DNA of 64,000 nt from positions 1,028,001 through 1,092,000 of the forward strand of contig NZ_JAFP01000001.1 in the NCBI RefSeq assembly GCF_000526195.1, in the 5' to 3' direction. The translations under genes and the position numbers were made by a program. The number at the start of each line of letters is the position of its first letter. Position 1 is the first letter of the stretch. Source of the DNA: Hippea sp. KM1 (GTDB lineage Bacteria > Campylobacterota_A > Desulfurellia > Desulfurellales > Hippeaceae). Positions 1-64,000 of this stretch are shown here, in pieces. The notes beneath the pieces are model-generated. The model worked only from the letters and a program-made list of their open reading frames with translations, was not told where the DNA came from and did no database searches.

Positions 1-649
1 GATGGGTTTTAGGCCACAATCCAAACTTCTCAAGATCATCAAAAACAACACCAACATCCAAAGACTCAATCAAATCCAGCGCCTTATCGGGTTCAAAGAA
101 GGGCAGGGCATACCTCAGCTTTCTCGATATGGGAAAGACGCCTATGCTCTCACCGTTAAACTCCGTTAAATAGTACCCATTAAGCCTGCTGCTATCCAGT
201 CCGGCCAGGATAAAATGATAATCATCTAAGGCCAAATACTCAATGCCGCATTTTTTTAGATCCCCGATAATTGCATCATCCCAAACCCTTTCGGCCAACC
301 ACAGGCCCTTTGGGTCGAAGTTGAAGTATCTCTTCAGGGTGGAGTTTAGTTTCTTTATCTGGGATACCCTATCATCCGAAGGAATGGCGGGCAATACGGG
401 CTCATAAAAGCCACCGCTAAACAGCTCAACCTGTCCTTTCAAAACAAGCCTCTGTATGATTTCATACATCTCAGGATAGTCGTTTCTTATCTTCTCCAAA
501 AGCCAGCCACTGCAGTGAAGCGAAAACCTAAAGTAATCAAACCCCTCCACCATCTCAAAAAACGGCATATAGCAAAGCCTGCAGGCTTCATCTACGGCTT
601 CTGAAAAGTTATCCACCGGCTGGTGCATATGAAAGCCAAAAAGCAACAT
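1..649 (-). CDS. GH57 4-alpha-glucanotransferase/amylase-like enzyme, 3' part outside window
   Basis: The N-terminal 216 codons are present; the gene continues past the left edge. It belongs to glycoside hydrolase family 57, which cleaves and transfers alpha-1,4-glucan chains. Visible signatures: HMHQP at residues 7-11, GQVELFSGGFYEPVLP at about 72-87, WLAERVW with Glu120 in the position of the family nucleophile (Glu123 in the Thermococcus litoralis glucanotransferase), DDYHFILAGL at about 142-151, and FDDLEKFGLWP at 203-213, which contains the expected Asp acid/base. The DDYHF and DDxEKFG blocks favour a 4-alpha-glucanotransferase over an ordinary amylase, but the C-terminal domain that would help decide is missing. 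It lies 15 bases downstream of another GH57 gene on the same strand, so both probably act in glycogen or maltodextrin turnover. Confidence 0.85.
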   Translation of the reverse strand, partial: MLLFGFHMHQPVDNFSEAVDEACRLCYMPFFEMVEGFDYFRFSLHCSGWLLEKIRNDYPEMYEIIQRLVLKGQVELFSGGFYEPVLPAIPSDDRVSQIKKLNSTLKRYFNFDPKGLWLAERVWDDAIIGDLKKCGIEYLALDDYHFILAGLDSSRLNGYYLTEFNGESIGVFPISRKLRYALPFFEPDKALDLIESLDVGVVFDDLEKFGLWPKTH

Positions 650-664
650 AAAAATCCCCCTTTT

Positions 665-2650
665 TTATACGAACCAGTTGTAGGAAAAGTCCCTATCGAG
701 CCTCACCTTAAGCTCAACAAGGCCTGGCAGAATCTGTATAACCCTTCCATCTATCTCAAACTCAAAACGGAAATAGACCTCGCTATCGGCCATTAATGTC
801 TTGGATACGGCAAGCTCGACAATCTCATAGGTTGCAAGCTGGATGTATTTATTGAATATAGCCTTAGAAATCCTCAATTTTATGGGCTTTTTTAAGCAGC
901 TGCAATAAACCTTAATCACAGCCACCCTCTTCAGCCAATCGATATTGCCATCAAACCTAAAAAAGACCCATTCATCGTTCTGACCGTAAAAGAGCTTATG
1001 TATCGGCTTTAGGGATGTATCCATAACGCTGAATGTGGCTGTTTCGTTGATCATACCGCTGCCGAGCCATTCAAAGAAGGATGTGATCTTGCCATCTATG
1101 ACGGGACAGATAAAGTTTTTAGGCTCAACAACCAATGCATCAAGGGAGGATTCATCAACTATAGGCTCCAATAGGGCAGGGGGCGGCTGTATGCCCATAA
1201 GCCTATAAATCTCTATGAGATTTTCCCTAAACAGGCTATCAAACTCGGCCTCGTGCTCACTGTGATGCCCCTTGCCATACCACCAAAACCAATCCGAGGC
1301 TTCAGACCTCAAAAATAGAGACTCCGCCTGCTTTATTGTCTCTTCTTTTAGTTTATCCTTATGCCTCAAATAATCCCTCTTCGTATTGAATAAAAGCTCC
1401 CAAGCCCTGTTCTTCTGCTTATCGCCTATCCAGGTGTTGAAGTTTGAGAATATCCACGATCCGGGCTTTATATCATCAAGCGAATCCAAAGCCTCAACAT
1501 CATCGAGCAATACGGTCTGTATGCCGCTTTCGTTTATTTTATCATAGAGGGCCTCAAGGAACGGTTTGCCGTTTTTGTCGTAATACTCCCAGGCGTTTTC
1601 ACCATCGAGGATAACAAAGGCAATACCATCAGATTTTAAACCACTTAAGAAATCAGATAGAGCAGCATCAATATCCATGGAATGATACCTAAAGCCAATA
1701 CCGTCGCTTAAATACCTGTCTCTGAAGAATATCCTAACACCGTTATACTCATAGGCCTTATAGATACAATCCCTATCCTGTATACCCAAACTCCTCTTTA
1801 GTATATCCTCATCTGTTGCAACCCACTCGACAGAAAAATCCCTATACATCATAAGGCTATCCTTGCAGATAGCACCCTCTGCAGGCCACAGCCCCTTGGG
1901 CTTAAAGCCAAATGTCTCCTCAAACAGGCCAATAGCCCTCTCCACATGGAGCCTTGCATCGTCTTTAAGTGAAAGGATGTTCTTGGGCAGCTCAATAGAC
2001 TCATCCGCCTTTCTTGCAACAGAGGCATCAATAAGCAGAGGCAGTATGGGATGGGCAAACGGCGTTGTGGATAGCCCTATCTTCTTCTGCTTAGCAAGAT
2101 CGGAGTAAATATTAAGCACCTTCGGCAGAAAGGCCAAAAGACTGCCCATCAACCTATACTTATCCGTCTGACTAAAACCCCTTCCTTTCTGAAGCAGCTC
2201 AGCCACAACGGCATCGTTTTCCCTTAAATAGTTGCCGCAGAAGGCAAGCATAAAAACGACTTCTAAATCCAACAGCTCGCTGTCTGTGTAAGATGCCTGC
2301 CCATACAGCTCATCAAATCTTTTCAATGGTTTCACCATCGTTTTATACGGTGGGCTTTTGCATATCTTCACAACAAATCTTCTTTCATCCTCGGATAGGT
2401 ATATAGGCTCCTTCATCCATAGACCCAAGAACAGATCGGCCTTTTCCTTCTTTTTCTGGTATGTATTGATCTGGTTTATCAGGGTTGGTGTGATATTGAA
2501 TGTTGCCTTTATGTTGTGTTGTGCAGCCAAATAGGGCATATCAAAGTAATCCTTTATGGTATGAAGAAACACCCACGGCATCCTGAATACGCCATCAGTA
2601 GTCTGATAGCACGGCTGATGCATGTGCCACAAAAAACCTATACGCTTCAT
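665..2650 (-). CDS. Glycoside hydrolase family 57 protein (COG1449 type)
   Basis: A 661-residue cytoplasmic GH57 protein of the alpha-amylase/alpha-mannosidase-like subgroup. Signatures are WHMHQP near the N-terminus, GLWPAEGA around residue 260 carrying the candidate nucleophile Glu, ILDGENAWEYY around 350 with candidate acid/base residues, and WFWWYGKGHHSE near 470. No signal peptide is seen. I chose an internal ATG five codons after the first possible one: it is preceded by AGAGGAAG at good spacing and overlaps the upstream stop codon as ATGA, whereas the longer start has no ribosome site. The ATGA overlap with the sugar-nucleotidyltransferase gene upstream implies translational coupling and a shared role in alpha-glucan metabolism. 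Exact substrate cannot be read from sequence; amylase, amylopullulanase or transferase are all possible. Confidence 0.88.
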   Translation of the reverse strand: MKRIGFLWHMHQPCYQTTDGVFRMPWVFLHTIKDYFDMPYLAAQHNIKATFNITPTLINQINTYQKKKEKADLFLGLWMKEPIYLSEDERRFVVKICKSPPYKTMVKPLKRFDELYGQASYTDSELLDLEVVFMLAFCGNYLRENDAVVAELLQKGRGFSQTDKYRLMGSLLAFLPKVLNIYSDLAKQKKIGLSTTPFAHPILPLLIDASVARKADESIELPKNILSLKDDARLHVERAIGLFEETFGFKPKGLWPAEGAICKDSLMMYRDFSVEWVATDEDILKRSLGIQDRDCIYKAYEYNGVRIFFRDRYLSDGIGFRYHSMDIDAALSDFLSGLKSDGIAFVILDGENAWEYYDKNGKPFLEALYDKINESGIQTVLLDDVEALDSLDDIKPGSWIFSNFNTWIGDKQKNRAWELLFNTKRDYLRHKDKLKEETIKQAESLFLRSEASDWFWWYGKGHHSEHEAEFDSLFRENLIEIYRLMGIQPPPALLEPIVDESSLDALVVEPKNFICPVIDGKITSFFEWLGSGMINETATFSVMDTSLKPIHKLFYGQNDEWVFFRFDGNIDWLKRVAVIKVYCSCLKKPIKLRISKAIFNKYIQLATYEIVELAVSKTLMADSEVYFRFEFEIDGRVIQILPGLVELKVRLDRDFSYNWFV

Positions 2651-5175
2651 ACTTCCTCTATCCATTCCTTAATCAGGTCGGAATAGTACTTAAACATACT
2701 CATGCCCGTCTTCTCGTCGTTTGCCTGTATGCAGACATCTAACTGCTCCTTATACGGGTTGGGCATGATGAATATCCAGTTTATGCTATCCTCCCACATC
2801 TTTATGCCATCCACGGTGGAATACCGCTTGGTCTTTGCAAGCTCCAAAAACCGCTTCATTATCCTGCCTTTTTTAAGCTGAGGGCATGGGATGTAAAACT
2901 CGCTGTAAAAGAAATGGCGTATACCACCACCAAGCTGGGACAATTTAACGCCGTTTTTAGCCAGCAACTCAAGCAGTTTCAAAGAGGCAAAGAGGGCATC
3001 CCTGTATAGGGAAAACTCAGGAAACGAGCAGTTTCCGTCGACCTTTGATATGAGGTCAAAACCTTTTAGCTCCTCTATGGTAAAGTCGTTGTATTTACCC
3101 CTTCTGATATTGAGATGCTTAAAATAGCCGTCATTTAAATCGGGCGACCAGCTCGGAAGGAGCACATTAAACCTCTTGTTCAGTCTGCCTGCCTGTATAT
3201 CCATAAGCTCCAACACTGCATTTATACTCTCCATCCTGTCCAGAACCCTTCCCTTATCATCAATCAATAGCCTCCTCTGGGTATGGGGATATATCAAAAA
3301 ACCCACATCCAACCCTAAGGATGAGACAATCTTAGAAACATCCTCTTTCGATTTTTTCTCATAATACTCCAAATTGGACAGCTTAATCTCGTCAAAGTGG
3401 GCATTGAGGATGATGTTTTCTATCTGGAGCGCAGATAACACCTTGGGCACAATCTCTTTGCCTATGCCATACATCAAATCAAACACCGCCCTTATGCCGG
3501 AGTCGTTTATGGCCTTGCTGTCTATCAGCTGACTTACCCTGCTTACATACCTGTTATAACGCTCCTCTATTATCATCTCGTTGTCGGTGATACTGCCTAT
3601 CTGGGTGTGGTCAACCCGCCTGAAATCCTCTTTGAAAAAGGATTTATCCACAGCCTTACTGCTTGAGGATTCAAGCTTTAAGCCGTGCTCGTTAAACAGG
3701 AGTATCTCCATACCGGCAGGATCCGACGGATTCCTCTTAAAATAAACACCCCCCATGATAGAGCTATCCGAGGCTATGGCATACCTCAAAACCGTTGGGG
3801 GCACAACCCTTAAGTCAATCACCTGAATCCCCACAGACAACAGGCCTCCAACAAACGCCCTCTTTATCATCCTGGGGGCCTTATCGTAATCCCTTCCGAC
3901 GATAACTTTAGAACCCACGGGCAGCTGAGAACCGAAGGCCTCACCGATCTTGCACGCCACATCACAGCTAATCTCGACATTGACCTTGCCCGAGATGACT
4001 CCGTTCTCAAATAGCGTATTTCTGTATCTATCACCCCAGATGACATTGTTGTTAACAATCGATGCGGCATCTATCTTTTTATCGGGCCATACAACCACAT
4101 CCTGCTCAAAAACACTAAATGGCCCAACCTCACACCCCTCAGAGAGTATCACGCCGGCCTTGGCCACGACATTTTTACCAACAACAACGCCGTTGCATAC
4201 CACCGCATTATCTAAAAAAACACCCCTGTCTATCTCGACATTATCCCAGATTATCGAATTCCTTATAACACAATCAGGGCCAATCCTGGTATTCTTGCCA
4301 ACAGCCACATTGCTAAGCAGGCTCCCTTTGCCTACCTTAACACCATCAGCCAAAACGGCAGTCTCTAAAATCCTAACACCATCTTCTAACTCCACATCAC
4401 CATCTATATACAAAACGCCCTCTTTCTGGGGTATCTGCTCAAATAGGAATGGAAAATTGAGTTTCTTTGAGAAGATGTCCCTATGGACAAACCTATAGCT
4501 GTCTGGATTGCCCACATCCCTCCAATACCCATCAAAGTTATACCCCATAATATCCACACCTTCCCTCATAAGCAGCGGAAACAGATTCTTGGCAAAATCA
4601 AAGGCGCTCTTTGAGGGGATATAATCCAAAATCTCAGGCTCTATGACATATATGCCGGTGTTTATAGTATCGCTTATAACCTCACCCCAGCTGGGTTTCT
4701 CAACAAATCTCTCTATCTTTCCATCCTCATCGGCAATAACAACGCCAAATTGCAAGGGGTTATCCACCGATGTCAGGCCTATGGTTATCTTTGAGTCTCT
4801 GCTTTTATGAAACTCAACCATACCCCTTAAATCAAAATCGCTCACCACATCCCCACTCATCACTATAAACGGCGTATCCAAAAACTCCCTTGCCTGCTTT
4901 ACAGCACCCGCAGTGCCGTAATCACCATCGGGCAATACATAGTGTATGTTGACATGCCACTTTGAGCCGTCTTTAAAATAATCCCTTATGACATCGGGCT
5001 TGAAGTACAGCAAAACCACTATATCCGTTATACCAACAGAGGCCAACGCCCTGATTACATACTCCATCATGGGCCGATTGACCACAGGGAGCATGGGCTT
5101 TGGTATGGAATGGGTTAAGGGTTGCATCCTTGTTCCAAATCCACCTGCCATAACAACGGCTTTCATTTCTTGCAT
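2647..5175 (-). CDS. Sugar-phosphate nucleotidyltransferase fused to left-handed beta-helix and PMM/PGM-like domain
   Basis: An 842-residue fusion. Residues about 4-235 form a nucleotidyltransferase with the signature GGFGTRMQPLTHSIPKPMLP, which makes NDP-sugars from sugar-1-phosphates; about 255-375 are hexapeptide (left-handed beta-helix) repeats; about 385-840 resemble phosphomannomutase/phosphoglucomutase. In the mutase part the segment that should contain the phosphorylated serine (S-H-N-P) reads KRNPSDPAG, so the catalytic Ser-His is absent and the domain is probably not an active mutase. Such fusions are usually annotated mannose-1-phosphate guanylyltransferase, but glucose-1-phosphate is equally plausible beside two GH57 genes. 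The ATG has GAGGT five bases upstream. It heads a three-gene run served by the promoter directly upstream. Confidence 0.85.
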   Translation of the reverse strand: MQEMKAVVMAGGFGTRMQPLTHSIPKPMLPVVNRPMMEYVIRALASVGITDIVVLLYFKPDVIRDYFKDGSKWHVNIHYVLPDGDYGTAGAVKQAREFLDTPFIVMSGDVVSDFDLRGMVEFHKSRDSKITIGLTSVDNPLQFGVVIADEDGKIERFVEKPSWGEVISDTINTGIYVIEPEILDYIPSKSAFDFAKNLFPLLMREGVDIMGYNFDGYWRDVGNPDSYRFVHRDIFSKKLNFPFLFEQIPQKEGVLYIDGDVELEDGVRILETAVLADGVKVGKGSLLSNVAVGKNTRIGPDCVIRNSIIWDNVEIDRGVFLDNAVVCNGVVVGKNVVAKAGVILSEGCEVGPFSVFEQDVVVWPDKKIDAASIVNNNVIWGDRYRNTLFENGVISGKVNVEISCDVACKIGEAFGSQLPVGSKVIVGRDYDKAPRMIKRAFVGGLLSVGIQVIDLRVVPPTVLRYAIASDSSIMGGVYFKRNPSDPAGMEILLFNEHGLKLESSSSKAVDKSFFKEDFRRVDHTQIGSITDNEMIIEERYNRYVSRVSQLIDSKAINDSGIRAVFDLMYGIGKEIVPKVLSALQIENIILNAHFDEIKLSNLEYYEKKSKEDVSKIVSSLGLDVGFLIYPHTQRRLLIDDKGRVLDRMESINAVLELMDIQAGRLNKRFNVLLPSWSPDLNDGYFKHLNIRRGKYNDFTIEELKGFDLISKVDGNCSFPEFSLYRDALFASLKLLELLAKNGVKLSQLGGGIRHFFYSEFYIPCPQLKKGRIMKRFLELAKTKRYSTVDGIKMWEDSINWIFIMPNPYKEQLDVCIQANDEKTGMSMFKYYSDLIKEWIEEV

Positions 5176-5208
5176 AGCATACCTCTTTATTTTTTGGTAT
5201 TATATATC

Positions 5209-5236
5209 AGAATACACCTTTTACGGGAGTTGTCAA
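5209..5236 (-). promoter_or_regulatory. Sigma70-type promoter of the nucleotidyltransferase-GH57 operon
   Basis: On the minus strand TTGACA (5236-5231) is followed after 16 bases by TATTCT (5214-5209). The predicted start of transcription lies about 25 bases before the ATG of the nucleotidyltransferase gene. A second AT-rich block, TATATAAT, sits just downstream and might be an alternative -10. Confidence 0.55.
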
Positions 5237-5281
5237 GAAGGTAAGGCGACCGGCAATCTAATCTTTTCTTGGGCTAAAGAC

Positions 5282-6244
5282 TTACAATATAACTACTTCT
5301 CCTCTACCTTTTTCCTTAGCCTTATACAGAGCCCTATCTACTCTTGATAATATGCTGTTTATATCATCGTCCTTTCTTATTTGTGTTATTCCAACAGAAG
5401 CAGAGCATGATAGGTCTGTAATGCCATCTTTATCGAATGTCAAAGCCTCTATTTTTTCTATCATCCTTTTGGCTATGTTTTTTGCCTGCTCTGCTTTTGT
5501 ATCTGGAAGTATTATTATAAATTCATCCCCTCCATACCTAACAGCTGTGTCTGATTTTCTTACATCATCGAGTATGCTCCTTGCTATAGCCTGAAGTATT
5601 ACATCCCCCATGATGTGGCTGTATGTATCGTTTATCTTTTTAAAGCCATTTATGTCTACCATTATCACACTAAAGATCCTTGAGTATCTGTAAAACTCAT
5701 AGATTGCGTTGTTTAAAACCTTCTCCATGTATCTTCTTGTGTAAAGGCCTGTAAGCTGATCTATGTTTGAGAGCTCTTTGGTGGTTTTTAGGATTTCTTC
5801 TTGCTTTTTAAGTTTCTTTATAGCCTCTTCAAGTTCATTTAGCAGTTTAATGTTTGTGTGTAATGTGTTTTTTAGATCTTCTATTATTTCAGGCGGTGTA
5901 TTGTTTTTATGGGAGTCCAGAGATTCCAAGGCTTCTTTGTAGGCCTCGTTTCCCTCTTCTACGCTGTTTTCTGCCTTCTTTATTGCATCTTCTATTTTTT
6001 TGGTAATGTCCAATACGGCAGACTTGAGTTTTTCTAATTTTTTCTGATCTATGCTAACGCTATCATAGCCGTATATACATCTGCGTATCTCTTTTTCACT
6101 TGCACCCATATCAAGGGCTGTTTTTATGAATATTTTGTAGTAATTGAATGGTGTAAGCAATACATTTTTTTGAGCTGCCCTATAAAGGGCCTCTCTAACA
6201 ATACTGGATGCATTGACCGGACAAAAAATATTCTTAAAATCCAC
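5282..6244 (-). CDS. Diguanylate cyclase (GGDEF)
   Basis: A soluble 320-residue protein expected to make cyclic-di-GMP from two GTP. The C-terminal GGDEF domain spans roughly residues 155-320 and has an intact active-site motif, RYGGDEF, preceded by RKSD at the five-residue spacing of the inhibitory I-site, so product inhibition is likely. Residues about 60-145 are charged and helical, probably a coiled-coil dimer stalk; the first 60 residues match no input domain I recognise. The frame is open further upstream, but that would overlap the preceding gene by 32 bases from a TTG with no ribosome site. The GTG chosen here has AGGAGA six bases upstream. It follows the GGDEF-EAL gene by 31 bases, so the pair is probably co-transcribed. 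Confidence 0.88.
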   Translation of the reverse strand: MDFKNIFCPVNASSIVREALYRAAQKNVLLTPFNYYKIFIKTALDMGASEKEIRRCIYGYDSVSIDQKKLEKLKSAVLDITKKIEDAIKKAENSVEEGNEAYKEALESLDSHKNNTPPEIIEDLKNTLHTNIKLLNELEEAIKKLKKQEEILKTTKELSNIDQLTGLYTRRYMEKVLNNAIYEFYRYSRIFSVIMVDINGFKKINDTYSHIMGDVILQAIARSILDDVRKSDTAVRYGGDEFIIILPDTKAEQAKNIAKRMIEKIEALTFDKDGITDLSCSASVGITQIRKDDDINSILSRVDRALYKAKEKGRGEVVIL

Positions 6245-6275
6245 GCTATATCTCCTAAGATTAGTTTTTAAGATG

Positions 6276-8813
6276 TTATTTAAGGTGATCTTTGAGCTTT
6301 TCCTCAAACATCACCTCAGGCATGGGTTTTGCAAAGTAATACCCCTGTATGTAATCTGCTCCCATGGTTCTAAGAGCGTTGTATTCCTCTTCCGTTTCCA
6401 CTCCCTCTGCTATAGTTTTTATTTCTAAGGATTTTGTGAGTTGTATTATTGCTATGACTATAGACATATTCTTTCTATTGTTGTGTATGTTTCTTACAAA
6501 AGACATATCTATCTTAACTATGTCTATAGGAAATTCTTTAAGCATGCTCAAGGAGGCGTATCCCGTTCCGAAATCATCTATAGATATCATTGGAGGATGC
6601 TCGATGTTCTTTAGCTTGTCTATAATCTTTCTGCTTTTTTTCACATCGCTCATTAGAGTTCTTTCCGTTATCTCTATAGTCAAATAACTCCCCGTCTCAG
6701 AACATACCCTTATTATCTCATTTATAAACTCCTCATCCTTAAAGCTTGATGCAGATATGTTTATGGATACATGTTTTTTCCATTCCTTTATCTTCTCTTT
6801 TACCTCATGGAGAAGCCACATCTCAAATGGTCTTAAGAACCTGCTTGTTTCGAGATAGTCTATAAAAGAGTTAGGATAGTAAATATTTCCATCTTCATCT
6901 TTTATTCTCACTAATGCCTCTGCACCAAATATGCTATTGTCCCATGAGTCAAAGTAAGGTTGATAATGAAGGAAAAAGAGAGAGTTCCTAACGGCTCTAT
7001 CGACAAGTGATTCGGCAAATATATATCTTTGCACATTCTCATCAGCTATAGGGCTATAGAATAAAGCAATGTTCTTGCCTTTTTTGGATGACCTGTTAAG
7101 CGTGATGGATGCTTTCTCCATTAGTTCTCTAATGTCTCTTCCGTCTGTAGGATATATGGCAATGCCTGCATTGGCAGACAAAGATATTTCAGTGCTGTTT
7201 ATCTTAAATGGACTCTCGAATGTTTCCATTAATTTAGCAGGCAGAACAGCTATGTTGTTTTTCTCATCAAACGCATCCACAAATAATCCAAAATCGTCTC
7301 CTCCTATCCTCGCTACGCAGCTGACCAGGGGGAATTCCTCTTTAAGTCGTTTTGCAACAGCTTTCAGGAGTTTATCCCCAAACTCAAATCCGTGAGCCCT
7401 GTTTATATAGCTAAAGTTGGAGATGTCGACCAATATAAGAGCACCCAGATCTGTGCTTCTGAGTTTCCCCTCCACCGTATATATAAAGCCGTTAAGATTT
7501 AAAAGACCCGTTAATGCATCCTCAAACTTAAGCTTCTGGGCTTCTCTTGATAGTTCCTTTTCTTTGGTTATATCCCTTCCTATGGCTATAAACCTCTTTA
7601 TGTTGCCTGGTAATACGACCGGTATTATCTTATCCTGTATATGGAATATAGTTCCGTCTTTTCTTCTGTTTGCTATTACCACCTCTACCGTCTCTCCCTT
7701 TAGGAGCCTATCCCATAGGTCTTTGTAAAAGCCTTTATCATGCAGCCCGGATTTGAATATCCTTGGATTCTGACCTATAATCTCATCCCTGCTATAACCG
7801 CTTATCTTTTCAACAGCCTCATTGATAAAGAGTATCTTTCCGTCGATATCAGTCATTAGAAACCACCAGTCTGATGATTTAGCGGCTTCATAGAAGGTTA
7901 TACTCTTTTGAACCTCATCTACTCTTCCCAAAGAGAAAGAAAGATCCCCCTGTATTTCTTTCAATACATCATAAGCACTGTTGTTTATAAAATTTTTGTC
8001 TGTGTATAGAGAAAGCACAGCTTTGCTTTTAGTTTTCTTCTCAAGAGGCATGGAGCAGGCAGAAACAAGGGAGTGTTTCTGCATCAGGTTTCTTACAACC
8101 TCATTGATAAATGGACACTTATTGACATCTTCTACTATTTTTAGCTCATTGCTTTTTATGCACATAGATGAAATCTCATAATCCTGAGCATTGATGACAA
8201 AAAGCTCATCCACATATTCTTTCTCATCCCCATACACAAAAACAGGTCTTAAAGAGCCTTTATCATCCACCTCTCCTACCCATGCAAGCTTCATTCCGTA
8301 TTTGTCAACGAATGTCTTGCACACATTGCTATAAAGACTAAAAACATCTACAGACTCCGTTATTATGTGATTAATGTCTTTCAAGGCAGAATAGAACACA
8401 AGCATTCGTTTTTCCATTGTGCTATCTGCTATAATCATAAAGCCTGTAGGCTTTCCTTCATACATTACGGTATCTGCGGTGAAGTTTAGAAACAGATAAC
8501 TGCCATCCTTTCTAATACACATCACATTCCTGTAATGACTTTGACCTCTTTTGCCTGATATTCTTTCGGATAGGATCTTTTTGAACTTATCCCTTAGGTT
8601 TTTGTGAACCAAGCTTACTATAGGCATGCCTTCAAGCTCTTCCTTTTTATAGCCAAAGAGCTCGCATAAGTGATCGTTAGCATAAATTATCTTTTCTCTG
8701 TATAAAGCAAAGCCTATTTTCTTGGAGTCTATTATGGCTTTTCCAAGTCTATATAAATCTTCCTTGTTTAAGGATTTCAGTATTGTATCAGCCATATACC
8801 GATAATCCTCCAT
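6276..8813 (-). CDS. PAS-GAF-PAS-GGDEF-EAL cyclic-di-GMP protein
   Basis: A soluble 845-residue signalling protein. In order: PAS (about 30-135), a GAF-like region (about 145-290), a second PAS with the PAC ending RDITKEKE (about 305-425), GGDEF (about 425-580) and EAL (about 595-840). The GGDEF motif is changed to GGDDF and no I-site RxxD precedes it, so cyclase activity is doubtful. The EAL part is complete: GAEALVRI, NISASSF, EITERT, DDFGTGYAS, KIDMSF, AEGVE and QGYYFAKP are all present, predicting cyclic-di-GMP phosphodiesterase activity. It is flanked by a chemoreceptor gene upstream and a diguanylate cyclase downstream on the same strand, suggesting one signalling module. An ATG six codons later has GAGG upstream, although 11 bases away, and is an alternative start. 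Confidence 0.92.
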   Translation of the reverse strand: MEDYRYMADTILKSLNKEDLYRLGKAIIDSKKIGFALYREKIIYANDHLCELFGYKKEELEGMPIVSLVHKNLRDKFKKILSERISGKRGQSHYRNVMCIRKDGSYLFLNFTADTVMYEGKPTGFMIIADSTMEKRMLVFYSALKDINHIITESVDVFSLYSNVCKTFVDKYGMKLAWVGEVDDKGSLRPVFVYGDEKEYVDELFVINAQDYEISSMCIKSNELKIVEDVNKCPFINEVVRNLMQKHSLVSACSMPLEKKTKSKAVLSLYTDKNFINNSAYDVLKEIQGDLSFSLGRVDEVQKSITFYEAAKSSDWWFLMTDIDGKILFINEAVEKISGYSRDEIIGQNPRIFKSGLHDKGFYKDLWDRLLKGETVEVVIANRRKDGTIFHIQDKIIPVVLPGNIKRFIAIGRDITKEKELSREAQKLKFEDALTGLLNLNGFIYTVEGKLRSTDLGALILVDISNFSYINRAHGFEFGDKLLKAVAKRLKEEFPLVSCVARIGGDDFGLFVDAFDEKNNIAVLPAKLMETFESPFKINSTEISLSANAGIAIYPTDGRDIRELMEKASITLNRSSKKGKNIALFYSPIADENVQRYIFAESLVDRAVRNSLFFLHYQPYFDSWDNSIFGAEALVRIKDEDGNIYYPNSFIDYLETSRFLRPFEMWLLHEVKEKIKEWKKHVSINISASSFKDEEFINEIIRVCSETGSYLTIEITERTLMSDVKKSRKIIDKLKNIEHPPMISIDDFGTGYASLSMLKEFPIDIVKIDMSFVRNIHNNRKNMSIVIAIIQLTKSLEIKTIAEGVETEEEYNALRTMGADYIQGYYFAKPMPEVMFEEKLKDHLK

Positions 8814-8823
8814 AATAATAGTT

Positions 8824-10434
8824 TTAAACCTTAAATACCCTTACAAGCTCTGTAACCTTATCAGACATATCCTTTATCTCTTCCGATATCCTTGCTATAT
8901 CTTCAACTGCTCTTGCATTCTCTTTTGCTGCCTCTACTACATCTTTAACTTGTGCTTCAATCTGGGCTACCGTGGCTGAAAGCTCTTCTGTTGCAGCCGA
9001 TGTTGTATTCAACTCATCTATTACGCTATTTGCCTTGCCAACCACCTCTTCCACATGCCTTTTGTCCTCTTCTGCTTTTCTTTCTTCTTCTAAAATCATC
9101 TCGCTTGCAAGGTTGGTCTTTTCCACGGCAAGTTTAGTATTAGTCTGCACCTTAGAGATCATGTTTCTTATCTCTTCTGTTGCCCTCTGAGTCTTCTCAG
9201 CCAGCTTTCTAACCTCATCGGCAACAACGGCAAAGCCCCGTCCTGCCTCTCCAGCCCTTGCCGCCTCAATGGCAGCATTTAGCGCAAGCAGGTTGGTCTG
9301 GTCTGCTATTTCGTTAATTACTCCTACTATTTGCCCTATCTCTTTACTTGCCTGGCCAACTTGAGATATCTGTTCTATCGCCTCTTTTGCAAGTTTGGCG
9401 TTTTCTCTCATTCTTTTGACTCTTTCCTCTATATCCTCAAGCATATAGTTGTTGACCTCTCCAACCTCCTGAGCAAGCATGTTTACATTCTCAGCAGCCT
9501 GGGCAACATTGTGTATAGCCTCCACCGTGTCCTTAACGGCATTGGCCATTTCTTCCATGTTGCGTGTGGTTTGCTCTGTTGTTGCAGAAATCTGTGTAGC
9601 AGTGGAGGCAAGTGTGGTGGACTGTCCGCTTAATTCCTCTGCATTCTGCCTAAGCTGCAATACAATATTGCGTATGCCGTCTATTACCCTGTTTATACCG
9701 CTTTTTAGTATCCCTATCTCGTTGCCTGTAATAACCTCAAACTTCTTTGTAAGATCCCCCTGGGCTAAGTATTCGGTTTTCTTTACTGCATTTATAAGTG
9801 GGCTAATGATGTATGAGCTTATAACAAAATACAAAACTATCATGAGTGCTATGATAAAGAGCTGAGACAACAAGGCAATTATTATAATGGCTTTGTTGTG
9901 CTTTTTAATCTTTTTAGCAACATCTTTTACTATATTCCTTTGTTGTCTGATTATGTCATCCATCTGTCTTGTTATTTCTCTTACCTTTTCATCACTCATT
10001 TCAAGTAGATTCTTTAATTTCTCTTTGCTTAATCCGCTCTTATGCCCATTAGCCATGTCTTTGCTTGTGTTGTATGTATCCCTTAATTGCTGTTTTAGGC
10101 CTGTTAGCTGTTTTGCGAGATTGGAATTTGCACTGGTAATGGACAAACTCTTTTTTATACCGTTCTCTGCTTTGGCCATATACATGTCTGCCTTTGAGAA
10201 ATCTCTTTGATTAAAAGTAAGGGCAGCCTTTTTGAAGTATGACACCATCTGTGATATATCATACTTCACGCTCTCTAAGGATATAAGGAGTGTCATCTCT
10301 TGTTTTTCTAACCCTTCTATTCTCCTTGAGTTGTCCAAAGAGAAGAAGAAATTAAAAACCAAAGAGGCTAAAGAAACCAAAACAACTATTAGGATAGAAT
10401 AAAAAAACAGTTTACGAAGCGGTATATCTTTCAT
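8824..10434 (-). CDS. Methyl-accepting chemotaxis protein
   Basis: A 536-residue inner-membrane chemoreceptor. Transmembrane helices lie at about 9-31 and 180-205, enclosing a helical periplasmic domain of about 150 residues like the four-helix-bundle ligand-binding type. A HAMP domain (about 207-260) and a long cytoplasmic signalling coiled coil follow; its conserved hairpin tip reads [20 protein letters not shown]. The C-terminus lacks the NWETF-like pentapeptide that tethers CheR/CheB. AGGAGG lies just before the ATG. The next gene downstream, a GGDEF-EAL protein, starts 11 bases after the stop, so input from this receptor could feed c-di-GMP output; that link is inferred. Its promoter region contains a 10-base C/G tract. 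Confidence 0.93.
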
Positions 10435-10500
10435 ATCAACCTCCTAAAAAATTTTTATATAATTTTACAGATAATGTGTTGGGGGGGGGGAACGGAATTT
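10435..10500 (-). promoter_or_regulatory. Leader/promoter region of the chemoreceptor gene with a C10 tract
   Basis: Reading the minus strand from 10500: ten C residues (10490-10481), then AACACATTATCTG, a TAAAAT that can act as -10, an AT-rich stretch, and TAGGAGGTTGAT before the ATG. Seventeen bases upstream of TAAAAT falls inside the C tract, so there is no consensus -35 and the tract length would set promoter geometry. This arrangement resembles slippage-controlled promoters, but that is inference. Confidence 0.4.
10481..10490. repeat. Homopolymer tract G10/C10
   Basis: Ten consecutive G on the plus strand, 46 bases upstream of the chemoreceptor ATG. It lies in an AT-rich intergenic region and is the longest G or C run noticed in the window. 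Such tracts are prone to slipped-strand length change. Confidence 0.95.
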
Positions 10501-10761
10501 TGAGGTTTTACGCACAAAATCTCCTTTCTTTAAAAATAGAAGCTCAAGCTTCACCAGCATTTACCTTGCTTTTAATTTTAATATCACTATTTATTTTTAA
10601 ATGCAATGTATTATTTATTTACTCTATATTTACATTTTTTACATACTCAGTATATTATTTAAAAGATAGTTAATATAAGATACATCTTGTATATGCAGTT
10701 AACAGGAAGTTGAATTAAAAAATAAACTTTACTTTAGGATTTAAATATGTAAAATTTTAGA
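10501..10761. other. AT-rich intergenic region
   Basis: No gene supported. The sequence is strongly AT-rich and separates the divergent chemoreceptor and Cache-sensor genes, so it should hold promoters for both. Toward the plus strand, TTTACT followed after 16 bases by TAAAAT (10750-10755) would place transcription start very close to the ATG at 10762, which also lacks a ribosome site; a leaderless transcript is possible but unproven. No tRNA-like or small-RNA-like fold was evident by eye. Confidence 0.5.
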
Positions 10762-11343
10762 ATGGAAAACAACTTCAAGAGAAGCATCGTTGCTGTCTCC
10801 ATCTTGTTTCCAGTAATACTTATCATAGTGGTTTACTTTACATATGAGCGGAATATTTACATGTTAAAAGACGAAATCCTTAACGAATACCTATCGGTAT
10901 ACATAGACACACGAAAGGATCATTTAATGGATTTGGTGAATCATGTGTATAACGACATAGATTTAAAGAGAAAGAATCTAAAAGTTAAAATAAAAGCAGA
11001 GATAGAAAACTATATGAAGATCACCGAAGATATTATAGACAGCCTAAGGGGCAACAGCAATAATAAAAAGATAGTTGCCGTCTTAGACAGCATAAACAAG
11101 GGACTCTGCGGAAGGCATATAAGGATATTCGTGATTGATGAGAAAACAAAGAAATTTATAGTGAAGCCATGCTTAGGCATAACTGAAAAGGCCTTATTGA
11201 AGGGAGATAATCCAAGATTCATCTCAATACACAGGCTATACAAACCAAAGGGATGGATAATAGGAGCAGTTGCAGACTATGAGAAATTTGAAAACGATTT
11301 AAAAAGATGTGGTCTGTCAACCTTTTTTTATACACCCAATTAG
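10762..11343 (+). pseudogene. N-terminal fragment of a membrane Cache sensor, cut by IS3 element
   Basis: The first part of a membrane-bound sensor that continues beyond the insertion sequence. One transmembrane helix lies at about 9-28, followed by a helical segment (about 35-95) and a Cache-like extracytoplasmic unit ending in YKPKGWIIGAV at about 163-173. Native sequence stops near base 11326; the last five codons and the TAG belong to the inverted repeat of the element. Without its second half it has no output domain and is presumably inactive. The reading frame matches that of the PAS-GGDEF portion on the far side, supporting one ancestral gene. No ribosome site precedes the ATG. Confidence 0.8.
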
Positions 11344-11344
11344 T
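11327..11344 (+). repeat. Terminal inverted repeat of the IS3 element (transposase 3' side)
   Basis: TTTATACACCCAATTAGT; pairs with the reverse complement of the other end with three mismatches. The TAG that truncates the upstream sensor fragment lies inside it. Confidence 0.8.
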
Positions 11345-11377
11345 CATGTTTTTTAAAAAACCCCCCCTCTTTTTTAA

Positions 11378-12280
11378 TCACACTGCCTCTTTCTGCTCTA
11401 CTTGTTGTGTTTCTTCTTCTCTTTTGTCAGTATTTCTGTAGTAGTTCTCCAAATACTCCTCAGGAGTACACCAATTCAGTGAGGAGTGGATCCTTTTCTT
11501 GTTGTAGTACAACTCTATATACTCAAAAACCTTGATTTTAGCTTCTCTTTTTGTTTTGAAAGCCCCATTTGATAGAAGCTCACTCTTTAGGGTTTTAAAG
11601 AAGCTCTCAGCGACAGCATTATCATAGCAGTTGCCCTTTCCGCTTGTGCTTTGTGTGATATTGAAAGCTTTGAGTATGTTTCTGAATTCTTTGGAGTGGT
11701 ATTGAACGCCTTTGTCTGAGTGGAATATGAGTTTTTCTTTTGGTTTCCTCTTTCTCATTGCCTCATATAGGGCTTTTATGACGGTATTCTCCGTTTTTAG
11801 GTTGTATGACCTGCTCTCACCCACTACCTCTCTGTTGAACAGGTCTATTATTGTGGTTAAATAGAGCCAACCCTCTTTGGTTGGGATATAGGTTATATCA
11901 GATACCCAGACCTTGTTGGGTGAGTCAACAGTAAAGTCCTGATTCAACAGATTGGGCGGATATTTATCTATTTTTTCACTGTTTTTATTTTCTGGGTATC
12001 TGTGTCTTTTGTATCTTATGCTGATAAGATTGGCTGACTTCATTAGCTTCGCTACTCTTCTTCTTGAGCAGGTTATGTTTTCTTTTTTAAGTTCTGCATG
12101 GATTCTGCTTGAGCCGTACCTTTTCTTGTGGAGATAGAATATGTGTCGTATTCTCGAAAGTAGAAACTCATTTTCCTGTTTTCTTTTGCTTTGTCTTCTT
12201 CTTAGCCATTTGTAGTAGCTATCCCTTGTAATATCCAGTACTTTTGCCATCCTCTCAACTGGAAATTCATTTCTGAACAT
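11378..12280 (-). CDS. IS3-family transposase OrfB (DDE catalytic part)
   Basis: The 300-residue catalytic half of an IS3-type transposase. An N-terminal HTH_21-like region (about 40-100) is followed by the rve integrase core with the DDE triad: Asp in VWVSDITYI (about 126), Asp in FHSDKGVQYHS (about 187), and Glu in NCYDNAVAESFFKTLKSE (about 222). The terminal YNKKRIHSSLNWCTPEEY is typical. The active enzyme is expected to be an OrfAB fusion made by -1 frameshifting: the orfB frame is open back into orfA, and the fused junction would read through SEQKYRFIEMF. The ATG given is simply the first in frame after orfA and may not be used. Confidence 0.93.
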   Translation of the reverse strand: MFRNEFPVERMAKVLDITRDSYYKWLRRRQSKRKQENEFLLSRIRHIFYLHKKRYGSSRIHAELKKENITCSRRRVAKLMKSANLISIRYKRHRYPENKNSEKIDKYPPNLLNQDFTVDSPNKVWVSDITYIPTKEGWLYLTTIIDLFNREVVGESRSYNLKTENTVIKALYEAMRKRKPKEKLIFHSDKGVQYHSKEFRNILKAFNITQSTSGKGNCYDNAVAESFFKTLKSELLSNGAFKTKREAKIKVFEYIELYYNKKRIHSSLNWCTPEEYLENYYRNTDKREEETQQVEQKEAV

Positions 12281-12282
12281 CT

Positions 12283-12591
12283 CTATAAATCTGTATTTTT
12301 GTTCTGATGAGTTGAGAAGATGGCGAGTGCTTTTTTTAATATGTCTCTCTCCTGCCTCACAATTCTCAACTCTCTTTCTAAAGCCTTTATGTCTTTTCTA
12401 TCCTCTGAGATGTTTCCTTTGCCAACAAAGGCCTTCTCTCCCAACTTTTTGTATTTTGTTCTCCATTTGCAAAGGAGAGCATAGGGGATATCCATCTCCT
12501 CTGATACCTCTTTGACAGTCCTGTCTCCTTGAAGAGTAAGGAGGACTGCATCCAACTTGAATTCATTTGAAAACCTTCTCCTTGGTTTCAT
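12283..12591 (-). CDS. IS3-family transposase OrfA (helix-turn-helix)
   Basis: A 102-residue DNA-binding protein. The HTH_Tnp_1 domain occupies about 5-55 (FSNEFKLDAVLLTLQGDRTV, then IPYALLCKWRTKY) and a leucine-zipper-like helix about 68-90 (ALERELRIVRQERDILKKAL) precedes the end. OrfA alone binds the element's ends and usually represses transposition; extended by frameshifting into orfB it forms the transposase. The ribosome site AGGAGG lies just upstream of the ATG, beside a 9-bp-arm hairpin that may shield the gene from outside transcription. Confidence 0.92.
   Translation of the reverse strand: MKPRRRFSNEFKLDAVLLTLQGDRTVKEVSEEMDIPYALLCKWRTKYKKLGEKAFVGKGNISEDRKDIKALERELRIVRQERDILKKALAIFSTHQNKNTDL
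12331..12337 (-). promoter_or_regulatory. Probable -1 ribosomal frameshift site (A7) in the IS3 transposase
   Basis: On the coding strand the orfA codons read TTA AAA AAA GCA (Leu-Lys-Lys-Ala). The seven A residues form a slippery stretch of the kind used by IS3 elements. Slipping back one base joins the orfA frame to the orfB frame, which is open from here on. No downstream pseudoknot was worked out. Confidence 0.65.
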
Positions 12592-12606
12592 AAAAACTAC
12601 CTCCTT

Positions 12607-12633
12607 AAGTTAGTGTATCATATGCACTAACTT
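12607..12633. repeat. Perfect hairpin at the orfA end of the IS3 element
   Basis: AAGTTAGTG and CACTAACTT form nine-base complementary arms around a nine-base centre, between the terminal inverted repeat and the orfA ribosome site. A fold here could block read-through transcription or translation into the transposase; this role is inferred from other insertion sequences. Confidence 0.65.
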
Positions 12634-12643
12634 GGTGTATACA
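12626..12643 (-). repeat. Terminal inverted repeat of the IS3 element (orfA side)
   Basis: Reads TGTATACACCAAGTTAGT on the minus strand; mates with the repeat at the other end. Confidence 0.8.
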
Positions 12644-12741
12644 GGATTGTAGCAGGTCCAGAGTATTATTTTAAAATCATAGGAACAAACAAGATAGCAA
12701 AGAAGATATCCTTTGTCAGGTATTACAAGCCCTGGCACTGG

Positions 12742-13797
12742 ATGATAGGAACAGGCTTCTATATAACGGTTTTTGAGAATAAACTAAAAAGCAAAGATAA
12801 AGAGTTAATGGCAATAGTATCTAAAAGGAATAAGTGGTTTTTAGCTGCCCTCATCCTGTCCTTTGGCCTTATAATATCCATATTCATTTACTTGATATTG
12901 CTTTTCTTAAATAGAATAAATCAATACATAAAGAGGATAGAAGAAGACGATAGATTCAAACAGAAACTTATATACATGATACCCAATCCCATGTTCTTCT
13001 CAGATGAGCAGGGCAATATATTAGAATGCAACGAGGATTTTAAGGAGCTGTTTGGTTTAGACGAAAAAGACAACTGCAACATCCCTCAAGATAGCCTAAG
13101 AAGAATTGAGGATAAACTTAAAGAAATACTCAAGAAATCAAAGAAAGAGCATACAGAGATACCGGAGAACATAGAGATAGAACTACAGCTTGAAGACGGC
13201 ATCAAATCCTTTGAGATGTATATATCACCCCTACAATACAAAAACGAGCTATCGGGTTATGTCTGCATTATAATAGACATAACAGAGAAGAAAGAGAACC
13301 AGGAGAAACTATACAACCAATCCATAAAGGATGAGTTAACGGGGGCCTTTAACAGAAGATACCTAAAGAGCCTATTCTCTGCAGAGCTCAAAAAAGCCAA
13401 AGACAAGAAGTATAAAATATCGCTGATAATGTTTGATATAGACTTTTTCAAAAAGGTAAACGACACATACGGGCATGATGTTGGGGATAAGGTGCTAAAG
13501 AAGGTCGTGGAGATAGCAGAAAAACACATAAGGAAAGAGGATTTTCTGTTTAGGATAGGAGGAGAGGAATTTGTAATAATGCTTGCCGGGGCCGATAAGA
13601 ACAAGGCATACCACATAGCAGAAGAAATAAGGAAAGATATAAAAAGCTATGTATTTGAGGAGGGCTTTAATATAACCGTAAGCTTCGGCATAGCAGAAAT
13701 AGAAGAGGACGATACATTAGACAGTGCTTTGAAGAAGGCGGATAAAGCCCTGTATGAGGCTAAGAATGAGGGAAGGGATAGGAGTAGGGTATTTTAG
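12742..13797 (+). CDS. PAS-GGDEF diguanylate cyclase, C-terminal remnant of the IS-split sensor
   Basis: The output half of the interrupted sensor. The first codon lies inside the last strands of a Cache domain: native sequence back to base 12644 translates in frame and includes YYKPWHWMIGTGFY. A transmembrane helix (about 30-53), a PAS domain (about 70-180, ending IIDITEKKE) and a GGDEF domain (about 190-350) follow. The active site reads FRIGGEEF, with RKED five residues before it as an I-site, so cyclase chemistry is intact. If translated from this ATG it would be a membrane-anchored cyclase without its sensor; I see no convincing ribosome site. It could equally be a silent pseudogene half. 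Confidence 0.82.
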   Translation: MIGTGFYITVFENKLKSKDKELMAIVSKRNKWFLAALILSFGLIISIFIYLILLFLNRINQYIKRIEEDDRFKQKLIYMIPNPMFFSDEQGNILECNEDFKELFGLDEKDNCNIPQDSLRRIEDKLKEILKKSKKEHTEIPENIEIELQLEDGIKSFEMYISPLQYKNELSGYVCIIIDITEKKENQEKLYNQSIKDELTGAFNRRYLKSLFSAELKKAKDKKYKISLIMFDIDFFKKVNDTYGHDVGDKVLKKVVEIAEKHIRKEDFLFRIGGEEFVIMLAGADKNKAYHIAEEIRKDIKSYVFEEGFNITVSFGIAEIEEDDTLDSALKKADKALYEAKNEGRDRSRVF

Positions 13798-13798
13798 C

Positions 13799-13987
13799 TC
13801 AGAAACCTTTTTTCTTCTCATCTAAAGCCTGTTTAATCAAAAAATCAAGCCTCCCGCTTTTACTGTCTTCTTCAATCTCTCTATCCCACTTCTCCCAGTC
13901 TCTTTCAAGTATCCAGTCTCTCAGCTTGTAAAAGTCTTCTTTTGGCAAAGATTCTATAAACTCAATGGCTTCCTCAATGCTTTTCAT
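13799..13987 (-). CDS. Small acidic antitoxin-like protein (orphan)
   Basis: A 62-residue charged helical protein, with SIEEAIEFIESLPKEDFYKL then DWILERDWEKWDREIEED, resembling small antitoxins commonly found beside RelE/ParE-type toxins. I recognise the pattern, not a named family member. The start used has GAGGG seven bases upstream; a start 21 codons earlier adds a Cys-rich segment with no ribosome site. No toxin gene is adjacent: the next gene downstream is the convergent cyclase remnant, whose stop is one base away, and the neighbouring gene upstream is divergent tatA. It may be a leftover of a toxin-antitoxin pair lost during rearrangement around the IS element. Confidence 0.6.
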   Translation of the reverse strand: MKSIEEAIEFIESLPKEDFYKLRDWILERDWEKWDREIEEDSKSGRLDFLIKQALDEKKKGF

Positions 13988-14218
13988 ATTGCCCTCATTC
14001 CACTCAAAGCCAGTGCAACAGCAGTTGAGCTGTTTTAGGTCTCCACTCATACGAAGAGTATATGTTCAAAATGCACAAAAAATCAAGAGAAAGGGCAGGT
14101 AAAATTACTTGTGTTATATTGCCATTGCCTTTAAAGACAAACTTAGTGGATATATCAGGTGAGATGTGCATAAAGGCTGTTTTACCAAAAACCTACACCA
14201 ATCAACACCTCTTATATG

Positions 14219-14247
14219 TTGACTTTTTAAGGCTTTATAAATACACT
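14219..14247 (+). promoter_or_regulatory. Sigma70-type promoter for tatA and the envelope/division gene run
   Basis: TTGACT (14219-14224), a 17-base spacer and TACACT (14242-14247). Expected transcription start is near 14254, about 20 bases before the tatA GTG. This placement argues against translation from the upstream ATG at 14062. Confidence 0.6.
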
Positions 14248-14274
14248 GTGGCAAAAGAGTTGGAGGTGGTTAAG

Positions 14275-14466
14275 GTGTTGCCAAGTATGCAGGAGCTTGC
14301 GCCTATTTTAATACTGCTTATAATCATATTCGGAGCCAGGAAGCTGCCGGAGATAGGTGCCGGTCTGGGTAAGGGAATAAAGGAATTCAAAAAATCCATG
14401 AAGGATATCGACGAGAACGATTCAAAGAAGGAGATCGAAGAGGAAAAACCGCAGGATAAGGAATAA
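14275..14466 (+). CDS. tatA: Sec-independent translocase subunit TatA/TatE
   Basis: A 63-residue TatA-family protein that forms the pore-like component of the twin-arginine pathway for folded proteins. It has a short N-terminal membrane helix (LAPILILLIIIFGARKLPEI), the conserved hinge FGARKLPEIG, an amphipathic helix (GKGIKEFKKSMKDI) and an acidic tail. I chose a GTG because GGAGG lies eight bases upstream and the promoter sits just before it; the ATG four codons later is the alternative. A much longer in-frame reading from 14062 adds 71 residues foreign to the family. No tatB or tatC is nearby. It opens the plus-strand run and argS begins eight bases after its stop. Confidence 0.85.
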   Translation: MLPSMQELAPILILLIIIFGARKLPEIGAGLGKGIKEFKKSMKDIDENDSKKEIEEEKPQDKE

Positions 14467-14473
14467 AACGGCT

Positions 14474-16105
14474 ATGAAGGAAAGAATAGTTGAGATTGTT
14501 GAGGATTTCCTAAAAGAACACAAGCAAGAGGTAAATTACACCATAGAATACCCAAAGGAAGAAAAATTCGGGGACTATTCCACAAATATGGCCATGATAC
14601 TGGCCTCAAAGCTGAAGAGAAACCCCAAAGAGATAGCCAAAGAGTTCGTCGATTTTGCCCTAAACAAATCAGATGGTCTATTTGAGAAGATAGAGATAGC
14701 AGGGCCAGGCTTTATAAACTTCTATATAAACAGATCGGCATTCAGCCAACAGTTAAGAAACATAGCCTGCGATGTCGAAGCCTATCTTAAGCCACAGCTG
14801 AAATCAACAAAAAAGATTCAGGTCGAATTTGTCAGTGCCAACCCAACAGGCCCTCTCCATGTTGGACACGGCAGGGGGGCTGCAATTGGTGATTCCATAG
14901 CAAGGATACTCTCCTTCTGCGGATACAAGGTTGAAAAGGAGTATTACATAAACGATGCGGGTCTTCAGATGCAGCTGCTTGGGCTTTCCACCCTGGTCAG
15001 ATACAAACAACTGCTCGGCATTGATGAGGCGTTACCAGAAGAGGGATACAAGGGCGAATACCTTATAGATATAGCAAAACAGCTTATCGTGGAATACGGC
15101 GAAAACCTGCTCAACAAGGATGAGGATGAGGCCATCCAGATATGTGCAAAAAAGGCAGGCGATACAATACTAAACGACATCATGGAAACACTAAGGGAAT
15201 TCAGGGTGGAATACGATAAGGTCTTCAACGAGAAGAAGCTATACGAAAACAAGGAGATAGAGGAAAGCATATCCCTTCTAAAGCAAAAGGGTGCCTTGTA
15301 TGAAGAGGGCGGGGCGCTATGGTTTAGAAGCAGTCAATTTGGGGATGACAAGGATAGGGTCATAAGGCGCAGCAACGGCGCATATACATACTTTGCAAGC
15401 GATGTGGCATACCATAGAAATAAGTTTTTAAAGAGGAACTTCTCCGAGGTAATAGATGTTTGGGGTTCTGACCACCACGGCTATGTAAAACGGGTCAAGG
15501 CCGCCATTGAGGCAATGGGTATAGACCCAGAAAGGCTTAAGGTGGTTTTGGTTCAGATAGTAAACCTTCTAAAAGGTGGAGAGAAGATCTCCATGTCAAC
15601 AAGAAAAGCTCAATTCGTAGAACTCAGGGATGTGATGAAAGAGGTGGGCGTTGATGCAGCAAGGTTTATGTTTCTATCCAGGAGCATAGACTCCCATTTA
15701 GACTTCGATCTGGATCTGGCAAAGAAACAGAGCAACGAAAACCCCGTCTATTATGTGCAGTATGCGCATGCAAGGATAAGCTCCATCCTCGAACAGCTAA
15801 ATGAAGGGGTGGACAAGAACGCAGATACATCACTTCTGAAGGAAAAAGAGGAGATCGACCTGATCAAATCCATAATCAGATTCAAGGAGCTATTGGAGAA
15901 AGCCTGCATACAGACAGAGCCCTATTTTGTTGTAAAGGGGCTTTTGGATTTAGCAGAAAAACTCCACAGGTTTTACAACAAACATAGGGTAATAATAGAG
16001 GACGAAAACCTAAAAAGAGCAAGGGTATTGCTGGTATGGGTTGTAAGGGAGGTATTGAGAACAGGTCTAAACCTAATTGGTGTTGAAGCCAAAAACAAGA
16101 TGTAA
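14474..16105 (+). CDS. argS: Arginyl-tRNA synthetase
   Basis: Class I aminoacyl-tRNA synthetase that charges tRNA-Arg. The 543-residue length fits bacterial ArgS. The N-terminal tRNA-binding domain (about 1-105) is followed by the signature FVSANPTGPLHVGHGRG containing the HIGH box as HVGH (about 126-129). The KMSKS region appears as KISMSTRKAQ around 375, a variant common in ArgS. The C-terminal alpha-helical anticodon-binding domain covers about 420-543 and ends in the expected GLNLIGVEA. It lies between tatA and the SPOR gene in the same direction. Confidence 0.97.
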   Translation: MKERIVEIVEDFLKEHKQEVNYTIEYPKEEKFGDYSTNMAMILASKLKRNPKEIAKEFVDFALNKSDGLFEKIEIAGPGFINFYINRSAFSQQLRNIACDVEAYLKPQLKSTKKIQVEFVSANPTGPLHVGHGRGAAIGDSIARILSFCGYKVEKEYYINDAGLQMQLLGLSTLVRYKQLLGIDEALPEEGYKGEYLIDIAKQLIVEYGENLLNKDEDEAIQICAKKAGDTILNDIMETLREFRVEYDKVFNEKKLYENKEIEESISLLKQKGALYEEGGALWFRSSQFGDDKDRVIRRSNGAYTYFASDVAYHRNKFLKRNFSEVIDVWGSDHHGYVKRVKAAIEAMGIDPERLKVVLVQIVNLLKGGEKISMSTRKAQFVELRDVMKEVGVDAARFMFLSRSIDSHLDFDLDLAKKQSNENPVYYVQYAHARISSILEQLNEGVDKNADTSLLKEKEEIDLIKSIIRFKELLEKACIQTEPYFVVKGLLDLAEKLHRFYNKHRVIIEDENLKRARVLLVWVVREVLRTGLNLIGVEAKNKM

Positions 16106-16120
16106 AGACAGGAGGAAGAG

Positions 16121-16915
16121 ATGCCAGAGCCCGATAAGGATAAAATCAAAGAGATATTGGAGGGGCATAGCAAGAAGTTCTCAGCCGTTGAGTTGATAGT
16201 TGGGATTGCTGTAATCCTGGTTATCGGTGCAGGCGTGGGTTATGCGCTTTTTAAGATACTCTCTCCACCATCACAGCCTGAGTATGCCCACATAGAGGAG
16301 AACATACCATCGCAGGTCGAACCCACATACACGCAAAACCAACCGCAACAAGAGGCCGAACAGCAGCAACCAGAAGCAATACAGGAGCCCATACAAACAG
16401 AAAGCCCATCAGAGAAGGCAGCCCAGACAGAGTCAATACCTCAGCAGGAGGAAGGTCCACAAATCATAAACACAACAAAAACCCAACAACAAACAGCCAA
16501 CAAGCAATCAAAACCACAAACAGAAACCATACAAAAGCAAACAAAACAGACCCAGGTAAGCCACAACAAACCCAAAACAGAACGCTCTATACCCAAAAAG
16601 ACCAAACCCCACAAAACAGTCATAGCACACACCAAAACAAAACACACCCATAGCAAAAAGCATCTAAAAAAATACATACTCCAGGTCTCATCAAACAGCA
16701 ACAGAAAGCTTGCGCTGTTAACGGTTATAAAGCTAAGAAAGTGTGGCTATAAGGCCTTTACAAAGGAGATAGAGGTAAACGGCAAGAAATACACAAGGGT
16801 AATGGTTGGGCCCATAGAGGGGTATGAGGCGGCCAAAGTTGAGGCCAAACAGATAAAGAAACAGCTCCATCTGAACTATACGCCGATAATCAAGAAGTAT
16901 GATAAAGTATCCTAA
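16121..16915 (+). CDS. SPOR-domain membrane protein
   Basis: A 264-residue bitopic inner-membrane protein. A short cytoplasmic N-terminus precedes one transmembrane helix at about 25-46 (VGIAVILVIGAGVGYALFKI). The region from about 55 to 180 is a low-complexity Gln/Thr/Pro/Lys-rich linker long enough to cross the periplasm. A SPOR domain (about 185-260) ends the protein; such domains bind denuded glycan strands at division septa. The architecture matches FtsN/DedD-like proteins, and the downstream mur/fts genes support a division role. AGGAGGA lies immediately upstream of the ATG. The last 17 bases overlap lgt. Confidence 0.88.
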   Translation: MPEPDKDKIKEILEGHSKKFSAVELIVGIAVILVIGAGVGYALFKILSPPSQPEYAHIEENIPSQVEPTYTQNQPQQEAEQQQPEAIQEPIQTESPSEKAAQTESIPQQEEGPQIINTTKTQQQTANKQSKPQTETIQKQTKQTQVSHNKPKTERSIPKKTKPHKTVIAHTKTKHTHSKKHLKKYILQVSSNSNRKLALLTVIKLRKCGYKAFTKEIEVNGKKYTRVMVGPIEGYEAAKVEAKQIKKQLHLNYTPIIKKYDKVS

Positions 16916-17675
16916 TATAAACCCCAACATAATCACCATTGGCGGGCTTCACCTAAGGTGGTATGGACTGGCCTATGCATTGGGTTTTGTTGCAGGATAC
17001 GCTTACTTAAACAGAAGGCTTAAGAAGCTAAACATAAAGGGTTTGATGGACGATGTCCTTTTGTATGCCGTTTTGGGCGTCATACTTGGGGGAAGATTGG
17101 GTTATGTGTTGATTTACAACCTCGGGTATTACATAAAACACCCGCAGGAGATCCTCTATATATGGCATGGAGGCATGAGCTTTCATGGTGGCCTGGTGGG
17201 TGTGGCAATAGCAGGTCTTCTTCTATCGAAGAAATACAACATAGACTTCTATACACTGGCCGATGAGGCTGTCGTTGTGGCGCCGATAGGGTTGTTTTTA
17301 GGAAGGATAGCAAACTTCATAAACGATGAGTTATGGGGGAGACCGACCGATCTGCCCTGGGGTGTGGCATTCCCATCGGGTGGGTTTATACCACGCCATC
17401 CCTCTCAGCTGTATGAGGCGTTCTTTGAAGGGGTTGTTCTATTCTCTATCATGATATTTTTCAGGGATAGGCTTATTGAGAAAAAGGGGGTAATGTTCTG
17501 GCTGTTTGTCTTTTTGTATGGTTTTTTCAGGTTTTTTATAGAGTTCACAAGAGAACCCGACCCACAGATAGGCTTCATATGGAAGCTAACGATGGGGCAG
17601 TGGCTGTGTCTGTCCATGATTGTTGTTTCTGCTATAGAACTATATAGAAGGTGGAATTATGATAAGCATAGATGA
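16899..17675 (+). CDS. lgt: Prolipoprotein diacylglyceryl transferase
   Basis: Inner-membrane enzyme that transfers diacylglycerol from phosphatidylglycerol to the lipobox cysteine of preprolipoproteins. At 258 residues with about seven hydrophobic helices it has normal size. The catalytic and lipid-binding signature is clear: GGLHLRWYGLAYALG near the N-terminus, YIWHGGMSFHGGLVG around 87-101, GRIANFINDELWGRPTD around 136-152, and RHPSQLYEAFFEG around 167-179. The start overlaps the SPOR gene, implying coupling. Its clients in this window include both Pal proteins and the FN3 lipoprotein. Confidence 0.97.
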   Translation: MIKYPNINPNIITIGGLHLRWYGLAYALGFVAGYAYLNRRLKKLNIKGLMDDVLLYAVLGVILGGRLGYVLIYNLGYYIKHPQEILYIWHGGMSFHGGLVGVAIAGLLLSKKYNIDFYTLADEAVVVAPIGLFLGRIANFINDELWGRPTDLPWGVAFPSGGFIPRHPSQLYEAFFEGVVLFSIMIFFRDRLIEKKGVMFWLFVFLYGFFRFFIEFTREPDPQIGFIWKLTMGQWLCLSMIVVSAIELYRRWNYDKHR

Positions 17676-18234
17676 GAAGAAAAGATTAATAAAACAGAAA
17701 AAAGACGAAGTGCCTCCCCATGTCTTGGAGATGGGGTTGAATATGCTCTTTATAGAGCCCAAAGAGATCATAGATAGAATAGAAGAGGGCAAGCAGATAG
17801 AGCTAATAAAATTGGACAACCTGGAAAATTCAAAAGCAGATACCGTATTGATAGACATCAGGGATATGCCTTACTCCTCAGAATTGGACACCATAGCCTC
17901 AAATAAATCCATAAAGCCAGAGTTGGGCGTCATCGTCTATGACATAATACTTGAGGAATATCAGGTTTACCTCCACAGGATATACCAAACCGATGCGATA
18001 GTATTCCCCTTAAAACCGCTGAATGAGAAAACCGCCGAAAAGATAATATTCATCGCCAATTCGATGGGCATATTGCCGATACCGTTCATAGAGAGCCTTG
18101 ATGAGCTATCAAAGATAAAAGAGATGTCATTCGTTGATGTATTGGCCACTAACGAATCAGATATGGATACGGATAAGCTCCTGCTTTCCATAGATCTTGA
18201 AAAGGAGATAGTAAGGTGTTTAAAGAGGCAATAG
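17659..18234 (+). CDS. Degenerate indole-3-glycerol-phosphate-synthase-like protein of unknown function
   Basis: A 191-residue soluble protein whose N-terminus (about 4-22) and central-to-late part (about 90-185) follow the order of conserved blocks in TrpC-type (beta/alpha)8 synthases: IVYDIILEEYQVYLHRIYQT, then TDAIVFPLKPL, a helix, GILPIPFIESLDEL and VDVLATNESDMDTD correspond to barrel strands 3-6. The catalytic lysine of the LxKDFxID block is replaced (VIVYDII), the other active-site EFKKxSPS segment is not recognisable, and strands 7-8 are missing. It is therefore unlikely to make indole-3-glycerol phosphate. It overlaps lgt by 17 bases and murC by 19, so it is embedded in the envelope operon; a regulatory or scaffolding role is possible. 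Homology is judged by eye. Confidence 0.6.
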   Translation: MISIDEKKRLIKQKKDEVPPHVLEMGLNMLFIEPKEIIDRIEEGKQIELIKLDNLENSKADTVLIDIRDMPYSSELDTIASNKSIKPELGVIVYDIILEEYQVYLHRIYQTDAIVFPLKPLNEKTAEKIIFIANSMGILPIPFIESLDELSKIKEMSFVDVLATNESDMDTDKLLLSIDLEKEIVRCLKRQ

Positions 18235-19598
18235 ATAACGCAAAGAAGATCCACTTCGTCGGTATTGGTGGTGTGGGCATGAGCTCAATCGCACAATACC
18301 TTCTGTCCAAGGGATATACCATAACGGGCTCGGATATAGAGGAAAATTCCTATGTGGAGAAGCTAAAAAGCCAGGGCGTAAAAATCTATATCGGACACTC
18401 ACTGAGCAATATAGAAGAGGATGTGGATTTAGTTGTTGCATCCTCAGCCGTAAAAAACGACAACATAGAGCTCGTTCAGGCCGACAAGCTCAACATACCC
18501 ACCGTAAAGAGGTATCAGCTGCTGGCGTATCTTGTAAACAACTCAAACTCCATAGCCGTTGCAGGGTCTCACGGCAAGACCACCACAACATCGCTCTGCG
18601 CATCGCTTCTAAAGAATGCAGGCTTAGACCCAACGGCCATAATAGGCGGCAAGCTAAGAAACATAAACAACAATGTCATAATAGGAAACGGCGATCATCT
18701 AATCGTTGAGGCAGACGAAAGCGACGGCGGGTTTTTACTTCTGAATCCAAGAATAGGCATAGTCACCAACATAGACAACGACCATCTGGGATTTTATGGA
18801 AATTTTGACAACGAAAAACTGGCGTTCTTCGACTTTATGGAGAATTCGGAGAAACTCATAATAAACTTAGATGACCCCATCATAAAACAGTGGAAAAATC
18901 CGCAGAAGAAGAGCGATCTTATAACCTATAGCATAAAATCAAAAAAGGCCTGCGTGTATGCATACGACATAGAAGCCACAGCATTGGGGAGCAGATTCAG
19001 CGTAAAGACACCATCAAAGAGAATAGAGGATCTGAACCTAAAGATCATAGGCCAGCACAACATATCCAATGCCTTAGCGGTTATCGGCCTTGCAGAGATT
19101 TTGGGTATTGATGAGGAGATAGTAAGACACACGCTGATGCAGTTTGAGGGCGTGGATAGAAGGTTTACCTATATAGGCGATTATAATAAGCTAAAGGTGT
19201 TCGATGACTATGCCCACCATCCAACAGAGATAAAGGCGACCCTGAAAGCAGCAAACCTCATAAGCAAGAACATCTATGCCGTTTTTCAACCACATCGGTT
19301 TTCACGAACGGCTTATCTGATGGATGAGTTTGCAAATAGCTTTAAGAATGTAAAGAGGGTCTTCATCCTGGACATATACGCAGCAGCCGAGCCGCCAATG
19401 GACGGTATAGACTCGCAGGTGCTAACCCAGAAGGTAAACGAGATATCGGCAAATGCCGTCTATATAACAAACGAGGAGATGCTAAAGAAACATTTGAATC
19501 AAATAGACGAAGAGGGCGTTTTGGTGGCTTTGGGTGCCGGCAGCGTGAGCAAGATAATAAGAAAAATAACCGATGATTACAAAACTTCTGCCGCTTGA
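18216..19598 (+). CDS. murC: UDP-N-acetylmuramate--L-alanine ligase
   Basis: First of the Mur ligases, adding L-Ala to UDP-MurNAc with ATP in the cytoplasm. At 460 residues it has the usual three domains: N-terminal UDP-binding (HFVGIGGVGMSSIAQYLL), central ATPase with GSHGKTTTTSLCASLL at about 111-126, and a C-terminal domain with FDDYAHHPTEIKATL and FQPHRFSRT. The start is GTG, with AAAGGAGAT six bases upstream inside the preceding gene. The 3' end overlaps murB by 26 bases. Confidence 0.98.
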   Translation: MFKEAIDNAKKIHFVGIGGVGMSSIAQYLLSKGYTITGSDIEENSYVEKLKSQGVKIYIGHSLSNIEEDVDLVVASSAVKNDNIELVQADKLNIPTVKRYQLLAYLVNNSNSIAVAGSHGKTTTTSLCASLLKNAGLDPTAIIGGKLRNINNNVIIGNGDHLIVEADESDGGFLLLNPRIGIVTNIDNDHLGFYGNFDNEKLAFFDFMENSEKLIINLDDPIIKQWKNPQKKSDLITYSIKSKKACVYAYDIEATALGSRFSVKTPSKRIEDLNLKIIGQHNISNALAVIGLAEILGIDEEIVRHTLMQFEGVDRRFTYIGDYNKLKVFDDYAHHPTEIKATLKAANLISKNIYAVFQPHRFSRTAYLMDEFANSFKNVKRVFILDIYAAAEPPMDGIDSQVLTQKVNEISANAVYITNEEMLKKHLNQIDEEGVLVALGAGSVSKIIRKITDDYKTSAA

Positions 19599-20370
19599 GA
19601 AGATAACGACAATAAGACAAGACGGTTCTATTTGGGTGCACCATATAGAAACAGAGGACGATTGCAAGATGGCCGAAATGGTGATTGGCCATGGAAGCAA
19701 CCTGCTCATTAAGCAGGCCAGGGAGGTGTATAAGCTCTCAGAGCGGTTTAATTACATAAAACAACAGGGCGACAGATTACTCGTCGGCGGGGCAACGCCG
19801 ATAAGGCAAATACTTAGATACTGCCTTGCAAACGGATTAACCGGTATGGAGTTCTTAACGGGTGTCCCTGCCTCCTTGGGGGGTGTTGTGTATATGAACG
19901 CAGGGGCCTTTGGCGACCAGATGGGCGATATTGTTGATTATATAAGGGTATTTGATTTAAAAGAGAAAGCTTCTAAACTTGTCAACGGCATACGCTTTTC
20001 TTACAGAAACACCAACATAGACGGCATCATACTTGAGGCGGCCTTAAAGCTAAAACGCAAAGATAGGGGCCTGATAAAGAGCAAAATGGAGAATGTTATA
20101 AAAAGAAGGTTAAAATCCGCTCACATAAAAAACACCTTTGGCAGCGTATTCAAAAACCCGCAGGAAAAACCGGCAGGGTGGCTAATCGAAAGGGTAGGGC
20201 TAAAGGGTTTTAAGAAAAACACCGCCATGATATCGCCAAAGCATGCAAATTATATCCTGGGGTTGGGCAGGGCAAGGATAGATGATATACTCTATTTGAT
20301 AGATATGGCCAAAGAGAGGGTTTTGAAAACCTTTGGCATTGAACTCTCAGAAGAGGTGGTAATACTATGA
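19573..20370 (+). CDS. murB: UDP-N-acetylenolpyruvoylglucosamine reductase
   Basis: FAD enzyme that reduces UDP-GlcNAc-enolpyruvate to UDP-MurNAc using NADPH, the step before MurC. The FAD-binding domain contains GHGSNLLI and EFLTGVPASLGGVVYMNAG; SYRNTN and GSVFKNP provide the substrate and proton-donor regions, and the Glu of the final SEEVV corresponds to the catalytic glutamate. At 265 residues it is somewhat short for the family because the N-terminus is trimmed. It overlaps murC by 26 bases and ddl by four (ATGA). Confidence 0.95.
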   Translation: MITKLLPLEKITTIRQDGSIWVHHIETEDDCKMAEMVIGHGSNLLIKQAREVYKLSERFNYIKQQGDRLLVGGATPIRQILRYCLANGLTGMEFLTGVPASLGGVVYMNAGAFGDQMGDIVDYIRVFDLKEKASKLVNGIRFSYRNTNIDGIILEAALKLKRKDRGLIKSKMENVIKRRLKSAHIKNTFGSVFKNPQEKPAGWLIERVGLKGFKKNTAMISPKHANYILGLGRARIDDILYLIDMAKERVLKTFGIELSEEVVIL

Positions 20371-21251
20371 AGGTGGCTGTAATTTGTGGGGGAAACTCCT
20401 CAGAGAGGGAAGTATCCATAATCACGGGCAATGCCGTCTATAACGGCCTGCTTAAGAACTTCGAGGCGGAGTGTATCGTATGCGATACAGCCAAGGATTG
20501 CATAAATAAGGTGCTAAAGAGCAACGCATCTGTGGTTTTTGTTGCCCTTCACGGTGGATTTGGAGAAAACGGCCAGATTCAGGCCACATTTGAATCGTTG
20601 GGCATAAAATACACCGGCTGCTCCTTTAGCGAAAGCAACATAGCCATGAACAAGTTTGCCACAAAATCCATACTCAAAAGCATGAACATCCCCACATCAC
20701 CCTTTAAGCTGGTAAGAAGCTTAGAGGAACTCCAGCAGGTCGATTTCTATCCCATCTGCTTAAAGCCCAATGCAGAGGGCTCAAGCGTGGATGTGAATTT
20801 TGCAGATACAAGGGAACAAGCAACAACAATAGCAGAAAAGCTGCTCAACAAATACGGCGAGATTTTGGTGGAGAAGAAACTCAACGGTAAGGAGCTAACC
20901 GTAGGCATTCTATTTGGCAAACCGTTAGAGGTTATAGAGATAAGACCCAAGAAGGGTTTTTATGATTACAAAAACAAATACACTCAAGGAGCAACAGACT
21001 ATATAGTGCCTGCACCCCTGCCTGAGAACATCACAAACCTAACAAAGCAGATAGCAAAAAGGGCGTTTTATGCAATAGGTTGCAAAGGGTATGCCAGGGT
21101 TGATATGATATTGGAAGGGAATGTGCCGTATGTGCTTGAGATAAACACCATACCCGGTATGACACCCACAAGCCTGCTTCCCAAGGCGGCTCAGGCTTCA
21201 GGCATAACATTTGAGGAGCTGGTAAAACTGATTGTGGAAGGGGCATGTTAG
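20367..21251 (+). CDS. ddl: D-alanine--D-alanine ligase
   Basis: ATP-grasp enzyme forming the D-Ala-D-Ala end of the peptidoglycan stem peptide. Key segments: GGNSSEREVSIITG (first substrate), ALHGGFGENGQIQ, the central KPNAEGSSVDV loop, and EINTIPGMTPTSLLPKAA with the magnesium ligands Glu and Asn. Length (294) is normal. The start overlaps the murB stop as ATGA and the stop overlaps ftsQ by seven bases, consistent with tightly coupled translation. Confidence 0.97.
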   Translation: MKVAVICGGNSSEREVSIITGNAVYNGLLKNFEAECIVCDTAKDCINKVLKSNASVVFVALHGGFGENGQIQATFESLGIKYTGCSFSESNIAMNKFATKSILKSMNIPTSPFKLVRSLEELQQVDFYPICLKPNAEGSSVDVNFADTREQATTIAEKLLNKYGEILVEKKLNGKELTVGILFGKPLEVIEIRPKKGFYDYKNKYTQGATDYIVPAPLPENITNLTKQIAKRAFYAIGCKGYARVDMILEGNVPYVLEINTIPGMTPTSLLPKAAQASGITFEELVKLIVEGAC

Positions 21252-22030
21252 ATTACAAAGACCTTAAAAACGAAACAACAAAGCAAAAAAGGGGCATAGA
21301 CATAAAATTCCTTATCAACATAGCAAAACTAACCGTAAGCCTTGTCGCATTAGGGGGCTTTTTTGTTCTGTTGGCTTATGGATACAACCAATACTCATCC
21401 AGGTTCGCAAAACTCAGATACATCGTCATAGAGGGCAATAGTGTATTGCCCAAAAAACTAATAAGCAGCCTGACAACAAAGGGAAAATCCCTCAAGCTTA
21501 AAGAATACAGAGAGGATTTAATATACCTAAACCTCATATCCAATCCATGGATAAAAGAGGCCCACCTGGCCAAGATATTCCCCGATACGATGTATATAAA
21601 AATCAAAGAAAAAGAGCCCAAAGGCATGCTGATCTTTAACAAAACCACATACATCATAGACGAAAACGGCTCTGTTATAGACACATACAAACCGTATTTA
21701 AGGCTGCCGTCTTTGAAGAAGATCACCATAGACAAAAAGTCGTTCTTAAACAACAAAACCCTGCTAAGATCCGTAATGAATATATATGAAAAATTAGACA
21801 AAGTGGAAAAAATAAATTATATTGAAATAGTGTCTAATAGCTATCAGCTGGTTCACTTTAAAGGTGGTTTGAATGTCGCCGTTAACAGCTTTGATTGTCC
21901 TGAAAAAGCCATAGTGAGATTGAAGGAAAAGTGGAGTTATCTGTATTCTTTAAAAGATAGATTGGACAGTGTCAGTATTTGTTTCGACAACAAATTCGTT
22001 TTAAGGTGGAAAAAAGGAGTTAAAAGGTGA
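21245..22030 (+). CDS. ftsQ: Cell division protein FtsQ
   Basis: Bitopic inner-membrane divisome protein that links early and late components. Residues 1-25 are cytoplasmic, 26-47 form the transmembrane helix (ISAK-type stretch NIAKLTVSLVALGGFFVLLA), and about 55-125 make up the POTRA domain beginning LRYIVIEGNSVLPKKLI. The rest is the FtsQ/DivIB beta domain (IIDENGSVIDTYKPYLRLPS). Sequence conservation is low, as usual for FtsQ; position between ddl and ftsA makes the call firm. The stop overlaps the ftsA GTG. Confidence 0.93.
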   Translation: MLDYKDLKNETTKQKRGIDIKFLINIAKLTVSLVALGGFFVLLAYGYNQYSSRFAKLRYIVIEGNSVLPKKLISSLTTKGKSLKLKEYREDLIYLNLISNPWIKEAHLAKIFPDTMYIKIKEKEPKGMLIFNKTTYIIDENGSVIDTYKPYLRLPSLKKITIDKKSFLNNKTLLRSVMNIYEKLDKVEKINYIEIVSNSYQLVHFKGGLNVAVNSFDCPEKAIVRLKEKWSYLYSLKDRLDSVSICFDNKFVLRWKKGVKR

Positions 22031-23283
22031 ACGAGGTAAACCAGAGGGATATTGTTGTAGGGTTAGACATAGGCACAACAAAGGTATGCGCTATTGTTGG
22101 CAAGAAGACCCCTGAGGGTCAGATAAAGATCATAGGCATAGGTCAGACACCGTCAAAGGGCCTTAGAAAGGGAGTGGTTATCAACATAGACGAGGCTGTC
22201 CTATCCATAAAGAGGGCTGTGGCCTATGCAGAAAGAATGAGTGGCATAAAAATAGACAGCGTATGGACAGGCATCGCAGGCGGTCATATCCGCTCATACA
22301 ACTCAAACGGCGTGGTCGCCATAAAGAACATGGAGGTATCTGAATCCGACATAAGAAGGGTTATAGATGCGGCCAAAGCCGTTGCGATACCACCCGATAA
22401 GGAGATAATCCATATCATACCGCAGGAATTTATAGTGGACGACCAAAGCGGCATCAGAGACCCCAGAGGGATGAACGGAACAAGGTTAGAGGTTAAGGTC
22501 CACATAGTAACCGGATCTGTCACAAATGTGCAGAACATAATCAAGTGCTGCAACAGGAGCGGGCTTAGGGTAAAAAACATCGTCTTACAACCCATCGCAT
22601 CGAGCTATTCCATTCTCCTTCCAGAGGAGAAAGACCTTGGTGTAGGTTTGATAGATATTGGTGGAGGAACAACGGATGTGGCTATATTCGCCTCCAATGC
22701 CATAAAACACACATCGGTTTTAGCCATAGGTGGCGACCATGTGACAAACGACATAGCCATAGGCCTAAGAACCCCGTTTAAAGAGGCTGAGGAGATAAAG
22801 AAAAAATACGGCTGCGCCTTATCGGATATGGTGTCTGAGGATGAAATCATAGAGATACCGGGTATAGGCGACAGAAAATCCAGGCAGATACCCAAAAAAC
22901 TCCTAAGCGAAATTATAGAACCGAGAATGGAGGAGATATACTCCTTAGTCAGGGAAGATTTAGAAAAGAGAAACCTCATGCCGCTTCTTGCCGGCGGTAT
23001 TGTCATAACAGGGGGCTCTGCCTTAATGAGCGGGGCTTTGGAGTTGGCCGAAAGGCAATTTGAGCTCCCGATAAGGCTGGGTAAGCCCCGAGGTATAGTT
23101 GGATTAAAAGACGCCGTTGACAACCCGATGTATGCAACAGGCGTTGGGCTTGTAATTTACGGATTTACAAAGGAAGAAGAGGAAGAGGATCTGAATTTAG
23201 AGATAGGCAAGGGCAGGGATGACGATAGCCTCTTTTCGGTTATCCTCAAAAAGATGAAAAGCTGGGTTAAAGAAATGTTTTAA
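22027..23283 (+). CDS. ftsA: Cell division protein FtsA
   Basis: Actin-like ATPase that anchors FtsZ to the membrane. Nucleotide-binding motifs are GLDIGTTKVCAIVG (phosphate 1), DIGGGTTDVAIF (phosphate 2) and GGIVITGGSALMSG (adenosine). The 1C domain is seen at about 85-165. The C-terminus, KKMKSWVKEMF, is a plausible amphipathic membrane-targeting helix. The start codon is GTG, overlapping the ftsQ stop as GTGA. ftsZ begins 11 bases downstream with its own ribosome site. Confidence 0.98.
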   Translation: MNEVNQRDIVVGLDIGTTKVCAIVGKKTPEGQIKIIGIGQTPSKGLRKGVVINIDEAVLSIKRAVAYAERMSGIKIDSVWTGIAGGHIRSYNSNGVVAIKNMEVSESDIRRVIDAAKAVAIPPDKEIIHIIPQEFIVDDQSGIRDPRGMNGTRLEVKVHIVTGSVTNVQNIIKCCNRSGLRVKNIVLQPIASSYSILLPEEKDLGVGLIDIGGGTTDVAIFASNAIKHTSVLAIGGDHVTNDIAIGLRTPFKEAEEIKKKYGCALSDMVSEDEIIEIPGIGDRKSRQIPKKLLSEIIEPRMEEIYSLVREDLEKRNLMPLLAGGIVITGGSALMSGALELAERQFELPIRLGKPRGIVGLKDAVDNPMYATGVGLVIYGFTKEEEEEDLNLEIGKGRDDDSLFSVILKKMKSWVKEMF

Positions 23284-23294
23284 TGGAGGCATAA

Positions 23295-24428
23295 ATGGCT
23301 AAGCAGGAAAAGTTGGACTATTCTATAGGTGCGATAATAAAGGTTGTGGGCGTTGGCGGCGGCGGCAGCAATGCCGTTAATACCATGATTACCCACGGTA
23401 TAAAGAATGTGGAGTTTATCAGCGCAAACACCGATATACAGGCATTGGGCGTATCGCTTGCCCAAACAAAGCTCCAATTGGGTAAAAAGCTAACAAGGGG
23501 CCTGGGTGCTGGAAGCGACCCAGAGAAGGGCAGAAGGGCGGCAGAAGAGAGTATAGAGGAGATAGAAAACGCACTGGCCGGCTCCGATATGGTCTTTATA
23601 GCAGCCGGTATGGGTGGCGGCACAGGCACGGGGGCATCACCCGTTATAGCCAAGGTTGCAAAGGATATAGGCGCTCTTACCATAGCCGTTGTAACCAAGC
23701 CATTTGACATGGAAGGCAAGATAAAGAAGGAAATAGCCCTAAAGGGCATTGAGGAGCTCAAAGGCATTGTTGATAGTATAATCGTCATACCCAACCAGAA
23801 GCTTATGGACATATACAAGAACCTGCCACTGCTTGAGGCCTTCAAAAAGGCAGACGATATACTCAGGCAGGCCGTGCAGAGCATCGTGGAGCTTATATAC
23901 AAACAGCCGAATTCACAGATCATCATGAACATAGACTTTGCAGATGTTGTTTCTGTAATGAAAGAAAAGGGCGTCGCCTTGATGGGCGTTGGTGAGGCAT
24001 CCTCAGAAAACGGTGAAAACAGGGTAAAAAGGGCCACAGAGATGGCCATATCCAACCCGCTACTGGAAAATACATCCATCAAGGGCGCAAAGGGTATCTT
24101 AATGAACATAACAGCCGGAAAGAACTTCGGCCTGGATGAGTTTAACGAGGCAACCTCTATAATCGAGCAGAACATGAACCCAAAAGCCCTATTCAAGCAC
24201 GGATTTGTTCTGGATGAAAGCATGGGAGAAAGGGTAAGGATAACCATCATAGCAACCGGTTTCAGCGAAGCAACAGCTCAGCAGCAGAGCAGAAATATAA
24301 TAAACAGGCCGGGGTATAGAAAGCTGGATTCCAAAACACTAAACGAGATTAAGAAGGAGACGGCTATCCCGATAGATGATGAGAGGGATATACCGGCATA
24401 CATAAGAAGGAAAAGGGTCGAAAATTGA
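23295..24428 (+). CDS. ftsZ: Cell division protein FtsZ
   Basis: Tubulin-like GTPase that forms the division ring. The 377-residue protein shows [16 protein letters not shown] near the N-terminus, the GTP signature [10 protein letters not shown] at about 108-117, and NIDFADV in the synergy region. The C-terminal peptide [10 protein letters not shown], which binds FtsA, is intact. The unstructured linker is short. A GGAGG site precedes the ATG. Its stop overlaps the plsY start. Confidence 0.99.
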
Positions 24429-25009
24429 TAGAGTATGCTATCGCTCTGCTGGGTTCATTCCTCCTGGGCAGCATACCGTTTGGATGGATCATTGCCAAGC
24501 TTAAGGGCATTGATGTAAAAAAGAAGGGCAGCGGCAACATAGGCGCAACGAATGTCTATAGGGTCGTTGGAAAAAAGGAAGGGGCCTTAACCCTTCTGCT
24601 TGACCTTCTGAAGGGCACTTTGGCTGTAACGGTCTTCTCCTTAGTCTATAAAAACAACGCATACATCCCCTATCTTAGTGCTCTTGGCGTTGTTTTAGGC
24701 CATGATTTCAGCGTATTTCTTAAATTCAAGGGAGGCAAGGGCGTGGCAACAACCTATGGCGCCACCCTGATAATATATCCCTTAGCCTCAGTTTCCGGTA
24801 TGGCCATATGGATTGCCATATTACTGTTGAGCAAATACTCATCCTTGGCAGCCATAGTGTCATTTGGGATTTCAACGCTTGTTGCAATAAGCAGCAACGA
24901 CTATTTGGTTAGGATTCTCTTTATAGTGTTGTATGGTCTAATGTTAATTAGACATAGGGAAAACATCGCAAGGCTATTTTCCAGACAGGAGAGTAAGATA
25001 AATATTTGA
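24425..25009 (+). CDS. plsY: Acyl-phosphate:glycerol-3-phosphate acyltransferase
   Basis: Polytopic inner-membrane enzyme that acylates glycerol-3-phosphate from acyl-phosphate, the first step of phospholipid synthesis. At 194 residues with about five hydrophobic segments it fits PlsY. The conserved motifs [25 protein letters not shown] (motif 1), [18 protein letters not shown] (motif 2) and the late RHRENIARL are present. The start is TTG, inferred from its four-base overlap with the ftsZ stop (TTGA) and agreement with the family N-terminus. Confidence 0.96.
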
Positions 25010-25045
25010 GTTTTTACAAATAATTGTGTATAAAGGTCGTGGCTT

Positions 25046-25327
25046 ATGGCGTTAAACAAGAGAGAGATTGAGCTTTTGGCAGACAAGATAACGGTAAACC
25101 TCATCAAAGACGGCAACATAAAGCTAAACAAGGATATATCCCTCCTAAAAACCATAGCAAAGGAAGTATTAGAGGAAGACGCACAAAAGGAGAGGGAGAT
25201 CGACCTAAAAACCAAAGAACTCTTAAAGGAATACTCCTCAGAGATCGAAAAAGAAGGGGCCGATACATCCAAGCTCTTCATAATGGCCAAGAAGAAGGTA
25301 GCAAAACAGGAAGGGTTCTTGCTATGA
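25046..25327 (+). CDS. DUF507 family protein (first of a tandem pair)
   Basis: A 93-residue, strongly charged, mostly helical protein of the DUF507 family; function unknown. It reads NKREIELLADKITVNLIKDG and continues with alternating Glu/Lys-rich helices, without membrane segments. The stop overlaps the second DUF507 gene by four bases, so the two are made together and may form a heterodimer. It sits between plsY and carA; neighbours do not indicate a role. Confidence 0.8.
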   Translation: MALNKREIELLADKITVNLIKDGNIKLNKDISLLKTIAKEVLEEDAQKEREIDLKTKELLKEYSSEIEKEGADTSKLFIMAKKKVAKQEGFLL

Positions 25328-25602
25328 GATACAGCAGCGCAAGGATAAGGCATCTGGCAAAAAAGATAGTAAAAAGGGCAACAGAGGAGGGCATCATAGA
25401 GATTACAACAACAGAAAAACTCGTAATAAACACCATCTCAGAGACGATGGAGAAATACTTTTCCATAGAGGATGAGGTTTACAACAAGGTCGTGGAGGAG
25501 TTGCAAAAGAGAAGCAAGAAGCTGATACCCGGCAGCATGGAGTGGAAGGTGGCTTTTAACAAAGCCTATGAAGAGGAAATGAGCAGAAGGTTGTTGAAAT
25601 GA
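25324..25602 (+). CDS. DUF507 family protein (second of a tandem pair)
   Basis: A 92-residue relative of the preceding protein, beginning RYSSARIRHLAKKIVKRATE and ending SMEWKVAFNKAYEEEMSRRL, which is typical of DUF507. Basic N-terminus and acidic middle suggest a helical bundle. Sequence has diverged well beyond a recent duplication. It is coupled by ATGA overlaps to the genes on both sides. Function unknown. Confidence 0.8.
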   Translation: MRYSSARIRHLAKKIVKRATEEGIIEITTTEKLVINTISETMEKYFSIEDEVYNKVVEELQKRSKKLIPGSMEWKVAFNKAYEEEMSRRLLK

Positions 25603-26723
25603 AAAGGGCCGTTTTGGTTTTAGAGACGGGCGATATATTCGAGGGTGTTAGTATAGGCTCAGAAGGCACCACGATAGGTGAGGTGATCTTTAACACGGCC
25701 ATGAGCGGATATCAGGAGATATTGACAGACCCCTCATACAAAGGGCAAATCGTAAACATGACCTATACGCAGATAGGCAACTATGGACTAAACGATGACG
25801 ATAATGAGTCAGACAGGCCGTGGGTTGAGGGATTCATAGTAAAAGAGGCGTCGGCCATACACTCAAATTTCAGAGCCAAAGAGACGCTAAATGAATACCT
25901 AAGGAGATACTCGATAGTAGGCATCTCCCAGATAGACACAAGAAGGCTAACAAAACTCTTAAGGGTAAAGGGCTCCCTAAAAGGTGGTATAACAACGGAA
26001 TCCGATGTGGATTCGCTCAAAAAAGCCATCGAGGAGTTTCAGATTGTAAACAGGGATCTGGTGCAGTTTGTAAGCACAAAGGAGCCATATATATTCAACG
26101 AGGGTTTGTTCAGGTTGGGATATGAGAAAAAAAGAACAAACAGGGTAGTTGACAACAAAAGGGTTGTGGTTTTGGATTTTGGCACAAAGAAGAACATACT
26201 AAGATATTTAGTGGAAGTGGGATTCGAGGTGGTTGTTGTAAGCGCCTATTCCTCGTTTGAGAAGGTAAAATCCCACAATCCGGATGCCATCTTTCTATCA
26301 AATGGGCCTGGCGACCCAAGGGGTATAGATGAGAAATGGATAGCTGAATATAGAAAGATGTTAGCTGAATACCCCAGCTTTGGTATATGCTTTGGGCATC
26401 AAATCATTGCACGATCGTTTGGCATCGATATATATAAGATGAAGTTTGGCCATCACGGCGGCAACCATCCGGTTAAACAGATAGAAAAGGATAGGATATT
26501 CGTAACGGCTCAAAACCACAATTATGCAGCAAATGAGAAGAGTTTACTTGAAAAAGGATTCAAAATAACATATAAAAACCTTAACGACGGCAGTGTGGAG
26601 GGTATGAAACACACAGAGCTGCCCATAATGTCGGTGCAGTTTCATCCTGAGGCTTCTCCAGGTCCGCACGATGCTGAAGGGATCTTCGAGGAATTCGCCG
26701 AGATGGTTAAAGAATTCTCTTAA
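25599..26723 (+). CDS. carA: Carbamoyl-phosphate synthase small subunit
   Basis: Glutaminase subunit that supplies ammonia to CarB for arginine and pyrimidine synthesis. Residues about 1-170 form the CPSase small-chain domain (FNTAMSGYQEILTDPSY); about 185-370 form a class I glutamine amidotransferase with nucleophile Cys in FGICFGHQII and the His/Glu pair in QFHPEASPGPHD. The oxyanion region LSNGPGDPRG is present. Length (374) is standard. carB is not adjacent: the next gene is lpxC, so the large subunit must be elsewhere. Confidence 0.98.
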   Translation: MKRAVLVLETGDIFEGVSIGSEGTTIGEVIFNTAMSGYQEILTDPSYKGQIVNMTYTQIGNYGLNDDDNESDRPWVEGFIVKEASAIHSNFRAKETLNEYLRRYSIVGISQIDTRRLTKLLRVKGSLKGGITTESDVDSLKKAIEEFQIVNRDLVQFVSTKEPYIFNEGLFRLGYEKKRTNRVVDNKRVVVLDFGTKKNILRYLVEVGFEVVVVSAYSSFEKVKSHNPDAIFLSNGPGDPRGIDEKWIAEYRKMLAEYPSFGICFGHQIIARSFGIDIYKMKFGHHGGNHPVKQIEKDRIFVTAQNHNYAANEKSLLEKGFKITYKNLNDGSVEGMKHTELPIMSVQFHPEASPGPHDAEGIFEEFAEMVKEFS

Positions 26724-26739
26724 AAAGAGAGGTGTTTAA

Positions 26740-27642
26740 GTGAGAAAACAGAGAACAATTAAGCAGGCCATAAAGGCATCGGGAATAGGTTTGCATACAG
26801 GCAAAAAGGTGGAGATAGAACTTAATCCTGCAGAGGAAAACAGCGGTATTGTATTTTATAGAGAGGATAAGGGGCAGACCATAGAGGTTAAGCAGGAGAA
26901 TGTCGTTGATACGACACTTGCAACGACGCTGGGCAAAAACGGTGTATTCATAAAAACCGTTGAGCACTTACTTGCCACGCTGTTTGGTCTTCACATAGAT
27001 AATGTCTTTATCAGGCTTTGGGGCGAGGAAGTGCCCATAATGGACGGCTCTGCGGCACCCTGGGTCTATCTGATAAAGACCGCAGGCATAGTGGAGCAGA
27101 AGGCATACAAGAAAGAGATAATAATCAAAAAACCCATAACCATTAAGGAGAAGGGCAAATTCGTAGCCCTTATACCATCTAAGGAGTTTGAGATTCATTA
27201 CTCAATCCACTTCGATAATGCCTTTATAGGCAAGCAAAAGCTAAGCCTGACGATAAACGAGCGCACATTCATAAGGGATATAAGCAAGGCCAGGACATTC
27301 GGCTTGTTAAAGGATATAGAGTTTTTACAATCACAAAACCTTGCATTGGGTGGAAGTTTAGACAACGCCATAGTAGTTGATGAATACGGGATTGTAAACG
27401 AGGATCCATTAAGATATAAGGATGAGTTTGTCAGGCATAAGATACTCGATGCTATAGGCGATCTGTCCATATTGGGATATGACATCAAGGGCAAATACCT
27501 GGCGTTTAAATCCGGACACGACCTCAACAATAGATTGATAAGAAAGCTGATTGCAGACAAAGAGGCATACGAGGTTGTAGGCAACCCATACAGGGAAAGG
27601 GTTGTTGGGTCTTTAGTCTGGACTGCCAATGAGGGAATGTAA
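26740..27642 (+). CDS. lpxC: UDP-3-O-acyl-N-acetylglucosamine deacetylase
   Basis: Zinc enzyme committing UDP-GlcNAc to lipid A synthesis, which indicates an outer membrane with LPS. The zinc ligands are visible as His in KTVEHLLATLFGL, His and Asp in FVRHKILDAIGDL, and the catalytic His in SGHDLNNRL. IMDGSAAPWVYLI is the conserved substrate loop. Length (300) is normal. The start is GTG, preceded by AGAGAGG. It is separated from carA by 16 bases. Confidence 0.97.
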   Translation: MRKQRTIKQAIKASGIGLHTGKKVEIELNPAEENSGIVFYREDKGQTIEVKQENVVDTTLATTLGKNGVFIKTVEHLLATLFGLHIDNVFIRLWGEEVPIMDGSAAPWVYLIKTAGIVEQKAYKKEIIIKKPITIKEKGKFVALIPSKEFEIHYSIHFDNAFIGKQKLSLTINERTFIRDISKARTFGLLKDIEFLQSQNLALGGSLDNAIVVDEYGIVNEDPLRYKDEFVRHKILDAIGDLSILGYDIKGKYLAFKSGHDLNNRLIRKLIADKEAYEVVGNPYRERVVGSLVWTANEGM

Positions 27643-27695
27643 AAAAGTTTACATAATATAACTTATCGGAACCAATCTAAAACACCCAAATACAT

Positions 27696-28352
27696 ATGGA
27701 ATTAACCCTCAATAGATTCAAGGGATTTGATATATATCAACCAAAATACGGCTACCGTTTCTCGGCAGAACCCTTTGTCCTAACCAACGGATTGGAGTTC
27801 AAAACACCTAAAAAGGTTGTCGATTTTGGCAGCGGTTGCGGCATAATAGCCATCATAACAGCCTTAAAAAACCCAGATTCGTTTATCTATGCAATTGAGA
27901 AAAACCCAGAATACATAAAGATAATAGAGAAAAACCTCAGAATAAACAACATAAGCAATGTAGTGGTCTTAGAAGATGCAAAGAGCATTCCACCCAACAC
28001 CATAGATTACTTTATAAGCAATCCACCTTATTTTAAAAAAGGGAAGTTCAGACCATCTGTAAAATACCCTAACGAGAAGTTCGAAACAGGCGGGTCAAAT
28101 ATGTTTGTGGCCGAGGCAAGGCGGCTATTGAAAAACAAAGGCACATTGAGGTTTACATTCCACCCATCAGCCCTTGTTGAGCTGGTATATACACTAAACT
28201 CCAACAATTTCGGCCTAAAGGCAATCCAGCCCGTTTATGGAAAACTCAGCAAAGATTCACCCTTTATATTAATAGAGGCCAAGCTCGCATCAAAAGACTA
28301 TATAGAGTTCAAACCGCCTATCGTTTTAAAGGAATTAGAGCCGTCGATTTAA
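27696..28352 (+). CDS. TrmN6/YfiC-like SAM-dependent methyltransferase
   Basis: A 218-residue class I methyltransferase. SAM-binding motif I is VDFGSGCGIIAI (about 42-53), and motif IV is SNPPYF (about 109-114), the NPPY signature of enzymes that methylate an exocyclic amine of adenine. The N-terminal RFSAEPFVLTN matches tRNA1(Val) adenine-37 N6-methyltransferases, the most likely function; another N6-adenine or ribosomal-protein target is possible. It closes the plus-strand run and faces dxs, with only three bases between the two stop codons and no visible terminator. Confidence 0.8.
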   Translation: MELTLNRFKGFDIYQPKYGYRFSAEPFVLTNGLEFKTPKKVVDFGSGCGIIAIITALKNPDSFIYAIEKNPEYIKIIEKNLRINNISNVVVLEDAKSIPPNTIDYFISNPPYFKKGKFRPSVKYPNEKFETGGSNMFVAEARRLLKNKGTLRFTFHPSALVELVYTLNSNNFGLKAIQPVYGKLSKDSPFILIEAKLASKDYIEFKPPIVLKELEPSI

Positions 28353-28355
28353 ATT

Positions 28356-30224
28356 TTAAGAGAGTATATCCAATACCCCTTTTGAGATCTCCTCTACAGA
28401 CAGGCCGTATTTATCTCTCAGGATCTCCTGGCTGCCGTGTTCTATAAATAGATCCGGCAGAGCAAAGGACTTAAACCTAACACCCATGCCATTTTCCATA
28501 AAGAAGGAAGCAACAGCCTCACCAAAACCACCAAGCTTCACATTCTCCTCGATCGTTATAACAGCCCTATACTCAGAGAGGCTCTGAAGAAGGTCATAAT
28601 CCATAGGCTTAACAAACAAGGCGTTAATCAGGGTTGAACCAACACCGCTTTTTTCTAACTCAGCACCGACCTTAAGGGCCGTCTCATTGCAATTACCCAC
28701 AGCCAAAATCGCAACATCCCTGGAGGATGACTCCTTTAGCGTCTGCCACTTACCCAACTCTATCCTGTCTATCCTATATTCATCGCCTACAACAGCGCAC
28801 ACGCCCCTGGGGTATCTGATAGCGATAGGCCCTTTATCATAATCGACAGCAAACTCCAAAGCCCTCTCCAATTCATAGGCATCCTTTGGCGCCATTATGG
28901 TCATGTTGGGCACTGCCCTCAAATAGGATATGTCGAACACACCCTGATGCGTCTCACCGTCATCACCAACAATGCCGGCCCTATCAATGGCAAAAACCAC
29001 GGGCAGATTCTGCAGGGCTATATCGTGGATTATCTGATCATAGGCCCTCTGCAAGAATGTTGAATATATGGCAACAATCGGCTTTATGCCCTTTATCGTC
29101 AGACCGCCAGCCATGGTAACGGCGTGTTGCTCTGCTATGCCCACATCGAAGACCCTATCTGGAAACTCATCCTTGGCCTTCTGAAGACCCGTGCCCAAAA
29201 GCATAGCAGCCGTTATGGCAACGACATCCTTTCTCTTTCTCATTATATCAACAACCTTATCCCCAAAGACCGACGAGCAGCTTTTCTTAGCTGTTTTGGA
29301 CTTTATCGGCTCTCCTGTTTCTATATTAAACCTACCGATACCATGAAATAGCGACGGATCCTTCTCTGCAGGGGCATATCCCTTACCCTTTGTGGTTAAC
29401 ACATGGATAAGAATGGGGCCTTTGAGTTTTTTTACATTGCGGAATATCTTTATCAGATCCTCAAGATTGTGGCCGTTCAAGGGCCCAAAGTATTTAAAAC
29501 CCAGCTCCTCAAACAACAAACCGGGCGAGAAAAACTTAAACGACTCCTCGATCTTCCTTGCCAGCCTCAATGTAGGCTCGCTGGGCAATGGCAGTGTGTT
29601 TATGATCTTCTCAATCTCATCCCTCAACTTGTTGTAGATGGGGCCGCTCATCTTTTTCGACAAATAGGCAGACAGAGACCCCAACGAGGGAGAGATAGAC
29701 ATGTTGTTATCGTTGACAATCACAATCAAATCCGTATCTATATAACCGGCATTATCCAGCCCCTCATAGGCTATACCGCAGGATAGCGAACCATCACCTA
29801 TAATGGCAACGACATCCTCATCTTGAGACAGCAGATCCCTTGCCAATGCAATACCCAAAGCGGCCGAGATGGATGTGCCGGCATGCCCTACATTGAAGAC
29901 ATCGTAAGAGCTCTCCTCCCTTTTTGGGAAACCGCTTAAACCCCTATACTGCCTTAAGGTGGGAAACCTATCCTTCCTGCCTGTGATTATCTTATGGGCA
30001 TAGGTCTGATGCCCAACATCCCAGACAAGCTTATCCTCTGGCGTCTCAAATACATAATGGAGAGCCAGCGTCAACTCAACAGCACCCAAAGAGGAGGCCA
30101 GATGCCCCCCCGTTTGTGATACCGTCTTTATTATATATTCCCTTATCTCCTCAGCTAAAACCTTAAGTTCATTAATCGAAAACTTCCTAATATCAGATGG
30201 ATAATTAACCTTTTCCAACAACAA
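28356..30224 (-). CDS. dxs: 1-deoxy-D-xylulose-5-phosphate synthase
   Basis: Thiamine-diphosphate enzyme condensing pyruvate and glyceraldehyde-3-phosphate, first step of the MEP isoprenoid pathway. The 622-residue length fits. The ThDP signature runs from GDGSLSCGIAYEG to VNDNNMSIS; the pyrimidine-binding part has DVGIAEQHAVTMAGGL with catalytic Glu, and VGDDGETHQGVFD follows. It starts two bases after the cpoB stop, so it is the last gene of the atp-tol-pal transcription unit as read here. Isoprenoid supply for undecaprenyl phosphate connects it loosely to envelope synthesis. Confidence 0.98.
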   Translation of the reverse strand: MLLEKVNYPSDIRKFSINELKVLAEEIREYIIKTVSQTGGHLASSLGAVELTLALHYVFETPEDKLVWDVGHQTYAHKIITGRKDRFPTLRQYRGLSGFPKREESSYDVFNVGHAGTSISAALGIALARDLLSQDEDVVAIIGDGSLSCGIAYEGLDNAGYIDTDLIVIVNDNNMSISPSLGSLSAYLSKKMSGPIYNKLRDEIEKIINTLPLPSEPTLRLARKIEESFKFFSPGLLFEELGFKYFGPLNGHNLEDLIKIFRNVKKLKGPILIHVLTTKGKGYAPAEKDPSLFHGIGRFNIETGEPIKSKTAKKSCSSVFGDKVVDIMRKRKDVVAITAAMLLGTGLQKAKDEFPDRVFDVGIAEQHAVTMAGGLTIKGIKPIVAIYSTFLQRAYDQIIHDIALQNLPVVFAIDRAGIVGDDGETHQGVFDISYLRAVPNMTIMAPKDAYELERALEFAVDYDKGPIAIRYPRGVCAVVGDEYRIDRIELGKWQTLKESSSRDVAILAVGNCNETALKVGAELEKSGVGSTLINALFVKPMDYDLLQSLSEYRAVITIEENVKLGGFGEAVASFFMENGMGVRFKSFALPDLFIEHGSQEILRDKYGLSVEEISKGVLDILS

Positions 30225-30226
30225 GA

Positions 30227-31018
30227 TTATTTCCCACCCTTCTTCAGGATTTTCTTAGCCTCTTTAGCCTCGGGCGTATTGGGGAACTGCTTTATAACCT
30301 TCTGAAGCAGGTAGTTGCCGTCAACCTTATCGCCCATCCTTATGAAGGCTATACCCTCTTTAAGCGTTGCAGCAGCCACCTTATCGCTCTTTGGGTATGT
30401 ATTTACAAGATAGTCGTAATTGATTATAGCCCTATCGTACTGACCCTTATTAAAATAGCACTCTGCCAGATAGAACACAGCATCATCAATCCATTTGGAT
30501 TGCTTGTATTTGTTCTTGAATGCCTTAAAGGCATCAATAGCCGCATCGTATTTCTTCTTCTTAAACAGATCCAACGCCCCTTTAAAGGCCACCTCGTCCT
30601 CTTTAAGTTGAACCTTTGGCTTGCCCTGCTCTGCCTGGCTTTGGGTTGAAACATCCTTTTGAACTGGCGGTTTGGGTTGTTCAGCCTCAGGCACACTGGG
30701 CTTTGCAGGCTCAGTCGGGGGCTTGGGGAGAGCTATCTGTTGTTGGCTGGATTGTTTAAGCATCAGTTGGTTTATCTGGTTCTGCAGCGTCTGCAATTGA
30801 TGAACAACCGTATCCAACTGCCCCTTTATCTCACCGTATTTAACCAACAGGTTTTCCATCTTAAGATAGAGTTGTGCCTGCTGCTGCTGCAACAACTTTA
30901 TAGCCTGCTCGTTCTTTATGACCCTAACCTCCAAAGAATAGGGGTTCTCGTTCTGCCCCAAGGCAGAACCACCCCACAAAAGGCATACGGTAAGTATCGC
31001 CAACAATACCCTTTTCAT
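30227..31018 (-). CDS. cpoB: Tol-Pal accessory TPR protein CpoB/YbgF
   Basis: Periplasmic coordinator of Tol-Pal with peptidoglycan synthesis. A signal peptide (MKRVLLAILTVCLLWGGSALGQ) is followed by a coiled coil (about 28-85, including KLLQQQQAQLYLKMENLL), a Pro/Gln/Lys-rich linker, and three TPR-like repeats (about 142-255) such as YDAAIDAFKAFKNKYKQSKW. The order matches CpoB: trimerising coiled coil, then TolA-binding TPRs. It lies directly downstream of pal as in most Tol-Pal operons. Confidence 0.92.
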   Translation of the reverse strand: MKRVLLAILTVCLLWGGSALGQNENPYSLEVRVIKNEQAIKLLQQQQAQLYLKMENLLVKYGEIKGQLDTVVHQLQTLQNQINQLMLKQSSQQQIALPKPPTEPAKPSVPEAEQPKPPVQKDVSTQSQAEQGKPKVQLKEDEVAFKGALDLFKKKKYDAAIDAFKAFKNKYKQSKWIDDAVFYLAECYFNKGQYDRAIINYDYLVNTYPKSDKVAAATLKEGIAFIRMGDKVDGNYLLQKVIKQFPNTPEAKEAKKILKKGGK

Positions 31019-31029
31019 TCCCTCATCCC

Positions 31030-31551
31030 TTACTTAGAAAGGATAACAAAGTGATCCCTTCTGTTTTTAGCCCAGGCATACTCGTTGTGTGCAGGGTCAA
31101 GAGGCCTGCTCTCACCGTAAGAGATGATATCTATCCTGTCTGGGCTTACACCCTTTGAAATCAGGTATTTCTTTGCAGCCAATGCCCTCTTCTGACCCAA
31201 TGCCAGGTTGTACTCAACAGTGCCCCTCTCATCGCAGTTGCCCTCTATCCTGATCCTTACGCTGGGGTGCTTGAGCATGTACTGGGCAATACCGTCCAAT
31301 ACAGCAGGAACATTCTGTTTAATGCCCCACTTGTTGATATAGGTCAGATCATACTTGTCAAAGTTGAAATGGATATCTGTGAAAATGGATTTTACATCCA
31401 CCTGTTTGGCCTCTTTTGTGGATGTAGCCGGTTTCTCCACAACGACCTTCTTGGGTGCATTCTGCACGCCCTTATTCATACACATACAACCACTCATCAA
31501 GAATGCCACACCTATCAAAGAAGCGCCTGCAAGTTTTGCCTTTCCCTTCAT
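31030..31551 (-). CDS. pal: Peptidoglycan-associated lipoprotein Pal, copy 1
   Basis: Outer-membrane lipoprotein with a C-terminal OmpA-like domain that binds peptidoglycan. The signal peptide ends in the lipobox LMSGC; the OmpA-like domain covers roughly residues 60-173 and contains NCDERGTVEYNLALGQKRAL. The start chosen lies six codons inside the longest frame, where GGAGGTGAAG forms a good ribosome site. Its last 236 bases match the neighbouring pal copy perfectly, while the N-terminal half is unrelated except for general layout. A short Lys-rich linker separates the lipid anchor from the domain. Confidence 0.93.
   Translation of the reverse strand: MKGKAKLAGASLIGVAFLMSGCMCMNKGVQNAPKKVVVEKPATSTKEAKQVDVKSIFTDIHFNFDKYDLTYINKWGIKQNVPAVLDGIAQYMLKHPSVRIRIEGNCDERGTVEYNLALGQKRALAAKKYLISKGVSPDRIDIISYGESRPLDPAHNEYAWAKNRRDHFVILSK
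31043..31278 (-). repeat. Perfect 236-bp direct repeat, copy A (3' end of pal copy 1)
   Basis: Every base matches 31583-31818, exactly 540 bases away. The repeat encodes most of the OmpA-like domain, from the conserved MLKHPSVRIRIEGN region to near the C-terminus. Confidence 0.97.
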
Positions 31552-31569
31552 TTTCTTCACCTCCAACAT

Positions 31570-32136
31570 TTATTTTTCTAATATAACAAAGTGATCCCTT
31601 CTGTTTTTAGCCCAGGCATACTCGTTGTGTGCAGGGTCAAGAGGCCTGCTCTCACCGTAAGAGATGATATCTATCCTGTCTGGGCTTACACCCTTTGAAA
31701 TCAGGTATTTCTTTGCAGCCAATGCCCTCTTCTGACCCAATGCCAGGTTGTACTCAACAGTGCCCCTCTCATCGCAGTTGCCCTCTATCCTGATCCTTAC
31801 GCTGGGGTGCTTGAGCATAAAATCGGCGATCCTATCCAGGATAACGGTTGGGTCTTCATCTATACCAAACTGATTTATCGGCTCAATCTCAAAGCTATTG
31901 AACTTAAAGTGAATATCGGAGGCGATCCTTTCAAAGCTCTTTTTGGCCTGCTCAAAGGAACCAAACTCACCCTCTATGGTGTTTAATGATGGGTATTTCA
32001 GTGTTGTCGATTTAACCTCTGGGTTTTTTACCTGATTGGCAGAACCCCCCTGCCCTTTTACATACTTAGGCGATGAGGAACAGCCATAGATAAACAGACC
32101 CACCATCACAATCAAAACGGTTAAAACTCGCCTCAT
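31570..32136 (-). CDS. pal: Peptidoglycan-associated lipoprotein Pal, copy 2
   Basis: Second OmpA-like lipoprotein, 188 residues, following tolB. The lipobox is FIYGC in a signal peptide beginning MRRVLTVLIVMVGLF. A linker of about 60 residues (GSANQVKNPEVKSTTLKYPS) leads to the OmpA-like domain (about 75-188). The C-terminal 78 residues are the same as in the adjacent copy because the DNA there is identical; the anchor and linker differ. By position next to tolB this one is the canonical Pal. Two Pal proteins with the same peptidoglycan-binding end but different tethers could reach different depths in the periplasm. Confidence 0.92.
   Translation of the reverse strand: MRRVLTVLIVMVGLFIYGCSSSPKYVKGQGGSANQVKNPEVKSTTLKYPSLNTIEGEFGSFEQAKKSFERIASDIHFKFNSFEIEPINQFGIDEDPTVILDRIADFMLKHPSVRIRIEGNCDERGTVEYNLALGQKRALAAKKYLISKGVSPDRIDIISYGESRPLDPAHNEYAWAKNRRDHFVILEK
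31583..31818 (-). repeat. Perfect 236-bp direct repeat, copy B (3' end of pal copy 2)
   Basis: Mate of 31043-31278. Sequence identity stops abruptly at both borders, including third codon positions inside, which points to recent duplication or gene conversion. Confidence 0.97.
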
Positions 32137-32147
32137 TTTACACCTCT

Positions 32148-33416
32148 TTACTGCAATTTAGAGCTCACGCTCAGCCCATTATATATTAACTTACTCTCTA
32201 TTGCAACAGCGTAATTACCGTTTATGGTATTAACTATAAATATGGCATTCTTATTACCTATCCTGCCTGTTAAGGCCACATACCTGGAATCGTAAGCCCA
32301 GCTGGGCGAATCTAAGCTATTACCCTTCATAATAACCCTGTCATTACTGCCGTCTATGTTCATAACCTTAAGATAGGTCGTTCCATTGTCTATAGATATG
32401 TATGCAATCTTTTTACCATCCGGTGATACAGAAGGGCTTGAGTTATACTTACCACTAAAGGTCAATCTTTGAGGCTGCGTCTGTGGGTTTAGACCCTTTA
32501 TGTATATCTGCGGATTGCCGTCCCTATTTGAGACAAAAACCATCTTGGAGAAATCTGGAGTAAAGGAGGGTGAAACATTTATACTGGGGTCGTTTGTCAG
32601 TTTCTTTAAAACCCTTCCTCTACCGTTTACCACATATATGTTAACACTGCCATATCTATTAAAAGGAATAGCAAAATAACCCATATACCTGACAGCTGAT
32701 ATGCTGAGATTGGAGTTGCTAAAAAGCTTGGTCAGCCTGCCGCTAAAGACATTGAATAAAAACAGAGCCGGTTTGCCGTATCTGTAAGAAAGGAATGTTA
32801 GGGCATCCTCAGAGACCCATTTTGGCAATATGTTAAAGCTATGCCAGTTGGTTATCCTAACCAGATTCTTGCCATTGAAATCGCACACATATATATCGCT
32901 TATCCTCCCATTCCCCATAGCAAAAGCAATCTTACTCTCAAACGGGCCATACTCCCCCGTTATATACCCTATAAGCTCATCCACCACCCTGTTGGCAAGC
33001 CAGCCCAAAGAATAGCTATTTGTGGTGTATGTCTTATCCAGAACAACAGACCCCCTCATCACATCGGTGATTCTTATATTGACATATATGCTCCTTCCTT
33101 CTGCATGCGCATCACCGTATATAACATAGTTGAGATTATCCATCTTGGCTATACCGTTTACAACATTAAAAGGCGCATCATAGGAAAAATGTTGGCTTTC
33201 ATCCCAGCTAAACAACCCGGAGATCCTCAAATCCCTCTTCAGTGCTGTTAAAAACCTACCAGAGATATCAGGCTCTGTGTTCTTCACAAAACCCCACAGG
33301 CCTATACCTATGGGCTTGTGCTTCGGATTGGAGATCTCTATCTTGAACAGATCCGCTCTGGCTGTAAAACTCAACAAAAAGCCCATTATCACAACAATAC
33401 CTATAATCCTTCTCAT
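32148..33416 (-). CDS. tolB: Tol-Pal system protein TolB
   Basis: Periplasmic beta-propeller protein that binds Pal and is displaced by energised TolA. The signal peptide is [21 protein letters not shown]. Residues about 22-160 form the N-terminal TolB domain and about 165-400 the propeller, with WD40-like blades such as SPSFTPDFSKMVFVSNRDGN and SPSVSPDGKKIAYISI. Length (422) is normal. The start overlaps the tolA stop by four bases. Confidence 0.94.
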   Translation of the reverse strand: MRRIIGIVVIMGFLLSFTARADLFKIEISNPKHKPIGIGLWGFVKNTEPDISGRFLTALKRDLRISGLFSWDESQHFSYDAPFNVVNGIAKMDNLNYVIYGDAHAEGRSIYVNIRITDVMRGSVVLDKTYTTNSYSLGWLANRVVDELIGYITGEYGPFESKIAFAMGNGRISDIYVCDFNGKNLVRITNWHSFNILPKWVSEDALTFLSYRYGKPALFLFNVFSGRLTKLFSNSNLSISAVRYMGYFAIPFNRYGSVNIYVVNGRGRVLKKLTNDPSINVSPSFTPDFSKMVFVSNRDGNPQIYIKGLNPQTQPQRLTFSGKYNSSPSVSPDGKKIAYISIDNGTTYLKVMNIDGSNDRVIMKGNSLDSPSWAYDSRYVALTGRIGNKNAIFIVNTINGNYAVAIESKLIYNGLSVSSKLQ

Positions 33417-34147
33417 TGCTTCTCCTTACTGTTAAATGTTATTTCAAACACCACAACGCCATCTGTTAGTATATCCTTTGGCGGCTTTGCAAAGGGTTCT
33501 GCCGACTTGATAGCATCAATCACCGTCGAATCAAAGTAAGCATTACCCGAACTCTTTATCATCTTTAGGTTAATCAAATTTCCCATGTAATCAAGTTTTA
33601 TTTTTACCACAGCCTCAAAAACCCTATCGCCTATAATGGCCTTTGAAACCCCCCAATGGTTATAAATGGAGCTTGTGATTATATCCCTATACCCCTGCGA
33701 GAGGGCCTTTTTGTATTCCATCTGGGCCTGCTGCTGAGTCAGTATGCGCTTCTTGAGATTTTCAATCTTCATCCTCAAAAGCCTCTCCCTCAACTGCTCC
33801 ACCCTGGCCTGTTGCCTCAATATCCTAACCTTCTTTTCAATATCAATTGCCGGTTGTTTCTTTTCTGGTTTAGGTTTTGGTTTGGGCTTGGGCCTGGGTT
33901 TAGGTTTAGGCTTAGGCTTAGATTTAGGTTTAGGTTTTGGCTTTGGCTTGGGCTTTGGCTTTTGAGGCTTGGTTTTTGGCGCATTGGCCTTATTCGATCT
34001 ATGTGTCTCCTTTTTTATCTTGACAATATCAACCGTATAAATCCTTGTCTTTTTTACAACCACAGGATGGTTTTTTATAAACAGAACGAAGATAAGGATG
34101 AAAATCAGGTGAATGACAACGGAAAAAAGAAAACTAAAAAACTTCAT
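33413..34147 (-). CDS. tolA: TolA-like protein (TonB/TolA family)
   Basis: Inner-membrane protein that transmits the TolQR motor to the outer membrane. One N-terminal transmembrane helix (about 4-23), a Pro-Lys repeat rod (about 57-96, mostly KP dipeptides), a charged helical segment (about 100-150), and a C-terminal TonB/TolA-type domain (about 155-244, with [19 protein letters not shown]). The KP rod is more like TonB than the Ala/Lys/Glu helix of enterobacterial TolA, but location between tolR and tolB fixes the role. At 244 residues it is short for TolA. Overlaps on both sides are four bases. Confidence 0.85.
33862..33963 (-). repeat. Low-complexity repeat encoding the Lys-Pro rod of TolA
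   Basis: Tandem near-repeats of AAA/AAG-CCN, giving about 17 Lys-Pro-type dipeptides with a Ser or Arg occasionally replacing Lys. The codons vary between units, so it is old or under protein-level selection, but length variation between strains would be expected. Confidence 0.85.
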
Positions 34148-34533
34148 TGTCGAGGTTGAGTGGCAAGCCCTATCCTTGATATACCAACAGTCTTGATGAG
34201 ATCTATCAAGTGAACCACAAGACCATAACTGACATCTCTATCGGCCTTAATGATAACGCTTCTATCCTTGTGAGCCTTCAAAAAATCGGCCAGGGCATCC
34301 ATGGTAATAGGGAGCTTATCCAAAAAATAACGCCCCTGCTTATCAATAGAGATAATTATATTCTTCTTCTCTATCTTTGTTGCGCCGGATTTGGTCTTGG
34401 GTAAGTTTACTTTTATGCCTTTAACAAGCATGGGTGTTGTCACCATGAATATAACAAGCAATACCAACATAACATCCACTAAGGGTGTAATATTGATATC
34501 GCTAAATGTGCCTCTATTGAGCCTCTTTCTCAT
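34144..34533 (-). CDS. tolR: Biopolymer transport protein TolR/ExbD
   Basis: Motor subunit that works with TolQ to harness proton motive force. The 129-residue protein has a single transmembrane helix (about 16-36) in [20 protein letters not shown], carrying the essential Asp of the ion path, and a periplasmic ExbD/TolR domain to the end. It is linked by four-base overlaps to tolQ upstream and tolA downstream, fixing it as TolR rather than an ExbD for iron uptake. Confidence 0.95.
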
Positions 34534-35108
34534 CTTTTAGACAAAGCCTCTAAAAAGCCATCCAGCTCGTTGAGTATAGCGGTTAGCCTGTTATGGAGGA
34601 TGTTGTATCCTATAACGGCAGGAACAGCCACAAATATACCCGCGGCCGTCGTAATCAAGGCCTCAGATATGCCAGGTGCAACCGTGGCTATGGTTACGCT
34701 CTGAACATTGCCTATGTTGTTAAAGGCGTTGATTATACCCCATACGGTTCCAAACAGGCCCACAAACGGTGCTGTTGAACCGACAGAGGCCAACCACGAA
34801 AAACCACCCTCAAGCTGCCTGGATAGAACCTCAAAGAAGGTGAAGGCGGACGAGGAAGACTCCTTATAGAGCAGGTATAGCTTCCCCGCCACCGAATCGG
34901 AAGCCTTGGCAAAGGCCTCCAAAGAGGCCTTATCCCTGGTCTCTATAAATTTAGACAGAAAGACCCTATTTTTTTTGTCTATACCCTTCAGTTGCAGCCA
35001 TTTGTAAAACATAAAAGCCCACGAAAACAAAGACATCACCGCAAGGACAACAATTACCGCTATGGCAATCCCGCCCACATGGGAAAACCCAAAGTAAACG
35101 CTATTCAT
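34530..35108 (-). CDS. tolQ: Proton channel protein TolQ
   Basis: MotA/TolQ/ExbB family member forming the stator pentamer around TolR. Three hydrophobic helices are visible at about 12-34, 108-130 and 145-170; [13 protein letters not shown] and [20 protein letters not shown] are the family signatures. At 192 residues it is shorter than E. coli TolQ (230). Its ATG overlaps the atpC stop by four bases, so the Tol genes are translated directly behind the ATP synthase genes. Confidence 0.95.
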
Positions 35109-35506
35109 TTAGATACCAACTCCACCATTTTTTCGTATGTTTTAACCTTTCTCTTTATTAGCTCATAATTGGCACTATCCGGCTTCATCGAGGCAAGCTC
35201 GCTTTTGTATTTCTGCAGCTTTTCTTTAGCCTCAGCCTCATCTATCTCCTCTTTCGATAAAACCTCATCGGCTATCACAACTATATTATCCTCGGTTATC
35301 TCAAAATACCCGCCTACGATGAGAAACCTCTTCTTGTTGTTGTCATTGATATGGACATCCACCAAACCCACATCCAACACCGTAATAAAACTCTCATGAC
35401 CCGGCAATACGCCGAACTCACCCTCTTTACCCGGTGCGGATATGTATTCAATCTCCCCCTCATATACACTCTTAGACGGCGTAACGATACTGCAGTTCAA
35501 CGGCAC
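35105..35506 (-). CDS. atpC: ATP synthase epsilon subunit
   Basis: Central-stalk regulator of F1. The 133 residues comprise the N-terminal beta sandwich (LNCSIVTPSKSVYEGEIEYI, PGKEGEFGVLPGHESFIT) and a C-terminal helical hairpin (about 88-133) that may inhibit ATP hydrolysis. Order after atpD is standard; the stop overlaps tolQ. Confidence 0.96.
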   Translation of the reverse strand: MPLNCSIVTPSKSVYEGEIEYISAPGKEGEFGVLPGHESFITVLDVGLVDVHINDNNKKRFLIVGGYFEITEDNIVVIADEVLSKEEIDEAEAKEKLQKYKSELASMKPDSANYELIKRKVKTYEKMVELVSK

Positions 35507-35515
35507 TTCATCCTC

Positions 35516-37818
<2,303 letters not shown>

Positions 37819-37833
37819 AGTTCTGCTCCCCTC

Positions 37834-39342
37834 TTAGGGTTTAAAAACCTTCTTGAATTCCTCTAAAGCCTTATCCATTTTGGCCTTCAAATCATCATCT
37901 ATCTTCTTCTTCTCCTTTATGTCGCTCAATACATCTGGATGCTTGGCCTCAACGAATTTATACAACTCGGCCTCAAACTTCTGGACATCCTCAACTGCAA
38001 CATCATCCAGATAACCGTTGTTTCCGGCATAGATTATCAAGATCTGCTTCTCAACGGGCAACGGCTCATAGGGTGGCTGTTTTAGGATCTCTGTCAGCCT
38101 TGCTCCTCTGTTTAGCTGCTGCTGCGTAACCTTATCCAAATCCGAACCGAACTGGGCAAACGCAGCCAACTCCCTATACTGAGCCAAAGCAAGTCTCAAC
38201 ATTCCTGCAACCTGCTTCATTGCCTTGATCTGGGCTGCACCACCGACCCTCGAAACCGAGATACCGGCGTTAACTGCAGGCCTGATTCCGCCGTAGAACA
38301 GGTCGCTTTCTAAGTATATCTGACCATCCGTAATGGAGATAACATTGGTCGGTATGTAGGCAGAGACATCTCCAGCCTGTGTTTCAATAATAGGCAAAGC
38401 GGTTAAAGAACCACCGCCCAGTTCATCTGAGAGTTTTGCTGCACGCTCAAGCAGTCTTGAGTGGAGATAGAAAACATCTCCTGGGTATGCCTCCCTGCCG
38501 GGTGGCCTCCTCAGAAGGAGTGAAACCTGCCTGTAAGCCTGGGCGTGCTTTGTCAAATCGTCGTATATTATAAGTGCATGCATTCCGTTATCCCTGAAAT
38601 ATTCACCCATAGCAACGCCAGCATAAGGGGCTATGTACTGAAGCGGTGCAGGATCCGATGCCGTTGCAGCAACAATCGTTGTGTATTCCATAGCTCCCAT
38701 CTCTTCGAGCTTCTTCCAGATCCTTGCAACCGTTGACCTTTTCTGACCTATAGCAACATAGATGCAGTAAACATCGGTATCCTTCTGGTTGATTATCGTA
38801 TCTAAGGCAATCTGCGTCTTACCAATCTGCCTATCGCCGATGATAAGCTCCCTCTGGCCCCTTCCGATCGGGATCATGGCGTCTATTGCCTTAATACCCG
38901 TCTGGAGAGGCTCCTTAACCGATTGCCTCTGAACGATTCCAGGGGCTTTAACCTCTATCCTTCTGTGATGCTCACTCTCTATAGGGCCCTTTCCGTCTAT
39001 AGGCTCACCCAAGGCGTTGACAACCCTTCCAACAAGGGCCTTACCCACAGGAACCTGGGAGATCCTCTTTGTCCTTTTAACCTTATCGCCCTCTTTTATA
39101 TCCTTATCATCACCCAGAACAACAACACCGACATTGTCTTCCTCAAGGTTCAATGCCATACCTATGACACCGTTTTCGAATTGAACAAGCTCGTTAGCCA
39201 TGACATTGGAAAGACCGTAAACCCTTGCAATACCATCACCCACACTCAGAACGGTGCCGGTTTCGCTTATATCGATAAACTCTTTGGCGTTCTCTATCTC
39301 TTTTTTGATGACTTCACTGACTTCACTTGCCTTGATCTGCAT
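37834..39342 (-). CDS. atpA: ATP synthase alpha subunit
   Basis: Non-catalytic nucleotide-binding subunit of F1, 502 residues. Walker A is [13 protein letters not shown] (about 169-181); [20 protein letters not shown] and the ATP synthase alpha/beta signature [14 protein letters not shown] are clear. The N-terminal helix that binds the delta subunit is present. Confidence 0.99.
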
Positions 39343-39361
39343 CTACCCCTTCCTCCTTTAT

Positions 39362-39901
39362 CTAAACTGAAAGTCTTAATAATCTCTGTTCTAAATTGGA
39401 AAGATAGGTCTTCATACTGCCATCATAGACCACATCCTTAACCTGAACAATAACCCCGGCAATCAAATCCCTATCGATGAAGAACTCAAATTCCACATCC
39501 TTGTTGAGCTTCTTGCTCAGTTGTTCCTTTAATGCCTCCTTCTGCTGCTGGTTAAGCTCAACAGCGCTCTTAACTATAGCCTTAACCCTACCCTTCCTCT
39601 CATCGACAAGCTCTTCGAATATCTCCACTATCTGCCTAAATAGGGCGAATCTTCCCTTCTTAACAACATACTTCAAAAATTCCCTCAAGGTATCATCATC
39701 CAACAGCTGATCTATAACCCTCTCCTTGTTTTCAAAAGGAACAACATAGGTGGCCAGATATTGAAGGGTTTGAGGATTTTCACCAAAGAAGGCATCAAGC
39801 TCCTTCAATGCCCTCAAAACCTCATCCTCATCAAGCCCTTTGTCAATACAGATACCCAACAGGGCCCTTGCGTATCTAATGGAAACCTTTCTATCAATCA
39901 T
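39362..39901 (-). CDS. atpH: ATP synthase delta subunit
   Basis: Peripheral-stalk cap joining F1 to the b subunits. The 179 residues have the helical N-terminal domain (KVSIRYARALLGICIDKG) and the C-terminal motif with VIVQVKDVVYDGSMKTYL. The start overlaps the atpF stop by four bases. Confidence 0.95.
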   Translation of the reverse strand: MIDRKVSIRYARALLGICIDKGLDEDEVLRALKELDAFFGENPQTLQYLATYVVPFENKERVIDQLLDDDTLREFLKYVVKKGRFALFRQIVEIFEELVDERKGRVKAIVKSAVELNQQQKEALKEQLSKKLNKDVEFEFFIDRDLIAGVIVQVKDVVYDGSMKTYLSNLEQRLLRLSV

Positions 39902-40455
39902 TGCTGCAAACTCCTTATAAATTTGTCGTTGATCTTGGCATGCTCCTCAGGGGTTAGGTTTGAGAACCTCTCCCTTAAGTTCTTGATTGTTTCCTCACTC
40001 AAGTTCTTTAAAAGCTCCATCTTGGCCTTTGAGAGGATGGAGGTCTTCTCCTCCTCTATGGAGGCCCTTATTCTTTTGATAGCCAGCTCAAGCTCAGCTA
40101 AAATCCTCTGCTTCTCGTTCTCCGCCATGGACTCAAATGTCTCTATGATCCTCTTAATCTCATCCTCTAAGGCCTTGAGCTTCTCCTCTGTCTCCTTTAA
40201 GATTCTCTCTGCGTCCTCCTTTGCCCTCTTCGCCTGCTCAAACTCGCCTACTATGGACTCTTTTCTGTTTCTGAAGAATTCAGCTATAGGCTTTCTTAAG
40301 AAGTAATAGAGAATAGCGGCAAATAGAACAAAGTCTATAACCCTCCACAACATATGTGGCTCCATAGCCGCACCCTCTTCGGAGGCAAAACCCAAAGCAG
40401 GCAGAACCAAAACCAAAACAAAACCAAATGCCCATCTTAATAATCCGTTAACCAT
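39898..40455 (-). CDS. atpF: ATP synthase b subunit
   Basis: Peripheral-stalk subunit, 185 residues. An extra hydrophobic N-terminal stretch (about 5-24, ending ALGFAS) looks like a signal peptide ahead of the usual membrane helix (about 36-54, IDFVLFAAILYYFLRKPIAE), followed by a long charged coiled coil. The signal-like extension is known from b subunits of some delta- and epsilon-type proteobacteria. It pairs with the b' subunit encoded just upstream. Confidence 0.92.
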   Translation of the reverse strand: MVNGLLRWAFGFVLVLVLPALGFASEEGAAMEPHMLWRVIDFVLFAAILYYFLRKPIAEFFRNRKESIVGEFEQAKRAKEDAERILKETEEKLKALEDEIKRIIETFESMAENEKQRILAELELAIKRIRASIEEEKTSILSKAKMELLKNLSEETIKNLRERFSNLTPEEHAKINDKFIRSLQQ

Positions 40456-40464
40456 TCCAACCCC

Positions 40465-40881
40465 CTACCCTACAAGTTGTTTGTAAATCTTATTGGACAA
40501 CTCTATACTATAATCCTTTGAGGATGCAAGCTCGATCTCGATCTCCTTTTTAACCTCTTCCTCGAACTTACCTATCTCCTCAAAGGCCTTCCTGCTCTCT
40601 GAGCTTAAGGTCTCCTCCTTCTCCTTTAAGGCCTCGTTTACGATTTTGCTGTATGAGGCCTTGGCCTGTTTTTCCGCCTCATCGAGTCTTGAGGAGTATT
40701 CCTGCTCGTTCTTTTCGGCCTGCTGTCTTAAACTCTCAGCCGTTTTGGTAAACTCATCAATAACAGAAAGCCTCTCCCTGATCTTCTCCAATAGTGGCTT
40801 ATAGAGAATGGCATTAAGCAAAACCAGAACAACCCCAAAAGCCACCATCTGCATAAAGAGCGTAGAATCGATATTTATCAT
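40465..40881 (-). CDS. atpF': ATP synthase b' subunit
   Basis: Second peripheral-stalk b-type subunit, 138 residues from the ATG used. One membrane helix (about 7-26) followed by a conserved YKPLLEKIRERL and a long coiled coil. The start is six codons inside the longest frame: GGAGG lies nine bases before it, whereas the first ATG has no such site. Separate b and b' genes suggest a heterodimeric stalk. It is the first gene behind the promoter at 40926-40954; genes for subunits a and c are absent. Confidence 0.9.
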   Translation of the reverse strand: MINIDSTLFMQMVAFGVVLVLLNAILYKPLLEKIRERLSVIDEFTKTAESLRQQAEKNEQEYSSRLDEAEKQAKASYSKIVNEALKEKEETLSSESRKAFEEIGKFEEEVKKEIEIELASSKDYSIELSNKIYKQLVG

Positions 40882-40925
40882 TTCCAAACCTCCAACCAAC
40901 CCAGTGTGTAAAAAATTTTCGGCTT

Positions 40926-40954
40926 AAAATACCATAAGCAAGATTTGATGTCAA
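40926..40954 (-). promoter_or_regulatory. Sigma70-type promoter of the atp-tol-pal-dxs gene run
   Basis: Minus strand: perfect TTGACA (40954-40949), 17-base spacer, TATTTT (40931-40926). Predicted start near 40919 gives a leader of about 38 bases before the atpF' ATG. It begins only 11 bases after the stop codon of the upstream UspA gene, and no terminator is visible between them. Confidence 0.75.
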
Positions 40955-40965
40955 CTAATAGATGG

Positions 40966-41409
40966 CTATTCTATAAGGATACACTTAACCCTCTGTTGTA
41001 TTTCATTAAAAAATGGTTCAATATCACCACCTGTTAAAGATCTCTCTATAGGCCCTCTCTCCTCTTTTGGTATTATTAAAACCTCAATATCATGCTCCTT
41101 TAGAAACCTCATCAGCTCTTCTGCTGTCTTCCCCTCCAGCTCGATTCGTTCAACCTCAACCTCGGGGTACTCCTTTTTGATCTCATGTTCAAGCTTTCTC
41201 ATTATGGCATCGCCTATATTCTCCATGCTCTTTCTTAAATCATCCTTAACAAAACCCAAACCCTCGCCTGAATAGAAATCGGTATCGTTAATAAACAACA
41301 AATGTACTTTGTCTTTGTTGTTCTTGCGGGCTATCCTGGCTGCACTCCTTGCAGCCTCAACGCCTTTTTCCGACCCTTTTGCCACAACAACAAGCCCGTA
41401 TTTAGCCAT
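40966..41409 (-). CDS. Universal stress protein (UspA family)
   Basis: A 147-residue cytoplasmic protein with the UspA alpha/beta fold: YGLVVVAKGSEKGVEAARSA at the start, VHLLFINDTDF as strand 2, and the late ELMRFLKEHDIEVLIIPKEE. The terminal Gly-rich ATP-binding pattern G-2x-G-9x-G-S/T is not present, so it probably belongs to the non-ATP-binding subgroup. It starts three bases after the stop of the transporter gene upstream, so it could act as that transporter's cytoplasmic regulator; the family often pairs with membrane transporters. This pairing is inferred from position. Confidence 0.82.
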   Translation of the reverse strand: MAKYGLVVVAKGSEKGVEAARSAARIARKNNKDKVHLLFINDTDFYSGEGLGFVKDDLRKSMENIGDAIMRKLEHEIKKEYPEVEVERIELEGKTAEELMRFLKEHDIEVLIIPKEERGPIERSLTGGDIEPFFNEIQQRVKCILIE

Positions 41410-41412
41410 CTA

Positions 41413-43083
41413 TCAACCTCCTAACAACAACCAGACCATACCTATAGCAACAGATATGGCCGTTGCTGGAACTCCGACTTTCAAAAATTCCTTAAATGTT
41501 ATGGGGTAACCTGCCCTCTCTGAGATTCCAGCCGTCACAACATTGGCACTGGCACCAATAAGCGTTCCGTTTCCGCCCAAACACGCACCCAAAGCCAAAG
41601 CCCACCACAGTGTATTACCTGCATCCGGTATGGTCTTTGTAAGGTAAGCAACCACAGGCAACATAGTGGCGGTAAACGGTATATTATCCACAATGGCGGA
41701 TGCTATGGCAGCCACCCAGATTATCAAGATAATAGCCAAAGGCAGGCTGTTGCCGGCCAAATCCTTAACCCAGTTGGCAACCATCATTATAACACCGGTT
41801 TGAACGCTTGCCTCAACAATAACAAACAGCATCATAAAGAAAACAAGGGTGGTCCATTCAACCTCATGCTCCATCATCTCTGTAATATCCACACCGCTAA
41901 ACAACAGTATCAACGATGCACCTATCATGGCTGCAATGGATGGCTCCATATGCAAAAATCCGTGGGTTATAAACAGCAATATAACAAGACCCAAAACAAA
42001 CAGGCAATACCTCAAAAGCTTTGCATCGGTAATCCTGTATTCCTCTTTGAGCTTCTCCAGCAACTCATCAACATTGTCTATCTTGCCCTTTTTATACTCC
42101 TTGCCGTAAAAAAACTTCATAACAAACACATTTACAACAAGTATAATCGCAATAACATCGGCAAGGTTTATAAGGAACTGATTGAATGTAAGGTGGGCAT
42201 AAGAACCTATCATGATATTCGGAGGGTCGCCTATCAATGTTGCAGTGCCGCCCATGTTGGAGGCTATAACCTCTGGTATCAACAGGCTTAAGGGGTTTAT
42301 ATTCAACATCAACGCTATCTCAATAGAAACCGGCGCAATTAAAAGCATCGTTGTAACATTGTCCAAAAAAGCAGAGACCACGGCGGTAACGAACATCAAT
42401 ATAACGGACAACTTAAACACATTGCCCTTGCTCAATGCATATGATTTGTAGGCCAGCCATTGAAAAACACCGGTCTTCTTCATAACGCCTACTATTATCA
42501 TCATGCTCATAAGAAGCAGGATAACATTGAAGTCAATACCCTTAACAGCCTCCTCAAACGACAAAATAAAATAGTTTTCATTGAAGGTTCCAAGGGTGTA
42601 TGAGACAAACAAAAGCAAGCTCGCACCAAATAGGGCCGCAACGGTTCTGTGGAGTATCTCAAGTGAAATCAGAACAAATGTCATAACCAGCACGCCCAGG
42701 GCTATCCAGAAAGCCGGCGTTATAGCCCTGTATAGGGTCTCATTTACCGAGGATATGTATATATCGCTGCCGTCTTTGAGCTTCGAATGGAGTATGTTCT
42801 CTATCGGTTTTTCAACGGTCTTGTATGTGGTCTTATCAAACCTTATATACACATCCTTGGGGTTGATCCTGTTTCCTATCTCGGTCTCAACAAAGTATGT
42901 GCCCTTATCCGTTGTTTCTGTCTTTGCTATAACCTTGTGGTTGTAAATAATCTCAACATCCACACCGTCTATACCGACACCGTGTTCGTTTTTGAGTATA
43001 CCCCCCACCCTGAGTGTGGCAGCATCAGCTACAGCCAAACCGACAAAAACAAACAATACAGCAAACAAAAGGAGTCTTTTCAC
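41413..43083 (-). CDS. ArsB/NhaD-superfamily ion transporter with secreted N-terminal beta domain
   Basis: A 556-residue polytopic inner-membrane protein. A signal peptide (MKRLLLFAVLFVFVGLAVADA) and a beta-sandwich like the CarboxypepD_reg/transthyretin type (about 22-95, NEHGVGIDGVDVEIIYNHKV) come before about 11-12 membrane helices from residue 125. Transporter motifs are SAFLDNVTTMLLIAPV and GGTATLIGDPPNIMIG, shared by NhaD sodium/proton antiporters, ArsB and the P-protein group; the second inverted half has IVDNIPFTATMLPVV and GGNGTLIGASANVV. Substrate could be Na+, arsenite or an organic anion; no ars genes are nearby. It overlaps parB by four bases and is followed by uspA. Confidence 0.85.
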   Translation of the reverse strand: MKRLLLFAVLFVFVGLAVADAATLRVGGILKNEHGVGIDGVDVEIIYNHKVIAKTETTDKGTYFVETEIGNRINPKDVYIRFDKTTYKTVEKPIENILHSKLKDGSDIYISSVNETLYRAITPAFWIALGVLVMTFVLISLEILHRTVAALFGASLLLFVSYTLGTFNENYFILSFEEAVKGIDFNVILLLMSMMIIVGVMKKTGVFQWLAYKSYALSKGNVFKLSVILMFVTAVVSAFLDNVTTMLLIAPVSIEIALMLNINPLSLLIPEVIASNMGGTATLIGDPPNIMIGSYAHLTFNQFLINLADVIAIILVVNVFVMKFFYGKEYKKGKIDNVDELLEKLKEEYRITDAKLLRYCLFVLGLVILLFITHGFLHMEPSIAAMIGASLILLFSGVDITEMMEHEVEWTTLVFFMMLFVIVEASVQTGVIMMVANWVKDLAGNSLPLAIILIIWVAAIASAIVDNIPFTATMLPVVAYLTKTIPDAGNTLWWALALGACLGGNGTLIGASANVVTAGISERAGYPITFKEFLKVGVPATAISVAIGMVWLLLGG

Positions 43084-43889
43084 CCGCCTACCCTCCTTAA
43101 AAATTCATCCAGCTCATTCAAATCATTCAGGACAAACTCCACCTTGTATCTATTGTTCTTAAACCTCACCTTAACAGAATGACCAACAGCACCCTTCAGC
43201 CTCTCTTCTATCTCCCTTAGCTGCTCTATCTGTTTGGAATCGTAAACCGCCTTCTCGGTATCCCTGACACTTAGCTTTTCTTTCTTTATCCTTTCTGCCA
43301 AGCGTACCTGCTCATCTTCATCCTTCAATGCCAACAGCGCCCTGGCATGCCCTGCGCTGATCTGGGAGTTTTTTATCATCTCTATTACCCTTTCGGGGAG
43401 TTTTAAAAGTCTCAGCGTGTTGGCAATCGTTGTTCTATCCTTGCCTATCCTCCTCGAAAGCTCCTCTTGTGTATAGCCAAAGCTATCCATCAACCGCTTA
43501 TAGGCCAAAGCCTCCTCAATCGGATTGAGATCCTTTCTCTGGATGTTCTCTATAAGGGCGATCTCTGCAGCCTCTTCATCGGATAGCTCTCTAACTATAG
43601 CCGGAATAGAGCTTAACCCCGCCATCTTGGCCGCCAAGAACCTGCGCTCACCGGCAACTATCTGGTATCTGCCCTCTATCTCTCTGACTATTATCGGCTG
43701 TATGACGCCCTTCTCTTTTATAGAGTCTGCAAGCTCCTTGAGTTTTTCCTGGTCAAACTCCTCCCTCGGCTGAAAAGGGCTCTTTTGGATTAGATCCAGC
43801 TCCAAAATAGAGATCCTATCCTCATCGTCTATGCTGACATCGCCAAATATAGCCTCAATTCCCCTTCCAAGTCCCGTCTTTTTAGGCAT
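43080..43889 (-). CDS. parB: Chromosome-partitioning protein ParB
   Basis: CTPase clamp that binds parS and recruits ParA, 269 residues. The N-terminus GLGRGIEAIF, box I PFQPREEFD, box II VAGERRFLAAKMAGL (GERR phosphate-binding motif), the helix-turn-helix around 120-160 (FGYTQEELSRRIGKDRTTI) and a C-terminal dimerisation part are present. It overlaps parA by eight bases. No parS-like TGTTTCACGTGAAACA was noticed in the surrounding sequence. Confidence 0.97.
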   Translation of the reverse strand: MPKKTGLGRGIEAIFGDVSIDDEDRISILELDLIQKSPFQPREEFDQEKLKELADSIKEKGVIQPIIVREIEGRYQIVAGERRFLAAKMAGLSSIPAIVRELSDEEAAEIALIENIQRKDLNPIEEALAYKRLMDSFGYTQEELSRRIGKDRTTIANTLRLLKLPERVIEMIKNSQISAGHARALLALKDEDEQVRLAERIKKEKLSVRDTEKAVYDSKQIEQLREIEERLKGAVGHSVKVRFKNNRYKVEFVLNDLNELDEFLRRVGG

Positions 43890-44628
43890 ACCTCAAAACC
43901 TCTTTAGCCAAAGATAGATAGCTTTTGCTGCCTGGGCACTTTATATCGTATGTAATGGCAGATTTACCGAAGCTTGGAGCCTCAGACAGCCTCACATTCC
44001 TTGGAATAAGTGTCTTGAATATGTATTTGGGGAAATGCCTTTTGAGCTCCATCTCAACCTGTTTGGACAGATTATTCCTCTTATCGTGCATCGTAAGCAG
44101 TATACCCTCGATCCTTAACGACGGATTAAAGGTCTTTTTCACCAGGTTTATCGTATGCAAAAGCTGAGCAAGCCCCTCCATGGCAAAATACTCACACTGA
44201 ACAGGCACCAACACAGAATTGGCAGCAACCAAAGCGTTTATCGTTAAAAAGCCCAAAGAAGGGGGGCAGTCTATCAGGATGTAATCAAAGTCCTTGATAT
44301 CCCTGATCAACTCCTTAAGTATTCGCTCCTTGTTCTTCTTATGCGACAACTCCACCTCAGCGCCTATCAGCGATATGTTTGACGGCACTATAAAGAGATT
44401 CTCCATCTCGGTGGGCGTAATCAGCGATTTAAGTGTTCTCTTACCAATAAGTGCATGATAAACACATATATCCTTCTCAATACCCAAGCCACTTGTGGCA
44501 TTGCCCTGGGGATCCATGTCTATTATCAAGACCTTCTTGCCAAAAACGGCCAGCGATGCGCCCAGATTAATAGCCGTTGTGGTTTTGCCCACCCCACCCT
44601 TCTGATTGGTAATAGCTATAGTTCTCAT
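43882..44628 (-). CDS. parA: Chromosome-partitioning ATPase ParA/Soj
   Basis: Deviant Walker A ATPase of chromosome segregation. Signatures are NQKGGVGKTTTAINLGASLA, with the extra signature lysine, and DYILIDCPPSLGF as Walker B. At 248 residues without an N-terminal HTH it is the short chromosomal (Soj) type. Placed between murG and parB with overlaps at both ends. Confidence 0.97.
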   Translation of the reverse strand: MRTIAITNQKGGVGKTTTAINLGASLAVFGKKVLIIDMDPQGNATSGLGIEKDICVYHALIGKRTLKSLITPTEMENLFIVPSNISLIGAEVELSHKKNKERILKELIRDIKDFDYILIDCPPSLGFLTINALVAANSVLVPVQCEYFAMEGLAQLLHTINLVKKTFNPSLRIEGILLTMHDKRNNLSKQVEMELKRHFPKYIFKTLIPRNVRLSEAPSFGKSAITYDIKCPGSKSYLSLAKEVLRYA

Positions 44629-45665
44629 CTTCTCACCATCTCAAGATAGCCAAGCATTTTTTCACAAGCATCCCTTCTACACAACCCAAAAGCGTTCTCA
44701 GACATAGCCTTTAATCTGTCAGCCGTTAAAGATGATATAAAAGTGTGGAGCGTTTTTCCACTTAAATCTTCGTCCTTAATTATAATTGACGCTTTATTAT
44801 CTAAAAAATACTTAGCGTTATGGTATTGGTGGTCATAGATCGCATAGGGATACGGAACCAGAATAGACCCCAAACCGGCGCAGGCGATCTCACTCAAGGT
44901 TGATGCCCCCGCCCTGCAGATAATAAAATCTATGTTGCTATAGAAGGATTCCATATCTTCTATAAAATCCACAACCCTCCAATCCTTGCCATTTTTACCA
45001 TAAGCCTCTTTAACCCTTTTGTAATCCTCAATGCCCGTCTGGTGGATAACATCTATATCTATATCAAACTTGGATAGCTCAATCATGGCATTATTAATAC
45101 TCCTTGAGCCCCTGCTGCCGCCTACAACACCTATCCTCAGCCTGCCTTCAAACGACCTTTCTATCCTCTTTGTTTTTATTCTTGTGGGGTTGCCCACCAC
45201 TATAGAATTCATCAAAAACCGCTGCGTATAATCAAAATTCACAAACACCAAATCAACCAATCTGGACAATAGCCTGTTGGCCTTGCCGGGTATGGAGTTC
45301 TGCTCAAGTATTGCACTCCTTTTCTTCAAAACCACACAGGCCAGCATAACCGGCAGGCTCACATAGCCACCAAAACCCACGCAAAAATCAGGTTTGACCC
45401 TTTTTACTATACCTATCGAGCGAAGAAGGGCTCCTGCATTGGCAAAACTGTTTAACAGCTTTTCCTTCAAACCCTTGCCCATCATACCTTTGGATCTTAA
45501 AAGCACATATTCAAACGGGTATTTCTTTAAAACCCTATTCTCTATACCGTAAACAGACCCTATAATGATTGGATTATAGCCCCTTTTCTTCAAAAAATAG
45601 GCAAACTCCAAAGCTGCAAATAGATGGCCGCCCGTTCCGCCACCGGTTAAAACCACATTCTTCAT
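44625..45665 (-). CDS. murG: UDP-GlcNAc:lipid I N-acetylglucosaminyltransferase
   Basis: Membrane-associated GT28 enzyme that makes lipid II from lipid I. The G loops GGGTGGHLFAALEFA and GVVGGSRGSRSIN, acceptor-domain LEQNSIPGKANRLLSRLVD and the donor-site CRAGASTLSEIACAGLGSIL are clear. Length (346) is normal. Unlike many bacteria it is separate from the murC-ftsZ cluster, sitting between recN and parA with overlaps at both ends. Confidence 0.97.
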   Translation of the reverse strand: MKNVVLTGGGTGGHLFAALEFAYFLKKRGYNPIIIGSVYGIENRVLKKYPFEYVLLRSKGMMGKGLKEKLLNSFANAGALLRSIGIVKRVKPDFCVGFGGYVSLPVMLACVVLKKRSAILEQNSIPGKANRLLSRLVDLVFVNFDYTQRFLMNSIVVGNPTRIKTKRIERSFEGRLRIGVVGGSRGSRSINNAMIELSKFDIDIDVIHQTGIEDYKRVKEAYGKNGKDWRVVDFIEDMESFYSNIDFIICRAGASTLSEIACAGLGSILVPYPYAIYDHQYHNAKYFLDNKASIIIKDEDLSGKTLHTFISSLTADRLKAMSENAFGLCRRDACEKMLGYLEMVRR

Positions 45666-47194
45666 TCTTCACCAACAATACTCTTGGTTCTCTGGCTATC
45701 AAAGACCTTTTCAACCCTATAGACCTTATCGGCTATCGATTTGGCCTCATCGCTATGGGTTATCATTATAACCTGATTCCTGTCTGCATAATCCCTAATC
45801 AGTCTGAGAACGGCCCTTAGGGTTTTGCCACTAACACCCGTTTCTATCTCATCCAAAAGCAAAGACTGGTGTGTGGATTTTATATCGGCAATCGCCCTTT
45901 TAAGCGCCAAGATAAAACGGGACCGCTCACCGCCGCTTGCCACCTTGTCTATCGGGGCAGGTTTTAGGTCTGGGTTTGCGCTAAAGGCTATAGAGACGCT
46001 ATCAAACCCCTGCGAGGATAGCTTAACCCTATCAAAATCTATAGACACAACGGCCTTATCAAGCAAAAGCTCACCCAAATACTTTCCTATTAGCTGTTTC
46101 AGCCTCTTAGCCTCCTTTGCCCTTTCCCTGCTTAAAACCTCAGCACTGTTTAAAACCTGTCTTTCTATCTCATCCATCCTCTTTTGAGCAGTCTCAAGCT
46201 CATACAGAAGCTCCTCTTTCTCCCTCAACAGACCTCTAAGGCTTTCTGCCTGCCTTATAATCTCATTCAGCGGTTTTGAAAACTTCCTCTGCAGCTTTTC
46301 AAGCTCGAATAGCCTCGATTGAACCCTGTCTATATCCTCATCCTGATAGCTCCTCTGCAGGATCTCCTCAAGTTCATACCGTGCGACATTGAGCTTTTCT
46401 AAGGCTTCACTGAACAGATCAACAGATTCAATCTCAAAACCGTTGTTTCTTAGCTTTTCAAGCATATTAACGCTTCTGCTCAATATATCCACCACGCCAT
46501 TGTCGGCTGCATAAACCCCATCTATGATGCTCGATACATAGTCTTTAGCCATGGATATGGCCTTTATCTGTCTGGAGAGGTTTAAAAGCTTTTCATACTC
46601 CCCCTCTTTGGGGTCAACCCTCTCTATGGCATCAAGCAGGACTTCAGGATGGAGCCTCTCTATTTCATCAATTCTATCCCTTATAGCCTTTATCTTTTCA
46701 GAAAAATCCACAAACTGCCTGAAATCCGATCTAAATGCCTCCTTGATTTTGCTATCAATCAGGCTATCAATGACCTCAAGCAGCGATTTTGATGAAAAGG
46801 CCTCAGCCCTGTAATCGTATGAAACAACGCCAATCAGGAGATCCTTAATCGTTGAGACCACCCTGGATGTTATAGGCTCATGATTTAAAAGCAGTCTGGA
46901 TTTACCTCTCTTTATCGTTCTGGTGAGCAGGATCTCATCATCATCGATACCAAACACCTCCAATTGGGTCTTTTGAGCACTGTTCAACTTAAACAGCAGC
47001 TTAACCACAGCATTATCGCTAAAATTACCGATAAGACCTGTATCAACCCTGTTCGAAAATACACTATCTATAGCCTTTAAGATCAACGATTTGCCGCTTC
47101 CCGACTCACCCACTATGGCGGTTAAGCCCTCGGATGGCTCAATCGTGCATCTCTCTATGGTCAGAAAGTTCTCTATCTCTATGCTCTTTAGCAT
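45662..47194 (-). CDS. recN: DNA repair protein RecN
   Basis: SMC-like ATPase for double-strand break repair, 510 residues. The N-terminal Walker A is GESGSGKSLILKAID (about 30-44); the C-terminal half has the signature VASGGERSRFILALKRA and Walker B SLLLDEIETGVSG. The middle (about 150-365) is a coiled coil. It is slightly shorter than the usual 550 residues. The C-terminus overlaps murG and its start overlaps nadK by seven bases. Confidence 0.94.
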   Translation of the reverse strand: MLKSIEIENFLTIERCTIEPSEGLTAIVGESGSGKSLILKAIDSVFSNRVDTGLIGNFSDNAVVKLLFKLNSAQKTQLEVFGIDDDEILLTRTIKRGKSRLLLNHEPITSRVVSTIKDLLIGVVSYDYRAEAFSSKSLLEVIDSLIDSKIKEAFRSDFRQFVDFSEKIKAIRDRIDEIERLHPEVLLDAIERVDPKEGEYEKLLNLSRQIKAISMAKDYVSSIIDGVYAADNGVVDILSRSVNMLEKLRNNGFEIESVDLFSEALEKLNVARYELEEILQRSYQDEDIDRVQSRLFELEKLQRKFSKPLNEIIRQAESLRGLLREKEELLYELETAQKRMDEIERQVLNSAEVLSRERAKEAKRLKQLIGKYLGELLLDKAVVSIDFDRVKLSSQGFDSVSIAFSANPDLKPAPIDKVASGGERSRFILALKRAIADIKSTHQSLLLDEIETGVSGKTLRAVLRLIRDYADRNQVIMITHSDEAKSIADKVYRVEKVFDSQRTKSIVGEE

Positions 47195-48084
47195 TTCAGG
47201 CTTCTGACCTTCCTCTCCTCCCAGTTGAGTTTTGTTCTTAAGACATCAAAGTAATTCTTGCCCTTCTGGGTTATTATCTTTATCTTTCTTTTGGATTTAC
47301 CCACGACCATCCTGTGGTTCTTTGTTATCTTATAGCCAATCTGCCCATCCAGTGTGGCCATAACATCGTCTATCTCCTCATCCATCATCACCGTCAACTC
47401 AACATCAACAGGCAGAACAAGCGGCCTGTTTGAAAGTGTATGGGGGCAAATGGGCGTTATGATAATACAATCCATCGTCGGATAGACAATGGGGCCACCG
47501 GCAGCCAAATTGTAAGCCGTTGAGCCAGAGGGCGTCGATATGATTAGACCATCGGCATGATAGACAGCCACATGGTAAATGTTTGAGCCTATCCTTGCTT
47601 CAACCCTCAACGGCACTATCCTGGCCAAAGCCCCTTTGTTTACGACAGCATCGTTAAAGACGGTTTTCTTTGTTATCAAATCACCGCCATCGTATAGCTC
47701 CACATCCAACATCATCCTCTCTTCTATGTGATACTCGCCCTTAATGAACACATTATCCAAAACGGCATACATTTCAGATAAGGGCACCTCGGTCAAAAAG
47801 CCCATTCTGCCTAAATTGACACCTAAAATCGGTATATCCCTCTTGGATTCATTTACAGAGCGTGCAGCAGAGATAAATGTGCCATCTCCACCCAAAACCA
47901 GGATCATATCAACATAGGCGGCAAGCTTATGCCTTTCTATACCCTCCTTATTCAACACAGAGGCGGCCTCCTGCCCCAACAATACATTAACACCCAAACC
48001 ATTCAGGTAATCGACAAGCTGCTTTATTATCTTGTCTATATTCTCAACCTTGGTCTTGGCTATAACACCAATCTTTTTAAGCAT
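47188..48084 (-). CDS. nadK: NAD kinase
   Basis: Phosphorylates NAD to NADP. The catalytic GGDGTFISAAR motif (about 64-74) and the conserved YNLAAGGPIVYP loop (about 184-195, preceded by ISTPSGSTA) are present, plus the NE/D-type DAVVNKG region. At 298 residues it is normal. It begins immediately after the livF stop and overlaps recN, a common bacterial pairing of nadK with recN. Confidence 0.97.
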   Translation of the reverse strand: MLKKIGVIAKTKVENIDKIIKQLVDYLNGLGVNVLLGQEAASVLNKEGIERHKLAAYVDMILVLGGDGTFISAARSVNESKRDIPILGVNLGRMGFLTEVPLSEMYAVLDNVFIKGEYHIEERMMLDVELYDGGDLITKKTVFNDAVVNKGALARIVPLRVEARIGSNIYHVAVYHADGLIISTPSGSTAYNLAAGGPIVYPTMDCIIITPICPHTLSNRPLVLPVDVELTVMMDEEIDDVMATLDGQIGYKITKNHRMVVGKSKRKIKIITQKGKNYFDVLRTKLNWEERKVRSLKC

Positions 48085-48795
48085 CTATCCTCCAAAATAA
48101 GCCCTTTTTATTCTCAGCTCATCCTGAAAATCGCAAGCCCTTCCCTCATCTGTTATAACACCGTTTTTCAAAACATACACCCTATCTGCCACCTTTATGG
48201 TTTTGTTCACATTCTGTTCAACCACCAAAACGGTAAAGCCGCTCTCCTTCATAAACACTATGATATTAAACAGCTCCTTAACAAGCTTGGGCGACAAACC
48301 GGCCGAAGGCTCATCCAGCATAACAAACTTGGGCCTCCTCAGAAGCAGTTGAGCTATAGACAGCATCTGCTGCTCCCCACCGCTTAACAGACCGGCCTTT
48401 AAATAAAGCTTATTCTTAAGATTGGGGAAAATATCAAAAACCTTATCACTCTCCCTTTTAAAATAGTCCCACGATTCCCTCTTTATCCTATTGAATGCCG
48501 CTATGGCAAGGTTATCATAAACACTCAAATCGGCAAAGACCGTGCGTTTATCGGGAAGATAGGCCATACCCATCCTCATTATCTTATATGTCTTTGAATG
48601 GGTTATATCCTCACCCAAGAATACAACCCTGCCGCTTTTGCTCACAATATTTACAATTGCATTCAAGAGCGTTGTCTTGCCGCTGCCGTTTGAGCCTATC
48701 ACGGCAACAGCCTCACCCTCTTTAACCTCTATAGAGACGCCCTTTAACGCTTGAGCCTTTCCGTATGAAACCCGAATATCCTCAGCCTTTAGCAT
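48085..48795 (-). CDS. livF: Branched-chain amino acid ABC transporter ATPase LivF
   Basis: One of two cytoplasmic ATPases of the LIV importer, 236 residues. Walker A GSNGSGKTTLLNAIV, signature LSGGEQQMLSIAQLL and Walker B FVMLDEPSAGLSPK are intact. The MAYLPDKRTVFADLSVYDNL segment is typical of LivF. Start and livG stop share one base. No periplasmic binding-protein gene (livK/livJ) lies in the cluster. Confidence 0.95.
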   Translation of the reverse strand: MLKAEDIRVSYGKAQALKGVSIEVKEGEAVAVIGSNGSGKTTLLNAIVNIVSKSGRVVFLGEDITHSKTYKIMRMGMAYLPDKRTVFADLSVYDNLAIAAFNRIKRESWDYFKRESDKVFDIFPNLKNKLYLKAGLLSGGEQQMLSIAQLLLRRPKFVMLDEPSAGLSPKLVKELFNIIVFMKESGFTVLVVEQNVNKTIKVADRVYVLKNGVITDEGRACDFQDELRIKRAYFGG

Positions 48796-49553
48796 TACCC
48801 ACCCAAATACGCCTTAATCACCCTATCGTCGTTGGTTATCTCACTCGGCAACCCCTCTGCAATCTTTTTACCACTATCCATCACCACAACAGAGTGAGAA
48901 CAGTTGGCCACAAATTCAATGTCATGCTCAATAAGGAGGATCGACACGCCCCCTTCCCAAATCCTGAATATGGCATTGAGCAGCTTATCGGTCTCGCTCT
49001 CATTGAGGCCTGCAGCAGGCTCATCAAGCAGGATGAGTTTTGGCTGTGCCACCATAGCCCTTGCAAGCTCAACGAGCCGCTTTATGCCAAAAGGAACCTC
49101 AGAGGGCATCTTGTAAGCATAATCCTCTATCTTTAAGAAACGCATGGAGCGCTCAACCTTCTCAAATATGGCCTTCTCCCTTTTTCCTGTTATACCAAGC
49201 ATAACCTTAAAAGGATTAAACTCACCCTCTATATGCAAACCCACCGCTATATTCTCAGCAATAGTCAGGCTATCAACGAGCCTAATATTCTGAAATGTTC
49301 TGGTTATACCCAAAGGGGCAAGTTCAAACGGTTTTAGTCTGGTCAGCTCCTTATTCAAAAACCGAATCTTTCCGCTGTCTGGCTTATACAGACCGGTAAT
49401 TATATTAAAAAGCGTTGTCTTGCCCGCCCCGTTTGGCCCGATTAAGGCCTTTATCTGCTTTTGCTTAACATCGAAGCTGACACCATCAACAGCCCTTATG
49501 CCGCCAAAAGATTTGGATACATTCAAAACACTTAGTATTGGTGCTTTTTCCAT
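48795..49553 (-). CDS. livG: Branched-chain amino acid ABC transporter ATPase LivG
   Basis: Second LIV ATPase, 252 residues, with Walker A GPNGAGKTTLFNIITG, Walker B LILLDEPAAGLNESE and the GITRTFQNIRLVDSLTIAEN segment characteristic of LivG. The signature loop is unusual: where LSGGQQ is expected the sequence reads PFGIKRLVELARAM, a form also common in LivG proteins. The start overlaps livM by 22 bases. Confidence 0.95.
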   Translation of the reverse strand: MEKAPILSVLNVSKSFGGIRAVDGVSFDVKQKQIKALIGPNGAGKTTLFNIITGLYKPDSGKIRFLNKELTRLKPFELAPLGITRTFQNIRLVDSLTIAENIAVGLHIEGEFNPFKVMLGITGKREKAIFEKVERSMRFLKIEDYAYKMPSEVPFGIKRLVELARAMVAQPKLILLDEPAAGLNESETDKLLNAIFRIWEGGVSILLIEHDIEFVANCSHSVVVMDSGKKIAEGLPSEITNDDRVIKAYLGG

Positions 49554-50458
49554 CGAATAAAACCACCTAAACCCTTAGGCATAAACATAACCATAACAAT
49601 AAGCAGAAGACCGTTGAATATCGGCCAGTAATCCTGAAGCGAGGTGATCAGGTTGGGAATCACCTCCAAGAATACAGCCATAACAAGCCCGCCAAATATA
49701 CTGCCCATTCCGCCAACAAACATCATGACCACATAGTTTATCGACTTCAAAAGACTAAACGATGTGGGCGAGATAAAGCCTATGTAAAATGCAAAAAGCG
49801 AACCTGCAAATGAGGCATAGATACAGCTTATAACAAAGGCTATGATCTTGTATTTATGCGTATTTATGCCAAATGAGAGGGCAGCCTGCTCTGCCAGGCT
49901 TGTGCTCTTAAGCGCCCTGCCGAAGGCCGATGATGTGATATTCTTGGCAATAAAGGCAAACACAAATACCAAAATCCAGATAAAGAAGTAAAACTTCTTC
50001 TCGCTATCGAATACAAAATCGCCAACAGAAAGCATCGGTATGCCAACCAAACCCTGATGCCCACCGGTTATCCAATTCAAATTATTGGCAAGCATATAGA
50101 TAATCTCGCCTATAGCCAGTGTGGCCATAGCCAGATAATGCCCCTTTAGCTTCAGTGTGGGATAGGCCACAAATAGGGAAATCAAACCCACAACAAAAGC
50201 CGTTATAAACATAGAAATCCATGGTGATATGCCAAACTTGATAGAGATAATGGCCGATATGTATGCACCAAGCCCCACAAAGCCCGCATGACCCAACGAT
50301 ATCTGACCGGCAAAACCTGAGAGTATATTCAAACCCATAACAACTATAGAGCTTATGGCTGCAACCGAAAGCATATTCAGGACAAACGGATTGCTCTCAA
50401 CAACCCCAATAAGCAACATTACTGCCACAAAGACACAGATGGCGCTAAACTCCTTCAT
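49532..50458 (-). CDS. livM: Branched-chain amino acid ABC transporter permease LivM
   Basis: Inner-membrane permease, 308 residues with about eight to nine helices. Family motifs GLNILSGFAGQISLGHAGFV and YIGFISPTSFSLLKSINYVV are present, along with the EAA-like loop SSAFGRALKSTSLAEQAALS. It abuts livH, sharing one base, and partners it in the membrane. Confidence 0.94.
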   Translation of the reverse strand: MKEFSAICVFVAVMLLIGVVESNPFVLNMLSVAAISSIVVMGLNILSGFAGQISLGHAGFVGLGAYISAIISIKFGISPWISMFITAFVVGLISLFVAYPTLKLKGHYLAMATLAIGEIIYMLANNLNWITGGHQGLVGIPMLSVGDFVFDSEKKFYFFIWILVFVFAFIAKNITSSAFGRALKSTSLAEQAALSFGINTHKYKIIAFVISCIYASFAGSLFAFYIGFISPTSFSLLKSINYVVMMFVGGMGSIFGGLVMAVFLEVIPNLITSLQDYWPIFNGLLLIVMVMFMPKGLGGFIRWKKHQY

Positions 50459-51330
50459 TACACCCTCTCAACATCCTTAGAACCAAATATACCTTCAGGT
50501 GCAACAAAAAGCACGGCTATCATAACCACAAAGGCAACCATGTCCTTATAGGAGGATGAGACATACCCGGCTGCCAATGATTCACTGATCCCTATAACCA
50601 GACCTCCGACCACAGCTCCTATGTTGTTCCCAAAACCGCCAACCACGCTGGCTGCAAAACCCTTAAGACCAAACATCAAACCCATGTCGTATTTAACAAA
50701 GCTAATAGGGGCAACCACAGCCCCGCCAATGGCACCAACCAGGCCGCTTATAAAAAAACTCATGCCACCTAAATTCGATACATTGACGCCAAATAGCCTG
50801 CAGGCCAGTGGGTTGAGCGAGCTTGCCACAAACAGCTTGCCCGTTAAGGTTTTAGAAAAAAACCAGAACAACAACCCAACCAATACAACAACGACAGACA
50901 AAACAATTACATACTGGCTTGAGAATGTCAAACCAGCAACACTTACGCTTTCGAAGGGTAGGAAGTTCTTAACAGGATAGGCGTTTTTACCAAAAACCAC
51001 CATCGTTATGCCCCTGATGAGAACCGATATGCCTATGGTCAATATTATCAAGGAAAGCTCAGTGGGCTTCCTTGTGTTCTTTATGAAAATAAAATAGATT
51101 AAAATACCAACAATACCGACAAACACCGATGAAGCTATTAAGGATAAAACAACAGGCCACCCCAGGCCCAAAAGATAGAATTCAACAACACCGCCCAGCA
51201 TTATAAATTCGCCCTGGGCAAAGTTCACTATCTTTACCGATGAGTAAATTATGTTAAAACCTATGGCAACAAGGGCGTATATTAAACCCGTTATTATGCC
51301 GTTTATCGTGTATTGAATAAAGGTTTCTAT
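50458..51330 (-). CDS. livH: Branched-chain amino acid ABC transporter permease LivH, apparent AUA start
   Basis: Second LIV permease, 290 residues, about eight helices, with [13 protein letters not shown] and [20 protein letters not shown]. The conventional first start (GTG at 51228) would delete the first membrane helix. Thirty-four codons upstream in frame is ATAGAAACCTTTATTCAATA, translating as (M)[19 protein letters not shown], which matches the usual LivH N-terminus. This ATA is preceded by GGAGGA with a six-base spacer and overlaps the macro-domain gene's TAG as ATAG. No ATG, GTG or TTG lies between it and the GTG. I therefore place the start at the ATA; an ATT four codons later is the alternative. 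Confidence 0.85.
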
Positions 51331-51872
51331 AGCGTATCCTCCAAATCTTCCGCCTCTTTCTTAAACAGTTCAGCGGTCAAATCGTCTATGTTGCAAAAAT
51401 GGATCTCCTCTATATTTTTAGCATCCCTTAAAAACTCAACGGCAGTGGTAAAGATGATATGCGCAGCCCTCTCCTTTGGAAAGCCGAAGATACCTGAGCT
51501 TATGGCTGGTAAAGATACACTTTTTATTCCCTTCTCCTCAGCCAACTTCAATGCACTCAAGACGGCACTCTTAAGCTTGTTATCTTCATCACCTTCACCC
51601 CAAACAGGGCCAACGGCATGTATCACATATTTAGCCTTCAGCCTACCAGCGCCTGTAATGGCAGCAGATCCTGTTGGAACATAGCCAATTTTATCACTCT
51701 CTTCCTGTATCTCATAACCACCCTTTCTTACAATAGCACCAGCAACACCACCGCCGTGCTTTAGATGAGAATTGGCCGCATTTACAATCGCCTCTGTATC
51801 CTCTTCCGTTATATCGCCCTGAACAACCTTCACGACCTTATCGTTAATCCTTAATTCTTTTAAAACCCTCAT
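51327..51872 (-). CDS. Macro-domain ADP-ribose hydrolase/deacetylase
   Basis: A 181-residue macro-domain protein of the YmdB/MacroD type, expected to hydrolyse O-acetyl-ADP-ribose or remove ADP-ribose from proteins. The ADP-ribose-binding blocks are [20 protein letters not shown] (with the N-A-A-N pair), [13 protein letters not shown], and [24 protein letters not shown] precedes the ATG. The stop overlaps the proposed livH start. nadK lies further down the same run, so an NAD-metabolism connection is possible but not shown. Confidence 0.92.
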
Positions 51873-51920
51873 TGTATATCACCCCTTTTATATTTTAAGA
51901 CAAAAGAGCTATTAACGGCT

Positions 51921-53798
51921 TCAATATTCCATTCTTGCTGCTGTTAATCTGTCTGCCTCATATATGCCCCTGATGAACCTATCAAAGAAGCCTGTTGGCA
52001 GACCTATAACAGATATTATGAATTCGCCCTCTTTTGCTGCGCCGACAACCCTTCCCTTCACATCGCCTGAGCTGTAAACCATCTTTATCCCTGTATTGCC
52101 TATATCAAACAGCTTTATGTTGTAAGCGTTGTAGTGTTGTTTTGCTATTGTTATATGATGGGACATATAGTTCCTTATGCCAAGCAGATAGACCTTGCCG
52201 TTTTCTTCAAACACACTTATGGCCTTTGGAACAACAACACTGTTCTTCTCTATTAGCTCCTTTATATCGGCCTCTTTGTTGTTATCCATAATGGGATATC
52301 TTTGTATAAGCCTTTCACCGCCACCAAAGCCGTATGATGTGATCTGTTTAACCTTACCCGTTGCGAGGTTATAAACCTTTAGCTGAGAGGCATCATCTAA
52401 ATAGACTATCCTATCCCCCACCTTAAAGAACTCATAGAAGCTGTGTGGCCTTACGGGTAATCTAAACTTAGATACCCTAAATGTATCAAGATTTAGCTGA
52501 TATATATCACCATAAAAGAGTCTGCTTATGCTGGCCTTCTGAGCCAAAATAACAGGATGGGAACTCAACTTATCGTAAAACCTCAGATGATAAGGCAAAT
52601 CACCCTTTATGATATGAAATTTCTTGTTCTTTATGTATCCAATGGCCGACGATAAGGCTCCGTATCTGTTGATATTGGTGATCAAAACAAGCGTCTTTCC
52701 ATTAACCTTTGCAGAGTCGATGTTTATAATCGTATCGCCGTATGAGAATTCATAAAGCTTCTCAAAGCTATCTATGTCGAATCTAAACACCAAAACATTC
52801 GACCCTTGTGCTATGGCTATCCTATCCTTGCCATCTAAATCTCCGTAATAGAACGCCGTCGTATCGTGGCCAATATCCTTATACAGCACAACCTTGTAAG
52901 AGTTAGAAGACATATCAACATTGGTGTATGGGCTGTAAAGCCCGACCTTGTTCAATATAGACTCCCAGAAGGTAAGCCTTTCTGATAACCTCAGATTGGA
53001 TGCAACGATGTTGTTTGGCGGTATATCATACGACGGTGATGAGTTGATGGCTGCTATGGTTTTGGAATCCATTTGCAGAAGACCGCTTTTTATAACCACA
53101 CCGCCATAACCGTTTAGAAGCCTATACTTAAGCTGCTTGTGCTTTATAGTGGAGACAAATAACACATAATCGGCATCTATAACATTGGCCAGCCTCTTTA
53201 CAGCCTCCCTCTCATACAAGGAGTTGATCCTGTTATCGACAATAGCCGTCTGGATAACATCGGGGTTTATGACATAGAACCTTCCCGTCTCTTCCAAAGC
53301 CTTCTTAATCTGCTCATACAAAAATGGATTCCTGACTATAACGGCTATCCTGTATGAAGCCTTGCCGCAAACCCAGTTATCACCCATCCTCGGCTTGCCA
53401 AATATCTCCCTTTCACCGTTTGGTATGATACCCAGACCTATAAGATACTTCTTCTGCCTCTCAACCCCCTGGGTTATTTTAGCTTCAGCCTTATGGGGAA
53501 ACACCCTAAAAACCGTTGCGTAAGCTATGCCCTTTTTCAAAGAGACGCTTTTGCCCGAAGGGGACACAAACACCCCCTCGTTTCTGTATATGTAAACAAA
53601 ACTCCCCTTCAAAAGGCCATCGTTTAGACCCTTATCAAGAACGACCGTATTGGTCTTCTCATTTATCCCTATAATCCTGCCCTTTATTACACCCTCAGAA
53701 GATGAGAGAATATCCCTGCTCAGCTGATTAAAAACCTCAAAGGCATAGCTATTTATGGCAAAGAACATCAAAATCAACGCAACGGCTATCTTCTTCAT
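51921..53798 (-). CDS. Secreted protein of unknown function with FlgT-like and beta-propeller-like parts
   Basis: A 625-residue exported protein. A signal peptide (MKKIAVALILMFFAINSYA) is followed by a beta domain with VLDKGLNDGLLKGSFVYIYR (about 50-70), reminiscent of the C-terminal domain of flagellar FlgT and related envelope proteins. Residues about 140-225 resemble a periplasmic domain built on an alpha/beta fold (ALEETGRFYVINPDVIQTAI). From about 300 onward repeated beta strands with Asp-Gly turns, such as YYGDLDGKDRIAIAQGSNVL, suggest an FG-GAP/beta-propeller fold. No lipobox or anchoring helix. It starts one base into the valS stop. Function unknown; an outer-envelope role is the most that can be inferred. 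Confidence 0.75.
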   Translation of the reverse strand: MKKIAVALILMFFAINSYAFEVFNQLSRDILSSSEGVIKGRIIGINEKTNTVVLDKGLNDGLLKGSFVYIYRNEGVFVSPSGKSVSLKKGIAYATVFRVFPHKAEAKITQGVERQKKYLIGLGIIPNGEREIFGKPRMGDNWVCGKASYRIAVIVRNPFLYEQIKKALEETGRFYVINPDVIQTAIVDNRINSLYEREAVKRLANVIDADYVLFVSTIKHKQLKYRLLNGYGGVVIKSGLLQMDSKTIAAINSSPSYDIPPNNIVASNLRLSERLTFWESILNKVGLYSPYTNVDMSSNSYKVVLYKDIGHDTTAFYYGDLDGKDRIAIAQGSNVLVFRFDIDSFEKLYEFSYGDTIINIDSAKVNGKTLVLITNINRYGALSSAIGYIKNKKFHIIKGDLPYHLRFYDKLSSHPVILAQKASISRLFYGDIYQLNLDTFRVSKFRLPVRPHSFYEFFKVGDRIVYLDDASQLKVYNLATGKVKQITSYGFGGGERLIQRYPIMDNNKEADIKELIEKNSVVVPKAISVFEENGKVYLLGIRNYMSHHITIAKQHYNAYNIKLFDIGNTGIKMVYSSGDVKGRVVGAAKEGEFIISVIGLPTGFFDRFIRGIYEADRLTAARMEY

Positions 53799-56416
53799 TA
53801 AACCAACCCCTTTAACTGTTCTAACCTGCTCTTGGTTTTTTGATACAACCTGCTAACATCCTCAAACTCGGCCTTCTTTTGCTCTATCAACTCCTTCGGG
53901 GCCTTCTCAAGAAACGCCTGGTTGTTTAGCTTGCTATTCAAAAACGACAGCGATTTTTCCTGTTTCTTTAGAAGCTTTGTAAGCCTCTCTATCTCCTTTT
54001 TAACATCTATATTACCCTCAACAGGCAAGAATATATCGCCGTAAATAGTCGACTGCACAATGCATTCCTCGTCCGGCTTGTGCGTTATTATGAGATTATC
54101 CACACCGGCTAACGCATAGATGTAATTCTTAAAGTTTATGATTATCGATTGGGTCTTCTCATCCTCAACCTTCATATAGACCTTTATCTTCTTTGACGGT
54201 GGAATGTTATTCTCGCTCCTTAGATTCCTTATAGAGCGAATTGTATCCAGAACAACATCCATTGAGGCCTCTATATCCTCAGAAATCATCGATTCCTTAT
54301 ATTCAGGATACTCGGCTATCATTATAGATTCACCCTTCTTATTGGGCAGCCTCTGCCACAACTCCTCCGTTATAAACGGGCTGAATGGGTGCAACAGTCT
54401 CAAAATCGTCTCAAAAACCTCCAGCAGTGTATACTTTATGGAGTATGAAAACTCATCATCCATGTGAACCTTACTCATCTCTATATAGTAATCACAGAAC
54501 TCATGCCAGATAAACTGATAGATGGCGCTTGCAGCCTCGTTAAACTTATACTCAGCCAGCCCCTGCTCAACCCTCTTTATGGCCTTGGCCAGTCTGGATT
54601 TTATCCAGATGGAGGCCGGTGAGAGCTTTTTGGGCTTTTCTTCAAACTCCATACCCTCGGTGTTTATTTTTATAAACCTGTATGCATTCCAGATCTTATT
54701 CATGAAACGCTTATAGCCCTCGATTTTATCCTCAGAGAGCTTAATATCCCTACCTTGGGCTGCCAGAATCGCAAGCGTGAATCTCAACGAATCGGCACCA
54801 TACTTTTCAACAACCTCTAACGGGTCAATAACATTTCCCTTTGTCTTACTCATCTTTTGACCATACTGATCCCTGACAAGGGCGTGTATATAGACATCCC
54901 TAAACGGCACATCCTTCATAAAATGCAGCCCCATCATCATCATGCGGGCAACCCAGAAAAAGATGATATCAAATCCGGTAACAAGCAGGCTCGTCGGATA
55001 AAAGCGCTTCAAATCATCCGTCTGGTTGGGCCATCCCAGTGTGGACATGGGCCAAAGGGCAGATGAAAACCATGTATCCAAAACATCCTCTTCCTGAATC
55101 AATCGTGCACTTCCGCAATGCTCACAAACCTTAGGCTCATCCTCAGACACCGTATACTCACCGCAATCCTCACACTTCCATACGGGTATCCTATGACCCC
55201 ACCACAGCTGCCTCGATATGCACCAATCCTTAATGTTATACATCCACTCAAAATAGGTCTTCTCCCAATTCTTGGGCACAAAGCGTGTATTACCGCTCTT
55301 TACTGCCTCTATCGCAGGCTCTGCCAAAGGTTTGGTTTTAACAAACCACTGCTCAGAGACATAAGGCTCAATAGTCGTATGGCATCTATAGCACTGACCC
55401 ACAGCGTGCTTTATCTCTGCAACATTCTTAATGAAACCCTTACTCTCAAGCTCAGCCACAAGCTTTGAGCGGCATTCAAATCTATCCATACCCTTATAGT
55501 GCAGGGCCTCTTCGGTCATCCTTCCGTAATCATCGATCGCCACAACCAAATCTAAATTGTGCCTTCTACCAACCTCAAAGTCATTTGGATCGTGTGCCGG
55601 TGTAATCTTTACAACACCCGTTCCAAACTCCATATCGACATATTCATCGGCTATAATGGGAATGACCTTGTTTTTGATGGGCAAAACAACATTCTTGCCA
55701 ATAACATCCTTATATCTGTCATCGTTCGGATTGACCGCCACAGCCGTATCACCAAACATCGTCTCAGGCCTTGTTGTTGCAACCACAACACCGCCCGATC
55801 CATCCTCAAACGGATACTCTATGTAATAGAGCTTTCCCGTTTCGTCTTTGTGCTCAACCTCCAGGTCGCTTAGTGCCGTATGGCATCTGGGACACCAATT
55901 AATGATGTATTTGTCTTTATAGATCAAGCCCTCTTTGTAAAACTGAACAAAAACCTTCCTAACGGCCTTTGAAAGCTGCTCATCCATCGTAAAACGCAAT
56001 CGAGACCAGTCGCAACTCAAACCGAGCCTCTTTATCTGATTAACAATCCTATTGCCGTATTTTTCTTTCCATTCCCAGACCTTTTCAACAAACTTCTCCC
56101 TTCCTAACTCCTCTTTCTTTATGCCCTTGCTTGCTAAATCCTTCTCCACCATATTCTGGGTGGCAATGCCGGCATGATCCGTTCCTGGCACCCACAGCAC
56201 ATTATAACCCTTCATCCTCTTATACCTGACCACGATATCCTGCAGGGTGCCGTTTAGTGCATGGCCTATATGCAAAGCCCCCGTGACATTCGGTGGAGGT
56301 ATAACTATGCTAAAATTCTCTTTACCTTCCCTATCGGTGGGTTGAAAATAACCGTTCTTCTCCCAAAATTCATACCACTTTGTCTCAAATGACGGCGAAT
56401 ACTTCGTTTCATCCAT
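53798..56416 (-). CDS. valS: Valyl-tRNA synthetase
   Basis: Class I synthetase charging tRNA-Val with editing of Thr, 872 residues. The HIGH box is in PPPNVTGALHIGHALNG (about 39-55) and KMSKS in GQKMSKTKGNVIDP (about 515-528). The editing CP1 domain lies between, with TTRPETMFGDTAVAVNP. A zinc-ribbon-like WKCEDCGEYTVSEDEPKVCE and the C-terminal coiled-coil arm (about 800-872) are present. Confidence 0.98.
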   Translation of the reverse strand: MDETKYSPSFETKWYEFWEKNGYFQPTDREGKENFSIVIPPPNVTGALHIGHALNGTLQDIVVRYKRMKGYNVLWVPGTDHAGIATQNMVEKDLASKGIKKEELGREKFVEKVWEWKEKYGNRIVNQIKRLGLSCDWSRLRFTMDEQLSKAVRKVFVQFYKEGLIYKDKYIINWCPRCHTALSDLEVEHKDETGKLYYIEYPFEDGSGGVVVATTRPETMFGDTAVAVNPNDDRYKDVIGKNVVLPIKNKVIPIIADEYVDMEFGTGVVKITPAHDPNDFEVGRRHNLDLVVAIDDYGRMTEEALHYKGMDRFECRSKLVAELESKGFIKNVAEIKHAVGQCYRCHTTIEPYVSEQWFVKTKPLAEPAIEAVKSGNTRFVPKNWEKTYFEWMYNIKDWCISRQLWWGHRIPVWKCEDCGEYTVSEDEPKVCEHCGSARLIQEEDVLDTWFSSALWPMSTLGWPNQTDDLKRFYPTSLLVTGFDIIFFWVARMMMMGLHFMKDVPFRDVYIHALVRDQYGQKMSKTKGNVIDPLEVVEKYGADSLRFTLAILAAQGRDIKLSEDKIEGYKRFMNKIWNAYRFIKINTEGMEFEEKPKKLSPASIWIKSRLAKAIKRVEQGLAEYKFNEAASAIYQFIWHEFCDYYIEMSKVHMDDEFSYSIKYTLLEVFETILRLLHPFSPFITEELWQRLPNKKGESIMIAEYPEYKESMISEDIEASMDVVLDTIRSIRNLRSENNIPPSKKIKVYMKVEDEKTQSIIINFKNYIYALAGVDNLIITHKPDEECIVQSTIYGDIFLPVEGNIDVKKEIERLTKLLKKQEKSLSFLNSKLNNQAFLEKAPKELIEQKKAEFEDVSRLYQKTKSRLEQLKGLV

Positions 56417-56430
56417 TGCCTCACCCCTTC

Positions 56431-57009
56431 TTATGCTAATTCTTCTGATAGTTTTCTTCCATAGTTAAAAGCCATGGCGTTTATCGTTCTGAGTTTTTCC
56501 GGCAAAACATCATCTATGGCCTGCAAAAAATACTTCTCATCCACATCCAAAAATACAGACAAAACACCCAACATCACGGTATTTGTGATCTTATCGTTGC
56601 CAAGTTTTATAGCATCATCCAAAAACCTTCTCTTTATGAGCTTCTTTACCTTAACCGTCTCCATCATGCTGTCTATCTTTTCCTCATCAATCACCTGATT
56701 TATTATGGGCATAATCCTGTCGTTCACTATCACAACAGAGGATGGATTTAGATAACCAACCCATCTTAACATCTCCACCTTTTCGGTTGCAAACATAAAG
56801 GGCACCTGACCCCTTTTATCCGTTGGTGAGTAAACCCTCTCACCAAACCTTACCGAGGCGCTAACAGATCCGCCCCTCTGGCTCATGCCGTGAATCTCAC
56901 TTTTTTTAACATCAAAACCGGCAAGCATGCACGCCTGCGCCACTATATTGGAAGCTGTGATTATACCGTCTCCTCCAACACCAACAAACAGCACGCTTTG
57001 AATGTTCAT
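56431..57009 (-). CDS. iorB: Indolepyruvate:ferredoxin oxidoreductase beta subunit
   Basis: Gamma-type 2-oxoacid oxidoreductase subunit, 192 residues, that works with IorA to decarboxylate aryl-pyruvates from aromatic amino acids, passing electrons to ferredoxin. The N-terminal VGVGGDGIITASNIVAQAC and IHGMSQRGGSVSASVRFG are family signatures. The start overlaps the iorA stop by four bases. Presence of IorAB points to anaerobic amino-acid metabolism. Confidence 0.95.
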   Translation of the reverse strand: MNIQSVLFVGVGGDGIITASNIVAQACMLAGFDVKKSEIHGMSQRGGSVSASVRFGERVYSPTDKRGQVPFMFATEKVEMLRWVGYLNPSSVVIVNDRIMPIINQVIDEEKIDSMMETVKVKKLIKRRFLDDAIKLGNDKITNTVMLGVLSVFLDVDEKYFLQAIDDVLPEKLRTINAMAFNYGRKLSEELA

Positions 57010-58778
57010 TTCTCCTCCTTAACCACGATAGCACCCTCAACGGGGCAGACATTCTTGCACACCTCACAGCCCGTGCACAATACCTCATTTATGATAGCCT
57101 TGTTATCCTTAAAGTCTATAGCTGGACAGGCTATGCGCAAACACCTCTTACAACCGATGCACTTATCAGGCACAACCACAAGCGGCGTATCCTTGATCTT
57201 CTTGGGTGCAAGAACACAGGGTCTCTTTGCCACAATAACACTCAGACCATCTGTATCGATTTGCTGGTTTATAATCTCCTTTGTGGCATTATAGTCGTAT
57301 TGGTCAACCTCAAAGACACGCTCTATACCCAGAGCCTTTGCAAATCTTACAATATCCACAGGTTCAAATTCATCGCCGGATAAAGAGAACCCGGTGGATG
57401 GGTCTGGCTGACCGCCGGTCATAGCCGTGATTCTGTTATCCAGTATAATCACCGTCATATTGGCCTTGTTAACATAGGCATCTATAAGCGGCTGGATACC
57501 CGTATGGAAAAAGGTCGAATCGCCTATAACGGCCACGATCTTCTCCTTATCTTGAGCCTTTGCCATACCAACAGCAACGGATATGCTTGCACCCATACAG
57601 ATGGTTGTATGCATAGCAGAAAGCGGTGGCAAGGCACCCAGCGTATAGCAACCTATATCACCCGTGATAAACACATCCTTTCTTGAATGCAGTATGTCAA
57701 AGATTGGCCTGTGCGGACAACCAGGACATAAAGCCGGTGGCCTTTTGGGCAGCTCAAACTCCTCTGTAAAGATAGCCGCCGTCTTATCCTTCAAAACCCC
57801 TGCCTTGTAAAGCCCCTCTTCCACCACATCAAGGTTGAATTCACCATCGTAAGGGAAATACTTTTTACCCTCAACGCTAATGCCTGCTATCTTTAGCTCC
57901 TCCTCCATAAACGGCTCAAGCTCCTCGACAACCAAAACCCTATCAAAGTCCTTCACAAACTCCCTAAGCTTGTTTATGGGCAGGGGATAGCTAAAGCCGA
58001 TTTTAAAGAAATGTGCCTCGGGCAAAAGCTCCTTAACATAGTTGTAAGCCATGCCGGCTGTAATTATACCAACATTTATAGAGCCCTTCTCTATTCTATT
58101 GATAGGCGTCTCCTCGCTAAACGCCTTTAGTCTTTCAAGCCTCTCCAAAACGGTTTTATGCCTCTGTATGGCGTTTGCAGGTAACATTACATACTTTCTG
58201 AAGTTTTTGTCTAAAGAAAGCTCTCTTTCGTTGTCCAATGTCCTGGGGTCAAATTGAACAACGCCCAATGAATGGGAAATTCTGGTGGTGGACCTAAACA
58301 AAACCGGTGTGTCGAACTTCTCGCTAACCACAAAGGCATACTGCATATAGCCCATAGCCTCAAACGGGTCTGTGGGCTCTATTAAAGGTATCTTTGCAAA
58401 CTTGGCATAGCGCCTGTTGTCCTGCTCGTTCTGGGATGAATGCATGCCAGGATCGTCAGCACTAACAACAACAAAACCGGCATTAACACCGGTATAGGAT
58501 GCCGTCATTAGCGGGTCTGCTGCCACATTCAAGCCCACATGCTTCATGGTTGCAAAGCTTCTTACACCCGCAATGGATGCACCAAGGGCTGCTTCAAAAC
58601 CAGCCTTCTCATTGGGTGCCCACTGGGCTATAACATCGGGATAGTTCTTGAAATGCTCGAGTATCTCACTGGATGGGGTGCCTGGATAGCCGCTTGCAAA
58701 ACGGGCATTACCCTTATAGGCACCTATGGAAATAGCCTCATTACCGCTTACCATCTTCTTTATTAGCTTCAAGTCCAT
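57006..58778 (-). CDS. iorA: Indolepyruvate:ferredoxin oxidoreductase alpha subunit
   Basis: Large thiamine-diphosphate subunit, 590 residues. The N-terminal pyrimidine-binding domain (about 1-180; SGNEAISIGAYKGNARFASG), the ThDP domain with TGDIGCYTLGALPP and VIGDSTFFHTG, and a C-terminal double [4Fe-4S] ferredoxin domain with CIGCKRCLRIACP and CTGCEVCKNVCP are all present. Enzyme is oxygen-sensitive and ferredoxin-dependent in characterised members. Confidence 0.97.
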   Translation of the reverse strand: MDLKLIKKMVSGNEAISIGAYKGNARFASGYPGTPSSEILEHFKNYPDVIAQWAPNEKAGFEAALGASIAGVRSFATMKHVGLNVAADPLMTASYTGVNAGFVVVSADDPGMHSSQNEQDNRRYAKFAKIPLIEPTDPFEAMGYMQYAFVVSEKFDTPVLFRSTTRISHSLGVVQFDPRTLDNERELSLDKNFRKYVMLPANAIQRHKTVLERLERLKAFSEETPINRIEKGSINVGIITAGMAYNYVKELLPEAHFFKIGFSYPLPINKLREFVKDFDRVLVVEELEPFMEEELKIAGISVEGKKYFPYDGEFNLDVVEEGLYKAGVLKDKTAAIFTEEFELPKRPPALCPGCPHRPIFDILHSRKDVFITGDIGCYTLGALPPLSAMHTTICMGASISVAVGMAKAQDKEKIVAVIGDSTFFHTGIQPLIDAYVNKANMTVIILDNRITAMTGGQPDPSTGFSLSGDEFEPVDIVRFAKALGIERVFEVDQYDYNATKEIINQQIDTDGLSVIVAKRPCVLAPKKIKDTPLVVVPDKCIGCKRCLRIACPAIDFKDNKAIINEVLCTGCEVCKNVCPVEGAIVVKEEK

Positions 58779-58787
58779 AACAAACTC

Positions 58788-59147
58788 CTAAAACGCTATT
58801 CTTATTACCGTCTTTACATTGCCACGGGGCGTAAAATCGCCTACAACCTCAAGGTGCTTAGGTTTCAAGGCCTCTTTCAAGGCGTTGAATATCTCATTCG
58901 TCGCATCTTCATGCGAAATGTATCTATCCCTGTATTTGTTTAAGAACAGCTTTAAAGACTTAAGCTCAATTACATACTTATCCGGCACATACTCTATCTT
59001 GATCGTTGCAAAGTCTGGATAACCGCTGCGTGGACATTTACAGGTAAACTCAGGAAACTCAATGCTTATACTGTAATCATTTTCAGGATGGTTGTTAGGC
59101 CAAACCTCAAGCTGCGCCTTTTCAATCTCCTCTTCTCCGTATCTCAC
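58788..59147 (-). CDS. queF: NADPH-dependent 7-cyano-7-deazaguanine reductase QueF
   Basis: Reduces preQ0 to preQ1 in queuosine synthesis. The 119-residue single-domain form has [18 protein letters not shown], with the catalytic Cys aligned to the second Cys, the Asp two residues past Gly-Tyr-Pro, and the QueF-type [17 protein letters not shown] with the substrate-binding Glu. The start is GTG with GGGGGTAGAAG upstream; a GTG further in is not available. No other queuosine genes are in the window. Confidence 0.95.
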
Positions 59148-59177
59148 CTTCTACCCCCAAAATAAAAACTAACCCTA

Positions 59178-59206
59178 TTTTTAGCATAAAGATAAGCTCA
59201 TTACAA
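59178..59206 (-). promoter_or_regulatory. Possible sigma70-type promoter upstream of queF
   Basis: Minus strand TTGTAA (59206-59201), 17-base spacer, TAAAAA (59183-59178). Start of transcription would fall about 24 bases before the queF GTG. I looked for a preQ1 aptamer here and saw no convincing pairing. Confidence 0.4.
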
Positions 59207-59209
59207 GCA

Positions 59210-60721
59210 TTAGACATCCCAGTCGAGTATGCGATAGGAGATGGCCTCCTTGATATGCGACGGCTTTATCTTATCCTCCTGCTCAATATCGGCTATTGTC
59301 CTTGCAATCTTCAATATCTTCGAATAGCTCCTTGCAGAAAAGCCAAACCGCTGCAAGGCCACATTCAATATACGGTGGGACTCATCATCCAATCGGCAAA
59401 ACCTCTCCAAATGATTCTGCTCCATCTGGGAGTTGTAATCTATCGGCTCATCCTTAAACCTATCCTTTTGAATATCCACAACCCGCTCGACTATCTCCCT
59501 CATGGATGCAGAGTCCATATCATCGCTTTTAAAGACCAGCTTATCGTAATCCACCTCAGGCACATTTACCTGAAGGTCTATCCTATCCAAGATAGGGCCC
59601 GAGAGCTTTGATCTGTATTTCTTTATCTGATTAATGGTGCATGAGCAGGTTTTTCTCTTTGAACCGTAATACCCGCACGGGCAGGGATTCATGGCGGCAA
59701 CAAGCAAAAATCGGGCAGGATATGTGACCTTTGCCGTTGCCCTTGAGACGGTTATCTTGCCATCCTCAAGTGGCTGCCTTAACGACTCTATAACATTACG
59801 CTTAAATTCGGCAAACTCATCCAAAAACAGAACGCCGTTGTGCGCAAGCGTTATCTCGCCGGGGGTGGCCTTTGCCCCACCACCAATTAGACTGACATCG
59901 CTTGCGCCTGTATGGGGCGATCTAAAAGGGCGCTTCAACATCAGCGGTCTATCCCTATCCAGCAGGCCACAGACGCTATAGATCTTGGTGGTCTCCAATA
60001 TCTCCTTTTCATTCATCCTTGGCATTATAGATGGGATTCTCTTGGCTATCATACTCTTTCCCACACCCGGTGGGCCAACAAGCAGTATGTTATGAAAACC
60101 GCTTACAGCTATAACAACAGCCCTTTTGACCTTCAATTGACCCTTAACCGACGAGAAATCAAGACCATCATCATAGCTATCGACAAAATCTATATCAGCC
60201 CTTTCGGGCTCCTTTTCTATCTCACCCTTTAGAAAGGATAAAACCTCAAGCAGATGGTCAAATCCAAAAACGGAGGCCTTCGTGAGGGCCGCCTCCTTCG
60301 CATTCTTTCTACTAACAACAAGCTTCAAACCCATCTTCCTGGCAAATACGCCTATGGGGAATATGCCGTTTATACCCTTAAGCCTGCCATCCAAAGAAAG
60401 CTCAGCAGCAAATAGATAATTATCCACAGGAAGCTTAAGCCCTAAAGATATTGCCGAAAGGCCAACGGCTATGGGCAAATCAAACCCGGAACCCTCTTTT
60501 TTCAGATCCGCAGGCGCCAGGTTGATGGTAATCTTCTTTGGCGGAAGCTTTATGTCGCTGTTTGAGAGTGCATGTATCGCCCTATCCTTACTCTCCTTTG
60601 CTGCACCTTGGGCAAGACCTATGATGTTTAAGGAAGGCAGCCCCCTTGTTGCGTCTATCTCAACGGTAATGGGTCTTGCTTCAATCCCCACAACAAGGGC
60701 GCCTTTTAGCTTAACAAACAT
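59210..60721 (-). CDS. comM: YifB/ComM family Mg-chelatase-like AAA+ ATPase
   Basis: A 503-residue helicase-like protein; ComM promotes branch migration during natural transformation. Residues about 1-165 form the Lon-protease-like N-terminal domain (ARPITVEIDATRGLPSLNII), about 190-395 the Mg-chelatase AAA+ domain with Walker A GPPGVGKSMIAKRIP and Walker B NGVLFLDEFAEF, including the Cys-rich loop NPCPCGYYGSKRKTCSC. A C-terminal helical domain ends the protein. The FN3 gene stop and this start share one base. Other competence genes are not visible here, so a role in uptake is uncertain. Confidence 0.93.
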   Translation of the reverse strand: MFVKLKGALVVGIEARPITVEIDATRGLPSLNIIGLAQGAAKESKDRAIHALSNSDIKLPPKKITINLAPADLKKEGSGFDLPIAVGLSAISLGLKLPVDNYLFAAELSLDGRLKGINGIFPIGVFARKMGLKLVVSRKNAKEAALTKASVFGFDHLLEVLSFLKGEIEKEPERADIDFVDSYDDGLDFSSVKGQLKVKRAVVIAVSGFHNILLVGPPGVGKSMIAKRIPSIMPRMNEKEILETTKIYSVCGLLDRDRPLMLKRPFRSPHTGASDVSLIGGGAKATPGEITLAHNGVLFLDEFAEFKRNVIESLRQPLEDGKITVSRATAKVTYPARFLLVAAMNPCPCGYYGSKRKTCSCTINQIKKYRSKLSGPILDRIDLQVNVPEVDYDKLVFKSDDMDSASMREIVERVVDIQKDRFKDEPIDYNSQMEQNHLERFCRLDDESHRILNVALQRFGFSARSYSKILKIARTIADIEQEDKIKPSHIKEAISYRILDWDV

Positions 60722-61938
60722 CAGCGAACCTTTATCTTCACCTCGGGTGATGCAGGGCTTTCCTGGCCGTATTTATCAACGGCCTTGATATAATAGTAAT
60801 ATGTGGTATTGGGCGATACATCGTTATCGGTGTAGTATGTATTCTCTGTCTCTGCTATCTTGCGTGTAAGTATGACAAAATGCCTTCTAAAAACCTCATA
60901 CTTAACAGTATCGGGCGATGCCTTTGACCAACTTATAACAACCGCATGCCCCACCTGCTTTACAGATATACCGGTGGGTGGTCTTGGCAGGGGCTTTGTC
61001 TTAAAGGCATAGACCTTTGTTGGAAGACTCTCTATGCCGTCTTTGTCGACGCTGGTTAGGTAATAGTAATATGTCTTACCCGGACTCAAACCGGAGTCGG
61101 TATAGCTCAAATTATCCGATGGAACCTCACCAACAAGACCCAACGAATCCTTCGAAGAGCCCCTGTATATCCTGTATTTTACCACATCGGCCGTAATGCT
61201 TGGCCACCAATAGATGGTAAGCTTACCCGCACCGCTGGGCTTGGCCGTCAAGCTCCTTGGTGGTGCCGGCTTGAATTTTGTGGTCGCCTTTGCAACGGCC
61301 AGAATATCCCCCTCAACACCCTTGTAATTGACAGAAACAACCGAATAGTAATAGGTCGTTCCATCCTTCAGACCCCTGTCTATGTAAATGGTATTGACAT
61401 ATCCATTTGCCCTGCCGACCTTCTTAAATGGGCCCTTGGGGTTTTGGGATCTGTATATGTTGTATGCCACAACCGTCTCATCCTTTGGAGGTTGCCACTT
61501 TATAACCACCATTCGTGGAAGGAATGATGTTGCCTCGATCTGCGTTGGTGATTGAGGTGGAGGCAGCGTTTTCCCCTGAACAATTTGACTCGATGGGCCT
61601 ATGCCGTTATCGGAATAGACAGCAATCTTGTAATAGTAAACGGCGTTATCCTCAAGGTGTTTTAGAAATCCACCCGTATCCTCATAGCTGCTTTTGAGTC
61701 TGTTGGGTATCTTGGCTATCTCTTCAAACCCACCCGAGCTTGAGGATGACCTGAATATAACATAGCCCTTCACCCTCTTATCCAAAACGGGCTTCCAGCT
61801 CAAGCCGATGCTCCTGATGCCGCTGTGGGTTTTAAGCCCCTCAACCATCGGAAGCGATGTTATAACGGTCTGTTTGGTTTTAGGTATACACCCCCACATA
61901 AAAACGAAAACCAACAAGAACAACAACACCCTTTTCAT
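60721..61938 (-). CDS. Lipoprotein with four fibronectin type III domains
   Basis: A 405-residue predicted lipoprotein. The signal peptide ends in the lipobox FMWGC, so the mature Cys is near residue 17. Four FN3 domains follow in tandem (about 30-125, 128-220, 224-312 and 316-405), each with the pattern T-Y-Y-Y near the end: for example GKTYYYYLTSVDKDGIES and TTYYYYIKAVDKYGQESPAS. No catalytic domain is seen, suggesting a structural or binding role at the envelope surface. The start used has GGAGG six bases upstream; the longest frame begins four codons earlier. Confidence 0.85.
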   Translation of the reverse strand: MKRVLLFLLVFVFMWGCIPKTKQTVITSLPMVEGLKTHSGIRSIGLSWKPVLDKRVKGYVIFRSSSSSGGFEEIAKIPNRLKSSYEDTGGFLKHLEDNAVYYYKIAVYSDNGIGPSSQIVQGKTLPPPQSPTQIEATSFLPRMVVIKWQPPKDETVVAYNIYRSQNPKGPFKKVGRANGYVNTIYIDRGLKDGTTYYYSVVSVNYKGVEGDILAVAKATTKFKPAPPRSLTAKPSGAGKLTIYWWPSITADVVKYRIYRGSSKDSLGLVGEVPSDNLSYTDSGLSPGKTYYYYLTSVDKDGIESLPTKVYAFKTKPLPRPPTGISVKQVGHAVVISWSKASPDTVKYEVFRRHFVILTRKIAETENTYYTDNDVSPNTTYYYYIKAVDKYGQESPASPEVKIKVR

Positions 61939-61939
61939 A

Positions 61940-62845
61940 CTAACCTCCAATCAAAGCCCTCATGTCTTCGGGCAGTTTAGAATAAAACCTCAAAAACTTA
62001 CCGCTTTTTGGATGTCTAAAGCCCAAAACAAAAGCATGGAGGGCCTGTCTTTTGATTCCCCTTAAAGCTCCACCATAAACGGCATCTCCCACAAGCGGAC
62101 AAGCCAAGTATTTCATATGAACCCTTATCTGATGTGTCCTGCCTGTTTGTAATTTAAACATAACCACATCATAGTTTTCAAGTCTTTTTAAGAGCTTGTA
62201 AAATGTAATCGCCTCTTTACCCTTCTCAACCACAGCAAACAGCTTTCTATTCTTAGGGTGCCTGCCTATGGGCTTTTCTATCCTGCCACTGCCCTCTTTT
62301 AAGTGGCAACTCACAACGCCTATATACCTCCTTTCGATGTAGTGCTCAAAGAACTGCCTGGCAAGGAAGAAGTGCGCCTTATCGTTTTTGGCAAGCACTA
62401 TAACACCGCTTGTGTCCTTATCTATCCTGTGCACCACACCACCCCTCAACGGTGCACCTATATTGGACAGACCCACCCCCTTATACCTCAAAGCAGAGAC
62501 AACGCTAACATCCTCACACCCAGCCCCCGGATGCACAACGATACCTGCGGGTTTTTCAACCACAACGATATCGTCATCCTCGAACAAGATGTTTATAGGG
62601 GCATCCTTGGGCTCTATTCTATTATCCCTTGGCGGGGGTATGGTTATGCTCAGACAATCGTTTGCCTTCAACCTATAGCTTTTAGGAACAACCCTATCAC
62701 ATACCCTTATTAGCCCTTCCTTTATGTAATTCTGTATCTGGTTTCTGGGTATGTCTAAAATATCCGAGATAACCTTATCTATCCTCTGATTGAGGTAAAC
62801 CCCTTCGATTCTTTCGATGTATATCTCATTGGATTGCATTTTCAT
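61940..62845 (-). CDS. RluA/RluD-family ribosomal RNA pseudouridine synthase
   Basis: Converts uridine to pseudouridine in rRNA, by family expectation in large-subunit RNA. An S4 domain (about 10-70, NQRIDKVISDILDIPRNQIQ) precedes the catalytic domain with GGVVHRIDKDTSGVIVLAKN, containing the nucleophilic Asp, and RTHQIRVHMKYLACPLVGD. Length about 300 is normal. The start is uncertain: the ATG chosen lies inside the end of the PBP gene, as do a second ATG two codons on and a much longer frame; none has a good ribosome site. RluD versus RluA/C specificity is not decided. Confidence 0.9.
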   Translation of the reverse strand: MKMQSNEIYIERIEGVYLNQRIDKVISDILDIPRNQIQNYIKEGLIRVCDRVVPKSYRLKANDCLSITIPPPRDNRIEPKDAPINILFEDDDIVVVEKPAGIVVHPGAGCEDVSVVSALRYKGVGLSNIGAPLRGGVVHRIDKDTSGVIVLAKNDKAHFFLARQFFEHYIERRYIGVVSCHLKEGSGRIEKPIGRHPKNRKLFAVVEKGKEAITFYKLLKRLENYDVVMFKLQTGRTHQIRVHMKYLACPLVGDAVYGGALRGIKRQALHAFVLGFRHPKSGKFLRFYSKLPEDMRALIGG

Positions 62846-64000
62846 AGAGCTGTTGAATGGTTGGTTTGGTGGTCTGTAGTTCTTCGGGATTTTCTGGCGG
62901 TGAGTTAACCATATCGACAATATCCTTTGTTATGCCTTTAGGTATAGGGAAATCCTTAACGGGCTCTCCCTCTAAGGCATTGGACATAAACTTTATCCAT
63001 ATAGGCAGAGCCGCCCTGGCTCCGGTGGCACCCTTAAATATCATGCGATTATCGTCATAACCCACCCAAACACCACAGACAAGATCGGGGGAATAACCTA
63101 TAAACCACGCATCCCTGTAATTGTTCGTTGTGCCGGTTTTGCCAGCTAACGGCCTTTTTATCACCCTTGCCGCCCTGCCTGTGCCATAGAGTATAACATT
63201 TCTAAGCATGCCGGTTAGGATATACCCATCCACATCGTCAAAAACCCTTCTCAGCCTGGGCTTTGCCCTGTATATAACCCTTCCGTATTTATCAACTATC
63301 TTGGTTATAAATATAGGCTCTGGAAGGAGGCCGTAATTATCAAAAGCAGCATAGGCCCTTACCATCTCTATGGGTTTTACACTCAAAGAGCCCAACGCTA
63401 TGGATAAATTGTGCGGTATCTTCTCTCTTATGCCCAGCTGATGCGCCATGCTTATGACATTACCTATCCCGACACTATTCAATAGGTTTATGGTTGCCAC
63501 ATTAACCGAATGCGCCAATGCATACTTAAGCGTTACGGTGCCATGGAAAACCCTCTCATAGTTCTGCGGCCTCCACTCCTTACCATTAAACCTGAATACA
63601 ATAGGCATATCGGCAATGGTATCATCGGGCAGATACCCTTCGGTCAAAGCGGTCAGGTAAATTATCGGTTTAAAGGAACTGCCGGGCTGCCTTCTTGCCT
63701 GCAACGCCCTGTTGAATTGACTCTTTGAGTAATCAAAACCGCCAATTAACGCCTTAATGTATCCGGTTTTAGGATCCATAGCGATCAAGGCCGCCTGCAG
63801 GCCGTCGTATCTCTTCTTTATGGATAATATACCGCTCTTTACGGCTATGAACGCAAAACGCTGCAGATTTGTATCCAGGGTTGTATACACATTCAGTCCG
63901 CTTTTGTAAACGATCTCCTCACCGTATTTATCTATCAACCAACTCCTGATGTAATCGGTAAAATACGGGGCAACGATAAGACCAAACAGATTGGCAGAGG
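62826..64000 (-). CDS. Penicillin-binding protein 1A (class A), 5' part outside window
   Basis: The C-terminal 390 residues of a bifunctional peptidoglycan polymerase; the glycosyltransferase domain lies beyond the right edge. The visible sequence begins near SANLFGLIVAPYFTDYIRSW, the linker before the transpeptidase. Transpeptidase motifs are SSFK (SxxK, nucleophile Ser), SVN (SxN) and KTGT (KTG), in order. AGKTGTTNNYRDAWFIGYSP and VWVGYDDNR are typical of class A PBPs. The tail ENPEELQTTKPTIQQL overlaps the next gene. With murC, murB, ddl and murG elsewhere in the window it completes the later steps of wall synthesis. Confidence 0.95.
   Translation of the reverse strand, partial: SANLFGLIVAPYFTDYIRSWLIDKYGEEIVYKSGLNVYTTLDTNLQRFAFIAVKSGILSIKKRYDGLQAALIAMDPKTGYIKALIGGFDYSKSQFNRALQARRQPGSSFKPIIYLTALTEGYLPDDTIADMPIVFRFNGKEWRPQNYERVFHGTVTLKYALAHSVNVATINLLNSVGIGNVISMAHQLGIREKIPHNLSIALGSLSVKPIEMVRAYAAFDNYGLLPEPIFITKIVDKYGRVIYRAKPRLRRVFDDVDGYILTGMLRNVILYGTGRAARVIKRPLAGKTGTTNNYRDAWFIGYSPDLVCGVWVGYDDNRMIFKGATGARAALPIWIKFMSNALEGEPVKDFPIPKGITKDIVDMVNSPPENPEELQTTKPTIQQLYENAIQ

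Follow-up and report, generated by a model that had tools for sequence, protein, structure and literature searches.

The closest described relatives of the protein reported here are the IGPS enzymes (TrpC; PF00218), represented by the structures 3qja, 3t55, 1jcm and 1igs. TIM-barrel pseudoenzymes are also known, such as XIP-I and narbonin, which are full-size barrels from parent families other than IGPS. A gene of Hippea sp. KM1, here termed X, codes for a protein that shares with TrpC its fold, N-terminal extension and order of elements, and the two are homologous across β2–β6 and the N-terminus. Unlike TrpC, X lacks the β1 catalytic loop, helices α6–α8, the phosphate site and the catalytic set, and at 191 residues it is about a quarter smaller than the enzymes, which span about 245–270. 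With XIP-I and narbonin it shares a barrel, the loss of catalysis and a probable use in binding. A search of the open-access literature found neither a TrpC pseudoenzyme nor an account of the lgt-X-murC locus. The reading favored here, at a probability of about 0.6, is that X is a pseudoenzyme, the decayed yet selected descendant of an lgt-linked trpC.

Organization of the locus

The window, a 64,000-base stretch that is part of one 1,742,311-base contig, carries X within a gene string running from argS to ftsZ (Table 1). X is a genuine ORF with an ATG start, and the initial annotation described it correctly as a 191-residue frame overlapping both lgt and murC, by 17 and 19 bases. Shine-Dalgarno-like sequences precede the X ATG (AAGGTGG) and the murC GTG (AAGGAG), and translation of lgt, X and murC is probably coupled through the overlaps. 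A promoter scan gave fewer hits than shuffled sequences. A sequencing error or frameshift is ruled out as the source of X; 18 genomes have the frame, one with its parts on two contigs. Wall and lipid genes of the neighborhood include lgt, murC, murB, ddl, ftsQAZ, a plsY-type acyltransferase gene and lpxC. The operon also includes argS and carA, neither of which is an envelope gene, and thus gene context does not single out wall synthesis.

Table 1. Window positions of X, its sub-regions and the neighboring genes
Feature	Position	Strand	Basis or remark
argS and SPOR-domain protein gene	14474..16915	+	Upstream of lgt; one gene string, conserved in relatives
lgt	16899..17675	+	Overlaps X start by 17 bases
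X, compact TrpC relative of 191 aa, catalytically dead	17659..18234	+	Pfam match, AF2, Foldseek, active-site alignment, dN/dS 0.13–0.20 in relatives
X codons 19–36 (PPHVLEMGLNMLFIEPKE), constraint raised relative to paralogous TrpC	17713..17766	+	Identity 0.68 vs 0.34
X codons 47–61, β1 and remnant β1-α1 loop, SPS catalytic loop deleted	17797..17841	+	Alignment
X codons 90–110, β3-α3, VIVYDIILEEYQVYLHRIYQT region; Tyr94 at catalytic Lys position, α3 strongly conserved	17926..17988	+	
X codons 174–188, β7 (174–179) and β8 (184–188) joined without helices	18178..18222	+	AF2 model
murC, GTG start	18216..19598	+	Overlaps X end by 19 bases
murB, ddl, ftsQ, ftsA, ftsZ	19573..24428	+	Downstream of murC; one gene string

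X as a predicted compact IGPS-type barrel

Profile searches bear out the initial annotation's view that X resembles IGPS. X by itself falls below the PF00218 gathering score (E=1.9e-4, 21.1 bits, gathering score 27); some relatives pass it, Desulfurella proteins for instance at 50–53 bits, and the model matches all 18 members of the X family, with a best E of 1.9e-14. The X family profile matches solved natural IGPS chains with E values down to 4e-13. X fails the NCBIfam TrpC equivalog (24.9 bits, where the best model's cut-off is 380).

The AF2 model of X, built on an 18-member alignment, has a pLDDT of 90.1 and a pTM of 0.88. Its predicted strands lie at residues 47–49, 62–66, 90–94, 113–117, 139–144, 161–164, 174–179 and 184–188; the model is without helices α6–α8 and most of α1. 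The Desulfurella X model (pLDDT 84.8) also has eight strands, with α1–α7 present, α6 and α7 short, and α8 absent. The count of eight strands is that of predicted models made from alignments of 17–18 sequences. In Foldseek searches of the PDB with both proteins, the top matches listed are all IGPS or IGPS-based designs, with query TM scores to the M. tuberculosis IGPS 3qja of 0.72 for the window X and 0.86 for Desulfurella X. A structure search had been proposed at the outset as a test that the IGPS assignment could fail; IGPS barrels came out on top. A viral structure library yielded no good match to X. By these predicted models, X has the eight strands and the IGPS top matches of an IGPS-type (β/α)8 barrel, without its eight helices. 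The AF2 and Foldseek results thus point to compaction by loss of loops and helices, rather than to a protein that ends before strands 7–8, as originally described.

Loss of the active site

The Sulfolobus IGPS residues E51, K53, K110, E159, N180 and E210/S211 are taken here, as established knowledge, to be the catalytic and substrate residues. At the first five positions the window X has K51, D53, Y94, F143 and N165; the E210/S211 region is unalignable in X. The SPS loop and the β7/β8 phosphate-binding motifs are deleted or unaligned in 16–17 of 17 X members, in agreement with the reported absence of the SPS segment. The catalytic set is conserved in all 15 trp-operon TrpCs and all five lgt-linked TrpCs (see below), and not in the X family. 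The initial statement that X lacks the catalytic lysine is true of the window copy, which has Tyr94, and of H. maritima; it does not extend to the family, since 8 of 17 relatives retain a Lys at the K110 position. D95 is invariant across the family, and the catalytic positions are never conserved as a set. Together with the fold matches, the loss of the set upholds the description of X as IGPS-derived and catalytically dead.

The position after lgt was inherited from an enzyme

The sample comprised 25 genomes of the class, which were all the genomes of the phylum examined. X is present in 18 of them, from six genera in two families (f1 and f2) that make up the Hippea/Desulfurella group. It lies directly 3’ of lgt in 18/18, and murC is next wherever the contig extends that far, so that the described fixed place between lgt and murC is held in every genome with an assembled locus; in Desulfurella, a gap of ~50 bases separates X from murC. 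Two genomes without X (G015 and G021) also have no assembled lgt and are thus uninformative on loss of X. The X of genus g5 (G012, L018 1282–2001) is the longest, at 240 residues, differs in its C-terminal part and sits on the deepest, longest X branch of the tree; it is possibly an intermediate stage.

In two sister families, the place of X is occupied by a full-length TrpC. Family f3 (G019 and G023) has the order argS-SPOR-lgt-TrpC-murC-murB-ddl-ftsQ-ftsA-ftsZ, and f4 has argS-(one ORF)-lgt-TrpC-TrpF. These lgt-linked TrpCs (f3, L061 and L062; f4, L063–L065) share with X the place after lgt and the N-terminal segment, and in f3 the surrounding operon matches that of X; unlike X, they are complete and active by sequence. 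The f3 protein passes the NCBIfam TrpC equivalog (290.5 bits, cut-off 260). In G019 and the f4 genomes the lgt-linked TrpC is the sole full IGPS found, and is therefore presumably their working enzyme. Two f3 genomes also carry a 228-residue TrpC on a long tree branch, beside a TrpF-like ORF (L071 1629–2315, L072 1557–2243); G023 has both this TrpC and the lgt-linked one.

The sister families alter the initial picture in three respects. First, a relative with intact catalytic residues, which had been named as a finding that would go against it, exists in the f3 and f4 TrpCs after lgt. Second, the position was taken as a sign of recruitment to wall synthesis; an intact TrpC in the same place in f3 and f4 shows that the position was established before catalysis was lost, and a location inherited from a working enzyme is no evidence for such recruitment. 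Third, the absence of trp neighbors holds in the window and not in f4, where trpF directly follows the lgt-linked TrpC.

A scan of genome contigs with the single X protein gave no match; with the X family alignment, it returned only Desulfurellaceae/Desulfurellales members and ordinary TrpCs. None of the latter has a detectable lgt in the flanking sequence retrieved (up to 5 kb), and thus no lgt-trpC linkage was seen outside the class in the scanned sample.

Apart from three incomplete genomes (G006, G002 and G005), every genome with X has a complete second TrpC; G005 and G002 show fragments of one. In the genomes examined (the window genome, H. maritima and D. acetivorans) this second TrpC lies within a trpE-G-D-C-F-B-A-like string, in which the names beyond trpC, trpF and trpA are presumptive, assigned partly by recognition and partly from searches. 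The trp-operon TrpCs group with Calditrichota TrpC (99/96), which suggests, without proving, that the trp operon was acquired from outside.

The case for descent of X from an lgt-linked trpC rests mainly on synteny. In profile comparisons, X matches the lgt-linked TrpCs over 166 columns, N-terminus included (E=1.6e-17), and the trp-operon TrpCs over 113 columns (E=1.2e-9); the N-terminal segment is retained in X and absent from the trp-operon TrpCs. The tree joins X to the lgt-linked TrpC with support of 88/94, or 58/69 with a stricter column set, and the AU test does not reject a placement of X beside the trp-operon copy (p-AU 0.25 and 0.12). Gene trees thus favor, without proving, descent from the lgt-linked copy.

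Selection and shifted constraint

In five close comparisons, dN/dS of X is 0.13–0.20, as expected of a sequence selected as a protein; a Fisher test of synonymous versus nonsynonymous change gives p values of 2e-4 to 1e-19 in four of the five. The same comparisons give 0.01–0.05 for lgt and 0.04–0.09 for murC, so X evolves faster than both. X thus combines enzyme homology, loss of the catalytic set and purifying selection, three features of a pseudoenzyme.

In the set of 15 genomes that encode both X and TrpC, X is the less conserved of the two almost throughout. Between Hippea and Desulfurella there are two exceptions: residues 19–36 (identity 0.68 in X and 0.34 in the real TrpC of the same genomes) and helix α3 (0.79 and 0.65). 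Constraint at the nucleotide level on the 19–36 segment is ruled out; where the amino acid is kept, codon identity is 0.35 within the segment and 0.45 elsewhere in X. Synonymous codons are free to vary there, and the constraint therefore acts on the protein. The N-terminal motif is not universal, being weak in three f1 genera (L011, L012, L014/L015).

Role of X

Because the active site is lost and selection nevertheless preserves X, the protein has probably acquired a new function that is not enzymatic. The history would begin with an intact, lgt-linked trpC at the present X locus. The separate, complete trp operon elsewhere would have made this copy redundant and free to lose catalysis, and the Hippea protein, judging from its model, may then have shed helices 6–8 while keeping the eight-stranded core. 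Constraint has moved from the catalytic loops to the N-terminal segment and α3, and X would now act by binding, with the 19–36 segment and α3 as its putative contact surface. Envelope proteins are possible partners, given co-translation with Lgt and MurC. X as a lineage-specific pseudoenzyme is well supported, and the series of decay stages leading to it is unusually clear.

As a special case of such a binding role, X could bind Lgt, MurC or another division or wall protein and regulate wall synthesis. The overlaps with lgt and murC and their probable translational coupling, a place kept in 18/18 genomes with the locus, and purifying selection are all consistent with this; however, the gene held this place before catalysis was lost, argS and carA share the operon, and a wall regulator is rather unlikely. 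The fuller proposal is more doubtful still: in the Hippea/Desulfurella order, an eight-stranded, TrpC-derived barrel minus three helices would serve as a dedicated regulator or scaffold of envelope synthesis, and the stages from intact enzyme to stripped barrel would survive at one conserved locus.

Alternatively, X may bind and modulate the trp-operon TrpC, which is without the N-terminal segment, or TrpF. The TrpCs that share a genome with X lack precisely the segment that is most constrained in X, as such an accessory would have it. Against this, the congeneric genome G006 (94% complete) has X while trpA, trpC, trpD and trpF were not found, although one assembly gap could explain this; a tryptophan accessory is improbable. 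trpB was likewise not found above the cut-off in G006, where the trp operon is either lost or within an assembly gap.

It is also conceivable that the X frame only couples ribosomes from lgt to murC and that its protein is idle, as the overlaps at both ends in the window and the faster evolution relative to its neighbors might suggest. The dN/dS values, a motif kept though its codons change, and the retention of X in Desulfurella despite the gap before murC make this very improbable. Least probable is a different reaction catalyzed in the old pocket, for which the Lys in 8/17 members and the invariant D95 could speak, since the polar pocket set is not conserved, the β7/β8 phosphate-binding motifs are gone and most of the conserved sites fall within the N-terminal segment and α3.

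With X read as a decayed yet selected lgt-linked TrpC, the class holds a natural series at one unmoved gene position, from an intact barrel enzyme through a compact to a stripped form, along which the focus of selection shifts away from the catalytic loops and onto a new surface. The route from enzyme to pseudoenzyme, and the helix loss that a (β/α)8 barrel can tolerate, can thereby be tested with proteins found in nature. If X has an envelope protein as its partner, wall synthesis in the Hippea/Desulfurella order would gain an unexpected component.

Other features of the window

An rve-type (IS3-like) transposase ORF (11378–12280, minus strand) lies between ORFs 10762–11343, with a weak Cache-domain match, and 12742–13797, a PAS-GGDEF protein, and possibly disrupts a gene for a diguanylate cyclase; the region (10762–13797) shows no clear target duplication. 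DUF507 is split across two adjacent ORFs at window positions 25046–25602, which cover profile positions 1–93 and then 98–180, and short ORFs like this pair also occur 3’ of ftsZ in relatives.
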